Source: Cyanobium sp. FACHB-13342 (GTDB lineage Bacteria; Cyanobacteriota; Cyanobacteriia; PCC-6307; Cyanobiaceae). Taken from it: 64,000 bases of DNA. Numbering within the stretch: the stretch's first letter is position 1; every line of letters starts with the position of its first letter. Positions 1-64,000 of the stretch are shown in pieces. The notes below the pieces were generated by a model. That model was not told the origin of the DNA. It ran no database searches and saw nothing but the letters and a program-made list of their open reading frames with translations. The stretch spans positions 62,001-126,000 of the forward strand of contig NZ_JACJRT010000014.1 in NCBI RefSeq assembly GCF_014697415.1, in the 5' to 3' direction. A program made the position numbers and the translations under genes.

Positions 1-943
1 GCTCTACTGCCTGAGCAGCCGCCCGCAACCGGGCTTCCAACGGCTCGGGAAACACGGTTTCCCCGCCGCTGTGAATGGCGCTGTCGAGGCGTCCCAACAG
101 CTCCAGCCCCGCCGGTCCCAGCCGGCCGGCATCGCCGCTGCGCCACCAGCCCTCCGCCGTCCGGGGCAGGGGGCGCAAGGTGCCGTGCTCCAGCCAGCCC
201 GGACTGAGACGCCCGCAGGTCACCTCCACGGCCCCTGATGCGGCCAGCCGCAACTCCACATCAGCAAGGGGCGCACCGCAGCCCGCCACCCCCGCCAGAA
301 ACCGCTCGGGAGGAAGGGCGCACACCATGGCGGCCGTTTCCGTGGCGCCGTAGCAAGGGGCCAGCCGCAGCCCGGCCTGGCGCGCCTGCGCGGCCAGCTG
401 GGGGGGCAACGGCGCCCCACCCACCCAAACCACCGCCAGCTGCTGCAACCAGGCCACCCCCTCCGGAGCCGCCATCAACCGCTGCAGCTGGGTGGGCACC
501 AACGACAGCAGGGCCGGACGGCCGGGATCCAACGGCACGGCGGCCGCGACCTGGGTGGGATCCCGCATCCAGGCCGGGTCGAGGCGCCGGTGGCCGGCGC
601 CCCACTGCTGGGCCCGCACCCAGGGCAGCAGGCCGCTGACGTGGTGCAGCGGCAAGGGGTTGAGATGCAGGCAGGCCCCGGGCTCGAGCCCCCGGGCCTC
701 CAGCCAGTGGCCGCTGGCCACCGCCGCCGCCTGCAGATGGGCCAGGGGCTGGAGGCACCAACGGCGCTCCCCGCTGCTGCCGCCGCTGCCCAACACCACC
801 CCGGGGCCCCACTGCCGGAGCAGGGGACCGAGGCCCCCAGGGCCCACCGCCGCCGCCAGCGCCTCCTGATCGCGGCGGGCCGGGCCGGCCAGCGCCACGA
901 TCTGGCCGGAGGCCCAGAGCTGTTGGAGCTGCTCGGGCGTCAT
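1..943 (-). CDS. menE: 2-succinylbenzoate--CoA ligase (MenE), 3' end cut by window edge
   Basis: Acyl-adenylating enzyme of the AMP-binding superfamily that activates o-succinylbenzoate with CoA in the phylloquinone/menaquinone pathway. The reading frame starts at the ATG at 943 and stays open to base 1, so the C-terminal lid domain is missing from the window. Visible hallmarks are a Gly/Ser-rich P-loop (VLGSGGSSG), the A5-like motif CYGATETAAM, and near the edge WWRSGDAGRLG followed by GRLDSAIHSGGE, the adenylate-binding and hinge region. The start overlaps the menC stop by four bases (ATGA), so translation is probably coupled. Identification is firm from motifs plus menC/menA context. Confidence 0.9.
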   Translation of the reverse strand, partial: MTPEQLQQLWASGQIVALAGPARRDQEALAAAVGPGGLGPLLRQWGPGVVLGSGGSSGERRWCLQPLAHLQAAAVASGHWLEARGLEPGACLHLNPLPLHHVSGLLPWVRAQQWGAGHRRLDPAWMRDPTQVAAAVPLDPGRPALLSLVPTQLQRLMAAPEGVAWLQQLAVVWVGGAPLPPQLAAQARQAGLRLAPCYGATETAAMVCALPPERFLAGVAGCGAPLADVELRLAASGAVEVTCGRLSPGWLEHGTLRPLPRTAEGWWRSGDAGRLGPAGLELLGRLDSAIHSGGETVFPEPLEARLRAAAQAVE

Positions 944-1908
944 GGGGCCTGGGCTCCGGTGATTGGCGCGGCGGACCAAACCACTTCAGGATCCCGGCTG
1001 GCCAGGCCCCCGGGCGCCTGCCAGCCGGGTGCCAGGCCGGGCGCCACGGGCGTGGGGCCCTCGGCCTGCAGGGCGGCCAGATGGTCCAGCCAACGCCGGG
1101 CAATGCCGGTTTCAAAGGCCGTGCTGACCATCAACCGCGGAGCGCCCTGCTCCAGGGCCGCCAGCAGCGGCCGGGGGTCCCCTTCCTGGCTGGGCCGGCG
1201 CACCTGCCACCCTGGCCAGCTCTGGCGCAGGGCGGGCTGCCGCTGCAGCGATTCATCGAGGGCCACCGGCACGCGCTCAGCCAGGGCCGCCAGCCCGGCC
1301 TGATCGGCGGGATCGAGGGGCTGCTCCAGCCACTGCAGCCGGGGCTCATCCGCCAGCCGCTCGGCCCAGGCCGTCGCCGTCGCCCGGGACCAGCCGCCAT
1401 TGGCATCGAGGCGCAGCTGCGCCGCCGCCGGCAGGCGCTGCAGCAGCTGCTCGAGCACCGCACGCTCCAGGGAATCGGCCACCACAGCCACCTTCCACTT
1501 GACCACGGCTGCCGGCCCGCTGCGATCGAGGGCCTCCAGAGCCGCCGGCCCGGCCGGCAGCAACCGGGCCGAAGCCGGTGCCGCCAGCCAGCGGCGCCGC
1601 GGCAGGCCAGCCAGCTCGGCCAGGGCGCCCCCCAAGGCGAAGGCCAGGGCCGGTGGCAGGCCGCCGGTCGCCAGGGCGGCCTCCAGACCCTCACGGGGCT
1701 GGGCGGAGCCGAGAGCAGCGATCGCCGCAGCCAGCGGGTCCAGCGGCCCATCCAGAGGGGCCGCCTCGCCCCAGCCCAGCTCCCCCTGGGGCCCCTGGGC
1801 CCGCAGCAGCCAGCCACGCCGCTGGCGCACCGTGCCCGCCGCCGTGGCCAGGGGCTGGGGCAGGGCAAAGCCAAAGGGCCGCCACTCCAGGCGGATCAGG
1901 CCGGCCAC
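940..1908 (-). CDS. menC: o-succinylbenzoate synthase (MenC)
   Basis: Enolase-superfamily dehydratase of 322 aa that makes o-succinylbenzoate from SHCHC. It shows the KxK catalytic motif (KWK, residues 137-139) and the three metal ligands in LRLDAN (D168), WLEQPL (E195) and VALDES (D218). The position that normally carries the second active-site lysine (consensus around IKP) reads QVRRPS, with Arg at 238. The order menA-menC-menE on one strand, with 13-bp and 4-bp overlaps, supports the assignment. Function is inferred from family motifs and cluster context. Confidence 0.92.
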   Translation of the reverse strand: MAGLIRLEWRPFGFALPQPLATAAGTVRQRRGWLLRAQGPQGELGWGEAAPLDGPLDPLAAAIAALGSAQPREGLEAALATGGLPPALAFALGGALAELAGLPRRRWLAAPASARLLPAGPAALEALDRSGPAAVVKWKVAVVADSLERAVLEQLLQRLPAAAQLRLDANGGWSRATATAWAERLADEPRLQWLEQPLDPADQAGLAALAERVPVALDESLQRQPALRQSWPGWQVRRPSQEGDPRPLLAALEQGAPRLMVSTAFETGIARRWLDHLAALQAEGPTPVAPGLAPGWQAPGGLASRDPEVVWSAAPITGAQAP

Positions 1909-2885
1909 CAGCGCCCCAGGGCCAGTCCCAACGCCAACCCCAACCCATTGAGGGCCTGAAAGCGCAGGGCCAGAAACTTGCTGCTGCTGATCCGCCCGGC
2001 CTCGTGGTGGTGCTCACGCAGCAACCGGATCAGCCGGCGGGCCGGGGGCAGGCCGGCGATCCCCAACAGGGCCGTCAAAGGCCAACGCTGGGCCACCGGC
2101 CCCACCAGCACGGGCGCCCACTGCAAGGCCAGGGTGCCGGCCACAAACCAGGGGACCAGCGCCGCCGCCGGGCCCGTCCCCAGGTGCACCACCGGCGATC
2201 GCTTGCCGTTGGCGGCGTCCTCCTCCACCTGGTGGAAATGGGAACAGAACAGCACCAGGGTGGTGGCGAGGGCGGGGCCGCTGCCCAGCATCAGGGCGGT
2301 GCGCCAGGGCACCGCGGCCCCAGCCGCCGCAGGGGCCAGGGCCAGCAGACCGGCGGCGGTGGCCAGGGGGCCGAAGGCCAGCCAGCACAGGGGTTCCCCC
2401 AGGCCCTGGTAGCCCAGGCGGAACGGGGGGCCCTGGTAGAGGTAGCCCAGGCCGCAGCAGCCCAGCACCAGGGCCAGCACCACCGGCGCGCTGCGCCAGG
2501 CCACCAGGGCCATCAGCGCCAGGCCCACCAGCAGACAGCCATTGGCCCACCAGGCCACCCGGTCGCGGCGGCCGGTGAGGTTCACCAGCGAATGGGGCTT
2601 GCCGTGGGTGTCGACGCCGGTGTCGGCGTCAAACACATCATTGGCCAGGTTTTCCCAGGCCAGCAGCAGCACCGCCGCCAACAGAAACAGCAGCAGCTGC
2701 TCGACCCGCACGGGCTCGGCCCGGCCAAAACGCCAGCCGGCGGCGAGCAGCACGGGCATCACCGCCACCGCGTACATGGGCCATTTGATCGCCGCCTTCC
2801 ACAGCCGGCGGCGGTCGGAGGGAGGGGCCCCATCGGGGGGGGCATCCGGATGGCTGGCGTAACGGCTTGCGACGACCTTGGGCAC
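1896..2885 (-). CDS. menA: 1,4-dihydroxy-2-naphthoate prenyl(phytyl)transferase (MenA)
   Basis: Integral membrane UbiA-family prenyltransferase of 329 aa that attaches the isoprenoid tail to DHNA. In cyanobacteria the tail is phytyl, giving the photosystem I phylloquinone. The first Asp-rich motif NDVFDADTGVD follows the first membrane span; about eight hydrophobic segments follow. The start is a GTG at 2885, and the divergent menF gene begins within about 50 bases, so both promoters share very little space. The 3' end overlaps menC. Confidence 0.93.
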   Translation of the reverse strand: MPKVVASRYASHPDAPPDGAPPSDRRRLWKAAIKWPMYAVAVMPVLLAAGWRFGRAEPVRVEQLLLFLLAAVLLLAWENLANDVFDADTGVDTHGKPHSLVNLTGRRDRVAWWANGCLLVGLALMALVAWRSAPVVLALVLGCCGLGYLYQGPPFRLGYQGLGEPLCWLAFGPLATAAGLLALAPAAAGAAVPWRTALMLGSGPALATTLVLFCSHFHQVEEDAANGKRSPVVHLGTGPAAALVPWFVAGTLALQWAPVLVGPVAQRWPLTALLGIAGLPPARRLIRLLREHHHEAGRISSSKFLALRFQALNGLGLALGLALGRWWPA

Positions 2886-2929
2886 AGGGATGGGGGCCGC
2901 AGACGGCAGCCACTGCTGGGCCCATACAT

Positions 2930-4399
2930 TTGAGCAGCTCTTCGTCGCGGCCCCGCCCCCTTCTGGTGCAGGCCTCCCATTCCTTCACCGAACCCTCGGG
3001 TGATTCGTTCACCCACCTGCTGGCCCTCGCCAACGCCCAGGCGCGCCAGTTGGAGGAGGACGGCGTGCTGAGCCTGGCGCTGCCCCTGGCCGGCGGCGAC
3101 CCGATGCTGCTGCTGCCCCAGCTCGAACCCACCGCCGGCGACGGCTTCCGCTTTCTCTGGGATGGAGCGCCGGGGCTCTGCATCGCCGCCGCCGGCCGCA
3201 CCAACAGCCTGGAGCTGAGCGGCCCCCGACGCTTCGAGCTGGCCCAACGCTTTGCCAGTGCCAGCCTCAGCCGCCTGGCCGCCGCCCCCCTGGGGCCGCC
3301 CCTGGCCCGCCCCCGGGTGCTGCTGGCCTTCGCCTTTTTCGATGCGCCCCTGCAGAGCGAACCGGATGGGGTGCCGGGCGTGCAGGCCGTGCTGCCCCGC
3401 TGGCAACTCAGCCGCCAGGGCCAGCATTGCTGGCTGCGGCTGCAGCGCCCCATCGGCGGCGGGGTGACACCCCGGCAGCTGGCCGAGGAGCTCTGGGAAC
3501 AGGCCCGCAGCCTGGAGCGGCTGGTGGCTGATCCGAGCAGGCCCGATCGGGACGCCCCCGGGGGGGTGGGCCTGCGCTGGAGCTCCAGCTGGCAGGAGCG
3601 CTACCGCTCCGCCGTGGAGGAGGCCCTGGCCCGGGTCGAGCGGGGCGAACTGGAAAAAGTGGTGCTGGCCGTGCGCCAGGAGCTCCGCCTCGACGCCGCC
3701 CCCGACCCCCTGGAGCTGCTGGCCCCCCTGCGACGCCATCAGAGCGGCAGCTGCCGCTTCCTGTGGCAGCAGCGCCAGGGAGCCGCCCTGATCGGAGCCT
3801 CGCCCGAACGGCTGCTCACCGTGCGGCAGGGCCAGCTGCGCAGCGATGCCCTGGCCGGCACGGCCCCCGCCGGCGACCAGGCCACGGCCCTGCTGCACTC
3901 CAGCAAGGACCGCCACGAACACGAGTTGGTGGTGGACACCATCACGGCGGTGCTGAGCCAGGCAGGCCTCAGCCCCCGCCGGCCACGCCACCCGCGCCTG
4001 GCGCGCCACGGCCAGCTGGTACACCTGCACACGCCGATCACGGCAGCCCTGGGCGCCCAGCAACCCCTCACCATCGCCGCGGCCCTCCATCCCACCCCGG
4101 CCGTCGCCGGGCTGCCGCGGCGCGAGGCCATGGCCTGGCTGCGCAGCCTCGAACCCTTTGAACGGGGCCACTACGCCGCGCCGATCGGTTGGATCGACAG
4201 CGCCGGCGACGCCGACCTGCGGGTGGCCATCCGCAGCGGCACCCTGCGGGGCGATCGGCTCGAACTCACGGCCGGGGCGGGCCTGGTGCGGGGCTCCACG
4301 GTGGAGCGGGAGCTGCAGGAAGTGGCCCTCAAGCTGGGGGTACTGCAGCAGCAGCTCAACCTGCCGGCTCAGCTGCGCAGCAACCGCTCCATCGTCTGA
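2930..4399 (+). CDS. menF: isochorismate synthase (MenF)
   Basis: Chorismate-binding enzyme converting chorismate to isochorismate, the committed step toward phylloquinone. The C-terminal catalytic half shows [33 protein letters not shown], the [10 protein letters not shown] segment, [21 protein letters not shown] and [11 protein letters not shown], all characteristic of MenF/EntC/TrpE. No ATG lies near the 5' end. I chose the TTG at 2930; an in-frame TTG at 2867 (overlapping menA) and a GTG at 2966 are alternatives, and none has a convincing ribosome-binding site. The last 31 bases overlap convergent gshB. Confidence 0.92.
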
Positions 4400-5316
4400 T
4401 CCGCCAGGGGAATCCCCGCCAACCGCTCCACCTCCCGCACCCCGGTGGGGCTGGTGACGTTGATCTCACTGAGCCGGCCATCGATCACGTCGATGCCCAC
4501 AAAGAACAGGCCTTCGGCCCGCAGCGCCGGCGCCAGCTCGGCACAGATGGCCCGTTCGGCCCCACTCAGCTCGGTGGCCTCCGGAGAGCCACCCACCGCC
4601 AGGTTGCTGCGGAACTCTCCGCCGGTGGGCTTGCGGTTCACCGCCCCCAGGGGCTCCCCGTCCACCAGCAGGATCCGCTTGTCGCCGGCGCTCACCCCCG
4701 GCAGGAACGCCTGCACCATCACCGGCAGTTGCTCCTGAGCGGTCACCAGCTCGAGCAGGGCCCGCAGTCCGGGGGTGGCTGCGGAGGCAAACACCACCCC
4801 CTGGCCAGCCCGGCCGCCCAGGGGTTTGAGCACCACCTCCCGGTGCTCGGCCGTGAAGGCGGCCAGCGCCTCCACCCGGCTGGCCACCAGGGTGGGGGCC
4901 ATCAGGTGGCTCCAGCGCAGGGAACTGAGCTTCTCGTTCCAGGCCCGCAGGGCGGAGGGGCGATTCAGCACCCGCACCCCCTGGCGCTCGGCCAGCTCCA
5001 GCAGGTGGGTGGCGTAGAGGTAGGCCTCATCCACCGGCGGATCCTTGCGCATCCACACCCGCGGAAAGGCGGTGAGGGGGCAGCGCTGGGGGGCTCCCAG
5101 GGCATACCAGGGATCGCCTGCCTGGAGCTCGAGGGGCTGGGCCACCACCCAGGCGCCGTGGCCCCCAGGGGCCTCCGCCGCGGAGAGGTCGGCCATGGTG
5201 CACACCCACACCTGCTCCCCGGCCCGCTGGGCCGCCTGCATCAGGGCGACGCTGGAATCCTTGGCGGGGTTGAGCCGCGCGATCGGATCGATCACGAACA
5301 GTTGGGAGGCCACCAC
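4369..5316 (-). CDS. gshB: glutathione synthase
   Basis: ATP-grasp enzyme of 315 aa joining gamma-glutamylcysteine and glycine. Family hallmarks visible are [26 protein letters not shown], the ATP-binding [56 protein letters not shown]. Length matches bacterial GshB (about 315 aa). It starts with GTG and directly abuts the glutaredoxin gene upstream, forming a two-gene thiol-redox operon: one enzyme makes glutathione and the other uses it. Confidence 0.96.
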
Positions 5317-5577
5317 TCAGCTCGCCAGCAGGACGTCGAGCTGGCCGGAGCGCTCGAGGGCGTGCAGGTCGTCGCAACCGCCCACCGGCTGGCCGTTGAT
5401 GAAGGTCTGGGGCAGGCTGCGGCGCCCGCCAGCCTTGGCGGCCATCTCAGCGCGGGCGGCCTCATCGCCATCGATGGCGAACTCGGTGTAAGCCACCCCC
5501 TTGCGGTCCAGCAGGGATTTGGCACGGATGCAGAAGGGACAGGCTCGCCAGGTGTAGATCTCAACAGTGGCGGCCAT
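5317..5577 (-). CDS. grxC: glutaredoxin 3
   Basis: Dithiol glutaredoxin of 86 aa with the active site C13-P-F-C16 after the first beta strand, the cis-Pro segment SLPQTF and the glutathione-binding GGCDDL near the C terminus. It reduces disulfides using glutathione. Its stop codon abuts the gshB start at 5316, so the pair is co-transcribed and probably translationally coupled. Confidence 0.95.
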   Translation of the reverse strand: MAATVEIYTWRACPFCIRAKSLLDRKGVAYTEFAIDGDEAARAEMAAKAGGRRSLPQTFINGQPVGGCDDLHALERSGQLDVLLAS

Positions 5578-5606
5578 CAGCGCCCTCTCCCTCAGGTGGG
5601 CGGATC

Positions 5607-6014
5607 TTAGGCAGCGCGCGACTGGCGACCGAAGAGCCAGGCCCCCGGCAGCATCCCCGCCAAGGCAATCAGAATCGCCCCATTGCCGAGCCCCAGGCTG
5701 GCCACGGCGGCCCCGGGACAGACCCCGGACAGACCCCAGCCCAGGCCAAACAGCACCGCCCCGGGAATCAGGCCCCGGTGGAAGGGCTTCACCTCGGTGG
5801 AGAAGGGTTCCCCCAGCACGGTGCGGGCCCGCAGGCGCGGCGCCAGCTGAAACACCGGCACCAGCACCGCCAGCGCCGCCGCCATCACCAGCAGCAGTCC
5901 CAGATCGCGCAGCTGCAGGAAGCTGAGCACCACCTCCGGGCGGGCCATGCCGCTGAAGGCCAGCCCGAAGCCAAACAGCACCCCGCCAACGGCGGCCCAG
6001 AGCAGGCGGTTCAT
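5607..6014 (-). CDS. YeeE/YedE-type membrane protein, C-terminal half (DUF6691)
   Basis: Membrane protein of 135 aa starting at the ATG at 6014. It shows repeated Gly-rich helices (GVLFGFGLAFSGMARPEVV and LFGLGWGLSGVCPGAA) typical of the YeeE/YedE sulfur-transport family, in which such a short protein pairs with a second half-length partner. The conserved GVCPG cysteine matches the family's thiosulfate/sulfur-relay residues. Its start overlaps the stop of the upstream partner (ATGA). The substrate is inferred to be a sulfur compound; nothing in the window proves it. Confidence 0.82.
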   Translation of the reverse strand: MNRLLWAAVGGVLFGFGLAFSGMARPEVVLSFLQLRDLGLLLVMAAALAVLVPVFQLAPRLRARTVLGEPFSTEVKPFHRGLIPGAVLFGLGWGLSGVCPGAAVASLGLGNGAILIALAGMLPGAWLFGRQSRAA

Positions 6015-6460
6015 GGCCGCACCCCGCTGTGCCAGAGCACCTGGGCCGTGGCGATGGCCACCGCCATGAACACCAGCACCGCCTGCAGCGAGGCCCGGGA
6101 GCCGGAGGCCAGGCCCATCAGGCCATGGCCGGAGGTACAGCCGGAGGAGAGCCGGCTGCCATAGCCCACCAGCACCCCGCCGAGGGCCAGCCGCCAGGGG
6201 GCCACGGCGGTGTGGAAGAAGCCCTGCTGGAGCAGGGCCCAGAGCCAGGCGCCCGCCACCGTGCCCAGGGCCATGGCCAGGCGCCAGTCGCGGGAGCTGC
6301 GTTCGGCCGTCAGGGGAGTGAAGTAGGTGAGCGTGGAGCTCAGGCAGGAGCTGGCACCAGCTTTCACCCCCAGGGTGAGGTAGAGCAGGGCCAGCCCCGC
6401 ACCCATCACCAGTCCACCGCCGAGGTAGCTGGCGATGCCATGGGGAAACAGGGACACCAT
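6011..6460 (-). CDS. YeeE/YedE-type membrane protein, N-terminal half
   Basis: Partner half of the split YeeE/YedE transporter, 149 aa from the ATG at 6460; a TTG at 6484 would add eight residues. It has helices with Gly-rich repeats including GGGLVMGAGLALLYLT and YGSRLSSGCTSGHGLMGLA, the latter carrying the SGCTSGHG motif that marks this family's conserved cysteine. The two halves overlap by four bases and presumably assemble into one channel for a sulfur compound. Confidence 0.85.
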   Translation of the reverse strand: MVSLFPHGIASYLGGGLVMGAGLALLYLTLGVKAGASSCLSSTLTYFTPLTAERSSRDWRLAMALGTVAGAWLWALLQQGFFHTAVAPWRLALGGVLVGYGSRLSSGCTSGHGLMGLASGSRASLQAVLVFMAVAIATAQVLWHSGVRP

Positions 6461-6558
6461 TGCAGGACGCAGAGGCAACCCCAATTGTCATGGAGGCGAC
6501 GCCGTTGAGTACGGTCAAACCCCGCCCAGCCGATCCAACTTTGACCGCCGCCACACCG

Positions 6559-7684
6559 GTGCTCGACCTCACCGACTTCAAACGCGACCTCTCCGAGCTC
6601 ACTGACCGCCTGGGCCATGCCCAGGACTGTCTTTGACGTCCCTGCCCTGAAAGCCCGGCAACAGGACCTCGAGCAGCTGGCCTCCCAGCCCGATTTCTGG
6701 GATGACCAGAAGCAGGCCCAGGCGAAGATGCGCCAGCTCGATGAGGTGAAGGCCCAGCTCGAGCAATTAGCCCAGTGGCAAACGGCCGTGGCCGATGCCG
6801 AGGCCACCGTGGAGCTCTACGGCCTCGAGCCCGATGAGGAGCTGCTGGCCGAATCGAACGCAGCCCTGCAGAAGCTGCGCGCCGATCTGGATCGCTGGGA
6901 GCTGGAGCGCCTGCTCTCCGGCCCCTACGACAAGGAGGGCGCCGTGATCAGCATCAACGCCGGCGCCGGCGGCACCGACGCCCAGGACTGGGCCCTGATG
7001 CTGATGCGCATGTACACGCGCTGGGCCGAAGACCACGGCATGAAGGTGAGCGTGGACGAACTCAGCGAGGGGGAGGAAGCGGGCATCAAGAGCTGCACGA
7101 TCGAGATCGAAGGCCGCTACGCCTACGGCTACCTGCGCAACGAGAAAGGCACCCACCGGCTGGTGCGGATCTCGCCGTTCAACGCCAACGACAAGCGCCA
7201 GACGAGCTTTGCCGGCGTGGAGGTGATGCCCAAGATTGAGGAGGAGGTGAAGCTCGACATCCCCGATAAGGATCTGGAGATCACCACCTCCCGCTCGGGC
7301 GGCGCCGGCGGCCAGAACGTCAACAAGGTGGAAACGGCCGTGCGCATCCTGCACATCCCCACGGGTTTGTTTGTGCGCTGCACCCAGGAGCGCTCCCAGC
7401 TGCAGAACAAGGAGAAGGCGATGGCCCTGCTGATGGCCAAGCTGCTGGTGATCGCCCAGGAGCAGCGCGCCGCCGAGATCGCCGACATCCGCGGCGACAT
7501 CGTGGAGGCGGCCTGGGGCAACCAGATCCGCAACTACGTCTTCCACCCGTACCAGATGGTCAAAGACCTGCGCACCCAGCACGAAACCACGGACGTGCAG
7601 GGCGTGATGGACGGCGACCTCGACCCCTTCATCCAGAGCCTGCTGCACGCCGGCGTCGAGGTGGGAGCCAGCAGCGATGACTGA
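6559..7684 (+). CDS. prfB: peptide chain release factor 2, with programmed +1 frameshift
   Basis: RF2 terminates translation at UGA and UAA. The main frame carries the codon-recognition motif SPF (in [10 protein letters not shown]) and the catalytic GGQ ([11 protein letters not shown]). The 5' part is in another frame: codons from 6559 encode [10 protein letters not shown]...LGHAQDCL and reach CTT TGA at 6631-6636. Skipping one T resumes as [11 protein letters not shown] in the main frame at 6635. This is the classical autoregulatory RF2 site. With the GTG at 6559 the product is 374 aa, close to the 365 aa of E. coli RF2. An ATG at 6490 in the same frame would give 397 aa. Confidence 0.95.
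6621..6637 (+). promoter_or_regulatory. prfB programmed +1 ribosomal frameshift site (CTT TGA C)
   Basis: The zero frame reads GAC TGT CTT TGA C. The slippery CTT precedes an in-frame UGA, whose decoding needs RF2 itself. When RF2 is scarce the ribosome slips forward one base and reads GAC. An SD-like AGGA at 6623-6626 lies four bases before the CTT, where E. coli has its stimulatory SD element. The peptide across the junction (HAQDCL/DVPAL) matches the usual RF2 sequence. Confidence 0.92.
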
Positions 7685-7871
7685 TCCCCAAGGTCCCCCG
7701 CCGGCTCCAGAGCCTTCCGGCGAAAACCCCAGCTTCGTGAAGCTGGCAATGCGCAACATGGTGCGCAAGGGCCGCCAGAGCCTGTTTCACTTCGGCCTCA
7801 CCGCCCTCGGCCTCACCGGTTTTCTGGTGCTGATCGCCTGGCTGGGCCGGCCCCAGATTCCCGGGGGCTGA
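7677..7871 (+). CDS. DUF3285 family small membrane protein
   Basis: Protein of 64 aa with a Pro-rich N terminus, a conserved basic block ([20 protein letters not shown]) and one C-terminal membrane span ([16 protein letters not shown]). This architecture is that of the cyanobacteria-restricted DUF3285 family; its function is unknown. The start lies within the prfB 3' end (8-bp overlap) and ybeY follows six bases later, so it belongs to the prfB-ybeY-dgkA operon. Confidence 0.85.
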
Positions 7872-7876
7872 GCGGG

Positions 7877-8482
7877 ATGAGGGCGGACGCCAACCCCACG
7901 CCCCCGGGCCCGGCCGCCACGGTCGACCTCGACCTGGCCTTCTCAGCCGACCCGGATCTGGAGCCGGGGCTGCAGCAAGCCGGCGGCACCTGGCTCGATC
8001 CCCTGGAGGGGGCGGATCCCTGGCATGGGCTGCTGGCGGCCTGGCTCAGCGCCCTGCAGGCCGAGCTGCAGGGCGAGCTGCAATCCCCCGCCTACAGCCT
8101 GGGGCTGAGCCTGGTGGGCGATGCGGAGATCGCCGCCCTCAACGCCGACTGGCGCGGCAAGAGCGGCCCGACTGATGTGCTGGCCTTCGCCGCCCAGGAC
8201 GACGATCTCGACGGCGCCGCAGCATTTCCCCTGCTCCCGCAGGACGGCTCGGAGGCAGAGAGCTGGGAGGGCGAACCCCTGGAGCTCGGCGACATCGTGA
8301 TCTCGGTGGACACGGCGGCCCGCCAGGCCGCCGAGCACGGCCACAGCCTGGAGCAGGAGCTGCTGTTTCTGGCCAGCCACGGCCTGCTGCACCTGCTGGG
8401 CTGGGACCACCCCGATGACGCCAGCCTGGAGGCCATGCTGGCGCGCCAGGAACGGCTGGTTAAGGTGCCTGCGGAGCCATGA
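7877..8482 (+). CDS. ybeY: endoribonuclease YbeY (rRNA maturation)
   Basis: Zinc-dependent RNase of 201 aa acting in 16S rRNA 3'-end maturation and ribosome quality control. The metal-binding motif HGxLHLxGxDH is intact (H168, H172, H178). The upstream fold residues [19 protein letters not shown] and [10 protein letters not shown] are typical. The protein carries an acidic, Pro-rich N-terminal extension of about 50 residues and an acidic insert (about residues 110-140), which makes it longer than the roughly 155 aa of E. coli YbeY. The stop overlaps the dgkA start. Confidence 0.95.
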
Positions 8483-8928
8483 CCAGCCCGCTTCCCATCC
8501 CCCAGCCCGAACCCATGTCCCAGCGTCGGGGGCGGCGTCTTCGGGCTGGCGCCTGGAAAGTGGCCGGCGACCTCCCCGCCAGCTTCCGCTACGCAGCCCA
8601 GGGACTGGCCTATGGCTTTGCCAGCCAGCGCAACTTCCGCATCCACGTGTTCACCGGGGCTTTGGTGTTCGGCCTGGGGCTGTGGCTGCAGCTGCCCACG
8701 GCCCAGCTGGCGGTGCTGGTGCTCACGGTGGCGGCGGTGCTGGTGCTGGAGTTGCTCAACACCGCCACCGAAGCGGTGGTGGATCTGGCCATCGGCCGCC
8801 AGTTCCACCCCCTGGCCCGGATCGCCAAGGACTGCGCCGCCGCGGCGGTGCTGGTGGCGGCCCTGTCCTCGCTGATGATCGCCCTGCTGCTGCTCGTGCC
8901 GCCCCTGCTGAGCCGGCTGGGCCTTTGA
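8479..8928 (+). CDS. dgkA: diacylglycerol kinase (DgkA/UndP kinase family)
   Basis: Small trimeric membrane kinase of 149 aa with three membrane spans. It shows the family signature [14 protein letters not shown] followed by [17 protein letters not shown], containing the catalytic Glu/Asn and Asp residues. It may phosphorylate diacylglycerol or undecaprenol; the sequence does not decide which. It starts inside the ybeY stop (ATGA), a common pairing in Gram-positives and cyanobacteria. Confidence 0.93.
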
Positions 8929-8951
8929 ATGGGGGCAGGCCAGGCGCGGCG

Positions 8952-9560
8952 ATGCTTCTCGTTCTCGACAACTACGACAGCTTCACCTTCAACCTGGTGC
9001 AGTACCTGGGGGAGCTGGCGGCGGAGCATCCCATTGCCGCCGACCTGCGGGTGGAGCGCAACGACGCCCTCAGCCTCGAGCAGATCCGCGCCCTGGCCCC
9101 AGCCGCCATCCTGATCTCACCGGGCCCCGGCGACCCCGACCAGTCGGGGGTGTGCCTGGAGGTGCTGCGGGAACTGAGCCCCACCATCCCCACCCTGGGG
9201 GTGTGCCTGGGCCACCAGTCGATCGCCCAGGTGTACGGCGGCAAGGTGGTGCGGGCCAAGGAGCTGATGCACGGCAAGACCTCACCGGTGCACCACAGCG
9301 GCCAGGGCGTGTTCGAGGGCCTGCCCAACCCGCTCACCGCCACCCGCTACCACAGCCTGATCGCCGAGCGCGACAGCCTGCCCGCCTGCCTCGAGATCAC
9401 TGCCTGGCTCGAGGACGGCACGATCATGGGCCTGCGCCACCGCAGCTTCCCCCACATTCAGGGGGTGCAGTTCCACCCGGAGAGCGTGCTCACCCAGGAA
9501 GGTCACGCCCTCCTGGCCAACTTCCTGCGCCAGGCGAGCAGCCCCGCCCAGCTGGGTTAG
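8952..9560 (+). CDS. trpG: anthranilate/aminodeoxychorismate synthase glutamine amidotransferase subunit
   Basis: Class I glutamine amidotransferase of 202 aa that supplies ammonia to TrpE or PabB. It has the N-terminal [15 protein letters not shown], the oxyanion strand ISPGPGDP, the nucleophile elbow GVCLGHQ (C85) and the His-Glu pair FHPES (H175, E177). Neither trpE nor pabB is adjacent, so it probably serves both tryptophan and folate synthesis, as is common in cyanobacteria. The start chosen is the ATG at 8952. Confidence 0.92.
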
Positions 9561-9584
9561 CGTCACGCCGACTGCCGCCCCACC

Positions 9585-10319
9585 ATGCGTCTGCTGCCCA
9601 CCCTCGGCGCTCTCAGCCTGAGCTCTCTTGGCCTGGGCACCGCCCTGCTGGCCGCCGGCCCGGCCCTGGCCGGCGGTGGCGTCACGATCACCAGCTACGG
9701 CCACAGCGCCCTGCTGATCAGTGGCGGCGGGGCCAGCGTGCTGATCAACCCGTTCAAGGCCGTGGCCTGTGCCGCCGGCCTGGCGGAACCTCGGGTGGGC
9801 GCCACCGTGGTGCTGGCCAGCAGCCGGCTGCTGGATGAGGGCGCACCGGTGGCCCGCGGCAAAATGCTGGTGGAGCCGGGCTCCTACAAGGTGGGGGGCC
9901 TGGCGATCGAAGGCATTGCGGGCCCCCACGACCGCGTCGGCGGTCGCCGCTTCGGCCAGTCGACCCTGTGGCGCTGGAAACAGGGCGGCCTCGATATCGC
10001 CCACCTGGGAGGTACCGCGGCCAAGCTCAGCCCCTCCGACAAGGTGATGCTGGGGCGCCCCGATGTGCTGATCATCGGCGTGGGCGGCGGCGCCAAGGTG
10101 TACACCGGTGCCGAAGCGGCCGAGGTGGTGCGCGAGCTCAAGCCCCGCCGGGTGATCCCGGTGCAGTACGTCAGCGGCAAAACCCCGAAAGACTGCGACC
10201 AGACCAGCGTGCAGCCCTTCCTGGACGCCATGGCCGGCACCCCGGTGAAGCGGACCGGCCGCACCCTCGGCCTGCCCGGCAAGCTGGGCGAAGGGATGGT
10301 GATCGAGGTGATGCGCTAG
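9585..10319 (+). CDS. exported metallo-beta-lactamase-fold protein (UlaG-like), metal site degenerate
   Basis: Protein of 244 aa with a signal peptide (hydrophobic residues 5-28, ending ALA). It follows the UlaG-type MBL order: TSYGHSALLI, VLINPF, a PGSYKVGGLAIEGI strand, DIAHLGG, DVLIIGVGGG and IPVQY. The expected HxHxDH loop is replaced by ASSRLLDEG, the GDTG aspartate by Gly, and the late HY histidine by Gln. Metal-dependent hydrolysis is therefore unlikely as seen. It sits 24 bases after trpG. Possible roles are structural or ligand binding; function unknown. Confidence 0.8.
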   Translation: MRLLPTLGALSLSSLGLGTALLAAGPALAGGGVTITSYGHSALLISGGGASVLINPFKAVACAAGLAEPRVGATVVLASSRLLDEGAPVARGKMLVEPGSYKVGGLAIEGIAGPHDRVGGRRFGQSTLWRWKQGGLDIAHLGGTAAKLSPSDKVMLGRPDVLIIGVGGGAKVYTGAEAAEVVRELKPRRVIPVQYVSGKTPKDCDQTSVQPFLDAMAGTPVKRTGRTLGLPGKLGEGMVIEVMR

Positions 10320-10328
10320 GGCGCGGCC

Positions 10329-11027
10329 TCAGGGGTTGATCCAGGCATCGAGGTAGCTACGGCGCCAGTCCGCCAACAGCTGGTCCAGCAACCAAGGATC
10401 GGCCGAAGCATGGTGGAGCTTCACCGCAAGGGGCATGATCAGCCGATGTCCCTGCCAGTGGCGCTGGCCGGCGTAGAAACTGCAGCGACCGGCCGCATCG
10501 CCCCCATGGGAATGGAGGGTCAAGCCGGTGAAGGCCAGATGGGGCAGGTTGCCAAACAAGACGCCCAGGCTGAATTCATTCCAAGCGGCGCGCTGCACGA
10601 CACCGGACCGCAGCCTGGCCAGCTGCTCGGCATAGCGGCTGGCATAGCTCTCCCAACTGCTGCCGATTCCATCGGGCAGCACCATCTCCACAAAGCGCTG
10701 GGAACCGCCCACGGCCACGGGGACGACCAGCGGAGGGTTCTCAACCACCCACCACTCCCCATCCAGCTGGCGCATGCGAAAGCCGGGGTGCCGGGCCAAG
10801 GTCTGCAACAGCGACCAGGTGAGCCAGGCAAACAACGAGGAACCCTCCTGGCCACGGGCGTCGTGGCGATGCCAGGCCTGGGTGACATCCACGGCCAGGG
10901 TGATGTCCAGGTAGGGGCTCTGGGGCGTGAGGGCATCGCTGAAAAAATCCAGCGACCAGTCGAGCCAGCCCTGACGCTCGTCGCTGGTCAGGGGCCGCAG
11001 GCCATAGGACTCGAGCCCGCCGCTCAT
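10329..11027 (-). CDS. chloramphenicol acetyltransferase-like acyltransferase
   Basis: Protein of 232 aa of the CAT fold. It shows RFVEMVLPDG, NEFSLGVLFGNLPHLAFTGL and the catalytic HHxxxD signature as HHASAD near residue 207, followed by an amphipathic helix. Length matches CAT (about 215-220 aa). The usual Gly after the Asp is Pro. Its start overlaps the hisC stop (ATGA), giving an argS-hisC-CAT string, so it is more likely a housekeeping acyl-CoA transferase than a resistance gene. The substrate is unknown. Confidence 0.8.
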   Translation of the reverse strand: MSGGLESYGLRPLTSDERQGWLDWSLDFFSDALTPQSPYLDITLAVDVTQAWHRHDARGQEGSSLFAWLTWSLLQTLARHPGFRMRQLDGEWWVVENPPLVVPVAVGGSQRFVEMVLPDGIGSSWESYASRYAEQLARLRSGVVQRAAWNEFSLGVLFGNLPHLAFTGLTLHSHGGDAAGRCSFYAGQRHWQGHRLIMPLAVKLHHASADPWLLDQLLADWRRSYLDAWINP

Positions 11028-12166
11028 GGCGTGATGGCCCTGTAAGCCGCCCAGAAGCGTCCCATCTGCTCGGTGGTGCCAAGGCTCACCCGCAGGGACC
11101 CCTCGATCAATGGCTTACCGGCCATCGAGCGAACCAGGATGCCCCTCTGGCGCAGCCGCTGCTCCACCTCCTGGGGGGGCCGATCGGGCCAGATCAGCAG
11201 GTAGTTCCCTCCCTCAGCGTGGTGGCGCACACCGGCCCCCCGCAGCTGCTGCACCAGCCAATCGCGGGCCCGCCGCACCTCGGCCACGTAGCCGTCCACG
11301 TAGGGCTGATCGGCGAGGGCCGCGTGGGCCGCTGTCACGGCGAAACTGTTGATGTCATAGGGCCCGGTGACCCGGCTGATCCGATCCACCACCGCCGCCG
11401 AACCGATCGCAAAACCGATGCGCAGGCCCGCCAAGCCCGCCGTCTTGGCCATGGAGCGCAACACCAGCAGGTTCGGCGTCGCTGCGAAATCGGCGACCGG
11501 AAGCACGCTGTCGCCGGTGAAGGCCTCGTAGAGCTCATCCACCACCACCAGGGTGCCGGGCGCCATCGCCGCCAGCTCCAGGATCGGCTGGGGCGCCAGG
11601 CGGGTGCCGGTGGGGTTGTTGGGGTTGCAGATCAGCAACATGCGCGGCGAGCGCCCATGGGGCTGGCCGTCGCCCCCGCTGCCCTGCAGGGCAGCGCGGA
11701 TCTCCTCCAAGGGGAACCCGTAATCCGGCAGGCGATAGGGAATCGCCTCGATCGCCATGCCCTGCATCTGGGCACAGGGCGTGTAGTAGCCGAAGGTTGG
11801 CACTGTGGTGAGCAACGTCTCGCCCCGGTCGCCATAGGCATGAAATGTGGCGTGAAGCGCCGCGTCGACGCCGTTGAAGAGGCCGACCTGCTCGGGGCTG
11901 AGCGGCTGGCCCACGCCAGTGGCCATGAGGTTGGCCACCACCGCCTCCCGCAGGCCGTCGTACTCGGGATAGACGGCGTACTGATCCGCGGGGATCGCCC
12001 GGATCGCCTCCACCACCCGCGGGCTCGGCCCCACGGTGTTTTCGTTGAAGTCGAGCCGCAGCAGGCCCCGCCGGCCTTCCAGCGGAGCGCTGTAGGCCTG
12101 GAGGCCTTCCACCTCCGGACGGGCCGTTGGCGGCAAGGGCCAGGGGGCAGGTTGCTGCGGCTCCAT
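11024..12166 (-). CDS. hisC: histidinol-phosphate aminotransferase
   Basis: Fold-type I PLP enzyme of 380 aa in histidine synthesis. It has LDFNENTVGPSP near the N terminus, CNPNNPTGTRL, VVVDELYEAF, the PLP lysine in RSMAKTAGLAGLRIGF and the arginine region GSLRVSLGT. The start chosen is the ATG at 12166, sharing one base with the argS stop (TGATG). A long in-frame upstream extension exists but has no homology and lies within argS. Confidence 0.93.
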   Translation of the reverse strand: MEPQQPAPWPLPPTARPEVEGLQAYSAPLEGRRGLLRLDFNENTVGPSPRVVEAIRAIPADQYAVYPEYDGLREAVVANLMATGVGQPLSPEQVGLFNGVDAALHATFHAYGDRGETLLTTVPTFGYYTPCAQMQGMAIEAIPYRLPDYGFPLEEIRAALQGSGGDGQPHGRSPRMLLICNPNNPTGTRLAPQPILELAAMAPGTLVVVDELYEAFTGDSVLPVADFAATPNLLVLRSMAKTAGLAGLRIGFAIGSAAVVDRISRVTGPYDINSFAVTAAHAALADQPYVDGYVAEVRRARDWLVQQLRGAGVRHHAEGGNYLLIWPDRPPQEVEQRLRQRGILVRSMAGKPLIEGSLRVSLGTTEQMGRFWAAYRAITP

Positions 12167-13971
12167 CACATCCGCTCCAGGGTGGGAATGCCCAGCAAAC
12201 CCAACCCCAGTTTGAGGGTGTCGGCGGTGAGGCGGCAGAGGGCCAGGCGGGAGGCGCGGGCCGGCTCTTCGGCCTTGAGCACCGGCACCTGGTCGTAGAA
12301 GCGGTTGAACACCTGGCTGAGCTCGAACAGGTAGGTACAGAGCCGATTGGGCAGCAATTCCTCCTCCACCTCGGCGATCACACCATCGAGCTTGAGCAGC
12401 TCCCGCACCAGGGCCCACTCCTGGGGTTCCGTGAAGTGGAGCTCCGCCGCGGCCGCCGCCAGAGCACCGCCCTTGCGGGCGATGCCCGCAATGCGCACCA
12501 CCGCGTAGAGCAGATAGGGGGCCGTATTCCCCTGCAACGCCAGCATGCGGTCAAAGCTGAACTGGTAGTTGGTGGTGCGGTTCTGGCTGAGATCGGCGTA
12601 CTTCACGGCCGCCAGGCCCACGGTGGTGGCCACGTGCTGGATGAAGGCCTCGTCTTCGCTGCGCTCCTCCTCCGCCAGGCGCCGGCGCAGGTCGGCCTCG
12701 GCCCGTTCCACCGCCTCATCCAACAGATCCCGCAGCCGCACGGTGTCGCCGGCACGGGTTTTGAGCTTCTTGCCGTCCTCCCCCTGCACCAGGCCGAAGG
12801 GCACGTGTTCCACGCTGCCGTGGGGGGGGATCCAGCCAGCGCGCCGGGCCACCTGGAACACCCCGGCGAAGTGGTTGGCCTGGCCGGCATCGGTCACGTA
12901 GATCACCCGGCGGGCGCCATCGCCACCCGGCGCGGGGGCAAAGCGGTAGCGGATCGCCGCCAGATCGGTGGTGGCGTAGTTGAAACCACCATCGCTCTTC
13001 TGCACGATCACTGGCAGGGGCTTGCCGTCCTTACCGCTCACCCCCTCGAGGAACACGCAGCGGGCCCCGTCGTCGGTGACCAGCAGTCCAGCGGCGTCCA
13101 GATCGGCCACCACTGCCTCCAGGTAGGGGTTGTAGAAGGATTCGCCGCGCTCGCTCAGACGAATGTCGAGCCGGTCGTAGATCGTCTGGAATTCCCGGCG
13201 ACTCTGATCACAGAGCAAGCCCCAGGCCCGGCGACTGATCGGATCGCCACCCTGCAGCTTCACCACTTCCTCCCGAGAGGTGGTCTGGAAGGCTTCGTCG
13301 TCATCGAAGCGCTGCTTGGCCTGGCGGTAGAAGGCCACCAGATCGCCCAGGTCCACCGCATCGGCGGTGATCAGGGCCTCGGGTGCCACCTGCTTGAGGT
13401 GGGTGATCAGCATCCCGAACTGGGTGCCCCAATCGCCCACGTGGTTGAGCCGCAGCACCGAATGGCCGCGAAACTCCAGCACCCGGGCCAACGAGTCGCC
13501 AATGATCGTGGAGCGCAGGTGCCCCACGTGCATCTCCTTGGCGATGTTGGGGCTGGAAAAGTCCACGATCACCGGAGCCGGTGCGCCGCCGTCGTCCGCA
13601 ACACTCGGCACCCCCAGGCGCCCATCCCCCAGCCGCAGCTGCACCTCGGCGGCCAGCCGCTCGGGGCGCAGGGTGAGGTTGATGAAGCCGGGGCCAGCGA
13701 TCTGGGGCTCCAGGCAGAGTTCGGCAAAGGCCGGATCGGCCGCCAGCTGCGCCACGATCGCCGTGGCGATGGTCCGGGGTGGCTGGCCCAGGGGCTTGGC
13801 CAGGGGCAGGGCCCCATTGGCCTGGAAATCCCCGAACTCCGGCTTGGTGGCCGGCGCCAGTTGGGGATCGAGGGGCTGGCCCGCCGCTCGGGCCCCCTCA
13901 GCCGCCTCCGGGAAGGCCCGCTCCATGGCCGCCAGCAACTGGCCGTTCAGGGTTTGGGCGATGCGGAGCAT
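12166..13971 (-). CDS. argS: arginine--tRNA ligase
   Basis: Class I aminoacyl-tRNA synthetase of 601 aa charging tRNA-Arg. It has the arginyl-specific N-terminal domain, the HIGH motif as HVGH in [48 protein letters not shown] and the DALR anticodon-binding domain ending in [12 protein letters not shown]. Length is typical. It is translationally coupled to hisC. Confidence 0.97.
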
Positions 13972-14036
13972 GGGGCCGGGGCCTGGGCAAGGTGATGACT
14001 GATCATCCCCCCCGATCGGCCGGGGGGCCGCAGCGG

Positions 14037-14894
14037 TCAGGGGTCAAAACGCATGCTCAGATCGAGCCAGCCGCTGCGGGTGATCGGCGCACTGGTGGAG
14101 ATCAGATCGATGCCGGTGGCGGCGTAGGCCCGCAGCTGGTCCGGCTGCACGCCGGAGGCCTCCAGCACCAGCCGCCGGCCCTGGGCGAGCCCCCGCAGCT
14201 GCGGCACCAGGGCGGCCAGCTCCGCCGGCGGGATCTCATCGAGCAGCACCCCATCGGCCCCCGCCTGCACCGCCGCCATGGCCTCGGCGGCGGTTTCAGC
14301 CTCCACGATCACCGCGGCCGGCCAGGGGGCCGCCGCCCGCACCGCCGCCAGCGCGGCCGCCACCCCGCCAGCCCAGGCCAGATGGTTTTCCTTGAGCATG
14401 GCGGCATCGTCGAGGCCCAGGCGGTGGTTGATGCCGCCGCCACAGCGGACGGCGTACTTCTCCAGCCGCCGCAGGCCCGGCGTGGTCTTGCGGGTGTCGG
14501 CCAGGCGCACCCCCGTTCCCTCCAGCTGGGCCACCAGGGCCGCCGTGGCCGTGGCGATGCCGGAGAGCCGCATCGCCAGATTGAGGGCCGTGCGCTCGCC
14601 CGCCACCAGCGCAGCCGCAGGCCCCTCCAACTCCACCAGGCGCTGGCCCGCCCCCACCGGCTCGCCATCGGCCACCAACAGCCGCACCTGCACGGCCGGA
14701 TCCAGCAACCGGAACAACGGCTCCACCAACACGCCACCGCAGAACAGGCCCGGCGCCTTGGCCAGCCAGTGGGCCCGGCCCCTGCAGCCGGCGAGGGCAA
14801 CCGCCGAGAGATCGCCGCGGCCGAGATCCTCCGCCAGCCAGGCGCGCAGCTGGGGCTCGAGCTCCGGCGTGATGGGCAAGTGGGCAGCGGGCAT
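14037..14894 (-). CDS. nadC: nicotinate-nucleotide pyrophosphorylase (carboxylating)
   Basis: Quinolinate phosphoribosyltransferase of 285 aa in NAD synthesis. Family motifs are [63 protein letters not shown] and EASGVQ...[11 protein letters not shown]. The start is the ATG at 14894. Upstream in-frame sequence to 15077 is open but lacks homology and would reach into the divergent permease gene. Confidence 0.95.
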
Positions 14895-15012
14895 CACCCT
14901 CCGGTGCGGGCCTTCCCATGATGGGCAGGCAGCACCACTCGGGTGGCACAGGGGATCGACCGGGCTGATTTGGGTGGCAACCTGAGGCCATCCGCTGATC
15001 CGGACGACCGGC

Positions 15013-16641
15013 ATGACCCAACCCCGCTGGTGGACAAGCGGTGACCTCGACGGCTTCCTCGGCCTGGGGCTCGACAACCTGATCCAGATCCTGTTGATCG
15101 TGGCCCTGTGCCGGGGCGTGCTCGGCTACCCCGACAGCCTGATCTTTGGCACCATCCTGCCGGCCACCGGCATCAGCCTGGTGGTGGGCAACCTGGCCTA
15201 TGCCCGCCAGGCCTTTCAACTCGACCTGCGGGAGGGGCGCGACGACCGCACGGCCCTGCCCTACGGCATCAACACGGTGAGCCTGTTCGCCTACGTGTTC
15301 CTGGTGATGCTGCCGGTGAAGCTGACCGCCCTGGGCCAGGGACTGGGCGAGGCTGAGGCCGTGACCCTGTCCTGGCAGGCCGGCCTGATCGCCTGCCTGG
15401 GCTCGGGCCTGATCGAGTGTTCCGGTGCCTTCATCGGCAACGCCTTGCAGCGCTGGCTGCCCCGGGCCGCCCTGCTCTCCACCCTGGCGGGCATTGCCCT
15501 GGGCTACATCGCCCTGGGGTTCCTGCTGCGCACCTACGCCCAACCGGTGGTGGGTTTGGCGGTGCTGGCCGTGATTCTGGTGGGCTACTACGCACCGGTG
15601 CGCTGGCCGGTGCCCGCTGGTCTGGTGGCCGTGCTGCTGGGCATGGCCCTGGCCTGGGCCAATGGCCTGATCGACCTGGATCCGGGGAGCTGGCAGGGCA
15701 GCACCGGCCTGATTGGGCTGCATCTGCCCCAGCTGCAGCTGGCGGAGCTCTGGCAGGCCCGGGGCCAACTGGGGCCCTGGCTGGGGGTGATCGTGCCGAT
15801 GGGGCTGTTCAACGTGATCGGCTCCCTCCAGAACCTGGAGAGCGCCGAGGCGGCGGGGGATCGCTACCCGGTGCGCAGCTCCATGCTGATCAATGGCATC
15901 GGCACCCTGGCTGCCGCCACCCTCGGCTCCTGCTTCCCCACCACGATCTACATCGGCCATCCGGGCTGGAAGGCGATGGGCGCCCGCATCGGCTACTCCT
16001 GGCTCAACGGCGTGGTGATGGCCGCCGCATGCCTGCTGGGCCTGTTCGGGGTGATCGGCCAGCTGGTGCCGATCGAAGCGGGCATGGCGATCGTGCTTTA
16101 CATCGGCCTGGTGATCGCCGCCCAGGCCTTCCAGGCCACGCCCCCGCGCCATGCCCCGGCCGTGGCCCTGGGCCTGCTGCCGGGGCTGGCCGGCTGGGGA
16201 GCCCTGATGCTCAAGGCAGGGCTGCGGGCTGGTGGCAGCGGCACCGCAGCCAACCCCTTTGGCCCCCAGCTGCTGGCGCCCCTGGCCCAGGCGGATGTAT
16301 GGGCAGCCGGCGCCTTCGCCCTGGAACAGGGCCAGATCATCACGGCGATGCTGCTGGCCGGGATGCTCGTGTACGTGATCGAGGCCCGCTTGCTGGCGGC
16401 CGCGGCATGCGCCGGCATCGCGGCCGTGCTGGCCTGGTTTGGCGTGATCCACGCCTGGCAGTTCACCAGTGCCGACACCGTGCTGCAGCTGGGCTGGGGG
16501 GTGGGCCGCAGCTGGGCCCTCGGCTACGCCGTGATGGCCCTGGTGTTCCTGGCCGCGCGCTGGGGCCAGCTGCCTACTTGCCGATACAAAACCGCGAAAA
16601 CACCCGATCCAGCACCGCTTCGCTCACCTCCGCGCCAGTGA
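15013..16641 (+). CDS. nucleobase/xanthine-uracil type permease (NCS2-related)
   Basis: Integral membrane transporter of 542 aa with about 12 hydrophobic segments. It begins with GDLDGFLGLGLDNLIQ and contains ALPYGINTVSLFAYVF, PMGLFNVIGSLQNLESAEAAGD and FPTTIYIGHPGWKAMGAR, which place it among NCS2/AzgA-like permeases; the substrate cannot be read from sequence. The C-terminal tail runs antisense through the last 68 bases of mnmE, an unusually long convergent overlap. The final 25 residues are basic and Pro-rich. Confidence 0.8.
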   Translation: MTQPRWWTSGDLDGFLGLGLDNLIQILLIVALCRGVLGYPDSLIFGTILPATGISLVVGNLAYARQAFQLDLREGRDDRTALPYGINTVSLFAYVFLVMLPVKLTALGQGLGEAEAVTLSWQAGLIACLGSGLIECSGAFIGNALQRWLPRAALLSTLAGIALGYIALGFLLRTYAQPVVGLAVLAVILVGYYAPVRWPVPAGLVAVLLGMALAWANGLIDLDPGSWQGSTGLIGLHLPQLQLAELWQARGQLGPWLGVIVPMGLFNVIGSLQNLESAEAAGDRYPVRSSMLINGIGTLAAATLGSCFPTTIYIGHPGWKAMGARIGYSWLNGVVMAAACLLGLFGVIGQLVPIEAGMAIVLYIGLVIAAQAFQATPPRHAPAVALGLLPGLAGWGALMLKAGLRAGGSGTAANPFGPQLLAPLAQADVWAAGAFALEQGQIITAMLLAGMLVYVIEARLLAAAACAGIAAVLAWFGVIHAWQFTSADTVLQLGWGVGRSWALGYAVMALVFLAARWGQLPTCRYKTAKTPDPAPLRSPPRQ

Positions 16642-17968
16642 TCTCGCCGAGACAGCGCACAGCGGTCCGCAGGTCGATCGTCCAGAAATCCCAGGGCAGC
16701 TGCTGGGCCGCCGCCTCGAGCGATGCCTCCAGGCTCACCGCCGCCGCACCGGCCAGATCCCGCTGGCGGGCGTTGAGGGCCACCTGCACGCCCTCCAGGG
16801 AGCCGGCGCCGCAGCGGCGCAGCAGCTCGGCCACCAGCTCATCCCGGCCGGCGCCACTGACCGCGCTGAAGCTCACATCCGCCGGCGCCCGCGCCCCATC
16901 GTCGGGCGGCACCAGGCCCACGGGCAGCGCGGCGGCATCGGCCTTGTTGCCCGCCACCAGCAGCACGGCACCCTCCGGCGCCAACGCGCGCAGGGCCGCG
17001 TCCTCGGGAGTCCAGCCCGCGCTGAGATCAAACAGCAGCAGCACCGCATCGGCCGCAGCCAGGGCCTCGCGGGAGCGGGCGATCCCCAGCTGCTCCACCC
17101 GATCGCTGGTGGGGCGGATGCCGGCCGTATCCAGCAGGGTGAGCGGCACCCCATCGAGCACCAGCTCACTTTCGAGCAGGTCGCGGGTGGTGCCGGGCAG
17201 GTCGGTCACGATCGCCTTCTGCCGCTGGCTGAGCAGGTTGAGCAGGCTTGATTTGCCCACGTTGGGGCGCCCCACGATCGCCACCCGCAGCCCATGGCGC
17301 AGCAGCTCCCCCTGCCGGGCCTCGGCCACCAGCTGCTGCAGGGCCGCCCGCACCGCGTCCAGCTCCGCCACCACCGCCGCGGCATCGAGGGCTGGCAGAT
17401 CCTCCTCGAAATCCACCCGGGCCTCCAGTTCCGCCAGCTGATCCAGCAGGCGCTCCCGCAGGGTGCCGATGCGCTGCTGCAGGCCCCCGTCGATGCCGGC
17501 CATGGCCAGCTGGGCCGCTCGGCGGCTGCGGGCCGTGATCATCTCGCTGATCGCCTCGGCCCGGGTGAGGTCGAGCCGGCCGTTGAGGAAGGCCCGCTGG
17601 CTGAATTCCCCCGGCAGGGCGCGGCGGGCCCCGGCCGCCAGCACCAGCTCCAGCACCCGCTGCACCGCCACCAGTCCGCCGTGGCAGTGCAGCTCCACCA
17701 CGGTTTCGCGGGTGAAGCTGCGCGGCGCCCGCATCAGCAGCAGCAGGGCCTCATCCACCCGTTCCCCAGAGGCGGGGTCCACCACGTGGCCGTAGAGCAC
17801 CCGGTGGGTCTCCCACACCTGCTGGCCAGGCGCCGCAAACAGCTGCCGGCCGATCCCCTCCGCCTCCGGGCCGGAGATCCTTACGATCGCCACACTGCCT
17901 TCGCCCGGCGCCACGGCCGTGGCAATCGCCGCAATGGTGTCCGTGGTCTGGGAATCGTCTACACGCAT
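16574..17968 (-). CDS. mnmE: tRNA uridine-5-carboxymethylaminomethyl(34) synthesis GTPase MnmE
   Basis: GTPase of 464 aa that with MnmG modifies the wobble uridine of several tRNAs. Order: N-terminal folate-binding domain (IAAIATAVAPGEGSVAIVRISG), helical domain, then a G domain with GRPNVGKSSLLN, LPGTTRD, DTAGI and NKAD, and the C-terminal catalytic FCIGK. It starts at the ATG at 17968, whose bases overlap the start codon of the divergent DUF2062 gene. Confidence 0.96.
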   Translation of the reverse strand: MRVDDSQTTDTIAAIATAVAPGEGSVAIVRISGPEAEGIGRQLFAAPGQQVWETHRVLYGHVVDPASGERVDEALLLLMRAPRSFTRETVVELHCHGGLVAVQRVLELVLAAGARRALPGEFSQRAFLNGRLDLTRAEAISEMITARSRRAAQLAMAGIDGGLQQRIGTLRERLLDQLAELEARVDFEEDLPALDAAAVVAELDAVRAALQQLVAEARQGELLRHGLRVAIVGRPNVGKSSLLNLLSQRQKAIVTDLPGTTRDLLESELVLDGVPLTLLDTAGIRPTSDRVEQLGIARSREALAAADAVLLLFDLSAGWTPEDAALRALAPEGAVLLVAGNKADAAALPVGLVPPDDGARAPADVSFSAVSGAGRDELVAELLRRCGAGSLEGVQVALNARQRDLAGAAAVSLEASLEAAAQQLPWDFWTIDLRTAVRCLGEITGAEVSEAVLDRVFSRFCIGK

Positions 17969-18440
17969 GTCCCCATTTCAGCCCCACACCGCCCTGGGCC
18001 GCCGACTGCGGCGCCTGCTGGGCTGGCTGTGGCACCAGGAGGGCAGCCACGGCCAGCGGGCCCGGGGGCTGGCCGCCGGCCTGTTCTGTGGCTGCTATCC
18101 CTTCTTCGGCCTGCAGATGCTGCTCAGCGTGGCCCTGGCGTCGGTGGTGCGGGGCAACCACCTGCTGGCGGCGGCCGGCACCTGGGTGAGCAATCCCTTC
18201 ACTTCCCTGCCGCTGTATTGGTTCAACTACCAACTGGGCTGCTGGCTGATCGGGCCTGGGGCGGGCTGGCCCGGCCTCGACGACCTGCAGGCTGGCCGCA
18301 TCTGGCACAGCGGCGGGGGCTTGGTCAGCCGCCTGCTGCTGGGGTCAACCGTGGTGGGGGTGGCCTGCGCCGTGCTGGGAGGCTGGCTGTACTGGCACTG
18401 GCTGGAGCGGGAACACCGGCGCGGCAAACGCCAGGGTTGA
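17967..18440 (+). CDS. DUF2062 domain membrane protein
   Basis: Protein of 157 aa with about three membrane spans. It shows GLAAGLFCGCYPFFGLQMLLSVALA and TWVSNPFTSLPLYWFNYQLG, the DUF2062 signature found in envelope-associated proteins of unknown function. The start chosen (ATG at 17967) shares a CATG with the divergent mnmE start. In-frame ATGs at 17919 and 17934 exist but would lie inside mnmE. Confidence 0.85.
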   Translation: MSPFQPHTALGRRLRRLLGWLWHQEGSHGQRARGLAAGLFCGCYPFFGLQMLLSVALASVVRGNHLLAAAGTWVSNPFTSLPLYWFNYQLGCWLIGPGAGWPGLDDLQAGRIWHSGGGLVSRLLLGSTVVGVACAVLGGWLYWHWLEREHRRGKRQG

Positions 18441-18629
18441 TCAGGGATTCGCCAGGCCTGGGAACACCATCAGGTCGATGTGGCCGCCCTCCGGGTGTCG
18501 CCACTCCCGGAACTCCTCGGCCAGGGCATGTTGCTCCCGGGGGAGGCACTGGGCCTGGAGGGCCTGGAGGCGCTGATGGACCAGGTCGAGGGTCTCATCG
18601 ACCAGCTGGGCCGCCTGCTCGGAGGTCAT
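18441..18629 (-). CDS. small hypothetical protein, 62 aa
   Basis: Short ORF immediately after the convergent DUF2062 gene (no gap). It encodes an amphipathic helical N-terminal half and ends HPEGGHIDLMVFPGLANP. Amino-acid composition is balanced rather than the Arg/Ala/Pro-rich pattern of antisense shadows, which argues that it is real. I do not recognise the family. No strong ribosome-binding site precedes the ATG at 18629. Confidence 0.5.
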   Translation of the reverse strand: MTSEQAAQLVDETLDLVHQRLQALQAQCLPREQHALAEEFREWRHPEGGHIDLMVFPGLANP

Positions 18630-18777
18630 GGCATGGCACGCGGAAGATGGGCCGGTTGTAGGTGGGCCCTGGGCCGGCCGCCGTAGCCATCGTCACGGTG
18701 GCAGGGGCCTGTGGTGAGACCCTCACGCAATAGCGGCGACCAGGAGTGAGAGGATCAGACACCATCAACAGGTCCCC

Positions 18778-18927
18778 GTGGCTGACGGCAAGGATTCCTC
18801 CCGGTCGGCACTGTCCGGACTGCTGCTGGTGCTGGGCTCGATCGGCGGCTTGGCCCTGCTGGTGTGGCTCACCCTGGTGATGCTCGACCTCAAGCACCTC
18901 AACACCTCGGGCTTCACCCTGCCTTAG
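18778..18927 (+). CDS. small single-span membrane protein, 49 aa
   Basis: Short ORF from a GTG at 18778 to the TAG at 18925-18927. It has a short polar N terminus, one membrane span (LLLVLGSIGGLALLVWLTLVML) and the tail DLKHLNTSGFTLP. The last four bases overlap the convergent rel gene. AGG lies about six bases before the GTG as a weak ribosome-binding site. The clean span and the polar ends suggest a genuine cyanobacterial microprotein; function unknown. Confidence 0.6.
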   Translation: MADGKDSSRSALSGLLLVLGSIGGLALLVWLTLVMLDLKHLNTSGFTLP

Positions 18928-21257
18928 CCAATACCCGTGCGGGCGATGTCGAGCACATCCGCCATGGAGCGGATCTGGTTCATGGTGCTGGTGAGCTGGC
19001 CGGCACTCTCGAGCTCCACCCGCAGATCGATGCGGGCGGGCTTGCCGGGATTGGTGCGCACCCGGGCATCGCTGACGTTGATGCGGTGATCCGAGAGGCG
19101 GGTGAGGATGTCCTTGAGCACCCCCACCCGGTCCAGCACCTCGATGCGCAGCTGCACCGGGTAGCGGCGCGGCCGGGCTTCCACCGCCGGATTCCAGCGC
19201 ACCGGCAGGCGCCGCTCAGCCGGCACCTGGGCCACGTTGGTGCAGTCCTGACGGTGGATCGTGATGCCGTGGTTGCCCAGGGCCACCGCCCCCAGGATCG
19301 GCTCCCCTGGCAGGGGGCTGCAACAGCCCCCCAACCGGTAGTCGAGCCCCTCGAGCCCCAGGATCGGACTGCCCCCCGCCGCGGAAGCGGCCTGGGTCTC
19401 CGCCTGGGCACCGCGGGTCGCCGACACACTGGCGGCCAGCTGCTCGTTGCTGAGCACCGGTGCCGCGGCCGCACTGGCCAAGCGCAGCTCTTCCCGTAGG
19501 CGGTTGAGCACCTGGTGCAGGGTGACGCCGCCGAAGCCCAAGGAGGCCAGCAGGTCTTCGGTACCGGTGAGGTTGCAGCGACGGGCCACCTTGGCCATGG
19601 CCTGGCCATTGAGCAGGGCATCAAAGCCATCGCGCCCCAGCTCCCGCTCCAGCAATTCGGTGCCCCGCAGGATGTTCTCCTCGCGGTGGCTCGTCTTGTA
19701 CCAATGGCGGATGCGGTTGCGGGCCGTGGGGGTGGCCACGAAGTTGAGCCAGTCGAGGCTCGGGTGGGCCGTCTTGGCGGTGATCACCTGCACGAAGTCG
19801 CCGTTCTGCAGGGGGGTGGCCAGGGGACAGAGGCGATCGTTGATGCGCACGCCCTGGCAGTGGTTGCCCACCTCCGAGTGGATCCGATAGGCGAAGTCCA
19901 CGGCCGTGGAGCCCTTGCGCAGCCCCACCACATCGCCGTTGGGCGTGAAGACGAACACCTCCTCGTCGAAGAGGTCCTCCTTGATCGAACGCAGGAAATC
20001 GCTGCTGTCGGTGCCGCCGTCGTCCTTCTGCCAGTCGACCAGCTGCCGCAGCCAGTTGAAGCGCTCCGCATCGGCACCGGACGCGGCCGGTGAACCACCC
20101 TCCTTGTACTTCCAGTGGGCGGCGATGCCGTACTCCGCCACCTGGTGCATGTCGGTGGTGCGGATCTGCACCTCAATCGGCCTGTGGCGGCCAATCACGG
20201 CGGTGTGCAGCGACTGGTAGCCGTTGGGCTTGGGCAGACCGATGTAGTCCTTGAAGCGGCCGGGGATCGGCCGGAAGGTGTCGTGCACCACCGCCAGGGC
20301 CCGGTAGCAGCTCTCGAGGTTGGGGCAGAGGATCCGCAGGGCGGCCACGTCGAAGATCTCGTGGAAGGCCTTCTGCTGGCGCTGCATCTTGCTCCAGATG
20401 CCATAGAGGTGCTTGGGCCGGCCGCTCACCTCGCAGTTGTCCAGCCCCACCGCCGCCAGCCGGTCGCGCAGCAGCTGCACCGTGACCCCCAGCCGCTCCT
20501 CACGCTCGCTGCGCTTGGTGGCCACCTGCTGCTGCACATCCCGGTAGGCCTCGGGCTCGAGGATCTTGAAGGCCAGATCCTCCAGCTCCCACTTGAGCCG
20601 GCCAATGCCGAGGCGGTTGGCCAGGGGGGCGTAGATCTCCCGGGTTTCCCGGGCAATGCGCAGCTGCTTTTCGGGCTTGAGGGCGCCGAGGGTGCGCATG
20701 TTGTGCAGGCGGTCCGCCAGCTTCACCAACACGACGCGGATGTCGCTGGCCATGGCCAGGAACATGCGGCGCAGGTTTTCGGCCTGGGCCTCGGTGTGGT
20801 TGGTGAAGTGGATGCCGCCGAGCTTGGTCACCCCCTCCACCAGGGCCCGCACCTCGGCGCCGAAGTGCTGCTCGATCTCCTCCGCGGTGACCTCGGTGTC
20901 CTCCACCACGTCGTGGAGGAAGCCGGCCGCAATCACGCCGGCGCTGGCGCCGATGTCGCGCAGCAGGTCGGCGACGGCAACCGGATGGATGATGTAAGGC
21001 TCACCGCTGGCCCGGAACTGGCCCTCGTGGAGCTGGTAGGCGAAATCGAAGGCTGAGGCCAGTAGGGCCTCGGAATCGGTGGGGCAACTCTCCCCGTCCC
21101 CCGGTGGCACGTGCTCGATGCAGCGCTGCAGCCACTCGGGCAGGGGCACGCCGTAATCGGCGGGGGTGCGAATCGGCCGACGCTGGGGGGCAGCTGGAGG
21201 CTCCGCGACTGAAACAGCCCCGGCGGTTGCATCCAGATCGGGAACCGCCCTGAGCAT
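18924..21257 (-). CDS. spoT: bifunctional (p)ppGpp synthetase/hydrolase (Rel/SpoT)
   Basis: Stringent-response alarmone enzyme of 777 aa. The hydrolase domain has the HD motif FLHDVVEDTEV. The synthetase domain has RFKDYIGLPKPNGYQSLHT, where RFKD is the RxKD form of bifunctional Rel/SpoT rather than the ExDD of RelA. A TGS domain (VFVFTPNGDVVGL) and a C-terminal ACT domain (DRVGVLKDILTRL) follow. I prefer the ATG at 21257, preceded by AGGGTGGA; ATGs at 21311 and 21338 are possible but approach or overlap the divergent ABC gene. It is probably the only long RSH of the genome (inference). Confidence 0.94.
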   Translation of the reverse strand: MLRAVPDLDATAGAVSVAEPPAAPQRRPIRTPADYGVPLPEWLQRCIEHVPPGDGESCPTDSEALLASAFDFAYQLHEGQFRASGEPYIIHPVAVADLLRDIGASAGVIAAGFLHDVVEDTEVTAEEIEQHFGAEVRALVEGVTKLGGIHFTNHTEAQAENLRRMFLAMASDIRVVLVKLADRLHNMRTLGALKPEKQLRIARETREIYAPLANRLGIGRLKWELEDLAFKILEPEAYRDVQQQVATKRSEREERLGVTVQLLRDRLAAVGLDNCEVSGRPKHLYGIWSKMQRQQKAFHEIFDVAALRILCPNLESCYRALAVVHDTFRPIPGRFKDYIGLPKPNGYQSLHTAVIGRHRPIEVQIRTTDMHQVAEYGIAAHWKYKEGGSPAASGADAERFNWLRQLVDWQKDDGGTDSSDFLRSIKEDLFDEEVFVFTPNGDVVGLRKGSTAVDFAYRIHSEVGNHCQGVRINDRLCPLATPLQNGDFVQVITAKTAHPSLDWLNFVATPTARNRIRHWYKTSHREENILRGTELLERELGRDGFDALLNGQAMAKVARRCNLTGTEDLLASLGFGGVTLHQVLNRLREELRLASAAAAPVLSNEQLAASVSATRGAQAETQAASAAGGSPILGLEGLDYRLGGCCSPLPGEPILGAVALGNHGITIHRQDCTNVAQVPAERRLPVRWNPAVEARPRRYPVQLRIEVLDRVGVLKDILTRLSDHRINVSDARVRTNPGKPARIDLRVELESAGQLTSTMNQIRSMADVLDIARTGIG

Positions 21258-21309
21258 TCCACCCTGCGGAGTTGCTCCATCGTATGCAGCAGCCGCCAAG
21301 CTGGGGGCC

Positions 21310-22911
21310 ATGACCAGCCCTGTGCTTTCGATCACCAACCTGATGGTGCGCTATCCCGGTGCGGAGCGCCCCACCCTGGAGGGGTTGAGCGTCCAGCTCA
21401 GTCCGGGCGAACGGCTGGCCCTGGTGGGTCCCTCCGGCTGCGGCAAGAGCACCGTGGCCCGGGCCGTGCTGCAGCTGCTGCCCCCCGGCAGCCAGTGCAG
21501 CGGAGGGCTGCTGCTGGCCGGGCAGGACCCCAGCCGGCTGGGGCGGTCGGCCCTGCGCCAGCTGCGCGGCGAAGCGGTGGGCCTGGTGTTCCAGGACCCC
21601 ATGACCCGGCTGAATCCCCTGCTCACCATCGGCGATCACCTGGGCGACACCCTGGCGGCCCACCGGCCCCAGTGGCAGCGACGCCAGGTGCGCCAGCGCG
21701 CCTCGGAGCTGCTGGAGCGGGTGGGGATCAACCCGAAGCGCTATGGCAGCTACCCCCACGAATTCAGCGGTGGCATGCGCCAACGCCTGGCCATCGCTTT
21801 GGCCATGGCCCTCAGGCCGCCCTTGGTGATCGCCGACGAACCCACCACCAGCCTGGATGTGGCGGTAGCCGGTCAGGTGATGGCGGAACTCACCGACCTC
21901 TGCCGCGAAGCGGGCAGCGCCCTGCTGCTGATCAGCCACGACCTGGCCATGGCGGGCCGTTGGTGTGACCAGATCGCCGTCCTCGACCAGGGCCACCTGA
22001 TTGAACAGGCCCCTGCCCAACAGCTGCTCACCGCCCCGGCCTCCCCCCTGGCCCAGCGGCTGGTGGCCAAGGCGCGGGAGCGGGAGGGAGCCGAAAGCCC
22101 CGCACCGGCCCCGGCCCCAGCCCTGCTGGAACTGGAGGGCCTGCGCAGCTGGCACCCCCTGCCGTCCCTGCCCTGGCAGTCCCGCTGGCTGAAGGCCGTG
22201 GACGGCGTCAGCCTGCGGCTTCAGCAGGGCGAAACCATTGGCCTGGTGGGGGCCTCGGGCTGCGGCAAAAGCACCCTCTGCCGGGCCCTGATGGGCCTGG
22301 CACCGGTGCGGGGCGGCAGCGTGCGCCTGGAGGGCCGCAACCTGCTCAGCCTGCGCGGCCGGGCATTGCGGCAGGCCCGACGCGGCATCCAGATGGTGTT
22401 TCAAGACCCCCTGGCCTGCCTCAACCCCCAGATGGTCGTGGGGGAAGCGATTGCCGATCCCCTGCTGGTCCACGGCCTGGCCAGCCGCCCCCAGGCCCGC
22501 CAGCGGGCGCGGGAGCTTCTAACCGCCGTGGGACTGACCCCCCCGGAGGCCTTCGAAAACCGCCGGCCCCGCCAGCTCTCGGGCGGCCAGCAGCAACGGG
22601 TGGCCATCGCCCGGGCCCTGGTGCTCGAGCCCAGGGTGCTGCTCTGCGACGAGAGCGTCAGCATGCTGGATGCGGAGGTGCAGGCCGACGTGCTGGCCCT
22701 GTTGCGCCAGCTGCAGGAGCGGCTGGGGCTGGGCATCCTGTTCGTCACCCACGACCTCTCGGTGGCCAGTGGCTTCTGCCACCGGGTGATCGTGCTGGAG
22801 GGCGGAACGATCGTGGAGGAGGGCCCCGGCGCCCGGCTGCTGCGCGATCCCCAGGCCGCGATCACCCGCAAGCTGGTGGAGGCCTGCCCGCGGCTACCGG
22901 CGCCGGCGTAA
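21310..22911 (+). CDS. ABC transporter protein with two fused ATPase domains (oligopeptide/nickel type)
   Basis: Protein of 533 aa with two tandem ATPases in the style of DppD-DppF/YejF fusions. Domain 1 has Walker A GPSGCGKST, signature FSGGMRQRLAIALAMA and Walker B LVIADEPTTSLD. Domain 2 has GASGCGKST, LSGGQQQRVAIARALV and VLLCDESVSMLD. Both lack a permease or binding protein nearby, so the partner genes are elsewhere. The last 18 bases overlap the convergent pseudouridine synthase gene. Confidence 0.9.
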   Translation: MTSPVLSITNLMVRYPGAERPTLEGLSVQLSPGERLALVGPSGCGKSTVARAVLQLLPPGSQCSGGLLLAGQDPSRLGRSALRQLRGEAVGLVFQDPMTRLNPLLTIGDHLGDTLAAHRPQWQRRQVRQRASELLERVGINPKRYGSYPHEFSGGMRQRLAIALAMALRPPLVIADEPTTSLDVAVAGQVMAELTDLCREAGSALLLISHDLAMAGRWCDQIAVLDQGHLIEQAPAQQLLTAPASPLAQRLVAKAREREGAESPAPAPAPALLELEGLRSWHPLPSLPWQSRWLKAVDGVSLRLQQGETIGLVGASGCGKSTLCRALMGLAPVRGGSVRLEGRNLLSLRGRALRQARRGIQMVFQDPLACLNPQMVVGEAIADPLLVHGLASRPQARQRARELLTAVGLTPPEAFENRRPRQLSGGQQQRVAIARALVLEPRVLLCDESVSMLDAEVQADVLALLRQLQERLGLGILFVTHDLSVASGFCHRVIVLEGGTIVEEGPGARLLRDPQAAITRKLVEACPRLPAPA

Positions 22912-23841
22912 CACCTCCAGCAACCGCTCAAACACCTCCGGCAGGGGGGCCTCGCACACCAGGCGCTCACGGCTGATTGGGTGATCGAGGCCCAGCTGCA
23001 CCGCATGTAGGGCCTGGCCAGGCAGCTCGATCGGCAGCTTGCGGCAGCGGGAATACACCGGGTCGCCCACGATCGGATGGCCCATGTGGGCGCAGTGCAC
23101 CCGGATCTGGTGGGTGCGGCCGGTGTCGAGCTTGAAGCGCAGCAGGGCGTAGTCCCCCAACCGCTCGATCAGGCGCCAGTGGGTGCAGGCGTGGCGGCCG
23201 CTGTCGTCCTGCACCACGGCGTATTTCTTGCGGTCAGCCGGGTGGCGACCGATCGCGCCCACGATCGTGCCGGAGTCGGCCGCCGGCTGGCCGTGCACCA
23301 CCGCCAGATACTGGCGCGAGGCGATCCGCTTCTGAATCTGCACCTGCAGCTTCACCAGGGCCTCCTGGCTCTTAGCCACGACGATGCACCCCGTCGTGTC
23401 CTTGTCGAGCCGGTGCACAATCCCCGGCCGCAGCTCGCCGCCGATGCCGGGCAGGTCGGGGCAATGGTGCAACAGGCCATTCACCAGGGTGCCGTCCCTG
23501 TTGCCCGGAGCCGGATGCACGGTGAGGCCAGCCGGCTTGTTGAGCACGATCAGGTGGGCGTCTTCGAAGAGCACATCCAGCGGCATCGGCTGGGCCACCA
23601 GGTAGGGCAGCGGCTCCGGCGGCGGCATCCACAGCTCCACCACATCGCCCGATCGCAGGGGCGTCTTGGCCCGGCCGGTGGCCCCATTCACCCGCACGTA
23701 GCCGGCATCAATGAACTTCTGGATGCGGGCGCGGCTCTGCTCCGGTCGCTGGCTCACCAGCCAACGGTCCAGCCGCATCGGCAACGGCTTGGGGTAGGTG
23801 AGCGTCAGCAGCTCCCCCTCACCTGCTCCGAAGCCACTCAT
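22894..23841 (-). CDS. RluA-family pseudouridine synthase (RluD-like)
   Basis: Protein of 315 aa that isomerises uridine in large-subunit rRNA. An N-terminal S4 RNA-binding domain (MRLDRWLVSQRPEQSRARIQ onward) is followed by the catalytic domain with VLNKPAGLTVHP, the active-site aspartate in HRLDKDTTG and LDTGRTHQIRVH. Length and domain order match RluD/YlyB rather than RluA. The start overlaps the ylqF stop (ATGA). Confidence 0.93.
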   Translation of the reverse strand: MSGFGAGEGELLTLTYPKPLPMRLDRWLVSQRPEQSRARIQKFIDAGYVRVNGATGRAKTPLRSGDVVELWMPPPEPLPYLVAQPMPLDVLFEDAHLIVLNKPAGLTVHPAPGNRDGTLVNGLLHHCPDLPGIGGELRPGIVHRLDKDTTGCIVVAKSQEALVKLQVQIQKRIASRQYLAVVHGQPAADSGTIVGAIGRHPADRKKYAVVQDDSGRHACTHWRLIERLGDYALLRFKLDTGRTHQIRVHCAHMGHPIVGDPVYSRCRKLPIELPGQALHAVQLGLDHPISRERLVCEAPLPEVFERLLEVLRRRR

Positions 23842-24743
23842 GAGGGCAGCGCGAGGGCAGGCAATTCCAGGGCAATGGCCCCCAGGCGGGCGCAGCGAAA
23901 ATCGTCGAGCACCTTGGTGGCCATGCGCAGGCTGTCGCCGCTGGTGTGGCGATCGGCGGCCGCCGCCAACCAGCCCTCCACGTCAGGGCCGCCGCCACCC
24001 AGGGCGCCGAGGGGAATGCCGTAGCGCTTCTCCAGCAGCCCGGGTGCCACCCCGGCGGCGGGCTGGGCCTCCAGCAGGCTGAGCAGCTGCAGGAAGGCCA
24101 GGGCCGCGGCCTCGTTGTCGTAGGCCGCCTGGCCGATGTCATCGCAGAGGGCCAGCCGCAGGGCGGACTGCTGGTCGTCCAGGCGCGGCGGCAGCACGCC
24201 GGGAGCGTCGAGCAGGTCGAGGTCCTGGCCCAAGCGCACCCAGCGCAGGCTGCGGGTGACGCCGGCACGGCGGGCACTGTCCACCACCTTCTGGCGCACC
24301 AGCCGGTTGATCAGGGCGGATTTGCCCACGTTGGGAAACCCGAGCATCAGGGCCCGCACCGGCCGCGGCTTCATGCCCCGCCCGGCCCGCCGGGCGTTGA
24401 GGGCTTCCCCGGCCCGGATGGCCGCCTGCTGCAGCTGTTTCACACCGGTGCCCGCCTTGGCATCGCACCACCAGCAGGTCTGCTCCTGGGCCCGGAACCA
24501 GGCCGTCCAGGCCTGCCGCACCGGCGGCGGAATCATGTCCACCCGGTTGAGCACGAGCAGGTGCTGCTTACCGCTGATCCAGCGCTGCAAGCGGGGGTGG
24601 GAGGTGGCCAGGGGAATGCGGGCATCCCGCACCTCAATCACCAGATCCACCTTGGCCAGGTTGGCGTTGAGGGCCTTCTCCGCCTTGGCGATGTGGCCGG
24701 GGTACCACTGAATCGCCGGGGCATTGACGCTGAGCTGGGTCAC
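23838..24743 (-). CDS. ylqF: ribosome biogenesis GTPase YlqF/RbgA
   Basis: Circularly permuted GTPase of 301 aa in large-subunit assembly. The G motifs appear in permuted order: VLNRVDMI (G4), then GFPNVGKSALIN (G1), GVTRS (G2) and DAPGVLPPR (G3). The N-terminal IQWYPGHIAKAEKAL is a YlqF hallmark. It abuts the stress-protein gene upstream and is coupled to the pseudouridine synthase downstream, a ribosome-related mini-operon. Confidence 0.94.
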   Translation of the reverse strand: MTQLSVNAPAIQWYPGHIAKAEKALNANLAKVDLVIEVRDARIPLATSHPRLQRWISGKQHLLVLNRVDMIPPPVRQAWTAWFRAQEQTCWWCDAKAGTGVKQLQQAAIRAGEALNARRAGRGMKPRPVRALMLGFPNVGKSALINRLVRQKVVDSARRAGVTRSLRWVRLGQDLDLLDAPGVLPPRLDDQQSALRLALCDDIGQAAYDNEAAALAFLQLLSLLEAQPAAGVAPGLLEKRYGIPLGALGGGGPDVEGWLAAAADRHTSGDSLRMATKVLDDFRCARLGAIALELPALALPS

Positions 24744-25118
24744 CTAGGGCACCACCAGCACCGGACAGGGCGCCAGCTGGATCACGCGGGCGGCGGTGCT
24801 CTGCTGGTCGCTCTCGATGGCGATGCCGCGGGTGCCCATCACGATCACATCGGCATTGATCTCGTCAGCCACATCGCCGATCACAAAGGCGGGCTTGCCC
24901 TCCCGCTCGATCACCTGACAGCTCACACCAGCCTCTTCAAAGCGGGTTCGGGCCTGCTGCAGCAGCTCCGCCACGGCGGTGGGATCGTCCTCACCGGGCT
25001 CCACCACTGACAGCAGCACCAGCCTGCTGGCGTGCTGCTGGGCCAGTTTCAACGCCACCGCCGCCGTGTCCATCGCCTGGCGGCTCCGGTCAATGGGGAA
25101 GAGAACGGTGTCAAACAT
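24744..25118 (-). CDS. universal stress protein (UspA family)
   Basis: Protein of 124 aa with the Usp fold: [18 protein letters not shown] at the N terminus and the ATP-binding pattern GTRG followed by [18 protein letters not shown] at the C terminus. It belongs to the nucleotide-binding type. It ends exactly one base before ylqF begins. It is divergent from pgk with a 164-bp shared upstream region. Confidence 0.92.
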
Positions 25119-25282
25119 GGAGCAAGGACCGCAGGCAGGGCCGAGGGGGGGCTGGAAGTTCAGTCTGGGGGTCCATCCGGGATCCGGCCAGCAGGACGGA
25201 TTGGGGGAAATCCGAAGGTGGGGGGCAGCCGGAGCCGCGGGGGCTAATCTCCCCCCGCATTTCCGTATCTCCCATACCTCCC

Positions 25283-26488
25283 ATGGCGAAGCGATCCCTG
25301 GCCAGCCTCGGCAGTGCCGAACTGCGCGGCAAGCGTGTGTTGGTGCGGGTTGACTTCAACGTACCGCTCGACGATGCCGGTGCCATCACCGATGACACCC
25401 GCATCCGGGCCGCCCTGCCCACCATCGCCCACCTGCGCGACAACGGCGCCCGGGTGATCCTGGCAGCCCACTTCGGTCGTCCCAAGGGCCAGGTGAACGA
25501 GGGCATGCGCCTCACCCAGGTGGCCGCCCGCCTCAGCGACCTGCTGGGTGTGCCCGTGACCAAGACCGACAGCTGCATCGGCCCCGATGCCGAGGCCAAG
25601 GTGGCCGCCCTGGAAGACGGCGGTGTGGTGCTGCTCGAAAACGTGCGTTTCTTCGCCGAAGAAGAGAAGAACGAAGCCGAGTTCGCCAAGCAGCTCGCCG
25701 CCCTGGCCGAGGTGTACGTGAACGACGCCTTTGGGGCGGCCCACCGCGCCCACGCCTCCACCGAGGGGGTCACCAAGTTCCTCAGCCCCAATGTGGCGGG
25801 CCACCTGATGGAGAAGGAGCTGGCCTACCTGCAGGGCGCCATCGATGCCCCCAAGCGTCCGCTGGCGGCGATCGTGGGCGGCTCCAAGGTGAGCTCCAAG
25901 ATCGGCGTGCTCGAGGCCCTGATCGACAAGTGCGACAAGATCCTGATCGGCGGCGGCATGATCTTCACCTTCTACAAGGCCCGCGGCCTCTCGGTGGGCA
26001 AGAGCCTGGTGGAAGAGGACAAGCTGGAGCTGGCCAAGGAACTCGAGGCCAAGGCAGCCGCCAAAGGTGTGCAGTTCCTGCTGCCCACCGACGTGGTGCT
26101 GGCCGACAACTTCGCCCCCGACGCCAACAGCCAGATCGCCAAGATTGAGGCCATTCCCGACGGCTGGATGGGCCTGGACATCGGCCCCGATTCCCTGAAG
26201 GTGTTCCAGGAGGCCCTGGCCGACTGTCAGACCGTGATCTGGAACGGCCCCATGGGCGTGTTCGAGTTCGACAAGTTTGCGGCCGGCACCAACGGCATCG
26301 CCCACACCCTGGCCGCCCTCAGCGCCAAGGGCACCATCACAATCATCGGCGGCGGCGACTCCGTGGCAGCCGTGGAGAAGGTGGGCGTGGCCGACCAGAT
26401 GTCCCACATCTCCACCGGCGGCGGCGCCAGCCTGGAGCTGCTGGAAGGCAAGGTGCTGCCCGGCGTGGCCGCCCTGGATGAAGCCTGA
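25283..26488 (+). CDS. pgk: phosphoglycerate kinase
   Basis: Glycolytic and Calvin-cycle enzyme of 401 aa interconverting 1,3-bisphosphoglycerate and 3-phosphoglycerate. Motifs are [49 protein letters not shown] and the nucleotide-binding [14 protein letters not shown] with [13 protein letters not shown]. Length is typical. The upstream 164 bases contain a possible -10 (TAATCT, 25245-25250) without a clear -35. Confidence 0.98.
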
Positions 26489-26526
26489 TTGGGGTCAAGC
26501 CTGATCGGAGCCTGCTCTGATCAGAG

Positions 26527-26554
26527 CCACCAGGGGGCTCAGACCCCCTGGTGG
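26527..26554. terminator. perfect inverted repeat between pgk and the convergent gene, probable shared terminator
   Basis: Eleven-base perfect arms CCACCAGGGGG (26527-26537) and CCCCCTGGTGG (26544-26554) enclose a six-base loop. The TGA stop of the minus-strand gene (26539-26541) sits in that loop. There is no T tract on either side, so it may be a stability or pausing hairpin rather than a classical intrinsic terminator. Confidence 0.55.
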
Positions 26555-27000
26555 GGCAGGCGGGGCCCCATGGTCCCGCCCGGCAGGCCAAAGCGGCGCT
26601 GCAGCTCCACCAGATCCGCCATCTGCTGACGGCGCTGCTGCATGGTCTGTTGCAGCTGGGTGCGTTGGCAGCGCTCCACGGCGGCCAGGTCCCGGGCCGG
26701 CACGATGCAGCGTTCGGCCTGGCTGAGCTGCTCCAGCCGCTCACGGGCGCTGCGCTGCTCCAGGTCGCGGCGGGCCGCGAAATACTGTTTGCGCTGGCTG
26801 GCACTGAGGCGACTCATCGCTTCAGCCTGCTGGCGCTGCATCACCTCGCGACGCTCCGGGTTGCGCCACTGCTGCTGGAGCGGCTTCTGCTGCAGGGGCT
26901 GGGTCTGGGCCAGCAGCGGCCCACCGCAGAGCAACACCAGAGCACCGGCCAGAAGACCAGAGCTGGATGGGAGACAACGGCTCCAAAAACTGGGGACCAT
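26539..27000 (-). CDS. exported Gln/Arg-rich coiled-coil protein of unknown function
   Basis: Protein of 153 aa with a signal peptide (hydrophobic stretch ending GGPLLAQTQ). The mature part is an alpha-helical, Gln-, Arg- and Leu-rich stretch with repeated LSASQRKQYFAARRDL/ERLEQLSQAERC-like heptads and two cysteines. The LSxxQ pattern resembles periplasmic Spy/CpxP-type LTxxQ proteins, but similarity is weak. It lies 14 bases after another exported protein gene, likely in the same transcript. Confidence 0.65.
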   Translation of the reverse strand: MVPSFWSRCLPSSSGLLAGALVLLCGGPLLAQTQPLQQKPLQQQWRNPERREVMQRQQAEAMSRLSASQRKQYFAARRDLEQRSARERLEQLSQAERCIVPARDLAAVERCQRTQLQQTMQQRRQQMADLVELQRRFGLPGGTMGPRLPHQGV

Positions 27001-27014
27001 GGCGAGAGGGGGGA

Positions 27015-27791
27015 TCAGGGATTGAGCTGGGCCTTATCGGCCACCACCAGCACCCGCTTGGTGGCACTGACGATGCCCTTGGGATGCACAAGCAACACGG
27101 CCCAGGTCTGGGTCCCGGGGGTGTAAGGGGCCTGCACCGACTTGAACAGCCCCCCCCCGCCCAGGGCGCCCAGCTGCAGATCGGGACTCTCCAGGGCGTT
27201 GACCTGCTGGCCGGTGAGAGCCACCAGGCCCCCGGCCGCCACGGCCCCCTCGAGGGGCTCATCGAACAGCACGTCGACGTCGTAGCGCTGGCCCGTGAGC
27301 ACCGCATCCGGAATCAGCAGGCTCACCGGTAGATCGGCTTCGCCACTGCGCAGCAAGGACTGCTCGCGCACCACGGTCTGGCCATTGATCAGGCCACCAC
27401 TACTCGTGAGCACCAGTTGCTGCTGGGCCTCAAGCCGGTAGCGGGTGGGGCCATCGTCCCGGGTGCCGCTCACCTGCAACTGCACCGTGCTGCGGCCATC
27501 CCGCAGGGGCGCTCCGGGGCTGATCTGCCAACGGGCATCGGGGAATTGGCGCAACAAACTGCGGCGGCGCAGTTCCACCAGGGTGACGTCGAGGCCCGGA
27601 CCGTTCTCCAACACCCCCGCCAGCGCACCAGTGCCGTTGAGGGCTGCCTCCAGGGCCTGGAGCTGAACTGCTGTGGGGGCTGCCGCCAGCGCTGGCAAGC
27701 CAACCGCCGCTAGGGCGAAACCCGCCGCCACCTCCAGGATTCGATCACGGCAGCCGGGCAGGACCCGACGCAAGGGCTGAAGGCGCGGCAT
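27015..27791 (-). CDS. exported protein of unknown function, 258 aa
   Basis: Starts at the ATG at 27791. It has a basic N terminus, a hydrophobic signal segment (EVAAGFALAAVGLPALAA), then a mainly beta-strand periplasmic domain (VTLVELRRRSLLRQFPDARWQ, RYRLEAQQQLVLTSSGG, RYDVDVLFDEPLEGAVAAGG) and a C terminus ending in RVLVVADKAQLNP. I do not recognise a named family. It is divergent from murG (63-bp gap) and adjacent to a second exported protein, which suggests an envelope role. Confidence 0.7.
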   Translation of the reverse strand: MPRLQPLRRVLPGCRDRILEVAAGFALAAVGLPALAAAPTAVQLQALEAALNGTGALAGVLENGPGLDVTLVELRRRSLLRQFPDARWQISPGAPLRDGRSTVQLQVSGTRDDGPTRYRLEAQQQLVLTSSGGLINGQTVVREQSLLRSGEADLPVSLLIPDAVLTGQRYDVDVLFDEPLEGAVAAGGLVALTGQQVNALESPDLQLGALGGGGLFKSVQAPYTPGTQTWAVLLVHPKGIVSATKRVLVVADKAQLNP

Positions 27792-27854
27792 CGCAGCGGC
27801 GGAAACCGCTTTTAAGTTAGGCGCGCTCCAGCCATCCGGCCGAACCCCTCGCCC

Positions 27855-28946
27855 ATGCCCAGGCTCCTGATCGCTGCCAGCGGCACCGGCGGCCACCTGT
27901 TCCCCGCCTTGGCTGTGGCCGATGCCATGCCCTCCGGCTGGAGCGTGCAGTGGCTGGGGGTGCCCGACCGCCTGGAAACCCAACTGGTGCCCAGTCGCTA
28001 TCCCCTCCACACCGTGCGGGCCGGAGGCCTGCAGGGGCGGGGCCTGCGCCAGCTGCTCAACCTGCTGCAGCTGCTGCAGGCCACCCGCTCGGTGCGGCGG
28101 CTGATCCGCCGCGAACAGATCCACGCCGTCTTCACCAGCGGCGGCTACATCGCCGCTCCCGCGATCCTGGCGGCCCGCTGGTCGGGCGTGCCGGTGGTGC
28201 TGCACGAGAGCAATGCCGTGCCAGGCAAGGTCACCCGCCTGCTCGGCCGCTGCTGCACCCGGGTGGCGGTGGGGCTCCCCCAGGCCGCTGCCCGCCTGCC
28301 CCGCTGCCGGCCGGTGGTCACGGGCACACCGGTGCGGCAGGCGTTCCTACGGCCTGCCCCCCTGCCCACCTGGGTGCCGGCGGGGCCGGGACCGCTGCTG
28401 CTGGTGATGGGCGGCAGCCAGGGGGCCGTGGGGCTCAACCGGATGGTGCGCCCCCTGCTGGCTCGGCTCTCGGCGGCGGGCGTGCGGGTGGTGCACCTCA
28501 CCGGCAGCAACGACCCCGAGAGCGGCCAGACCCTGCCGGAAGGGGTGGTGGAGCGGCCGTTCAGCGACGAGATCCCGAGCCTGCTGCAGCACGCCGATCT
28601 GGCCATCAGCCGCAGCGGTGCCGGCGCCCTCAGCGAGCTGGCCGTGTGCCGCACCCCCGCCATCCTGGTGCCCTACCCGGCCGCCGCCGACCGCCACCAG
28701 GATGCCAACGCCGCCGCCGCCGCGGAACTGGGGGCCGCCGTGATCGTGTGGCAACACCTGCCCGGCGAGCCGGCGCTGGAGCAGGCCCTCTGGCGCCTGC
28801 TGGGGCCGCGGCTGCGGGGTGCGCGGGCGGTCCGGGATCCCCTGGTGGCGATGGCCGCCGCCATGGAAGCGCTGGCGGTACGGGAGGCCGATCGGCGGGT
28901 GGCGGCCCTGCTCAGCGGCTCAAGCCTCGCTCCCGAAGCGGGGTAA
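27855..28946 (+). CDS. murG: UDP-GlcNAc--undecaprenyl-pyrophosphoryl-MurNAc-pentapeptide transferase
   Basis: Peripheral membrane glycosyltransferase of 363 aa that makes lipid II. It has the N-terminal G-loop [14 protein letters not shown] (residues 10-23), [43 protein letters not shown] and the C-terminal donor site [24 protein letters not shown]. The 3' end overlaps the convergent PLP enzyme gene by 27 bp. No other mur genes are adjacent. Confidence 0.96.
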
Positions 28947-30053
28947 GCCCTGGGCCAACTCCTGGCCCAGGGCCCTGAGGAGACGCCGGTTGCCAGCGCG
29001 GCCCTGGTAGCCGATACGCAGCCAGGGCTCCCCCAGCCCGTCGAAGGAGCGGCAGTCTCGCAGCAGGATCCGGTGGCGGCGCTCCAGGCGCTCCCGCAGC
29101 GGCTGCAGGGACGCCTCACCACGCACCAACAGGTAATTGGCCGCCGACGGCAGGGGCGTGAGCCCCGGCAGGGCCGCCAACTGGGCGGTGAGCCAGGGCC
29201 CCTCCCGCGCCACCCAGCCCTGCACCCGGGCTGTCCAGCGCCGCGAACAGGCGGGGTCGGCCAGCAGGGCCTCGGCCACCGCCACCGCCAGGCCATTGAC
29301 AGGCCAGGGATCCCGCCAACGGGCCCAGCGCTCCAGTCGCTCGGGATGGCCCAGGGCGTACCCCAGCCGGAGCCCGGCAATCGACCACAACTTGGTGAGG
29401 CTGCGGATCACCACCAGGTTGGGGTGGTGGGGAACCAGGGGGATCAACGACTGCCGCTCTCCACCGGGCACCAGCGGCAGGAAGGCCTCATCGGCGATCA
29501 CCAGGGCAAAGCGCTCCAGCAGCGGCTCCAGGGAGGCCCGGCTCCATAGGGCGCCTGTGGGGTTGTGGGGGTTGGTGAGCCAGAGCACGGCCCCGGCAGG
29601 GGGATCGGGGAAGGCCTGGGGTGTCCCACCGGCCTGGAGCGGGAGGCGCTGGGGCCGCCAGGCCCCGCCCCAGCAGGCCAGGGCCCGGGGATAGTCGGCA
29701 AAGCCCGGCTGGGGCAGCACGCTCAATCCGGCCGCGGCCCCATCCCGGGCCGCCCAGGTGAACAACTCCGCCGCCCCGTTGCCCGGCAGCAACCAGTCGG
29801 GCCCCAGACCCTCACACGGATGGCCCTGGGCCAGGGCCATGCGCAGGGCGCGGTACTCCCGATCGGGGTAGGCCCGCAACGACCCGGCGGCCCCGCCCAG
29901 GGCCGCCCCCAGCAGCGCCCTGCGCACGGCCCAGGGCGGTCCGAAGGGCACCAGGGACGCGCTGGCATCCAGCAGCTGGGAGGGCCGACAACCCAGCCGT
30001 GCCGCGGTGGCAGCCAGGTTGCCGCCATGGCGCTCGAACGGGCCCGTCGTCAT
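28920..30053 (-). CDS. CobD-like threonine-phosphate decarboxylase / HisC-like PLP enzyme
   Basis: Fold-type I PLP protein of 377 aa. The N-terminal [15 protein letters not shown] is the signature that separates CobD/CobC-type threonine-phosphate decarboxylases from HisC. It has [28 protein letters not shown] and the PLP lysine in [19 protein letters not shown]. In cobamide synthesis the family yields aminopropanol phosphate, whereas picocyanobacterial pseudocobalamin may need only related steps. No other cob genes are in the window, so the substrate is inferred. Confidence 0.8.
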
Positions 30054-30122
30054 GGCCGCAACCTAGGAGCCGGCACACCAGGGGGCGAGCCCGCCACAAT
30101 CAGGCTTCCCCGATCGGGCCCC

Positions 30123-31007
30123 GTGGCCAGCCGACCGCTGCAACCGCTGATCACCGCCATCGGCCGGGTGCTGCTGGGCAAGGAGCAGGCCGTGCAGCTG
30201 GCCCTGGCCTGCCTGCTGGCCCGGGGCCACCTGCTGATCGAAGATCTGCCCGGCATGGGCAAAACCACCCTGGCTGAAGCCCTGGCCCGGGGATTCGGGC
30301 TCAGCTTCAAGCGGGTGAGCTTCACCAGCGACCTGCTGCCGGCGGATCTCACCGGCATCAATGTGTTCGACGCCGCCAACACCCGGTTCCACTTCCAACC
30401 CGGCCCCCTGTTCAGCCAGGTGCTGCTGGCCGATGAGATCAACCGGGCCAGCCCCCGCACCCAGAGCGCCCTGCTGGAGGCGATGGCGGCGGGGCGGGTG
30501 AGCGTGGACGGGGTGAGCCACCCCCTGCCCCAGCCCTTCCTGGTGATCGCCACCCAGAACGGCATCGACCAGGTGGGCACGGCGCCCCTGCCGGAATCCC
30601 AGCTGGATCGCTTCCTGATGCGGCTCAGCCTGGGCTTCCCCAACCGGGAGGCCGAGCGCGCGCTCCTAGGCGGCGCAGCCCTCCCCCCCGCCAGCCTGGA
30701 GCCCTTCTGCGACGCCACCGGCCTGCTGGAGCTGCAGCGGCAGGCCGCCACCCAGCATTGCTCCACTGCCCTACTCGACTACGTGCTCGACCTGGCCGCC
30801 TTCAGCCGCCGGGCCGACCAGCCAGGTCCGGGCCTGTCGCCGCGGGCCTGTCAGGGGTTGGTGGCCGCGGCGCGGGCCTGGTCGCTGCTGGAGGGACGGG
30901 ACCATGTCACCCCGGCCGACGTGCAGGCCGTGCTGCCGGCCGTGGCCGACCATCGCCTGCAGCGGGATGCCGCTGCCCTGCTGGCCGGAGTGGATGGGCT
31001 TCGCTGA
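30123..31007 (+). CDS. MoxR-family AAA+ ATPase
   Basis: ATPase of 294 aa from a GTG at 30123. Walker A is in IEDLPGMGKTTLAEALA, Walker B in LLADEINRASPRTQSALLEAM, and sensor/arginine-finger regions are in FLVIATQN and PESQLDRFLMRL. MoxR proteins act as chaperone-like partners of adjacent DUF58/VWA proteins. It is the first gene of a MoxR-DUF58-transglutaminase operon and overlaps the next gene by 14 bp. The long in-frame upstream extension is an antisense shadow of the CobD-like gene. Confidence 0.92.
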   Translation: MASRPLQPLITAIGRVLLGKEQAVQLALACLLARGHLLIEDLPGMGKTTLAEALARGFGLSFKRVSFTSDLLPADLTGINVFDAANTRFHFQPGPLFSQVLLADEINRASPRTQSALLEAMAAGRVSVDGVSHPLPQPFLVIATQNGIDQVGTAPLPESQLDRFLMRLSLGFPNREAERALLGGAALPPASLEPFCDATGLLELQRQAATQHCSTALLDYVLDLAAFSRRADQPGPGLSPRACQGLVAAARAWSLLEGRDHVTPADVQAVLPAVADHRLQRDAAALLAGVDGLR

Positions 31008-31941
31008 CCTGCAGCTGGAGCTGGAGCGGTGGGTTAAACCCCAGCGGGGCGAGCGGCTGCGGCTTGGGCTGCGCAACCTCTACATCCTCCCCACCCGCTT
31101 CGGCTGGCTCTGGCTGGCGGGCAGTGGCCTGCTGCAACTGGTGGCGATCCAGAGCCAGCGCAACGGCCCCCTACTGCTGAGCTTCCTGATGTTGGGCCTG
31201 TGGCTGCTGGCCCTGCACCTCACCCACTTCAACCTGCAGGGGCTCACCCTCCAGGCCCTGCCCCCCGCGGGGGGATTCGCCGGCGAGCCCCTCGCCTATC
31301 GGCTGCTGGTGCAGAGCCGCGGCAGCCGCGACGCCGTGCAGCTGGGGCAGCAGCGGCAACCGCCCCCACCACCGCAACGCCTGAACGGAGGCGAAGCGGT
31401 GTTGACCGTCACCTGGCACAGCCCGCGTCGGGGCCTGCAGACCCCGGGACCGCTGCGGATCCAAACCACGGCACCGCTGGGGCTGTTCCGCTGCTGGGGC
31501 CTGTGGGAGCCCCCCCTTCCCCAGCCCGTCTACCCGGCTCGACGGCCGGGCCCCGTGGCCGCAGCCCCCGGGCCGTCGGGCAGCGAGGACAGCCAAGTGG
31601 CCGCCACTCCCCACCAACAGGGCAGTGCGTCCTGGCACGATCTGCGGCCGCACCGCCCGGAGGACGGCCTGGGCCGGATGGCCTGGACCGTCCTGGCCCA
31701 GGGCCGGGGGAAACAGACCAAAGTGTTCGCCAATGACAGCCCTCCGGCGGCCCGACTCAGCCCCGCGCCCGGGGTGCCGCTGGAGCGGGCGCTGGAGCAT
31801 CTCAGTGCCGAGATCTGGCGCCGCAGCCAGGCCGGCGAAGCCTTCGGCCTGGACCTGGGCGCCACCCACCTGGCACCAGCCACCGGGCCGGACCACCGGG
31901 ATCGCTGCCTGCTGGCCCTGGCCACCCACGGCACCCCATGA
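30994..31941 (+). CDS. DUF58 domain membrane protein
   Basis: Protein of 315 aa starting at the ATG at 30994. Two adjacent membrane spans (WLWLAGSGLLQLVAI, LLLSFLMLGLWLLALHL) are followed by a beta-rich domain and the DUF58 core SASWHDLRPHRPEDGLGRMAW. It is sandwiched between MoxR and a transglutaminase-like protein, the standard context of the family. It is thought to help assemble envelope complexes, but the exact role is unknown. Confidence 0.88.
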   Translation: MGFADLQLELERWVKPQRGERLRLGLRNLYILPTRFGWLWLAGSGLLQLVAIQSQRNGPLLLSFLMLGLWLLALHLTHFNLQGLTLQALPPAGGFAGEPLAYRLLVQSRGSRDAVQLGQQRQPPPPPQRLNGGEAVLTVTWHSPRRGLQTPGPLRIQTTAPLGLFRCWGLWEPPLPQPVYPARRPGPVAAAPGPSGSEDSQVAATPHQQGSASWHDLRPHRPEDGLGRMAWTVLAQGRGKQTKVFANDSPPAARLSPAPGVPLERALEHLSAEIWRRSQAGEAFGLDLGATHLAPATGPDHRDRCLLALATHGTP

Positions 31942-33761
31942 GCCGCTCCGCCCGCTGGCTGCAGATCCTGGGTTTGGCGGTGCTGGCCGCAGGCCTGCCC
32001 GGCCTGGATTACGGCTCCCCCCTGGGCTGGCTCTCGGCCGGACTGCTGCTGCTGGCAGCCCTAAAGCTGGCCGAAGCCCGCAGCGTGCAGGAACGGCGAC
32101 TGGTGAGCCTGCTCACCCTGATCGGCTGCGGGGTCCAGGGGGCCCAGCAGCCCGAGCTGCTGCCCAGCGTTCTGCAGCTGCTGGGCACCGGACTGGCCCT
32201 GGCGGGCCTGCTGGCCCTCGAGGTGGGTGAGGGCCTGAGCTGGCGGGCCGTGCTGCGCCGCAGCCTGGCGGTGCTGCTGGCCGCCCTGCCGATGGCCCTG
32301 CTGCTGTTCCTGCTCGTGCCCCGGCTGGATCCGCTGTGGACAGCACCCAGCCTGCGGGGCCCCGGCGCCGCCGTCACCGGCCTAAGCGCCGACCTCGACC
32401 CAGGCAGCATCGCCAGCCTGGCCAACGACGAGGCTCCGGCAGCCCGGGTGAGCTTCAGCAGCGCCACGCCCCCAGACCCACAAGGGCGCTATTGGCGGGT
32501 GATCGTGCACGAGCGCTTCGACGGCCGACGCTGGAGTCGCCTTGACGAGCCGGCGAAGGCCACTGTTCCCCCCGCCAACGCCCCCAGCAGCGCCGCTGAT
32601 CAAGCCGGCCCCAGTCAGGTGTGGCTGGTGGAACCCAGCCCCGTCCATGCCCTGCCCTGGGCGGGCACTGGCCAGGGCAGTTCCAGCCAACTGCGGGTGA
32701 GCCGGAACGGGGAACTGCGGCGTCAGCTGCCCGGCAGGGAACGGCTGGCCTACCTGCTGCGCGATGTCGACCGGCCCCAGGCCTGGCAGCAACGGCCACC
32801 CACCCTGGTGGACCTGAGCCTGCCGGCAGGCAGCAACCCGCAACTGGAAAGCCTGGGGGAGAGCTGGCGCACCCTGCCCCAGCCGGAGCAACGACTCGCC
32901 GCCGCCCAGGCCTGGTTCACAAGCCACACCTTTCGCTACAGCCGCACCCCCGGCGCCCTGCCAGCCCGCCGAGGCCTGGACGTGTTCCTGTTTGAACGGC
33001 GGGAGGGCTTCTGCGGCCACTACGCCAGCGCCTTCACGGCCCTGATGCGGTCGGCGGGGGTACCGGCCCGGGTGGTGAGCGGCTACCTGGGCGGCCGCTG
33101 GGTGCAGCCGCTGGGAGGCACGCCCTACCTCGACCTGCGCCAGAGCGACGCCCATGCCTGGAGCGAGGTGTGGCTTCCCAACCGGGGCTGGCAGCGGGTC
33201 GACCCCAGCGCCTGGGTGGGCTCCAGCGCATCCAACCCCGTCGGGGTGGTCGGTAGCGCAGCAGCAGGCTCCTCAAAGCTGGAGGGCTGGCGGCTGGGCA
33301 TGCAATGGCTGCAATGGCAGTGGTGGGGCTTGGATCTGGCCTGGAACCGCTGGTGGCTGGGGTTCGACCAAGCCAGCCAGGAAGCCCTGCTGCGACGGTT
33401 GTTTGGTGATCAACGCCAGGGCCTGGGTCTGGTGCTGTTGGGGGGCGCGGGGGGCCTGCTGGCCCTAGGCCTCGGCTGGCTGCAGTGGCTCCAGACACCG
33501 GAGCGGGGGGACCGGCTGGAACGGGATCTCCACGCCGTGCTCCGCCTCCTGCGGCGCTGGGGGATCGAGCCGGCTCCGGGGGAGACCTTTGGGCAGCTGT
33601 GCCTGCGTGCGCGCGAACGCCTGCCGGGGCGCAGGGAAGCCCTGCAGGAGCTGAGCCGATGCCACGGGCTGCTGCGCTTTGCCCGCCTCAACCCAACGGC
33701 GCGAGCGCGGCACTGGGCCGCCTGGCGAACAGCCCTGCGCACCCTGCAACACAGCCCCTAA
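31938..33761 (+). CDS. TgpA-like membrane transglutaminase (DUF3488 + transglutaminase core)
   Basis: Protein of 607 aa with an N-terminal bundle of about five membrane spans, a periplasmic transglutaminase-like domain and a further C-terminal span near residue 500. The catalytic triad is visible: Cys in REGFCGHYASAFTALMR, His in SDAHAWSEVW and Asp in RVDPSAW. The start overlaps the DUF58 stop (ATGA). Probably a cell-envelope protein cross-linking or protease-like enzyme powered or assembled by the MoxR/DUF58 partners; the substrate is unknown. Confidence 0.9.
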   Translation: MSRSARWLQILGLAVLAAGLPGLDYGSPLGWLSAGLLLLAALKLAEARSVQERRLVSLLTLIGCGVQGAQQPELLPSVLQLLGTGLALAGLLALEVGEGLSWRAVLRRSLAVLLAALPMALLLFLLVPRLDPLWTAPSLRGPGAAVTGLSADLDPGSIASLANDEAPAARVSFSSATPPDPQGRYWRVIVHERFDGRRWSRLDEPAKATVPPANAPSSAADQAGPSQVWLVEPSPVHALPWAGTGQGSSSQLRVSRNGELRRQLPGRERLAYLLRDVDRPQAWQQRPPTLVDLSLPAGSNPQLESLGESWRTLPQPEQRLAAAQAWFTSHTFRYSRTPGALPARRGLDVFLFERREGFCGHYASAFTALMRSAGVPARVVSGYLGGRWVQPLGGTPYLDLRQSDAHAWSEVWLPNRGWQRVDPSAWVGSSASNPVGVVGSAAAGSSKLEGWRLGMQWLQWQWWGLDLAWNRWWLGFDQASQEALLRRLFGDQRQGLGLVLLGGAGGLLALGLGWLQWLQTPERGDRLERDLHAVLRLLRRWGIEPAPGETFGQLCLRARERLPGRREALQELSRCHGLLRFARLNPTARARHWAAWRTALRTLQHSP

Positions 33762-33796
33762 AGCGCGCTATAAGCCGTGAATTCAGGGAGAGTGCC

Positions 33797-34597
33797 ATGC
33801 CCACGCGCGTCCTGCCTGCCGTCCTGCTGGCCCTGGGGCTTGGCCTGCCGATGCCGGCAACCTGGGCCGGTTCCAACGACCTGATCCAACTGCTGGACAC
33901 CCGCAACTGCCGCGGCTGCAAGCTGCAGGACGCCGACCTTGTGCATGCCGATCTACGCGATGCGGATCTGCGCCAGGCCCAACTGCAGCGCGCCAATTTG
34001 GCCCAGGCCCGCCTGGATGGGGCCCAGCTCTCCGGCGCCAACCTGAGCTTCACCAGTCTCACGGGCGCCTCGCTGCGGGGCGCCGACCTACGCGGCGCCC
34101 GCCTCGACGGGACCGATCTGCGCCAGGCGGATCTGAGCGGGGCCCTACTGGACCCTGGGGCCCTCTCGCGCAGCCACTGGCAACGGGCCACCGGCATCGC
34201 CGCCATGCAGCTGACCTACGCCGAGCTGCACAACGCGGGGGCCGAGGCCGCCCAGCAGGGGCGCTATCCGGAAGCCGAACAACTCTTTGGGGATGCGATC
34301 CGCAAGGACCCGAACGCCGCGATCAGCTGGGTGGCCAGGGGGATCTGCCGCAGCGAACAGGGCAAAACCCAACTGGCCGCCAGCGACTTCACCTACGCCG
34401 CCAGCCTCTACAGCCAGGGGGGTGAAGTGGCCCAGGCCGAGCAACTGAAACAGGCCGCCGAAAAACTGGCCAAGGGTGCCGACTCCAACGGCGAGGGCGG
34501 CAATGGGGCCGGCAGCAAAGCTCTCGAAGGCCTGCTGTCTGCTTTCCAGTTCCTGGCACCCCTCGCCATGAAAGGGCTGATCCCGCTGGGGTTATGA
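33797..34597 (+). CDS. exported pentapeptide-repeat protein with TPR-like C-terminal domain
   Basis: Protein of 266 aa. A signal peptide (about residues 1-25) is followed by NCRGCKLQDADLVHADL and roughly a dozen A(D/N)Lxx pentapeptide repeats forming a right-handed beta helix (about residues 38-120). A TPR-like helical stretch (NAGAEAAQQGRYPEAEQLF, NAAISWVARGICRSEQG) and a hydrophobic tail follow. The NCRGCxL opening is typical of cyanobacterial lumen/periplasmic pentapeptide proteins. AGGGAG lies six bases before the ATG. It follows the transglutaminase gene by 35 bases. Confidence 0.88.
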   Translation: MPTRVLPAVLLALGLGLPMPATWAGSNDLIQLLDTRNCRGCKLQDADLVHADLRDADLRQAQLQRANLAQARLDGAQLSGANLSFTSLTGASLRGADLRGARLDGTDLRQADLSGALLDPGALSRSHWQRATGIAAMQLTYAELHNAGAEAAQQGRYPEAEQLFGDAIRKDPNAAISWVARGICRSEQGKTQLAASDFTYAASLYSQGGEVAQAEQLKQAAEKLAKGADSNGEGGNGAGSKALEGLLSAFQFLAPLAMKGLIPLGL

Positions 34598-34613
34598 AGC
34601 CCCCCGGCAACGG

Positions 34614-35417
34614 TTACGGCCGAAACTCATACCAATCGAGGTCACTGACGCCACCGAGAGGTTGGGGCCGACTCGTACCCACAGCCACGTAGAGCAAATC
34701 AGGCCGACCAGAGCGAATCTTCAGCCCCGAACCCAGGGCCAGTTCCCTACTTTGTCCCGGTTCCAGAATGGTGTCGAGCACCTTTTCCCCCTCAAGCCGC
34801 TCCACCCGCACCCAGCTCTGTCCACCCCGGGCCTCCAGCCGAAGCGTGGCAGGAATGGCCCGCGACGGACGCTGGCCAACGGTGGGTACGGGAGAGCGGT
34901 CGACCACAGGCAGGGAGCGACGACTCAGCAGTGGGGGCAGGCCCAGCACTATCAAGACCAGAACCAAACCGGCGCCAAGAGCAACGGACCTCTGGCGAGC
35001 CTTGAGGGATCGGAACCGAAACACAATCCCTGACCGGGGCGAGCGGCGACGGGACGGAGAGTCGCTGGGAGGGGACTGGAAGCGGGGCAAACGCACATCC
35101 GCCCAACTTCTGGGGGCCGGAGCGGGGGGCACTGCAGCGGCGGGAGGCAAGGCCTCAGGCACCCTGGGTTGCGCCAGGGCGCGGGAGACCTGCTCTTGCA
35201 GGGCCTTGCGCTCATCGAGCAGATGGCGGATGTCCTCAGCAACACTGCGGACCTTCTGGCGAAATTTGTCTTCGTAAATGCCAGGCAGTTCGTTGAGCAG
35301 GCCTTGGTATTGCTCCAGCTCAGCTTGAGCTTCCGCCACTTGACGCTCAAGATCCTCTATCGCCTGTTGGCTCTGCAGAAAATCCTCTGCGGGCAATGAA
35401 GATTCTGGATCGGCCAT
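34614..35417 (-). CDS. coiled-coil membrane protein with RodZ-like C-terminal domain
   Basis: Protein of 267 aa. Residues 10-80 form an acidic coiled coil (QQAIEDLERQVAEAQAELEQ onward), then a Pro/Arg-rich basic linker, one membrane span near residues 147-163 (ALGAGLVLVLIVLGLPPLL) and a periplasmic beta domain. That domain (GQSWVRVERLEGEKVLDTIL, EPGQSRELALGSGLKI) resembles the DUF4115 domain of RodZ. No helix-turn-helix is present, so it is not a standard RodZ. It lies downstream of pilQ on the same strand and may be part of the pilus operon. Confidence 0.65.
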   Translation of the reverse strand: MADPESSLPAEDFLQSQQAIEDLERQVAEAQAELEQYQGLLNELPGIYEDKFRQKVRSVAEDIRHLLDERKALQEQVSRALAQPRVPEALPPAAAVPPAPAPRSWADVRLPRFQSPPSDSPSRRRSPRSGIVFRFRSLKARQRSVALGAGLVLVLIVLGLPPLLSRRSLPVVDRSPVPTVGQRPSRAIPATLRLEARGGQSWVRVERLEGEKVLDTILEPGQSRELALGSGLKIRSGRPDLLYVAVGTSRPQPLGGVSDLDWYEFRP

Positions 35418-35491
35418 GAAAGCACCGGGGCCTAAGTATTCATTGGAGAACTAAGCGCACTCCAGTCAAGCAGAATGACACTCAAGCAGCA

Positions 35492-37000
35492 TTAATAGGA
35501 AGCTGAACCCATGAATTCTCGGGCTTGGGGAGTCGAAGGTTGGTATCCATAGCCATAAACACCACCTTCAACATCATTGATAATCTTCGGGGTCACCATG
35601 ATGACCAGCTCACGCTTTTCACGACGGTTACCGCTGGAGCGGAACAGCGAACCAATCAAAGGAATATCGCCAAGAATGGGCCACTTACTCACCTCGGCTC
35701 GGTCGAAATCAGAAATTACACCAGTCATGATCAAGGTTTGACCGTCACGCACGCGGAGAGCACCAGTATCAAGACGGCGAATACTTAAGATATCAATATT
35801 TCCACAACCAGGCACTGGCTCTCGATCAGTGACAGCGGAAACACTAGGCGACAAAGCAAATGTCACAAAACCATTGTCGTCAATTTTTTCAACTCGAGCT
35901 CCCAACACAAGTCCTGCTGTCGAAAGCGTAGGCTCGCATGTAATAATATTACTTGCCCCAGAAGCATTGGCTGCATTATTAACTTGATATTGGGTGATAA
36001 CATTCGTGCCAACCCTGACCACGCCTTCATTGGCACGCCTGCGACCAATCGGCGAGTCAATGCTGTAATCATCAAGAGCTCCCGTGGATGAACCGCCACT
36101 ACCACCTCCACCCTCGGAACGCAGCTCTGCAGGGTTTTCCTGGAGAATCAAAGTAGGACTCGCCAACAATTTTGTACTTTGCGATACAATCTGAGCCCTC
36201 AAAAAATCATAAAATTGATCTTTGGGATAGGCCAATCCAGGATTGGGCGACTGTGCGGAAAAGCCGGTCAGAGGATTATATGTTGGTGGCAAGTTATTAC
36301 CAAATGCACCAAGCAACTCGCCACCATCATTGACGATGAAGTTATTGCCCCAACGGATCGCAAAACTATTTTCCATAGTGGAATCATTATCTAGATTCAC
36401 ATCCAGGATTTTGACCGAAAGGGCCACTTGGCGCTGTCGTAAATCAAGCTGCCTAAGGTACCCTTCTGCGACAAGAACAATTCCCGGGTCACCCACCAAG
36501 GTGATCGTTCCCAGCCGAGTATCTGTAGTCGCCCTGAGCCCTACCAAAGGGCCAGTTGATGCGCCATAGGCCTCAACTGTAGTTTGAGTTTGCGATTGGG
36601 TCGTTTGAGAGTTGGCGCCAGAAGATACAGCCTCACCCTGGGATACCCCTTGGGTCACTGAAGTAGTAATCGTATTAGTCTTCGTAACTGATGCGCCCAG
36701 GTTGGCAAGATAGTCAGCGGCTGCATTAGGCCCAACCTGGTTAAGTCGATAAACCTTTGACATTTGAGCGCCAAAACTCTTGGTTAGAGCATTGGGACCA
36801 GCAATAATCATATTGCCTTCTTTTTTGCCCTGCAAACCTGCAGCCAGCAAGGTGGAATTTAATGCTCGTGAATAGGTTTCTCCACGAAAAGAAATCGAAA
36901 CAGTTCGGGCAGAAGAAACGGCCCCCTGGCCAGTCGCGTTTCCATCATCGACAAACACAAATCCATAACCGCCCAGCTGGGCTAGGGCCATCAGGGCATC
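35492..37000. other. AT-rich segment within pilQ
   Basis: From about 37,000 down to the end of pilQ the GC content falls sharply. The 60 bases from 35,941 are about one third GC, against about four fifths for the 60 bases from 37,081 in the same gene. The reading frame is intact across the change. It covers the late STN, N-domain and secretin core and suggests replacement of this part of the gene by recombination. Confidence 0.8.
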
Positions 37001-37699
37001 TTTGGCCGGCGCATTCTTAAGGGTCATGGTGACCGGCGGGCCACTCACGTTGACGTAACCAGGATTCCGCAGCGTCATGGTGCCCACCGCCATGTCCCCC
37101 AGCGGCGGGGCCACCGCCCGGGCCTGGAGTGGCGGGGCGTAGGTGGGCAGGGGAACAGCTCCGGGTTGGCTGAGATTCAAGCGGTTGGTCTGCAGCGAAG
37201 CCTGGGGAGAGGAGGGGAAGGTGAGGATCAGATTCACCCCGTCGGCACTCACCACCGGGCGAGCCATGGACACACCTGGCATCGGGGTCACCGACAGGTT
37301 GTAGGTGCTCCCGGAACCATCCAGGCTGACGGACTGGAAGCCGAGCTCCGGCAGGGAAAGCCGCTGGGGACCAGAGCGCAGCCCTGAAGGCCTCGCCGTG
37401 GTGAGTTGGCCCTGCCAACCATTGGCCCTGGAGGACTGCTGCAACTCCGGTGCCGGGCCGGCCCCTTCCACCACTAGCTCCACAGCATTGCCGAGGCGGC
37501 GCACCTGGAGCTGCAGGGGCCCAGTGGTTGCCACGGACGGCGAGCCCGCAGTTGAGCTGGAGACAGGAGCTGAGCCCGCAGCCGGTTGACGCGGTGCCGC
37601 CTGGCTGGATGCCTCAAGCAGAGCAAACGCCGGAAGGGCCGTGGCCACCGCGGCTGTAGCAAATCGCTGCCAAAGATGCCTGCCCAACGTCAATGCCAC
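35492..37699 (-). CDS. pilQ: type IV pilus secretin PilQ
   Basis: Outer-membrane secretin of 735 aa through which type IV pili extrude. Order: signal peptide, AMIN domain (about residues 60-165), STN-like domain (VTMTLKNAPAKDALMALAQLG), N-domain with Ser/Thr/Gln-rich insert, and the secretin core ending GDIPLIGSLFRSSGNRREKR then LVIMVTPKI. The start is a GTG at 37699. The 3' two-thirds (below about 37,000) is strikingly AT-rich compared with the 5' third. It lies downstream of pilM-pilN-pilO. Confidence 0.95.
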   Translation of the reverse strand: MALTLGRHLWQRFATAAVATALPAFALLEASSQAAPRQPAAGSAPVSSSTAGSPSVATTGPLQLQVRRLGNAVELVVEGAGPAPELQQSSRANGWQGQLTTARPSGLRSGPQRLSLPELGFQSVSLDGSGSTYNLSVTPMPGVSMARPVVSADGVNLILTFPSSPQASLQTNRLNLSQPGAVPLPTYAPPLQARAVAPPLGDMAVGTMTLRNPGYVNVSGPPVTMTLKNAPAKDALMALAQLGGYGFVFVDDGNATGQGAVSSARTVSISFRGETYSRALNSTLLAAGLQGKKEGNMIIAGPNALTKSFGAQMSKVYRLNQVGPNAAADYLANLGASVTKTNTITTSVTQGVSQGEAVSSGANSQTTQSQTQTTVEAYGASTGPLVGLRATTDTRLGTITLVGDPGIVLVAEGYLRQLDLRQRQVALSVKILDVNLDNDSTMENSFAIRWGNNFIVNDGGELLGAFGNNLPPTYNPLTGFSAQSPNPGLAYPKDQFYDFLRAQIVSQSTKLLASPTLILQENPAELRSEGGGGSGGSSTGALDDYSIDSPIGRRRANEGVVRVGTNVITQYQVNNAANASGASNIITCEPTLSTAGLVLGARVEKIDDNGFVTFALSPSVSAVTDREPVPGCGNIDILSIRRLDTGALRVRDGQTLIMTGVISDFDRAEVSKWPILGDIPLIGSLFRSSGNRREKRELVIMVTPKIINDVEGGVYGYGYQPSTPQAREFMGSASY

Positions 37700-37758
37700 A
37701 ACTTTGGGCGGATCTTACCGAAAGAGTTTCTCCAAGGCCAGAGCTGGTCTGGAGTTTG

Positions 37759-38475
37759 TTAGTTCTTCGGTGCCGATGGAGGAGCTGTCACACCCGCAGC
37801 AGATCGATAGTAAGTGAACTGCAACTTCAACTCCGTCTTGGCGACGGCCGGCGCCACTGCAGGCTGACCAGCCGCAGGCTGGGGGGCGCTGGGCAGGGCA
37901 ACTGCCGCAAGGGCCAAGTTGCTCTGGGTCACCAAAACCGTGAGCTTCTCGGTCGCCCGCAGGAACGCCAGCAGATTGGGATAGGGGCCCTTGGCCGTGA
38001 TCAGCACCTTCTGGGCCTGGAGACCGGCTGCTTCCAGGGGAGTTTTGGGAGGGGGAGGAGGGGCATCCTCCCCTTTCTTGGCCGCATCGGGCGTCGGCGG
38101 CGGGGCCACCACCGGCTCATACAGGTCCAACTGGACGCCCAGACGGGAGGCCTCCCGATCGAGTTGGGCCAGGAAGGTGGCCAGCTCGCCACTGCCCTGA
38201 ATCATTTGCAGGAGCTGGGCCTGATTGCGTTCAGCCTTGCTCTGGGCTTGAGCAGTCTTGGCGATTTGGGCCCGGAGCATGGGAATGCGGGCCTGAAGTT
38301 CCTCCAACTGGGCCAGCCGTTCGCTAGCGGCTTGGAGCCGCATCCACTGGGGAACGGCGGCAAAACCGACAATCAAACCCGTCACCACAACGCCAATGCC
38401 AATGGGAACGCCGAACAGCAAGCGCTGCTGCAGTCGGGATGCCTTTGGGTTCGCAGCGTCCTGAAGATTGGTCAT
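37759..38475 (-). CDS. pilO: type IV pilus inner-membrane protein PilO
   Basis: Protein of 238 aa with a short cytoplasmic N terminus, one membrane span (LLFGVPIGIGVVVTGLIVGFA), a coiled coil (ERLAQLEELQARIPMLRAQI) and a ferredoxin-like periplasmic domain (TAKGPYPNLLAFLRATEKLTVLV). This matches PilO of the alignment complex. The linker contains a Pro-rich run typical of cyanobacterial PilO. It overlaps pilN by four bases. Confidence 0.88.
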   Translation of the reverse strand: MTNLQDAANPKASRLQQRLLFGVPIGIGVVVTGLIVGFAAVPQWMRLQAASERLAQLEELQARIPMLRAQIAKTAQAQSKAERNQAQLLQMIQGSGELATFLAQLDREASRLGVQLDLYEPVVAPPPTPDAAKKGEDAPPPPPKTPLEAAGLQAQKVLITAKGPYPNLLAFLRATEKLTVLVTQSNLALAAVALPSAPQPAAGQPAVAPAVAKTELKLQFTYYRSAAGVTAPPSAPKN

Positions 38476-39197
38476 TGGAGCAGTCCCTCCTTCTGCAAGA
38501 GATCCAAGCGGCGAACAAGGCCCTCAGCCCCGAGCTGACTGAGAATTTGTTTCTCAGCCGCAGGGCTGATCGGGGGGCGGAAATTCACAACGATTTCAAA
38601 ATCAACCGGTCCCACGACCGGTCCCTGTGTTGCCGGACCCGAACTGGCCACATCGGCCCCGCGGGACGCTTTGACCATCGTCACTCCGTTGGGATCAACG
38701 AGGGGTGAGCGCTTCAGCTGGAGCTGGAAGGCATTGATCCGGGCAAAGGCCTGGGGATCGCGAGAGGAGCCCTTGAGGCGATAGCCCGATCCCTCCTCGG
38801 TGGCCGCGGTGAGCTGAATCCCCTCCGGCACACGGGTCTGGAGATCACGCAACACCGCCGAACCGGAGCGCACCGCAATCAGGCCCTTCACCAAGTCTCC
38901 ATTGGCCTTGTCGATCCCCTGGAGTTTGGTTTTGGCTGCCGTGAGCTGGGTTTCAAACAGCTGCACCTCCGCCTCCACCGTGCTGAGACGCTCGATCGCA
39001 GCGTTCACCATCATGGAGCGCAGGAACACCAAGGCGGTAACGCCAAGGGAGACCCCGATCAACGCGGCACCGATCGCCACACCCTGAACGAGCCGCTGGC
39101 GCCCTTGAACGGAGACCGCAACGGGATCGGGAAGGTTGAGCTCCTGGCGCTTTTCACGCAGGAGGTCGAACGGAGTCGTGGTCGGCGTGGAGGTCAT
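38472..39197 (-). CDS. pilN: type IV pilus inner-membrane protein PilN
   Basis: Protein of 241 aa. The N terminus has PFDLLREKRQELNLPDP, the cytoplasmic part that would bind PilM (usually INLLP-like in proteobacteria), followed by a membrane span (GVAIGAALIGVSLGVTALVFL), a coiled coil and a periplasmic domain with GYRLKGSSRDPQAFARINAF, a typical PilN feature. It overlaps both pilM and pilO start/stop codons, so the three are translationally coupled. Confidence 0.88.
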   Translation of the reverse strand: MTSTPTTTPFDLLREKRQELNLPDPVAVSVQGRQRLVQGVAIGAALIGVSLGVTALVFLRSMMVNAAIERLSTVEAEVQLFETQLTAAKTKLQGIDKANGDLVKGLIAVRSGSAVLRDLQTRVPEGIQLTAATEEGSGYRLKGSSRDPQAFARINAFQLQLKRSPLVDPNGVTMVKASRGADVASSGPATQGPVVGPVDFEIVVNFRPPISPAAEKQILSQLGAEGLVRRLDLLQKEGLLQ

Positions 39198-40096
39198 TGG
39201 GCCAGCTCCAAGGTCGAGAGCCCCTGCAGGGCGAGGGAACCGAATCCATCCCGATCGATCAGCTCGGCTTCCAGGCCGAGGGCCTGCTCCAGCAACTCAA
39301 GATCCTGAAGCGGTTCGGCCAACAACAACCGCAGGGAAGCCTGGGGCGCCAGTTGACTGCGATAAAACTCCAGACACCGCTGCAACGCGGGGATCAGCTC
39401 CGCCATGTTGCCGGGCAACATCCGCTCGAATTCAGGCACGCCCTGCCTCCAGATAATCAGATTGGTTCGCTGATCCAGGGGTTGGAGCAACGCCACCACG
39501 GTGTGGGCAGGAGTGGCCTCCAACTGCTCCTGGATCCCCAACATTTGGCACACCTGGTTCGGGAGCAGGTGCTGCAAGGTGCCACCGGCAATGGCGAACA
39601 CTTCCACCCAGGCCTCAACAACCGAGCGCTCGGCCGCCACCACCATTGAACTCGAGGGCCGGCCAGGCAGGGGCTGGATATTCAAATAGGCCGCCTCCAA
39701 GGAGAAGGGCCAGCCCAGATCCGGATTCAGATCCCGCAGTTCTTCAACCGAATCGACTGGCTGCTGGCTGTCGGGCCAATCCACCACACGCCAATGGGAG
39801 GCCGAGCTCGGCAAGGACACCACCAGTTGGGCGTCGATGCCCCCATGTTCGAGCAGCAGATCGCCCAGAAAATCTCCCACCGCATCCCGGAGGTACGGCG
39901 TGCCATCGCGGCACGTCCGGGCCGGGATGGGGGCGGTCCAGATCGGACGTGGGTAACGCAGCGTCGGCTCCACGGGCTTACCCCTCTTCACCGACTGTCC
40001 AATCACTTGGTGATCAGACAGATCGATCATCACCACCGTGGGGAAGAGCTGGGCACGGAGGGGCCGCCATTTGTCCTGGATTCCCGCCAGTACCAA
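39194..40096 (-). CDS. pilM: type IV pilus actin-like protein PilM, divergent
   Basis: Cytoplasmic protein of 300 aa assigned from its place before pilN and from fold-level similarity to PilM (SSSMVVAAERSVVEAWVEVFAIAGGTLQHLLPN and an actin-like C-terminal region). The nucleotide-binding phosphate-1 loop, usually GIDIGS-like, reads VMIDLSDHQVIG, so ATP binding may be altered. The start is uncertain: I used the TTG at 40096, with an ATG at 40030 possible. Confidence 0.78.
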   Translation of the reverse strand: MVLAGIQDKWRPLRAQLFPTVVMIDLSDHQVIGQSVKRGKPVEPTLRYPRPIWTAPIPARTCRDGTPYLRDAVGDFLGDLLLEHGGIDAQLVVSLPSSASHWRVVDWPDSQQPVDSVEELRDLNPDLGWPFSLEAAYLNIQPLPGRPSSSMVVAAERSVVEAWVEVFAIAGGTLQHLLPNQVCQMLGIQEQLEATPAHTVVALLQPLDQRTNLIIWRQGVPEFERMLPGNMAELIPALQRCLEFYRSQLAPQASLRLLLAEPLQDLELLEQALGLEAELIDRDGFGSLALQGLSTLELAQ

Positions 40097-40134
40097 AGGT
40101 CTGATCCATTGCTTTAGGCAAACTTACCGAAATT

Positions 40135-41307
40135 TCAGCGCCAAGCCAGTCCCGAACCAACAGCTTCACCAAGGTGGACTAATCCATGGCGGTCGAGTTG
40201 GCTGCCCAGGCCCTCGAGAATGCGGGGCACCAGGGCCGGTCCTCCATAGATCCAGCCGGTGTACAGCTGCACCAGCGAGGCTCCAGCGGCGATCCGCTCC
40301 CAGGCACTCTCCGCCGAGTCGACGCCGCCCACCCCAACCAGGGGCAAGGCGGGGCCGGCCGTGGCCCGCAGCCGCCGCAACACCTCGAGGGCCCGAGAGC
40401 GCAGGGGGGCGCCACTGAGGCCACCGGCCTCCTCGCCCAAGGTGCGGCCGGTCTGACTCAGGCGTCGCTGCTCCAGGCCGAAACGGTTGAGGCTGGTGTT
40501 CACAGCGATCACCCCAGCCAGGCCCTCCTCGTAGGCCATGCGGGCGATGGCATCGATCGCGTCGTCTTCCAGGTCGGGGGCGATCTTCACCAGCAAGGGC
40601 GGACAGGCGGGCAACCGCCGCAGCCGCTCCACCAGGCGCCGCAGCAGGGTTTCCTCCTGCAGCTCCCGCAGGCCGGGCGTGTTCGGTGAGCTCACGTTGA
40701 TCACGGCGTAGTCGGCCAGGGGGGCCAGCAGCTCCAGGGACGAGGCGTAGTCGTCGGGGGCCAGCTCCAGGGAGGTGATCTTCGATTTGCCGAGATTGAT
40801 GCCAAGCACGGCGGGGCGCCGGCCAGGAGCCGGCAGCTGCTGGCGCTCGAGGGTGCGGCGCAGGGCCTGGGCTCCGTCGTTGTTGAAACCCATCCGGTTG
40901 AGGGCCGCCCGCTCCGCCGCCAGGCGGAACAGGCGCGGCTTGGGATTGCCCGGCTGGCCGTGCCAGGTGACCGTGCCGAGCTCGGCAAAGCCAAAGCCAA
41001 ACAAATGCCAGATTCCCGCCGCCACACCGTTCTTGTCGAAGCCAGCCGCCAGGCCCACCGGATTGGGGAAGCGGCAGCCAAACAGGGTCTGCTCCAGCCG
41101 GGGATCGGGACGCTGCAACTCGGCCGCCAGGCCGGCCAGGGCCCCACTCACCAGGGGCCAGCGGCGGCGCAGCGACGCCTGGGCCAGGGCCGTGAGGGTG
41201 AGCTGGCTGAGCTGCTCGGCATCGGCACCGTCGTCCCGCCCCAGCAGCGGACCCACCAGCCGCCCGTAGAGCGCCTCGGTGCTGGTTGCCGAGCCCGTCT
41301 CCGCCAT
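40135..41307 (-). CDS. pyrD: dihydroorotate dehydrogenase (quinone), class 2
   Basis: Membrane-associated flavoenzyme of 390 aa in pyrimidine synthesis. Motifs are [35 protein letters not shown], the catalytic Ser in [33 protein letters not shown] and the FMN phosphate site [18 protein letters not shown]. The N-terminal helix typical of class 2 is present. The start is the ATG at 41307; the longer in-frame ORF to 41514 overlaps rnhA and lacks homology. Confidence 0.95.
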
Positions 41308-41317
41308 TAACCGCCGC

Positions 41318-42094
41318 TCACTCCCGATCCTCCAATCCTCCCGCGTCCCGTTCCAAACGCCAGCGCCCCCCCTCCAGGGGCAGCACCTGCCAGTCGCGCC
41401 AGCGCCAGGGTTCACGGCGACGCTCCAGCTGCTGCAAGGGCTGCTCCACCAGTTGGGCCAATTCCACCAGGCTGAGGCCATAGCCCTGAACGGCAAACCG
41501 GTCGGCCAGCTCAAGACGGCTCAGCAGGTGCTGCAACGGAGCCGGGGCTTGATCCGGCGCCGACTCAACGGGCTCCAAGGGCGGCACATCGGCCTCGATC
41601 CGGGCGGTGGCCACCACCTCGCCGACCGCCATCGCCGGCATCTGCCCCCGGGAGAAGGCCACGGCGATCGCATCGCAACGGTCGTTGTCGGGATCGCCGC
41701 TGTGGCCCTTCACATGCACCAACTCCACCCCCGGCAGGCGGGCCCGATCCAACTGCTCCCACAGATCCCGGTTGAGCACCGCCCCACCCGAGGCCGTGCG
41801 CCAGCCCTTGCGCTTCCAGCCCTGGATCCACTTGCTGAAGCCGTCGATCAAGTAGCGGCTGTCCGTGCGGATCGCGAGCCCGGGGGCGTGGGGCAAGTCC
41901 CTGAGGGCCTCCAACAGGGCCAGGGCCGCCGTCAGCTCCATGCGGTTGTTGGTGGTGGCGCGATCGGCCCCACCCAGTTCATGGACCGAGCCATCTTCGA
42001 AGCGCAGCAACGCCCCCCAGCCCCCAGGCCCCGGATTGCCACTGCAGGCACCATCACAGGCCGCAGCCACCACTCTCACCGGCTCAGCCGCCAC
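41318..42094 (-). CDS. rnhA: ribonuclease HI with C-terminal extension
   Basis: RNase HI removes RNA from RNA:DNA hybrids. The four acidic residues are present in [42 protein letters not shown] and [10 protein letters not shown]. Length is 258 aa against 155 for E. coli; about 100 residues after the catalytic domain form a Leu/Gln-rich helical extension of unknown role. I chose the GTG at 42094, preceded by GGGGAG at good spacing; a TTG at 42109 is the alternative. Confidence 0.92.
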
Positions 42095-42152
42095 TGGACA
42101 ACTCCCCAAAGCTCGCTAGAGAACACACCTGCCCGTTGCGCTTGCCCGAGCC

Positions 42153-42845
42153 ATGGACCAGGCCGTACGTCGAACCTACCTGGCTCTAGCGGGCGCCGGG
42201 CTGGCCCTGCTCACCCCCTGGGCCGGCGCCGCCAGCCTGTTCGACAGCAGGCCCATGGACAGCAGTCGCTTTGCGGTGCTGGCGCGGCCGGTGGGCCCCA
42301 GCGACTGGAACCTGCTGGTGCTGGAGCAGATCCAGGCCCAGCCCCTCTGCTGGCAACAACGGCCTGACGGCTTGGTGGACCCGGCCCTCAATCGCTTCAA
42401 CTTCACCGGCATCTGCAGCCGCTATCTCGACAGCAACGGCTATTCCCTGCGGATCGGCGGCCAGGACCTGGCCAGCCGCTACCGGCTGCAACTGCGCCAG
42501 AGCGGCACCGAGCTGCGACTGGAGGCCAGCACCACCAGCAATCCCACCGTGCTGGTGGTGGGCAGGGCGCACGTGCCCCTGCGCGACCGGGACGGCTTTG
42601 TGGCCTTGACCCTCGAGCCGGGCTGGGACCTGCAGCGGCGGGTGTTCAACAGCCAGACCCTCAGCCACATCTACTTCGCCAATCCCAGCCCCCTGCCCCA
42701 GCTGCTGGCCAAGGCAAGCGGCGCCCCCCTGGCCCTGCGGCCACCGGTGGCCCCGCCCAGCCTGCCGGGCCCAACCCGGACCAGTGGCAGCAGCCTGGTG
42801 GCCCGCGGGCCGATCCGACTGCCGGTGATCCCCTTCAGCGACTGA
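42153..42845 (+). CDS. DUF3747 family exported protein
   Basis: Protein of 230 aa with a signal peptide (ALAGAGLALLTPWAGAA) and the DUF3747 core SRFAVLARPVGPSDWNLLVLEQI, NRFNFTGICSRYLDSNGYSLRI and SHIYFANPSPLPQLL. The family is confined to cyanobacteria; function unknown, probably at the cell surface. A Pro-rich C-terminal tail follows. It is divergent from rnhA with a 58-bp gap. Confidence 0.88.
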   Translation: MDQAVRRTYLALAGAGLALLTPWAGAASLFDSRPMDSSRFAVLARPVGPSDWNLLVLEQIQAQPLCWQQRPDGLVDPALNRFNFTGICSRYLDSNGYSLRIGGQDLASRYRLQLRQSGTELRLEASTTSNPTVLVVGRAHVPLRDRDGFVALTLEPGWDLQRRVFNSQTLSHIYFANPSPLPQLLAKASGAPLALRPPVAPPSLPGPTRTSGSSLVARGPIRLPVIPFSD

Positions 42846-42931
42846 ATCATTCAGCGACTCAATCACGCGCCAGGGGTGGGGACAGTTGCCAGACAGGCCG
42901 ATCCCACCTCCCCCTCCCCAACCCAGGCCGT

Positions 42932-42937
42932 TATGGT
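42932..42937 (+). promoter_or_regulatory. possible -10 element of the candidate small RNA
   Basis: TATGGT lies about seven bases before the proposed 5' end at 42944. No good -35 is visible upstream in the C-rich sequence, which is common for cyanobacterial promoters. Assigned only by position relative to the RNA structure. Confidence 0.3.
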
Positions 42938-42943
42938 CTCAGC

Positions 42944-43040
42944 GTGTGAGGAGTGGGAACGCTCTTCCAGGGTCGAAACGAGGACAGACTCCCGGAATCG
43001 TTCCAACTCAGAGCCCTGCCTTCGGCGGGGCTTTTTTATT
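42944..43040 (+). ncRNA. candidate small RNA with Yfr1-complementary 5' end and intrinsic terminator
   Basis: Between the DUF3747 gene and rplL lies a structured sequence. 42951-42961 (GAGTGGGAACG) pairs with 42999-43009 (CGTTCCAACTC) at 10 of 11 positions, enclosing further stems (TTCC/GGAA, GGG/CCC) and the loop GAAACGAGGACA, then an intrinsic terminator. Its 5' segment 42944-42954 is GTGTGAGGAGT, the exact complement of ACUCCUCACAC, the conserved core of the cyanobacterial sRNA Yfr1. The purine-rich A-runs of the loop recall the Yfr2 (Cyano-1) family, but I cannot confirm membership. It could instead be a structured 3' UTR of DUF3747. Confidence 0.6.
43012..43040 (+). terminator. rho-independent terminator
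   Basis: GCCCTGCC (43013-43020), loop TTC, then GGCGGGGC (43024-43031) and TTTTTTATT. It ends the candidate small RNA or DUF3747 transcript and faces the rplL terminator 17 bases away. Confidence 0.85.
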
Positions 43041-43056
43041 GGCGCGGGGGGGCAGC

Positions 43057-43082
43057 AAAAAGCCGGCCCCAAAGGGCCGGCT
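43057..43082 (-). terminator. rho-independent terminator of the rplJ-rplL operon
   Basis: On the minus strand AGCCGGCCC, loop TTTG, GGGCCGGCT and then TTTTT. It lies 38 bases after the rplL stop. Confidence 0.85.
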
Positions 43083-43119
43083 GAGTTTTGGACAAGCAAG
43101 GGCCCAAGGGGCCCAGGGA

Positions 43120-43503
43120 TCACTTGATGGTGACCTTGCCGCCGGCTTCTTCCACAGCCTTCTTGATGGTTTCGGCTTCGCCTTTGGCGATGCCTTCCTT
43201 GATGGCGCAGGGAGCGCCTTCCACCAGGGCCTTGGCTTCACCCAGGCCGAGGCCGGTGGCCTCGCGGACGGCCTTCAGCACCTTGATCTTGGCGGCGGCG
43301 TCAAAGCTGTCGAGCATGACGTCGAATTCGGTCTTCTCTTCAACGGCTTCGGCAGCAGCTGCGGGAGCGGCGGCCATCACCACGCCGGCGGAAGCGGCGG
43401 CGGACACGCCGAAAGCCTCTTCGATCTGCTTGACGAGCTCGGAAGCCTCAAGCAGCGAAAGGGTTTTCAGCGATTCGAGAATCTTGTCGGTAGTAGCGGA
43501 CAT
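43120..43503 (-). CDS. rplL: 50S ribosomal protein L7/L12
   Basis: Stalk protein of 127 aa. N-terminal dimerisation helices ([19 protein letters not shown]), Ala-rich hinge and the C-terminal domain [20 protein letters not shown] with [15 protein letters not shown], which binds elongation factors. Usual length. It is the last gene of the operon, 69 bases after rplJ. Confidence 0.98.
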
Positions 43504-43572
43504 GGTTGGGAATCAGCAACAGATCTGTTTGTGAACAGTCGGATCGAGGGAGCTCGAACGCGCGGAATGCGA

Positions 43573-44100
43573 TCAGCCTTCGCCAGATTCGGCGTGCTGG
43601 TTGAGCGCCCGGGCAAGACCGGATGGAACCTCGTTGATGCCCACAGCCAGCTTGGTGGCCACGGCATTGATCGCACCGGCGATCTGGGCCATGAGCACCT
43701 CCTTGGAGGGCAGATCCCCGATGGCCTTGATGTCGGATTGGGAGAGGAGCTGACCTTCGAAAAGGCCTCCTTTCACTTCCGACTTCTTCGTGTCCTTCTG
43801 GAAGGACTGCACGGCCTTCACCGCACCACCCACGTCGCCCTTGACGAGCACGAAGGCGTTGGTGCCGGTGAGCAGGGAATCGAGATTCGACCAGGCGCTA
43901 TCGCCATCAATGGCTCGGCGCATCAAGGTGTTTTTGGTCACCTTGCACACACCGTTGCTGGCCTGCAGACGGGTCCGCAGATCAGACATCTCCTTGATGG
44001 TCAGGCCCTTGAAATCGAGGACCAGCGCCATTTCGGCCTCGCCGAGGAGCCCCTTGAGCTCTTCGACGATCTGTTGCTTGTTCTCCAGAGTGCGGCCCAT
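43573..44100 (-). CDS. rplJ: 50S ribosomal protein L10
   Basis: Base of the L12 stalk, 175 aa. It has the N-terminal [13 protein letters not shown] and [27 protein letters not shown] and a C-terminal helix that anchors L12 dimers. It is preceded by a long structured leader, the likely autoregulatory L10 leader. Confidence 0.98.
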
Positions 44101-44149
44101 AGGGAAGGAACGGATCAGGGGAACAAGCGGGGAACGCGGCCCGGGACGC

Positions 44150-44330
44150 CGAGGCTTTCCCGGATGGGAAAACGTCAGCTCGAGGCCGCTGCCTGTTCTG
44201 TCACCCGTCCGGACGAATCCGATCTGGAGCCAAACCTGTCGCGATCACCTCGGCAGGACTTACACAAGGTGGGCCGGAGAACCGGACCACACAGGCAACC
44301 TGCTGTCTGGGGTTGGGCGCGTGCCCTTCT
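44150..44330 (-). promoter_or_regulatory. probable L10 leader (ribosomal protein autoregulatory RNA)
   Basis: The 271-bp gap between rplA and rplJ holds a leader read on the minus strand. It contains CCTGCCGAGGTGATCGCGACAGG (44235-44257), matching the CTGCCGAGG core of the L10 leader that binds the L10-L12 complex, and a strong CCGG-loop-CCGG hairpin upstream (44271-44288). No coding region is visible in the gap. Boundaries are approximate. Confidence 0.6.
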
Positions 44331-44371
44331 GGCAAAAGCCAGTCCAATACCTTACATCTTGAAGCGCCGGC

Positions 44372-45079
44372 TCAGCCCTCCTGCTTGATGTCCTGCAGGG
44401 CGGAAAAGTCGACTTCCACCGAAGGGCCCATCGTGGAGGTCACGTACAGGCTCCTCCAATAGCGGCCCTTGGCGCCGCTGGGCTTGTTGCGGTCGATGGT
44501 CTCCTGCAGGGCCTTGAGGTTGTCGAGCAGCTTGGCCGCATCAAAGCTGGCCTTGCCGAAGCGCACGTGCACGATGCCGGTGCGGTCAGCCCGGAACTCG
44601 AGTTTGCCGGCCTTGAACTCGTTGATGGCGCCGGCCAGATCGGTGGTGACGGTGCCGGCCTTGGGGTTCGGCATCAGACCCCGGGGACCGAGCACCCGGC
44701 CCAGCTTGGCCACCTTGGGCATCATGTCGGGCGTGGCGATCAGCAGGTCAAACTCCATCTCGCCCTTGGCGATCTGATCCACCAGGTCGTCGTCGCCGGC
44801 CAGATCGGCGCCAGCGGCCTTGGCGGCGGCCACGGCCTCACCGCGGGCAATCACCGCAATGCGGATCGACTGGCCGGTGCCATGGGGCAGGGCCACGGTG
44901 GTGCGCAGTTGCTGGTCGGTGTACTTGGGATCGATGCCGAGGCGCACGTGGGCCTCGAGGGTTTCGTCGAACTTGGCATTGGCATTGGCCTTGACCAGCT
45001 CAATGGCCTCCAGGGGCGCGTAGCTGCGGTCTTCGACCTTGGCGCTGAGAGCGGCGAAACGCTTGGAAATTTTCGGCAT
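44372..45079 (-). CDS. rplA: 50S ribosomal protein L1
   Basis: Protein of 235 aa in the L1 stalk and a translational repressor of its own operon in many bacteria. It shows [50 protein letters not shown] and [15 protein letters not shown]. Length is typical. It is followed by the L10 leader rather than directly by rplJ. Confidence 0.98.
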
Positions 45080-45177
45080 GGTGGGAATGGGGTACGGACG
45101 ATTCAGGTCTGGAACCGATGCGGGACTGCCTGGATCTCCCCCGGGTAAGGGTGGATGGATTGGGGACGGAGCGGGGC

Positions 45178-45603
45178 TCAGTCGTTGACGGCGACGCCCA
45201 TGTTGCGGGCGGTGCCTTCAATGATGCGCATGGCCGACTCAACGCTGGTGCAGTTGAGGTCGGGCAGTTTGGTCTTGGCGATCTCCTCGAGCTGGGCACG
45301 GCTGATGGCACCCACCGACCCCTTGGCAGAGGTGGCGGCACCCTTCTCAATGCCGGCGGCCTTGGAGATCAGCACGGAGGCGGGAGGGGTCTTGAGAATG
45401 AAGGTGAAGCTGCGGTCTTCGAAGACCGAGATCTCCACCGGGATGACCAGACCGGCCTTCTCCTGCGTGCGGGCGTTGTACTCCTTGCAGAACGCCATGA
45501 TGTTGACGCCGTGCTGACCGAGGGCAGGGCCCACCGGCGGCGCGGGGTTGGCTTTGCCGGCATCGAGGGCCAGCTTGATTACGGCAACGACTTTCTTGGC
45601 CAT
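45178..45603 (-). CDS. rplK: 50S ribosomal protein L11
   Basis: GTPase-centre protein of 141 aa. Motifs are [45 protein letters not shown] and [26 protein letters not shown]. Length is standard. It lies between nusG and rplA in the conserved order. Confidence 0.98.
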
Positions 45604-45729
45604 CGTCTCGGGCTACTGGGGCAAAACTCCCAACGGGAGTGGGGGCGGTCCTGCGGATGACCTCCAGAACTGGAGGTGTGCGGGAGGCGGCCGTCCTCCG
45701 CAGGGAGACGGCCGCTGAGGGGCCGGGGC

Positions 45730-46434
45730 CTAACTCTGCTTGCTGATCTGGGAGAACTCGAGTTCCACCGGGGTTTCCCGGCCAAAGATCGAGAGCAGGG
45801 CCTTGAGCTTGTTGCGCTCTCCGGACACCTCGATCACCTCGCCTTGGAAGTCCTTGAACGGACCTGCCGTGACCAGGATCTGGTCGCCTTCGGTGAGATC
45901 CACCTTGACAACAGCCTTTTTCTCGGCCGCCCGCTTGAAGATCCGGTCAACCTCCGAGCGGCTGAGGGGGCGGGGCTTGATGTGACCCCGGGCCTTGGCC
46001 GTGGCACGGCGCTCCTCGGCCCCCACGAAGTTGATGACGTTGGGGGTGCTGCGCACGGCCATCATCGTGTCCTCATCCAGCACCATCCGCACCAGCACGT
46101 AGCCGGGGAACACCTTCTCCTCGGTGCTCTGACGGGAGCCATCCTTCTTGAGCTTCACCCCGGGGGTCTGGGGAATCTCAATCTCCAGAATGCGATTGTC
46201 CACGCCGAGGGTCACCGCCCGTTGCTCCAGGGTGGCCTTCACCTTCTTCTCACAGCTCGAGGCCACCTGCACGGCGTACCAGCGGGCCACCTGCAGCTTT
46301 TCACCGCCAGCCGGCTGCTCCAGCACCTGGGCGTTGGGCTCCAGGCCGGTCTCCAGCCCATCGTCTGCGGACCCCAGGACGTCGAGAGAACGGTCGGTAG
46401 GGCTGTCGGTCAGGGGCTCAGACACGGGACTCAC
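45730..46434 (-). CDS. nusG: transcription termination/antitermination protein NusG
   Basis: RNA-polymerase-associated factor of 234 aa. The NGN domain has ARWYAVQVASSCEKKVKATLE and VFPGYVLVRMVLDEDTM; the KOW domain has GDQILVTAGPFKDFQGEV. An acidic N-terminal extension of about 50 residues is usual in cyanobacteria. Start codon GTG at 46434; a GTG three codons later is also possible. Confidence 0.96.
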   Translation of the reverse strand: MSPVSEPLTDSPTDRSLDVLGSADDGLETGLEPNAQVLEQPAGGEKLQVARWYAVQVASSCEKKVKATLEQRAVTLGVDNRILEIEIPQTPGVKLKKDGSRQSTEEKVFPGYVLVRMVLDEDTMMAVRSTPNVINFVGAEERRATAKARGHIKPRPLSRSEVDRIFKRAAEKKAVVKVDLTEGDQILVTAGPFKDFQGEVIEVSGERNKLKALLSIFGRETPVELEFSQISKQS

Positions 46435-46454
46435 AACGGAAACGGAACGCGGAC

Positions 46455-46706
46455 TCAGCGGAAGACCTGGATGGCCGCCCAGCCATAGAAACGATCGATG
46501 GCGGCGATCGCCGCTGCCGAGAGACTCACCATCAAGATGACGGCCACCGACTCGCTGAACAGCTGCTGACGACTGGGCCAGACGACCTTGCGCAATTCCG
46601 CCAAGGTGGCGGCGGCAAAGCCCTCGGGCGGCAGCGGTGATTCCGGAGCCGTGGCGGGCTCAGGGGTCGCAGCGGATTGATCAGGATTGGGCGGATCGTT
46701 AGTCAG
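46455..46706 (-). CDS. secE: preprotein translocase subunit SecE
   Basis: Single-span SecE. The core AATLAELRKVVWPSRQQLFSES is followed by a membrane span and ends RFYGWAAIQVFR. Family length is 70-90 aa, yet the frame has no ATG, GTG or TTG upstream of the conserved core; the only standard start is the TTG at 46604, which gives 49 aa and trims the WPSRQ region's preceding helix. The Pro/Ala-rich segment upstream (PPNPDQSAATPEPATAPES) looks like normal cyanobacterial SecE, so I extended to a CTG at 46706. The true start is uncertain. Confidence 0.8.
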   Translation of the reverse strand: MTNDPPNPDQSAATPEPATAPESPLPPEGFAAATLAELRKVVWPSRQQLFSESVAVILMVSLSAAAIAAIDRFYGWAAIQVFR

Positions 46707-46753
46707 GACGGATGGGGCGCGGATTCGTCCGCACTGGCCGGCAAACGACCACC

Positions 46754-49522
46754 CTACCCGAGGGGCACAAAGGTCAAGGGATCGCCGGGCTCCACGCGCA
46801 CCCCCCGGGCACCGCTGAAGCGCTCGGCCAGCAGCTCCGTGGCCAGGGGATTCTCCAACTGACGGCGCAGCACCCGCCGCAGGGGCCGGGCACCGTATTC
46901 GGGCTCGTAACCCTGCTCGGCCAGGGCCTGAACCACCGGCTCCGGCACCTCCAGGACCAGATGCTGCTCCGCCAGCAACCGGGCCAACTCGGCCAGCTGC
47001 AGCCGCACGATCCTCTGCAGATCGGCTGGACCGAGGGGACGGAAGCGGATCACCTCGTCGATCCGGTTGAGAAATTCAGGCCGGAACTGGGCCGACAGCG
47101 CCTGGTCGACTTGCTGGGCCAGGCGGGCCTCCAGCTCCCCAGCGAGGGCCGGATCACCGCCGGCGCGGGCGGTCTCCAGGATCGCCCGACTGGCCAGATT
47201 GCTGGTCATGATCACCACCGTGTGGCGAAAATCCACGGTGCGGCCCTGGGAGTCCGTCAGGCGGCCGTCGTCGAGCACCTGCAGCAGCAGGTTGAACACC
47301 TCCGGATGGGCCTTCTCCACCTCATCCAGCAGCAGCACGGCGTAGGGCCGGCGCCGCACCGCCTCGGTGAGCTGGCCGCCCTCCTCATAGCCCACGTAGC
47401 CGGGGGGGGCCCCCACCAGCCGGGCCACGGCGTTGCGCTCCATGAATTCGCTCATGTCGAGCCGCACCAGGGCGTCGTCCTCATCGAAGAGGGCCGCTGC
47501 CAGGGCCTTGGCCAGCTCGGTCTTGCCCACACCGGTAGGGCCCAGAAACAGAAAGGAGCCCACCGGCCGCGTGGGCGACTGCATGCCCGCCCGGGCCCGG
47601 CGGATCGCCGCGGCCACCGCCGCCACCGCCTCCGGCTGGCCGATCACCCGCTCGCCCAAGCGGGCTTCCAACTCGAGCAGCTTCTGCCGCTCGCCCGCCA
47701 GCAACCTCTGCACGGGGATACCGGTCCAGCGGGCCACCACATCGGCAATGTCCCCCTCCTCCACCTGCTCCCGCAGGATGGTTTCCCCCTGCAATTCCGC
47801 CTCGAGGGTCTCGCGGCGCTGCTGCAGACCATTGAGCTGGTCATGCTGCAGCCGGGCCGCCTCCTCGTAGTCGCCCTGGCGCTCCGCCTCCCCGATGGCG
47901 TGGCGCAGATCGTCGTCCTGCTGGAGCAGATCCCGCAGTTCCGCCAGCCGCTCCCGCTCCGCCTGCCAGCGCTGCTGCACCTCCTGCAGCGCCTCGGTGG
48001 CCCGGCGGCGCTGGTCTTGCCACTGCACCCGCTCCTCCAGCGGAGCGGCCTCCGCCGAGAGCAGGGCCAGCTCCACCCGCCGCAGCTCGGCTTCGGCGGC
48101 CTCCACCAACTGGGGCTTGGAGGTGACCTCCATGCGCAGCTGGGCGGCGGCCTCATCCACCAGATCAATGGCCGAATCGGGCAGGCAGCGATCGGTGATG
48201 TAGCGATCCGCCAACCGGGCCGCCGCCACTAGGGCCTGGTCGGTGATCGCCACGCCGTGGTGCAACTCGTAGCGCTCCTTGAGACCCCGCAGGATCTCCA
48301 CGCTCGTGTCGAGACCGGGCTCCTTGATCAGCACCTGCTGGAAGCGCCGATCGAGGGCCGGATCCTTCTCAATGCTGCGGCGGTACTCCTCCGGCGTGGT
48401 GGCGCCGATGCAGCGCAGGTAGCCCTGGGCCAGGGCCGGTTTCAGCACGCTGCCGGCGTCGGCATTGGAGCGGTCGTTGCTCACCACGGTGTGCAACTCA
48501 TCGATGAACAGCACCACCCCGGCCGCGCCAGGCACCCCATCGGCATCACGCACCTCCTTGAGCACGGACCGCAGCCGCTCCTCGAATTGGCCGCGGAACT
48601 TGGCCCCGGCGATCAGGGCGCCGAGATCCAGGGCCACCAGCCGCAGGCCCTGCAGCGAGTCGGGCACCTCACCGGTGACGATCCGCTGGGCCAGCAACTC
48701 AGCCACAGCGGTTTTGCCCACACCGGGCTCGCCGATCAGCACCGGGTTGTTCTTGCTGCGGCGCGAGAGCACCTGGATCAGGCGGCGCATCTCCAGGTCG
48801 CGACCGATCACCGGGTCGAGCTCGCCGGCCCGGGCCGCCGCGGTGAGGTCACGGCCATAGCGCTCCAGGGCGCTGGGCTCGGGCGGCTCCTGCTCCAGGC
48901 GAAGTTCGGAGCTGGGTGCGAGTGGCGGAGGCGAGGACAGGGACGTCGCTGGGCTGGCCGTGTCAATCCAGGCATCGGACAGCCCTGCTGAAACCGGGCC
49001 GACGGCGGGGGCAGGGGCAGAAGCTGGGGGAGGCTGGAGCGGCAGGGTGGAGGTGGCGGGGGCAACCGCGGCACCCGGCCGGAACTGGCGCAACAGCAGA
49101 TCTTCACTGAGCCCCTCCCCCCCCAGCAGCGCGGCGCCGATACGGGGCTCCCGCACCAGGGCCATCAGCAGATGGGGCAGGTCCAGCAGGGGAGATCCCC
49201 AGGCGGCCCGGCAGCGCTCGGCGTCCTCCAGCAGGTCTTCAAGGGCATCGCCGATGTAGAGCGCCTCACCGGTGCTGCCGGGCTGGTCGGCACAGAAGCT
49301 CTCGAGCCGGTCCAACAGGCGATCGGGATCGAGGGGCAGGGGGTCCAGCCAGGGGGCGAAGCGCCGCTCCAGCAGCAGGGTCTGCAGCAGGTGCTCCACA
49401 TCCATGGCGCCATGGCGCCAGCGGCGGGCCGTGTCCTGGCTGGCCAGGAGCAGGTCCCAGGCGTCATCGCTGAAGCGATCGGGTTCGCTGGTGAGGCTGG
49501 GGGGCACGGGATCGGCGCGCAT
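46754..49522 (-). CDS. ClpB-type ATP-dependent chaperone (probably ClpB2)
   Basis: Hexameric HSP100 disaggregase of 922 aa. It has an N-terminal Clp-N domain (residues 15-150), a Pro/Ala-rich linker (150-210), NBD1 with Walker A GEPGVGKT (264-271), a coiled-coil M domain (about 460-590) and NBD2 with GPTGVGKT (661-668). NBD1 has [13 protein letters not shown], where most ClpB have AGAKYRGEFEERL. The weakly conserved N domain and long linker point to the noncanonical ClpB2 of cyanobacteria. It sits just upstream of secE-nusG on the same strand. Confidence 0.9.
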
Positions 49523-49535
49523 GGGCTTGGTGGGG

Positions 49536-49928
49536 TCAGCCGCGGGAGGAGAGCTGGATCAGTTCCACCTTGTAGCCATCGGGATCTTCCACGAAGGCGA
49601 TCACCGTGTTGCCGTGCTTCATCGGGCCCGGTTCGCGCACCACCTTGCCGCCCTTGGCACGGATCGCCTCGCACACCGCCTGAATGTCATCCACCCCCAG
49701 GGCGATGTGGCCATAGCCGCTACCGAGGTCGTAGGCAGCGGTATCCCAGTTGTGGGTGAGCTCCAGCACGGTGGTGTCGCTCTCCTCGCCGTAGCCCACA
49801 AAGGCGAGGGTGAACCGGCCCGAGGGGTAGTCCTTGCGGCGCAGCAGGCGCATGCCCAGCACCTCCGTATAGAAGGAGAGGGAACGCTCCAGATCCCCCA
49901 CCCGGAGCATGGTGTGCAGCAGGCGCAT
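49536..49928 (-). CDS. gloA: lactoylglutathione lyase (glyoxalase I)
   Basis: Metalloenzyme of 130 aa that converts the methylglyoxal-glutathione hemithioacetal to lactoylglutathione. With the ATG at 49928 the metal ligands fall at H5, E56, H74 and E122, the same numbers as E. coli GloA. An in-frame start at 49955 would add nine residues without homology. It lies 13 bases before clpB. Confidence 0.96.
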
Positions 49929-50028
49929 CAACGAAACCGGTGGGCCGGCAACCAAGACTCAACGCCCCCATTGTGGCGAGCAAGCCCGGGGGCGGTACCC
50001 GTTGGCACAAAAGGGGTAGAGGGGGTGA

Positions 50029-51363
<1,335 letters not shown>

Positions 51364-51464
51364 ATTTTGCATCGAGGACTACCAAATTTAGGTCGACAAA
51401 AGTATAAATAAAGACTACACTCACTGCATTGTAAAAATAAAGCGAATCGGGGAGATGGACTGGA
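51364..51464 (+). promoter_or_regulatory. AT-rich intergenic region, possible promoter of the GGDEF gene
   Basis: This 101-bp gap is far more AT-rich than its surroundings. It contains TATAAA (51403-51408) as a possible -10. An inverted repeat TAAATTT (51361-51367, including the eno stop) and AAATTTA (51384-51390) could form a weak hairpin. GGGGAG at 51449-51454 serves as ribosome-binding site for the TTG at 51465. Confidence 0.4.
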
Positions 51465-52994
51465 TTGAGATACCCCTCAGACGCGTCGTCAACGCCTAAT
51501 CCTTTAGCTGATCTCAATCCCGAGCACCGCCAAGGAGCCCGTCCCAAGGCCAGCCAGGCATGGCAGCTTTCTGCCGTTTTGGCGGGCATCGGCATGCTTG
51601 GCTCCGTCGGGGCGAGCGTTTTCACCTACAAGCTCGTGCACGAGCCCCTCGAGACGGTCGGAGCCTTCGAGGTGAGCCATCTGGCCTCGTCGCACTGCAA
51701 CGCCATCGCCAGCACCCTCAGGGGCCTGTCGCTCGCCCGCAGCAATGTGATGAGCGGAGAACCCGACGGAGCGCGCACGGACCCCGACCCCAACGCCACC
51801 ATCGGCGTGGTCAACCTGGGCAGCGGGCGCCTGGAGAGCCCCTCTAGCAGCAGGCTGTCCAGGCAGGAGGCCGAGCAGATCCTGCGCCGCTTGCCCCTGG
51901 ATCCCAGCCGCGATCCGCAGGCCCAGTCGGTGCCCACCGCCCTGGGTGACGCCTCCAGCGGCCTGAAGGCCGACCTGGCCCAGCACCAATGCAGGGAACT
52001 GGACGATGGGCTCGACCCTCTGGAGGTCCGGGTCTACCCGATCCAGGGGAAGCCCAGGGGCTGGCTGGCCTTCGTTGATGGCCCCTGGACCGTGCGGGGC
52101 GAGCGCAAGGCATCCTTCGCCCTGGTGAATCTGTCCACCAACAGGTTGGCGACCCTGGGCCACGATCAGGACCGAACCCTGCCGCAGTTCTTCACCAGTG
52201 AAAAGGATGGCGACGAGTTGCGTATGGACCTACAGGTCGATTCGGCCGGCGTGCTGAAGGACGAGGCAAGCCTGCACCAGGCCCTGCCCAAGCTGGACCT
52301 GGAACAGGACGATCAGAAATTGGAAGAGCTGAAGATCGTTCCCTTTGCCAACCAGCTGGTCAGCACCCAGCTGAGCATCGATCACCGCATCCTCAATGGG
52401 ATGTCCTGGCGGGCGACCGGTCTGGTCTTTGTGATGGGCTTGCTGGGGACCAGCATCGTGGTGCTGGTGAGTCGCCGCTCAGAGATCCGCCTGCGCCGGC
52501 TCAATGAGGCGCTCGTGCGAGAAAGCCGCACCGATGGCCTCACCCGCATCGCCAACCGCCGGGCCTGGGATGAAGCCCTCAACCTCGAGGAAAGCCGGCG
52601 CCAGCGCCATGGTTACCAGTACGGGCTGGTGGTGATTGATCTGAACGGCTTCAAACAGATCAACGACGAGCAGGGCCACCAGATGGGCGATGAGGTGCTG
52701 CAGATCGCCGCCAGCCAAATGGCTGCCCAACTGCGCAGCAGCGACCTGTTGGCCCGGGTGGGCGGCGATGAATTCGCCCTCTTGATCGTCAACCCCAGTC
52801 CAAAGGGCCTGGAAGAGTTCGTGGAACGCCTGCGTCAGGCGCTTCGCCACAGCGGCGTCGATGCGTCGATCGGGGCTGCCCTCAGCGAACAGCACGCCAC
52901 CCTGGAGCAGACCTGGGCGAAGGCGGATGAGGCGATGTATGCGGTCAAATCGAGCCGCCGTCCAGCGGAGTCGAGCCCAACCCGCCTGGACTGA
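51465..52994 (+). CDS. membrane-bound diguanylate cyclase (GGDEF domain)
   Basis: Protein of 509 aa making cyclic di-GMP. An N-terminal membrane span (AVLAGIGMLGSVGASVFTY) is followed by a large periplasmic sensor region of about 260 residues with no recognised domain, a second span (GLVFVMGLLGTSIVVLV) and a GGDEF domain. The active site GGDEF is intact (433-437) and the inhibitory I-site RSSD is at 424-427, so product inhibition is expected. The start is a TTG at 51465. Synechococcus cluster-5 genomes carry few such genes. Confidence 0.88.
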   Translation: MRYPSDASSTPNPLADLNPEHRQGARPKASQAWQLSAVLAGIGMLGSVGASVFTYKLVHEPLETVGAFEVSHLASSHCNAIASTLRGLSLARSNVMSGEPDGARTDPDPNATIGVVNLGSGRLESPSSSRLSRQEAEQILRRLPLDPSRDPQAQSVPTALGDASSGLKADLAQHQCRELDDGLDPLEVRVYPIQGKPRGWLAFVDGPWTVRGERKASFALVNLSTNRLATLGHDQDRTLPQFFTSEKDGDELRMDLQVDSAGVLKDEASLHQALPKLDLEQDDQKLEELKIVPFANQLVSTQLSIDHRILNGMSWRATGLVFVMGLLGTSIVVLVSRRSEIRLRRLNEALVRESRTDGLTRIANRRAWDEALNLEESRRQRHGYQYGLVVIDLNGFKQINDEQGHQMGDEVLQIAASQMAAQLRSSDLLARVGGDEFALLIVNPSPKGLEEFVERLRQALRHSGVDASIGAALSEQHATLEQTWAKADEAMYAVKSSRRPAESSPTRLD

Positions 52995-52997
52995 AGC

Positions 52998-54662
52998 TCA
53001 GGACTTCCCCACCCCAGGCAGCTGATCGATACGGCCGTCGCGCTTGAGCCGGCCCTGCAGCTTGAGCCAGCTCAGGCCCACCGGCAAACCCGCCAACAGC
53101 GGGATGGCCACCAGGGCGGGGCGAGCGCTTGCGGCCAGCAGGGCCGCAGCCACTGCCAATCCGGCCAGCAGCATGGACTGCCCCGCAGCCTGCTGGGCCA
53201 GGGCCAGACGGCGCAGCAGGCGATCGGTTTCGCCGGCACGGATCTGCACCTGCAGGTCGCCCTGTTCAATGCGGGCCAGGCTGTCGTCGAGACGCTTGGG
53301 GATGCCCAGGGCGCGGCTCCCCACCTCGGCCGCCTGCCGGGAAATCTCGTTGAAGAGCTCGTTGCCAAACCGGTCGCCGCTGCCTGAACCGCTTGAAGTC
53401 ATCAGAGGGAGCAGGTAGGGACGGGCGATCGCCACCAAGCTAAAGCCGCTATCCAGGCTGCGGCCAACCCCTTCGAAGGTGGAGAGGGCCCGCATCACGA
53501 AAATGAGTTCTGGGGGCAGGCGGAAGGGCTGGCCGTAGACCAGGTCGTAGAGATCCCCCGACAGTCGCTCGAGCACGTTGGCGGAAAAGGGGGGCGTGAG
53601 GGCCTCCTCCAGCATCAGGCGCACCAGGCGGCGCACCGGCCCGGGATCGACACCGGGGGCAATCACCCCGGCCTGCTGCAGTTCCCCCACCAGGCCGGCC
53701 GCATCGCGGCTGGCGGCGGCACGCACCATGCTGCCCAGGCGGCCCCGCAGGCGGCTCGAGAGCTGCCCCATCATGCCGAAGTCGTAGTAGATCAGGGCCC
53801 CATCGGCGGCCACGGCCAGGTTGCCGGGGTGGGGGTCGGCATGGAAAAAGCCGAAACGCACCAGCTGCTGCAGATAGCTGGCCGCCCCTTTCTCCGCCAC
53901 CGCAGCGGGCACAATCCCGGCCTCCAGCAGGGCTTGGCGGTCGGTGATCTTGATGCCGGGAACGTAATCCAGGCAGAGCACCCGACGGGTGCTCAGCTCC
54001 CACACCACCGCCGGGATGCGGATCCCCGGATCGTCGAGAAACTGCTGGCGAAAGCGGGCCGCATGCTCCGCCTCGAGCCGGAAGTCGAGCTCCCGCAGCA
54101 ACACCCGCCGGCACTCCTGGGCGATGCCGATCCAGTCGCGGCCGCGGCCCCAACGGGGATGGCGCTGCACGGCGCCAGCCACCTGCTGCAGCACCTCCAG
54201 GTCGAGCCGAAAGGTGCGCTCCAGCCCTGGGCGTTGCACCTTGAGCACCACTTGGCGGCCGCTGCGCAGGCTGGCGCGATGCACCTGGGCCAGGCTGGCG
54301 GAGCCCAGGGGTTCGGGTTCCAGGTCGATGATTTCCGAGCAGCGCTCCCCGAGCTCCTGCTCCAGCAGGTCCTGCACCACCGTGAACGGAAAGGCGGGCA
54401 CCCGGTCCTGGAGGGTGGCCAGCTCCTCCACCAGCTCGGCCGGCAGCACATCGGGCCGGGCCGAGAGCAACTGGCCGAGCTTGATGAAGGCCGAGCCCAG
54501 GGCCAGGAATTCCTGGGTGAGCCAGCGGGCGCGCCGGCGCTGACGCCGCCGTTGGCGCTCGGCGCTGACGCCACCGGGATAGGTCCAGCCCTGGCCGTCC
54601 CACCACAGCCCCAGCACCAGCGCCAGGGCCAACCACCAGATGCGCAGCGGCCGCAGGATCAC
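52998..54662 (-). CDS. UbiB/ABC1-family (AarF) atypical kinase
   Basis: Protein of 554 aa of the ABC1/ADCK/UbiB family. It has the KxGQ motif in SAFIKLGQLLSARPDVLP, EPLGSASLAQVHRA (the Ala-rich nucleotide loop), VVLKVQRPG, the catalytic HADPHPGNLAV and the DFG-like YYDFGMMG. Two C-terminal membrane spans follow. In cyanobacteria such proteins are tied to prenyl-lipid (plastoquinone/tocopherol) metabolism. Start GTG at 54662 overlapping the upstream gene's stop. Confidence 0.92.
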   Translation of the reverse strand: MILRPLRIWWLALALVLGLWWDGQGWTYPGGVSAERQRRRQRRRARWLTQEFLALGSAFIKLGQLLSARPDVLPAELVEELATLQDRVPAFPFTVVQDLLEQELGERCSEIIDLEPEPLGSASLAQVHRASLRSGRQVVLKVQRPGLERTFRLDLEVLQQVAGAVQRHPRWGRGRDWIGIAQECRRVLLRELDFRLEAEHAARFRQQFLDDPGIRIPAVVWELSTRRVLCLDYVPGIKITDRQALLEAGIVPAAVAEKGAASYLQQLVRFGFFHADPHPGNLAVAADGALIYYDFGMMGQLSSRLRGRLGSMVRAAASRDAAGLVGELQQAGVIAPGVDPGPVRRLVRLMLEEALTPPFSANVLERLSGDLYDLVYGQPFRLPPELIFVMRALSTFEGVGRSLDSGFSLVAIARPYLLPLMTSSGSGSGDRFGNELFNEISRQAAEVGSRALGIPKRLDDSLARIEQGDLQVQIRAGETDRLLRRLALAQQAAGQSMLLAGLAVAAALLAASARPALVAIPLLAGLPVGLSWLKLQGRLKRDGRIDQLPGVGKS

Positions 54663-54979
54663 GAAGGCTGGTCCAGGCGTCGCGCCATCGCCGCCACCTT
54701 GGCGCGCAGGGCATCGATCTGATCCTGGGGGTCCTGGCCAGCCGGATCATCGGACCCATCGGGACCTTGGGGATCCCTGGTGAGCCCCTGGCCCTCCCGT
54801 TCGATCCGCTCGGCCTCCGCCTCGACCTCCTCCCAGAACAGCTGCAGCTCCTGACGCAGGCGTTCGGGAGCGTCCTGGGCCAGCAGGGCCAGGCTGGCCG
54901 CCCCATCCACCAGACCACTGCCCAACCGGGCTCCGAGACGCTGCAGGGCAGCCTGCAGCAGCGATTGCGGCGCACTCAT
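54659..54979 (-). CDS. small acidic protein of unknown function
   Basis: Protein of 106 aa with an amphipathic N-terminal helix, an acidic helical stretch (LRQELQLFWEEVEAEAERIE) and a final helix QDQIDALRAKVAAMARRLD. No family is recognised with certainty. It overlaps genes on both sides by four bases, within a three-gene unit that ends in the UbiB-like kinase, suggesting a linked role. Confidence 0.75.
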   Translation of the reverse strand: MSAPQSLLQAALQRLGARLGSGLVDGAASLALLAQDAPERLRQELQLFWEEVEAEAERIEREGQGLTRDPQGPDGSDDPAGQDPQDQIDALRAKVAAMARRLDQPS

Positions 54980-55470
54980 CGCGGGCCGGCCTCCGGGGAA
55001 CCCAGGGGCTGATCCTCGCCAGGCAACTGGGGGGGAGGCGGGGCCTCCGCCCTGGGGGCGGGGGGCTGGAGCCGCGGCTCCGGGGCTGGAGCCGGATCGC
55101 CCGGCAGCTCCGAAGCGGCCTCCAGCTCATCGCGGGCGCGCCTGGCCTCGTCCTCCGCCGTGGGGAGGGCCTCCGGCTGGGCGGCTGGCTTGTCGGCATT
55201 GGTCTGCCGCTCGAGCTCCAGCAGATCCAGGCTGCCGCGCACCTCCTGGCTGTCGGCCCCAAACCGCAGCCGCAGGCTCTCCAAGGAGGTGCCGGGGAAG
55301 GGACGCACCTCAAAGCCCTGGCCGAGCCGCACCAGCGAGGGCAACTGGAGGGCCAGCAGCCGGTGGGTCAGGCCATAGCCAAGGCCGAAGCAGACGCCGG
55401 CCAGCAGCGGCACCTGCCAGCGGGGCCGGGGGCGAGGGGGCGTGGAGGCCGAAACGGGGGCTTGCACCAT
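54976..55470 (-). CDS. membrane-anchored protein of unknown function
   Basis: Protein of 164 aa. One membrane span (VPLLAGVCFGLGYGLTHRLLA) is followed by a conserved-looking stretch GQGFEVRPFPGTSLESLRLRFG and a long Pro/Ala/Glu-rich low-complexity tail. First gene of the three-gene unit with the acidic protein and the UbiB-like kinase. Function unknown. Confidence 0.75.
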   Translation of the reverse strand: MVQAPVSASTPPRPRPRWQVPLLAGVCFGLGYGLTHRLLALQLPSLVRLGQGFEVRPFPGTSLESLRLRFGADSQEVRGSLDLLELERQTNADKPAAQPEALPTAEDEARRARDELEAASELPGDPAPAPEPRLQPPAPRAEAPPPPQLPGEDQPLGSPEAGPR

Positions 55471-55494
55471 GTGCCCAGTCTGGCCTGTGCCCGC

Positions 55495-56724
55495 CTACGT
55501 CGTGTAATCGGCGTTGATGCGGACGTACTGATCCGAGAGGTCGCACCCCCAGGCCAGGCCGCAGCCCGGTCCATCGCCCAGCCGCAGGCGAATCTGCACG
55601 GTGTCGTCCTGCAGGTAGGCCCCGGCGGCACGCTGGCGCAGGTACCCCGAGGCGGCGGCACGATCAAAGGTGAGGGGCTGGCCCGCCGCCATCAGCTGGT
55701 GCTCGCCCAGCCACAGGGCCACGGCCTCGGGATCGAAGGGCACCCCGGCGCGGCCCGCCGCCGCCACGATCCGGCCCCAGTTGGGGTCGCGGCCGTGCAC
55801 GGCGCACTTCACCAGGGACGAACCACAGACCGTGCGGGCAATGGCGCGGGCACCGGCGTCATCGACGGCGCCCTCCACCCGCACCTCGAGCAAACAGGTG
55901 GCACCCTCACCATCGCGGGCGATCGCCTTGGCCAGGTGCTGCGACACCGCCGTCAGGCCGGCCTCCAGCGCCCCATAGAACTCGGGGCTTAAGGGCTCCC
56001 CGGCTGCAAAGGCCAGGAACGTGTCGTTGGTGCTGGTGTCGCCGTCCACCGTGATCGCATTGAAGGAGCGGTCCACCGCCCGCTTCACCATCGCCTGCCA
56101 GATCTCCGCCGGCACGCCCGCATCACAGCTGAGGGTGCCGAGCATGGTGGCCATGTTGGGGTGGATCATTCCCGACCCCTTGGCCATGCCGCCGAGGCGC
56201 ACCGTGCGGCCGCCCAACTCGGCCTCCAGGGCGATCTGCTTGTCCACCAGATCGGTGGTGAGGATCGCCCGGGCCGCCGCCGCCCCCCCCGCGGAGCTGA
56301 GGGCTTCGGCCAGGGGATCCAGGCCCGCCAGCAGGGTATTCATGGGGATCGGCACACCGATCACGCCCGTGGAGCAGATCAGCACCTCCTCGGATGCCAG
56401 CCCCAAGCGATCGGCCAGGGCCTGGGTGGCCCGCAGGCTGTCGATCAGGCCCCGATCGCCCGTGCAGGCATTGGCCTGGCCCGAATTGGTGAGCACCGCC
56501 CGGGCGTGGCCGCCACTGGCCACGAGCCGCTCGGCGCAGAGATCCACACAGGCGGCCCGCACCAGCGACGTGGTGAAGGTGCCGGCGCACACCGCCCCTT
56601 CCGGAGCCAGCAGCAGGGAGAGATCCGGATTGCCGGAGGCCTTCAGGCCCGCCGTGATTCCCGCCGCCAGGAAGCCGCTGGGGGCGGTGATGCCGCCGGG
56701 AATCGGGTGCCAGGAATGGGTCAC
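55495..56724 (-). CDS. argJ: bifunctional glutamate N-acetyltransferase/amino-acid acetyltransferase ArgJ
   Basis: Arginine-pathway enzyme of 409 aa that recycles acetyl from N-acetylornithine to glutamate. It self-cleaves before the nucleophilic Thr in HPNMATMLG (A192/T193), giving alpha and beta chains. Also visible are TNSGQANACTG, CSTGVIG and VDGDTSTNDT. The start is a GTG at 56724. Whether it also uses acetyl-CoA cannot be read from sequence. Confidence 0.96.
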   Translation of the reverse strand: MTHSWHPIPGGITAPSGFLAAGITAGLKASGNPDLSLLLAPEGAVCAGTFTTSLVRAACVDLCAERLVASGGHARAVLTNSGQANACTGDRGLIDSLRATQALADRLGLASEEVLICSTGVIGVPIPMNTLLAGLDPLAEALSSAGGAAAARAILTTDLVDKQIALEAELGGRTVRLGGMAKGSGMIHPNMATMLGTLSCDAGVPAEIWQAMVKRAVDRSFNAITVDGDTSTNDTFLAFAAGEPLSPEFYGALEAGLTAVSQHLAKAIARDGEGATCLLEVRVEGAVDDAGARAIARTVCGSSLVKCAVHGRDPNWGRIVAAAGRAGVPFDPEAVALWLGEHQLMAAGQPLTFDRAAASGYLRQRAAGAYLQDDTVQIRLRLGDGPGCGLAWGCDLSDQYVRINADYTT

Positions 56725-56822
56725 GGTGGGCGGGGAGCTGGAGCCATCCTCACCCTGCAGCCGAATCGACGCGGCAGGGGCATCCTGGGAACCGAATGGC
56801 AGCCCTGGGGCAGGAGTGCGCG

Positions 56823-57719
56823 ATGGACATCGGCGAGCGGATCCGGGGGGAATTCGTTGACGTCATCGACTGGACCGAGGACGGCAGCGACACCCTGGTG
56901 TGGCGCTTCGAACGCCAGGGCAACGCCATCAAATGGGGGGCCCAGCTGATCGTGCGCGAGGGCCAGCAGGCCGTGTTTGTGAATGAAGGCCGCATCGCCG
57001 ACGCCTTCGGGCCGGGCCGTTACCGGCTGGAAACCCGCAACCTGCCGGTGCTCACCAGCCTGCTGGCCCTGCCCACGGCCCTGGAGAGCCCCTTCAAGGC
57101 CGAGGTGCTGTTCGTCGCCACCCGCCAGTTCACCGACCGCAAGTGGGGCACCCGCCACCCCCTGATCCTGCGGGACCCGGAGCTGGGACCCATCCGGCTG
57201 CGGGGATTCGGCAGCTACAGCCTGCGGGTGGCGGACCCGATCCAGCTGATCCGCGAGCTGAGTGGCAGCAATCCCCACTTCGCCGTGGACCAGATCAGCG
57301 AGCAGCTGCGCAACCTGATCACCAGCCGCCTGGCCGACCTGCTGGGGGACAGCCATCAGCCGGTGCTCGACCTGGCCAGCCGCTATGACGCGCTGGCGGA
57401 CGCCCTGCGCAGCCGGCTGGCGGCGGAGTGGGCGGGCTATGGCCTGGAGCTCACCACCCTGCTGATCGAGAACCTCACCCTGCCGCCAGAGGTGGAAGCC
57501 GCGCTCGATCGCCGCACCGCCATTGGGCTCACCGGCGATCTGGCCGCCTTCCGCACCTACCAGGAAGGCATTGCCCTGGAGAAGGCCGCGGCCAACCCCA
57601 GCGGCAGCGCGGCGGCCGGAGCCGGGCTGGCCATGGGCTTTGGCCTGGGCGAGCGGCTGAGCCCGCCCCCGCCACCACCACCTCCCCCCCCCGCGGCCGA
57701 CGAGGACGGGGCGCCGTGA
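56823..57719 (+). CDS. SPFH/band-7 domain protein (virion-core-like, YdjI type)
   Basis: Protein of 298 aa. After GEFVDVIDWTEDGSDTLVWRF comes an SPFH domain (QLIVREGQQAVFVNEGRIADAFGPG, RLRGFGSYSLRVADP) and helices, then a poly-Pro run near residue 282. It lacks an N-terminal membrane span. The start ATG at 56823 is preceded by AGGAG. The next gene encodes a zinc-ribbon protein and overlaps it by four bases. In other bacteria this subtype is linked to PspA-like membrane stress proteins. Confidence 0.85.
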   Translation: MDIGERIRGEFVDVIDWTEDGSDTLVWRFERQGNAIKWGAQLIVREGQQAVFVNEGRIADAFGPGRYRLETRNLPVLTSLLALPTALESPFKAEVLFVATRQFTDRKWGTRHPLILRDPELGPIRLRGFGSYSLRVADPIQLIRELSGSNPHFAVDQISEQLRNLITSRLADLLGDSHQPVLDLASRYDALADALRSRLAAEWAGYGLELTTLLIENLTLPPEVEAALDRRTAIGLTGDLAAFRTYQEGIALEKAAANPSGSAAAGAGLAMGFGLGERLSPPPPPPPPPPAADEDGAP

Positions 57720-58357
57720 ACTGCCTGAGCTGTGCGGCCCCGATTCCGAGCGGCGCCGTGTGCTGCGCCTACTGCGGCAGCCGGGCCGACCTGGATCTGC
57801 AGGGCTGGAGCCATGCGGTGGGGTCAGGCCCCTGGCCCGAGCACAGCTGCCCCAACGGCCACGGGCCGCTGGAGTTGGTGGAGCTCCAGGAGCTGCGGCT
57901 GGGCCGCTGCCCCACCTGCCTGGGCCTGTGTCTCGAGCCCGGCAGCCTGGAAACCCTGCTGCGTCCGGCGGCCGCCGAGGTGCTGAACACGGATCGCCGC
58001 CTGCTGGACGCCCTCACCAAGGCTCCACGCCAGCACGAGGGCGCCGTGCGCTATCGGCCCTGTGCGGTGTGTGGCGATCTGATGAACCGCAGCCTGTTCG
58101 GCCACCGCAGTGGTGTGATCGTGGACCGCTGCCGGGATCACGGGGTGTGGCTGGATGCCGGTGAACTGCGGCAGCTGCTGGAGTGGACCCGCGCCGGTGG
58201 CGCCCTGCTCGATCAGCAACTACACCAGGAGGAGCAAGACCAGGCCTTGCGAGCGGCTCGCCGGGCAGCCGCGGCGGCCGAACTGCAGGGCGACGCCCCC
58301 GAAGGCTTGGAGGTGCTGAACCCCTTGGGCCGGGCCCTGGCCCGCTGGTTGGGCTGA
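57716..58357 (+). CDS. zinc-ribbon protein (TFIIB-type zinc finger, paired with SPFH protein)
   Basis: Protein of 213 aa with three Cys-rich modules: an N-terminal ribbon (CLSCAAPIPSGAVCCAYCGS), a second with CPNGHGP and RCPTCLGLCLEPG, and a zf-TFIIB-like third (CAVCGDLMNR and DRCRDHGVWLDAGEL). An Ala/Arg-rich C-terminal helix follows. The start GTG at 57716 overlaps the SPFH stop (GTGA), indicating coupled expression; it may be an adaptor of the SPFH assembly. Function unproven. Confidence 0.82.
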   Translation: MNCLSCAAPIPSGAVCCAYCGSRADLDLQGWSHAVGSGPWPEHSCPNGHGPLELVELQELRLGRCPTCLGLCLEPGSLETLLRPAAAEVLNTDRRLLDALTKAPRQHEGAVRYRPCAVCGDLMNRSLFGHRSGVIVDRCRDHGVWLDAGELRQLLEWTRAGGALLDQQLHQEEQDQALRAARRAAAAAELQGDAPEGLEVLNPLGRALARWLG

Positions 58358-58971
58358 TGGGGCTGCCGGAGTTGCCGGAGTTGGCAGGGCAACGCCGCAT
58401 CGGGCTCACCGGTGGCATCGCCACGGGCAAGAGCAGCGTGGGGCGCCTGCTGGAAGCCCGCGGGCTGCCCGTGCTGGATGCGGATGGCTATGCCCGAGAG
58501 GCCCTGGCACCCGGATCGGTTGGCGAACGGGCGGTGTTGGAGCGCTACGGGGAAGGGGTTCGGGCCCCCAACGGGGCCCTCAACCGAGCCGCCCTGGGGC
58601 AGATTGTGTTTGACGACCCGGCCGAGCGCCGCTGGCTGGAAAACCTGGTGCATCCGATCGTGCGCCACCGTTTCGAGGAGGACTTACAGCAACAGGCCAG
58701 GGCCGCCACGGTGGTGCTGATGATCCCGCTGCTGTTCGAAGCCGGCCTGGAAAGCCTGTGCAGCGAAGTGTGGCTCGTGGATTGCGACGAAACCCAGCAG
58801 CTGCAGCGCTTGATGGCCCGTGACCGCCTCAGCGAAGCAGCAGCTCGGGCCCGCATGGCCGCCCAGTGGCCCCTGGCGCGCAAGCGCGCCTTGGCCACCA
58901 TGGTGATCGACAATCGCGGCCAGCCGAACGCCCTCGTCAGCCAGGTGGAGCAGGCGCTCAGGAGGCCTTGA
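58357..58971 (+). CDS. coaE: dephospho-CoA kinase
   Basis: Final enzyme of CoA synthesis, 204 aa. It has the P-loop GGIATGKS (G19-S26), VLDADGYAREALA, NRAALGQIVF, HPIVR and LIPLLFEAGLES-like (MIPLLFEAGLE) and VDCDETQQLQRLMARD. The start shares a base with the previous stop (TGATG). The last 14 bases overlap the convergent membrane-protein gene. Confidence 0.96.
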   Translation: MGLPELPELAGQRRIGLTGGIATGKSSVGRLLEARGLPVLDADGYAREALAPGSVGERAVLERYGEGVRAPNGALNRAALGQIVFDDPAERRWLENLVHPIVRHRFEEDLQQQARAATVVLMIPLLFEAGLESLCSEVWLVDCDETQQLQRLMARDRLSEAAARARMAAQWPLARKRALATMVIDNRGQPNALVSQVEQALRRP

Positions 58972-59359
58972 TCCAGGTGATCAGGGCTGGGTAATCAATG
59001 ATGAAACGGATGGCGAGCAAGACAAACATCAACGCCAGGCTGGAAAACACAAGCCGCAACTTCTGGCTGGAAAGATTCAAAAGAACCAGGTCGTCGCCTT
59101 GGGTATTGACAATCTTGCGGAAGCCTTTTGCAGCCTGATTGAGCTGATAAGCCGCAAACAAAGCTGCCAGAGTTTGGAAGGCATCATCGAGGGTGCGCAG
59201 CAACAAGGAAACCTTGCCGCTTGCAATCACATTGAACAGAAATGATGCATTGGCAATGCCATAAACGAGCAGCGCCAAAGCCGAAACAAGGCACAATCTG
59301 GCCAAGGCGCTGAAGTGTTTGTTTTCAGCGGCGCCAAACTCGAATTGGGAGTTGGTCAC
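58958..59359 (-). CDS. AT-rich orphan membrane protein
   Basis: Protein of 133 aa with at least two hydrophobic segments (LVSALALLVYGIANASFLFNVI and VFSSLALMFVLLAIRFIID), the latter near the C terminus. Base composition is clearly more AT-rich than neighbours, as is its 5' flank, which suggests recent acquisition. A sigma-70-like promoter precedes it. I do not recognise the family. Start is a GTG at 59359. Confidence 0.7.
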   Translation of the reverse strand: MTNSQFEFGAAENKHFSALARLCLVSALALLVYGIANASFLFNVIASGKVSLLLRTLDDAFQTLAALFAAYQLNQAAKGFRKIVNTQGDDLVLLNLSSQKLRLVFSSLALMFVLLAIRFIIDYPALITWIKAS

Positions 59360-59386
59360 TAGATTGGGGCGAAATAAGACGGGAAA

Positions 59387-59414
59387 ACCCTAACTTACCC
59401 ACGAATAAATGCAA
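59387..59414 (-). promoter_or_regulatory. possible sigma-70-type promoter for the orphan membrane gene
   Basis: On the minus strand TTGCAT (59409-59414) and TAGGGT (59387-59392) are separated by 16 bases, within an AT-rich gap of 106 bp. The start codon lies 28 bases further. Confidence 0.4.
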
Positions 59415-59465
59415 CACCAGTGACTTTAATTAACATGAACTGGTCCGTCGAGGCGAGGCAGGCGC

Positions 59466-60944
59466 TCAGCCGTTGAGCTTGGCGATCAGAATCTGGTTGG
59501 CCAGTTTGGGGTCGGCCTTGCCGCCGGTTTGCTTCATCAGCTGGCCCACAAAGAAACCCTGCAGCTTGGTTTTGCCCCCGCGGAAGGCCTCCACCTCAGC
59601 GGGGTGGGCAGCCAGCAACTCCTCCACGATCGCCGTGATCGCCGCCGGATCGCTGATCATGCCCAGACCCCGCTCCTCGACGATCGCCTTGGCCGAGCCG
59701 CCTTGCTCCAGCAGCTCGGGCAAGATCTCCTTGGCGATCTTGCCGCTGATCACGCCGCCCTCGATCAGCTGCACCATCTCGGCCAACTGCTGGGGCTTGA
59801 GCGGCAACTCCGCGATCGAAAGCCGGTTGGCATTCACATAGGCGGCGATGTCGCCGGTGACCCAGTTGGCCACGGCCTTGGCATCGGCGCCGGCGGCCAC
59901 GGCGGCCTCGAAGTACTCGGCCATGGCCCGCTCATCGGTGAGCACCCGGGCGTCGTAGATCGACAGGCCCAGCTGGTCGGCATAGCGGTGACGCTTGGCA
60001 GCCGGTAGTTCCGGCAGCTCAGCGCGCCAAGCTTCGCGCTGGGCGTCGCTCACCTCGATCGGACCCAGATCGGGATCGGGGAAATAGCGGTAATCGCTGG
60101 CACCCTCCTTGCCCCGCATGCTCTTGGTGAGCTGCTTGCCCTCATCCCAGAGGCGGGTTTCCTGCACCACCGGCTCGCCGGCCTCATAGGCCTTGATCTG
60201 GCGCTGGATCTCGTAATCAATCGCCTTCTGGATGGCGGAGAACGAATTCATGTTCTTGATCTCCACCTTCGTGCCGAAGGGAGCCTCAGGTCCCCGCCGC
60301 ACCGAAATGTTGACGTCGCAGCGCAGGGAACCCTCCTGCATGTTGCCGTCGCTCACCCCCAGATAGCGCATGATGCGGCGAATCTCCGAGGCGTATTCCG
60401 CCGCCTCCCGGCCGGTGCGCAGATCCGGCTTGCTGACGATCTCGGCCAGGGCCACCCCGGCGCGGTTGTAATCCACCAGCGAGTGGGTGGAGCCAGCCAG
60501 GCGGTCGCTGCCGGCGTGCACGAGCTTGCCGGCGTCCTCCTCCATGTGGAGGCGCTCAATGCCGATGCGCTTGGTGTAGGTGTCCTTGCCCTTCTCGGCC
60601 ACCTCCACCTCGATCCAGCCGTCTTCGGCAATCGGCTCGTCGTACTGGGAGATCTGGTAGTTCTTGGGCAGGTCGGGATAGAAGTACTGCTTGCGGTCGA
60701 ATTTGCTGTGTTCAGCAATGTGGAGATTGAGGGCGAGTCCTGCCTTCACCGCATACTCGAGCACCTTCTGATTCAGCACCGGCAAGGTGCCGGGCAAGCC
60801 ACACACCACCGGGTCGATGTGGGTGTTGGGATCGTCGCCGAAGGCGGTGGAAGCACTGGTGAAGATCTTGCTGGCGGTGCCCAGCTGCACGTGGGTCTCC
60901 AGGCCGATCACGGCTTCCCACTCGGCCTGTGCTGCCCCTGCCAT
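59466..60944 (-). CDS. gatB: Asp-tRNA(Asn)/Glu-tRNA(Gln) amidotransferase subunit B
   Basis: Subunit of 492 aa that with GatA and GatC converts mischarged Glu-tRNA(Gln) to Gln-tRNA(Gln). It has EAVIGLETHVQLGTASKIFT, CGLPGTLPVLN, DRKQYFYPDLPKNYQISQYD, LEEDAGKLVHAG-type (HMEEDAGKLVHAG), DYNRAGVALAEIVS, YLGVSDGNMQEGSLRCDVN and the C-terminal YqeY/GatB domain. Length is normal. Confidence 0.97.
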   Translation of the reverse strand: MAGAAQAEWEAVIGLETHVQLGTASKIFTSASTAFGDDPNTHIDPVVCGLPGTLPVLNQKVLEYAVKAGLALNLHIAEHSKFDRKQYFYPDLPKNYQISQYDEPIAEDGWIEVEVAEKGKDTYTKRIGIERLHMEEDAGKLVHAGSDRLAGSTHSLVDYNRAGVALAEIVSKPDLRTGREAAEYASEIRRIMRYLGVSDGNMQEGSLRCDVNISVRRGPEAPFGTKVEIKNMNSFSAIQKAIDYEIQRQIKAYEAGEPVVQETRLWDEGKQLTKSMRGKEGASDYRYFPDPDLGPIEVSDAQREAWRAELPELPAAKRHRYADQLGLSIYDARVLTDERAMAEYFEAAVAAGADAKAVANWVTGDIAAYVNANRLSIAELPLKPQQLAEMVQLIEGGVISGKIAKEILPELLEQGGSAKAIVEERGLGMISDPAAITAIVEELLAAHPAEVEAFRGGKTKLQGFFVGQLMKQTGGKADPKLANQILIAKLNG

Positions 60945-61045
60945 CGATGCTCTCCAGCTCCTGTGCGTGGCCCGATCCTATGGAAGGGCACCTACCCTGA
61001 AACGGAATGGGGGTGCCCGGTCTGCCCCACACCACGTTCAAGGCC

Positions 61046-62191
61046 ATGGCCGCCGCCCCGGAACCGGTGCTGATCCTCGGTGGGGGCCTGATGGGCCTGG
61101 CGATCGCCCACCAGCTGGCCCGCCGCGGGGAGTCGGTGCTGGTGCTGAGCCGCCGCCGCAGCGAAGCCGCCGGATTTGTGGCCGCAGGCATGCTGGCGCC
61201 CCACGCCGAAGGGCTCAGGGGCGACCTGCTGGCCCTTGGCCAGGCGAGCCAGGCGCGGATCCCCGCCTGGGTGGCGCAGATCGAAGCCGACAGCGGCCTG
61301 CCCTGCGGCCTGCGGCCCTGCGGCATCGTGGTGCCCTTCGCCAGCGTCGAGGAGCGGGACGCCTACCCCACCGCTGGCTGCGGCCAACCGCTTGACCGCC
61401 AGGCCCTGGAGCGGGAGGTTCCTGGCATCGGAGCTTCCTGGGCCGCGGGGCTGCTGTTCGAGCAGGACGGCCAGATCGACAACCGCCGCCGGCTGATGCG
61501 GGCCCTGGAGCGGGCCTGCGTGGAGCTGGGGGTGACGTTCCAGGAGGGCACCGAGGTGCTGGGCCTGGAGCGCGATGGGGTCGGAGCTCTCCAAGCCGTG
61601 CAGCTGCGCAATGCCGCCGGCGAAGCCCAGCGGCTGCCGGCCGAGCGGGCCGTGCTGACCTGCGGGGCCTGGAGTGCCCAGCTGCTGCCCGAGCTACCGA
61701 TTGCGCCGGTGAAGGGCCAGATGCTGTCGCTGCAGGGGCCAAGGCAGGCCCTGGGCCGGGTGATTTTTGGCCCTGGCACCTACCTGGTGCCGCGGGAGGA
61801 CGGGCTGCTGGTGGTGGGTGCCACCAGTGAGGCCGATGCGGGCTTCAGCGAGGGGCTCACTCCCGTGGGCCAACGCCAACTGCAGGACGGCATCGCCGCC
61901 CTGCTGCCCGCCGCCAGCCATTGGCCGCCGATGGAGCGCTGGTGGGGCTTTCGCCCCTGCACCCCCGACGAAGCACCCCTGCTGGGCACGAGCCCGATTC
62001 CTGGGCTGTGGCTGGCGGCCGGCCACCACCGCAACGGGGTGCTGCTGGCGGCGATCACGGCCGAGCTGCTGGGCCGCGAGATCAGCCCAACCGGCCCGCC
62101 GGCCAACAACCTGGATCTGACCCTGCCCAGCGGCCGCCCCTGGCAGCAGGCCTTTGGCTGGGATCGCTTTGCTGGCGAAGGCCGCTCTTAG
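61046..62191 (+). CDS. thiO: glycine oxidase ThiO
   Basis: FAD-dependent amine oxidase of 381 aa that makes dehydroglycine for the thiazole of thiamine. It has the Rossmann motif VLILGGGLMGLAIAHQLARRG, FVAAGMLAPHAEG (glycine-oxidase type), GQMLSLQGP and the C-terminal FAD motif WLAAGHHRNGVLLA. I prefer the ATG at 61046; an in-frame ATG at 61007 would add 13 residues. The lack of a fused ThiG domain is seen directly; the partner genes are elsewhere. Confidence 0.93.
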   Translation: MAAAPEPVLILGGGLMGLAIAHQLARRGESVLVLSRRRSEAAGFVAAGMLAPHAEGLRGDLLALGQASQARIPAWVAQIEADSGLPCGLRPCGIVVPFASVEERDAYPTAGCGQPLDRQALEREVPGIGASWAAGLLFEQDGQIDNRRRLMRALERACVELGVTFQEGTEVLGLERDGVGALQAVQLRNAAGEAQRLPAERAVLTCGAWSAQLLPELPIAPVKGQMLSLQGPRQALGRVIFGPGTYLVPREDGLLVVGATSEADAGFSEGLTPVGQRQLQDGIAALLPAASHWPPMERWWGFRPCTPDEAPLLGTSPIPGLWLAAGHHRNGVLLAAITAELLGREISPTGPPANNLDLTLPSGRPWQQAFGWDRFAGEGRS

Positions 62192-62934
62192 AAGAAGCGC
62201 GGCAGGCCGAAGCTCGGCACCGAGGGAGCCGAGGGGATCCCAGGAATTCCGGGCATGCCTGGAATCGACACCCCTGGCACGTTGGCGCGGATGTAGCTGT
62301 CAAGGGCGCCCATGGCCGGCAGGGGAATCGAGAAGCCTTCAAACAGGGGGCCGTTGAGAATGCCGGTGTAATCCCCGGAAGAGAGCTTCAGCAGGGTGAG
62401 GATCACTCCCTGGGGCGACAGGCGCAGTTTCTGGCCTGCTTCCACCCGGGTGGGTGCGGCGCCCGTGGGTTCACCGTTCTGCAGGGTCTCCACCTCCACG
62501 CTGCCCTCCAGCACGGACAACTCCGCTTCCTGGTTGTCGTTCACCTCCAGCAGGTAGTTGGTGCCGCGCACGCTCAAGCGTGAGGAGCGGGTGCAGCCGC
62601 TCTGGGCCCCCGACACCAGGATTTGCCCCTTGCTGAGCAGGAAGCAACTGTCGCCCAATTGCAGCTGGGAATGGCGATTGAGGCGCCCCACCGCTCCGGA
62701 GGTGAAGGCCAGTTGTCCGCGGGACTGGCCGGTGCTGATGTCCTGGGGGGCAGAGGCCTTCTGCTGGACCACCGCCTGGCGCGCATCGATGTAGAGCTCC
62801 TTGCCATCCAAAATCTGCTGCACCGTGGCGCTCGTCGCAACGGCAGGGGCGGCCAGGGCGGCCGACGGCACCGTCAGCAGCAGGGCCAGCAGGGAGGACA
62901 GCCGCCCAGTCAAAAGCCCAAAGGAAGCAACCAT
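62188..62934 (-). CDS. exported FecR-domain protein
   Basis: Protein of 248 aa from the ATG at 62934. A signal peptide (LLALLLTVPSAALA) is followed by a FecR-type beta domain with GRLNRHSQLQLGDSCFLLSKGQILVSG and VRGTNYLLEVNDNQEAELSVLEGSVEV, and a Pro/Gly-rich C-terminal tail with a repeated IPGMPGIPGIP motif. It is translated one base after the CHASE2 cyclase stop, matching a known CHASE2/FecR association. Confidence 0.88.
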   Translation of the reverse strand: MVASFGLLTGRLSSLLALLLTVPSAALAAPAVATSATVQQILDGKELYIDARQAVVQQKASAPQDISTGQSRGQLAFTSGAVGRLNRHSQLQLGDSCFLLSKGQILVSGAQSGCTRSSRLSVRGTNYLLEVNDNQEAELSVLEGSVEVETLQNGEPTGAAPTRVEAGQKLRLSPQGVILTLLKLSSGDYTGILNGPLFEGFSIPLPAMGALDSYIRANVPGVSIPGMPGIPGIPSAPSVPSFGLPRFF

Positions 62935-62935
62935 C

Positions 62936-64000
62936 TCAAGCGAGGGTGTAAACGTCGACGTCACCAGCACCGCGAATGGGCTGCAGACCCATGGGCCGAA
63001 AAGCCACCTGGGGCTGGGCGAGGTCCATGGTGGTTCCATCCAGCAGCACATTCACCCCCAACTTGCGCGTCAGGGCCTCGAGCCGGGCGGCCAGGTTGAC
63101 CTTCTCGCCGATCACGGTGAACTCCATCCGTCGGGGGCTGCCAATCTGGCCAACCACCACCTCGCCGGAGGCCAGGCCAATGCCATTGCCCAGTGGTTCG
63201 ATCCCCTTGGCCTGCCAGCCCTGGTTGAGCTGCTCGAGGGCTTGGCCCATCGCCCGGGCGCACTGCACGGCGGCCACCGCTTCCTCCTGAACGCCCCGGC
63301 TGACAGGAGATCCAAACACAGCCACGACGCAGTCACCGATGAATTTGTCGACGGTGCCGCCATGGGCTGTGATCACCTCCACCATGTCGGTGAGATAGGC
63401 GTTGAGCTGCTCCACCAAGGCCTGGGTCTGGCCCGCATCGGAACGCCGCTTGGTGAGGGTGGTGAAGCCCTGAAGATCACAGAACAGCACCGTGACCGGC
63501 AGCAACCGGCCCCGCAGGATGGCGTCGGCATCCTCCGGCGAGGAGAGAATTTCCGACACCACACTGGGGGCCACGTAGCGCTCGAAGGTGCGCCGCAGCC
63601 GCCGGCGCTCCTTGCCCTCCACCAGATAGGCGTCCACCCCGTACACAACTCCAACCATCACCAGGGCGGTGATCGGTGCCAACAGCGGCAACCAGCGCTG
63701 GCCCCAGCGCATCACCGCGTAACCGGCCACCAGCTGCAACAGCAGCACCACCCCCAGTGCGCCCATGCGCCACTGGAGCTTGGTGGTGTTGCGCAGAAAC
63801 ACCAGGGCCACCAACAACACCGGCGCCATCGCCACCAGGGCCCGGGCCCAGGGATCGACCGGCCAGGGAGCCAATCCATCCCCCACCAGGGAATTGGCGG
63901 TGGCGGTGGCCAGCATCTCCAGCCCGCTCATCGGGCCGAAGGGGGTGGGGCTGCCCATCCCGCCCTGGGACACCACCGGGCCCACCAGCACCACGGCACC
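62936..64000 (-). CDS. CHASE2-domain adenylate/guanylate cyclase, 5' end beyond window
   Basis: Partial class III nucleotide cyclase, at least 354 residues in the window. The end of a CHASE2 domain (VVLVGPVVSQGGMGSP) leads into three membrane spans and a cyclase domain. Metal-binding aspartates are in VLFCDLQGFTTL and DKFIGDCVVAVFG, and the transition-state Asn/Arg in VNLAARLE. Lys of DKFIGD fits ATP specificity, while the usual Asp/Thr partner is Glu (MEFTVIG). It is followed directly by the FecR-domain gene. Confidence 0.92.
   Translation of the reverse strand, partial: GAVVLVGPVVSQGGMGSPTPFGPMSGLEMLATATANSLVGDGLAPWPVDPWARALVAMAPVLLVALVFLRNTTKLQWRMGALGVVLLLQLVAGYAVMRWGQRWLPLLAPITALVMVGVVYGVDAYLVEGKERRRLRRTFERYVAPSVVSEILSSPEDADAILRGRLLPVTVLFCDLQGFTTLTKRRSDAGQTQALVEQLNAYLTDMVEVITAHGGTVDKFIGDCVVAVFGSPVSRGVQEEAVAAVQCARAMGQALEQLNQGWQAKGIEPLGNGIGLASGEVVVGQIGSPRRMEFTVIGEKVNLAARLEALTRKLGVNVLLDGTTMDLAQPQVAFRPMGLQPIRGAGDVDVYTLA

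Follow-up and report, generated by a model that had tools for sequence, protein, structure and literature searches.

A Yfr2-family small RNA beside rplL in Cyanobium sp. FACHB-13342, a probable decoy of Yfr1 with a 5' end resembling porin leaders

Yfr2 RNAs are small RNAs (sRNAs) of cyanobacteria, and the Rfam motif Cyano-1 (RF01701) is described in the available part of PMC8400943 as the motif of this family. Yfr2 genes have a promoter and a terminator of their own, and their transcripts measure about 80-95 nt. In the portion of Voss et al. 2009 available to us (PMC2662882), Yfr2 is drawn with a 12-nt loop, a long stem and a bulge at position -4 relative to the loop. According to the accessible sections of PMC6778093, Yfr2 of Prochlorococcus MED4 pairs with the sRNA Yfr1 and relieves repression by Yfr1, and in E. 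coli MED4 Yfr2 restores a PMM1121 fusion repressed by Yfr1. Binding of Nostoc Yfr2 to Yfr1 in vitro is reported in the accessible part of PMC6974561, and the parts of both papers at hand give two porin mRNAs as Yfr1 targets in MED4. The same sections of PMC6778093 place Yfr1 between guaB and trxA and add to the network the Prochlorococcus Yfr10-type RNAs, which bear the Yfr1 motif, whereas the sRNA studied here bears its complement. They also report a pull-down with MED4 Yfr2 that gave 404 peaks in 302 mRNAs, so capture of Yfr1 may not be the sole role of Yfr2. As to position, yfr2 genes are described as lying at unconserved loci (PMC6778093), as having no fixed position (PMC1242208) and as lacking synteny (PMC2662882) in the portions of these papers available. 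Since both the Yfr2 family and its interaction with Yfr1 are published, the identity of the RNA described below is mostly a known answer.

We searched the genome of Cyanobium sp. FACHB-13342 (2,365,942 bases, 18 contigs) with the RF01701 covariance model. A single match was obtained at E up to 10, and it lies in the window, the whole 64-kb stretch of DNA analysed here (42940-43008, + strand, 46.4 bits against a gathering cut-off of 41, model positions 1-69 of 69). Judged by its sequence, the window RNA is a Yfr2-family sRNA and the sole RF01701 match in the assembly. The sRNA gene at 42944-43041 is very probably real, and as a member of the Yfr2 family it is an ordinary one. The features of the locus are listed in Table 1.

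Table 1 Features of the Yfr2 locus in the window.
Feature	Position	Strand	Basis or remark
-10 box TATGGT	42932..42937	+	6 nt ahead of the inferred sRNA start at 42944
Yfr2-family sRNA, ~98 nt, both ends inferred	42944..43041	+	RF01701 match and fold
Anti-Yfr1 motif GTGTGAGGAGTG	42944..42955	+	perfect 12-nt complement to Yfr1 of the same genome
Interrupted stem bearing the 12-nt loop	42951..43009	+	predicted fold
12-nt loop GAAACGAGGACA, GTCG-type	42975..42986	+	predicted fold; GTCGAAAC invariant in 56 aligned sequences
Intrinsic terminator, 11-pair hairpin then T run	43010..43041	+	fold and terminator scan
Terminator-like hairpin 3' of rplL, facing the sRNA terminator	43061..43082	-	terminator scan
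rplL, ribosomal protein L7/L12, convergent neighbour	43120..43503	-	Pfam PF00542, PF16320; synteny
rplJ, ribosomal protein L10	43573..44100	-	Pfam PF00466
DUF3747 gene, same strand, ends 98 nt 5' of the sRNA	42153..42845	+	Pfam PF12565

For the stretch 42944-43041, the predicted fold has an energy of -43.1 kcal/mol (z -3.46), which none of 200 shuffles reached. It comprises seven unpaired nucleotides at the 5' end, an interrupted stem that carries a 12-nt loop, and an 11-pair terminator hairpin followed by a T run. The stem consists of 4 + 6 + 4 + 5 pairs with interruptions, and the loop is followed by three pairs and then a bulge, so that the predicted RNA shares with published Yfr2 the 12-nt loop on a long stem and the bulge four positions away from the loop. 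Like MED4 Yfr2-5 and Synechocystis Yfr2a-c, it has the 5' motif, a predicted terminator and a putative length of about 90-98 nt. The conserved, largely unpaired 5' element GUGUGAGGAG of the family is represented here by GTGTGAGGAGTG, of which nucleotides 1-7 are unpaired in the prediction and nucleotides 8-11 lie inside the basal helix. The loop of the window Yfr2 is of the GTCG type, in contrast to the GTGG type of these published RNAs. An earlier note, made from the DNA letters alone, had described a candidate small RNA with a stem of 10 of 11 pairs, a 12-nt loop and a strong intrinsic terminator, which could sponge or be targeted by Yfr1 or be a Yfr2-like RNA. The last of these suggestions agrees with the RF01701 score above the gathering cut-off, the terminator is recovered by both fold and scan, and the loop is as described, whereas the stem exceeds the length given in the note and takes in four bases of the motif.

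The comparison with Rfam Cyano-1/Yfr2 and Yfr1 models that the note had advised gave RF01701 at the locus and RF01116 (Yfr1) elsewhere in the genome. Other assignments of the locus were rejected. It is not a new RNA family, since it matches Rfam RF01701. Nor is it a copy of Yfr1: the RF01116 match that exceeds the cut-off lies at C16:19936-19992, this locus is not among the five matches listed for that model, and neither ACUCCUCACAC between two stem-loops nor an RF01116 score above the cut-off was found for the window sRNA. Yfr1 carries the complement of the window sRNA motif and differs from it in structure. Yfr103, an abundant picocyanobacterial RNA, is a different RNA because its paralogs measure 290-328 nt in the accessible part of PMC5069720. 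The sub-threshold Rfam names Esr41 and suhB fall on - strand hairpins downstream of rplL. On that strand, two hairpins follow each other at window positions 43061-43114, and several sub-threshold Rfam names occur there.

To describe conservation, we aligned 56 copies, namely 55 rplL-linked copies and L261, which has DUF3747 and lacks rplL in its 3-kb locus; L252 was excluded. The 5' motif is GTGTGAGGAGTG in 37 copies, GTGTGAGGGGTG in 11 and some other form in 8. In GTGTGAGGGGTG, the commonest change, an A-U pair with Yfr1 becomes G-U. These counts are to be read with a bias towards the motif, because the RF01701 model by which copies were selected scores the motif columns. TANNNT stands 3-9 nt 5' of the motif in 55 of 56 copies, with a spacer of exactly 6 nt in 42; among control windows taken farther 5', 6 of 392 had such a box. 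A sigma-70 consensus scan of the region found no promoter, and therefore we claim no -35 element. Changes on both sides of a pair were seen in 8 of 9 pairs of the lower stem, 5 of 9 of the upper stem and 7 of 11 of the terminator; these are the covarying stems that the earlier note had proposed to look for in relatives. In total, 20 of 30 pairs of the window-copy structure were changed on both sides, a number that none of 500 shuffles reached (mean 12.2). Of the cells, 86.9% were paired, against at most 54.3% in slid versions. Both are figures that favour this structure because it was taken from one of the 56 aligned sequences. An independent consensus fold of 15 pairs contained the terminator and the upper stem but lacked the lower stem. 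At the level of the alignment, the 5' motif, the -10 box and the helices are thus conserved, with compensatory changes.

These data bear on whether the locus has an RNA of its own. It might be a mere 3' UTR and terminator of the DUF3747 gene, or a bidirectional terminator of rplKAJL. In the scanned region 42600-43600, no + strand terminator-like site was found upstream of 43010, as a DUF3747 3' UTR would have it, and the part of Table 1 of Axmann et al. 2005 available to us (PMC1242208) lists for MIT9313 and WH8102 a structured cluster under the name 'Possible bi-directional terminator of the rplKAJL operon'. However, the -10 box is conserved, and among 50 loci with rplL or DUF3747, DUF3747 was found in 30 while 20 showed rplL without detected DUF3747; the 3' UTR explanation is weakened by both observations. 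Furthermore, rplL is served by a separate hairpin on the other strand, and the sRNA family matched here has mapped 5' ends in Synechocystis (PMC2662882) and MED4 (PMC1242208), as given in the accessible parts of these papers. We therefore consider a locus without an RNA of its own extremely unlikely.

The partner of the sRNA was found in the same genome. The RF01116 match at C16:19936-19992 (64.1 bits) is flanked by genes for IMP dehydrogenase (guaB) and thioredoxin (trxA) according to Pfam, and its CACTCCTCACAC is a perfect complement to the first 12 nt of the window sRNA. The earlier note had claimed an 11-nt perfect complement to the Yfr1 core at the 5' end; against the genome's own Yfr1 it extends to 12 nt. 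The MED4 pair, in contrast, has a bulged C and one mismatch, as given in the available section of PMC2518516. The Yfr1 11-mer ACTCCTCACAC was present in all 71 Yfr1 loci examined, these loci having been selected by Rfam. On the sRNA side, GTGTGAGGAGT at 42944-42954 (+) is an exact match and the sole one at up to one mismatch in the window; at that tolerance, shuffled windows had 0.76 matches on average and at least one match in 55 of 100, while about 0.03 exact matches are expected over both strands by arithmetic.

Cofolding of Yfr1 and Yfr2 predicted an 11-bp duplex with sRNA nucleotides 1-11 at -14.6 kcal/mol. This energy is not exceptional: it was reached by 11 of 200 shuffled sequences and by 59 of the 1306 tiles of the window. 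When duplexes were scored by a cruder energy, which takes no account of internal folding, Yfr1:Yfr2 showed no signal (841 of 1000 shuffles as good). Pairing energy is weak evidence here, and the argument for the interaction rests on conservation.

We then compared the motif with the rest of the genome. Exact GTGTGAGGA occurs at four places genome-wide: the window sRNA, the complement of Yfr1, and two porin genes; the reversed pattern occurs twice. At C2:542-557 (L007) and C11:83675-83690 (L009), GTGTGAGGA ends 4 nt 5' of the porin ATG, and both proteins carry OprB and SLH domains (Pfam). The motif holds a Shine-Dalgarno-like GAGGA, so chance matches ahead of start codons come more easily; still, chance is an unlikely explanation for porin genes at both of the remaining places. 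The cofold energies of Yfr1 with the two porin leaders were -12.2 kcal/mol, which none of 200 shuffles reached, and -12.7 kcal/mol, which 3 of 200 did, and the leaders and Yfr2 cofolded onto overlapping bases of Yfr1. Yfr2 with the porin leaders gave -4.4 and -5.1 kcal/mol (80 and 78 of 200 shuffles as good). With the cruder duplex energy, one porin showed some signal (20 of 1000 shuffles as good) and the other none (451 of 1000).

Because GTGTGAGGA lies just ahead of two porin start codons, we read Yfr2 as a decoy that imitates porin leaders. The matches suggest, for this Cyanobium genome, that the Yfr2 5' end mimics those leaders. In the proposed mechanism, the 5' end of the sRNA would pair with the exposed CACTCCTCACAC of Yfr1, and abundant Yfr2 would occupy Yfr1 as a decoy and so free porin mRNA for translation. 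Titration of Yfr1 is the most likely role of Yfr2 on our analysis. We infer that the window Yfr2 is transcribed, binds Yfr1 in Cyanobium and affects porin output. Taken as a whole, an independent Yfr2 sRNA of about 98 nt, from 42944 to about 43041, that acts as a Yfr1 decoy imitating porin leaders is an interpretation we hold with good confidence. An anonymous hairpin can thus be placed in a known network, and the perfectly complementary triad of Yfr1, Yfr2 and porin leaders would offer a test case for decoy control of outer-membrane porins.

Yfr2 might instead work mainly apart from Yfr1, with other mRNAs or with antisense RNAs as the targets of its loop, and with Yfr1 pairing controlling only the level of Yfr2 or its cleavage by RNase E. 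No invariant stretch of the 56 sequences is longer than that in the loop region, which fits such a role, as do the RNAs of 302 genes pulled down with MED4 Yfr2 and the blocking of RNase E cleavage of Yfr2 by Yfr1, both described in the available sections of PMC6778093. On the other hand, 48 of 56 copies retain the 5' motif when the G-U variant is included, and the motif matches two porin leaders in the same genome. We regard a mainly Yfr1-independent role as rather unlikely and prefer the decoy reading.

The window Yfr2 differs from published copies in its place, which is repeated beside rplL. In a family sample of 201 genomes, RF01701 matched 187 at E up to 0.01 and RF01116 matched 159. Within the genus, RF01701 matches were found in 15 of 16 genomes, and all 15 have one copy with rplL in the 3-kb locus, the GTCGAAAC loop and the GTGTGAGGAGTG motif. 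We also examined 101 loci longer than 500 bases, which came from the best-scoring matches and from hand-picked genomes and are no random draw. Of these, 49 have rplL, namely 48 copies with the GTCGAAAC loop and L254 (GTCG-type), and none of 38 copies with the GTGGAAAC loop does. The 11 of 59 GTCG-loop copies without rplL are extra copies of the genus, copies of the small g11, g17 and g40 genomes, and L261. Eight genomes were inspected with their full set of 26 matches (E up to 0.1), and six of them had exactly one rplL-linked copy. Three genus genomes contain further Yfr2-like copies without rplL (L085, L086, L088 and the weak L087), which have GTGAGGAGA 5' ends.

A pattern scan of named genomes gave 106 stretches, and 80 were examined as loci. 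Convergent rplL was present in 77 of the 80, in 76 of them no more than 600 nt from the sRNA start and in one, near a contig end, at 829 nt; in 54 of the 80, DUF3747 preceded the sRNA on its strand. Since the pattern includes the motif and the loop, the scan measures place and says nothing on motif conservation. The loci without rplL were L385 (cut 147 nt downstream), L315 and L379, the last being a real exception. L315 belongs to Filamentous cyanobacterium LEGE 07170, the sole record with a filamentous title among the 80 loci.

From these comparisons, the window Yfr2 looks like a positional ortholog, convergent with rplJ-rplL. The fixed place might be explained if the RNA, by convergent transcription, regulated rplJ-rplL in cis, and the 77 of 80 pattern-scan loci with convergent rplL agree with this. 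However, the two facing terminators in the window do not overlap, so the mature sRNA and rplL RNAs need not pair; slow rearrangement can also keep a place; and in G017 and G056, two genomes with Yfr2, no copy adjoins rplL. Regulation in cis is thus very unlikely in our estimate.

One rplL-linked copy bears on the older literature. L427 (G071 C1:2204960-2205028), apparently from Prochlorococcus MIT9313 to judge by identical Yfr1 coordinates, is a second, rplL-linked Yfr2 of its genome that scores 40.2 bits, just below the Rfam cut-off. The table in PMC1242208 gives one yfr2 for MIT9313, and L427 is not among the entries of it available to us. The rplKAJL-terminator cluster of Axmann et al. may be the rplL-linked Yfr2. 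Our literature search, which did not extend to Gierga et al. 2009, found no work tying Yfr2 to rplL or rpl12. We tentatively propose, with slightly more doubt than confidence, that the rplL-linked GTCG-loop Yfr2 of Cyanobium/Synechococcus-like picocyanobacteria is one orthologous gene apart from the mobile GTGG-loop copies, a dedicated Yfr1 decoy mimicking porin starts and retained next to the ribosomal-protein operon, which in MIT9313 has gone unnoticed or been classed as a terminator since 2005. If so, one positional ortholog would stand out in a family rich in paralogs, and the published description of yfr2 loci as unconserved would need correcting for one copy.

Finally, we asked whether the Yfr2 motif decays in genomes without an Rfam Yfr1 match; the comparison yielded no simple pattern. 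An RF01116 match was absent from 42 of 201 genomes (20 listed, the other 22 inferred by elimination). In 40 of these (all except G033 and G172), renewed searches gave no match above the RF01116 cut-off, and 15 of the 40 had weak ones (E up to 1). ACTCCTCACAC was present in 20 of 21 scanned genomes of this set. Its context in g9 is partly the antisense of Yfr2 itself, and elsewhere it consists of Yfr10-like hairpins; in L289 (G010), ACTCCTCACAC lies in apparently other sequence, and G025 has a diverged Yfr1 at the guaB/trxA place.

In 7 of 10 g9 genomes, which have no RF01116 match above the cut-off, a near-identical stretch carries the Yfr1 11-mer ACTCCTCACAC followed by a terminator-like hairpin (L306, L307, L296, L305, L292, L297 and L299), with no guaB or trxA hit in the locus. 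Further ACTCCTCACAC matches were found in G063 C45 and G176 C100. The g9 Yfr2 copies have GTGTGAGGAGTGTG in 6 of 7 cases. The ACTCCTCACAC stretch of g9 is possibly an unnamed substitute for Yfr1 or Yfr10. In g11, g14, g17 and g40, likewise without an over-cut-off RF01116 match, a GAC...GTC-type hairpin has the ACTCCTCACAC 11-mer in its loop and is mostly followed by a terminator, and these loci (L281-L284, L286-L288, L290, L291 and L301-L303) are Yfr10-like.
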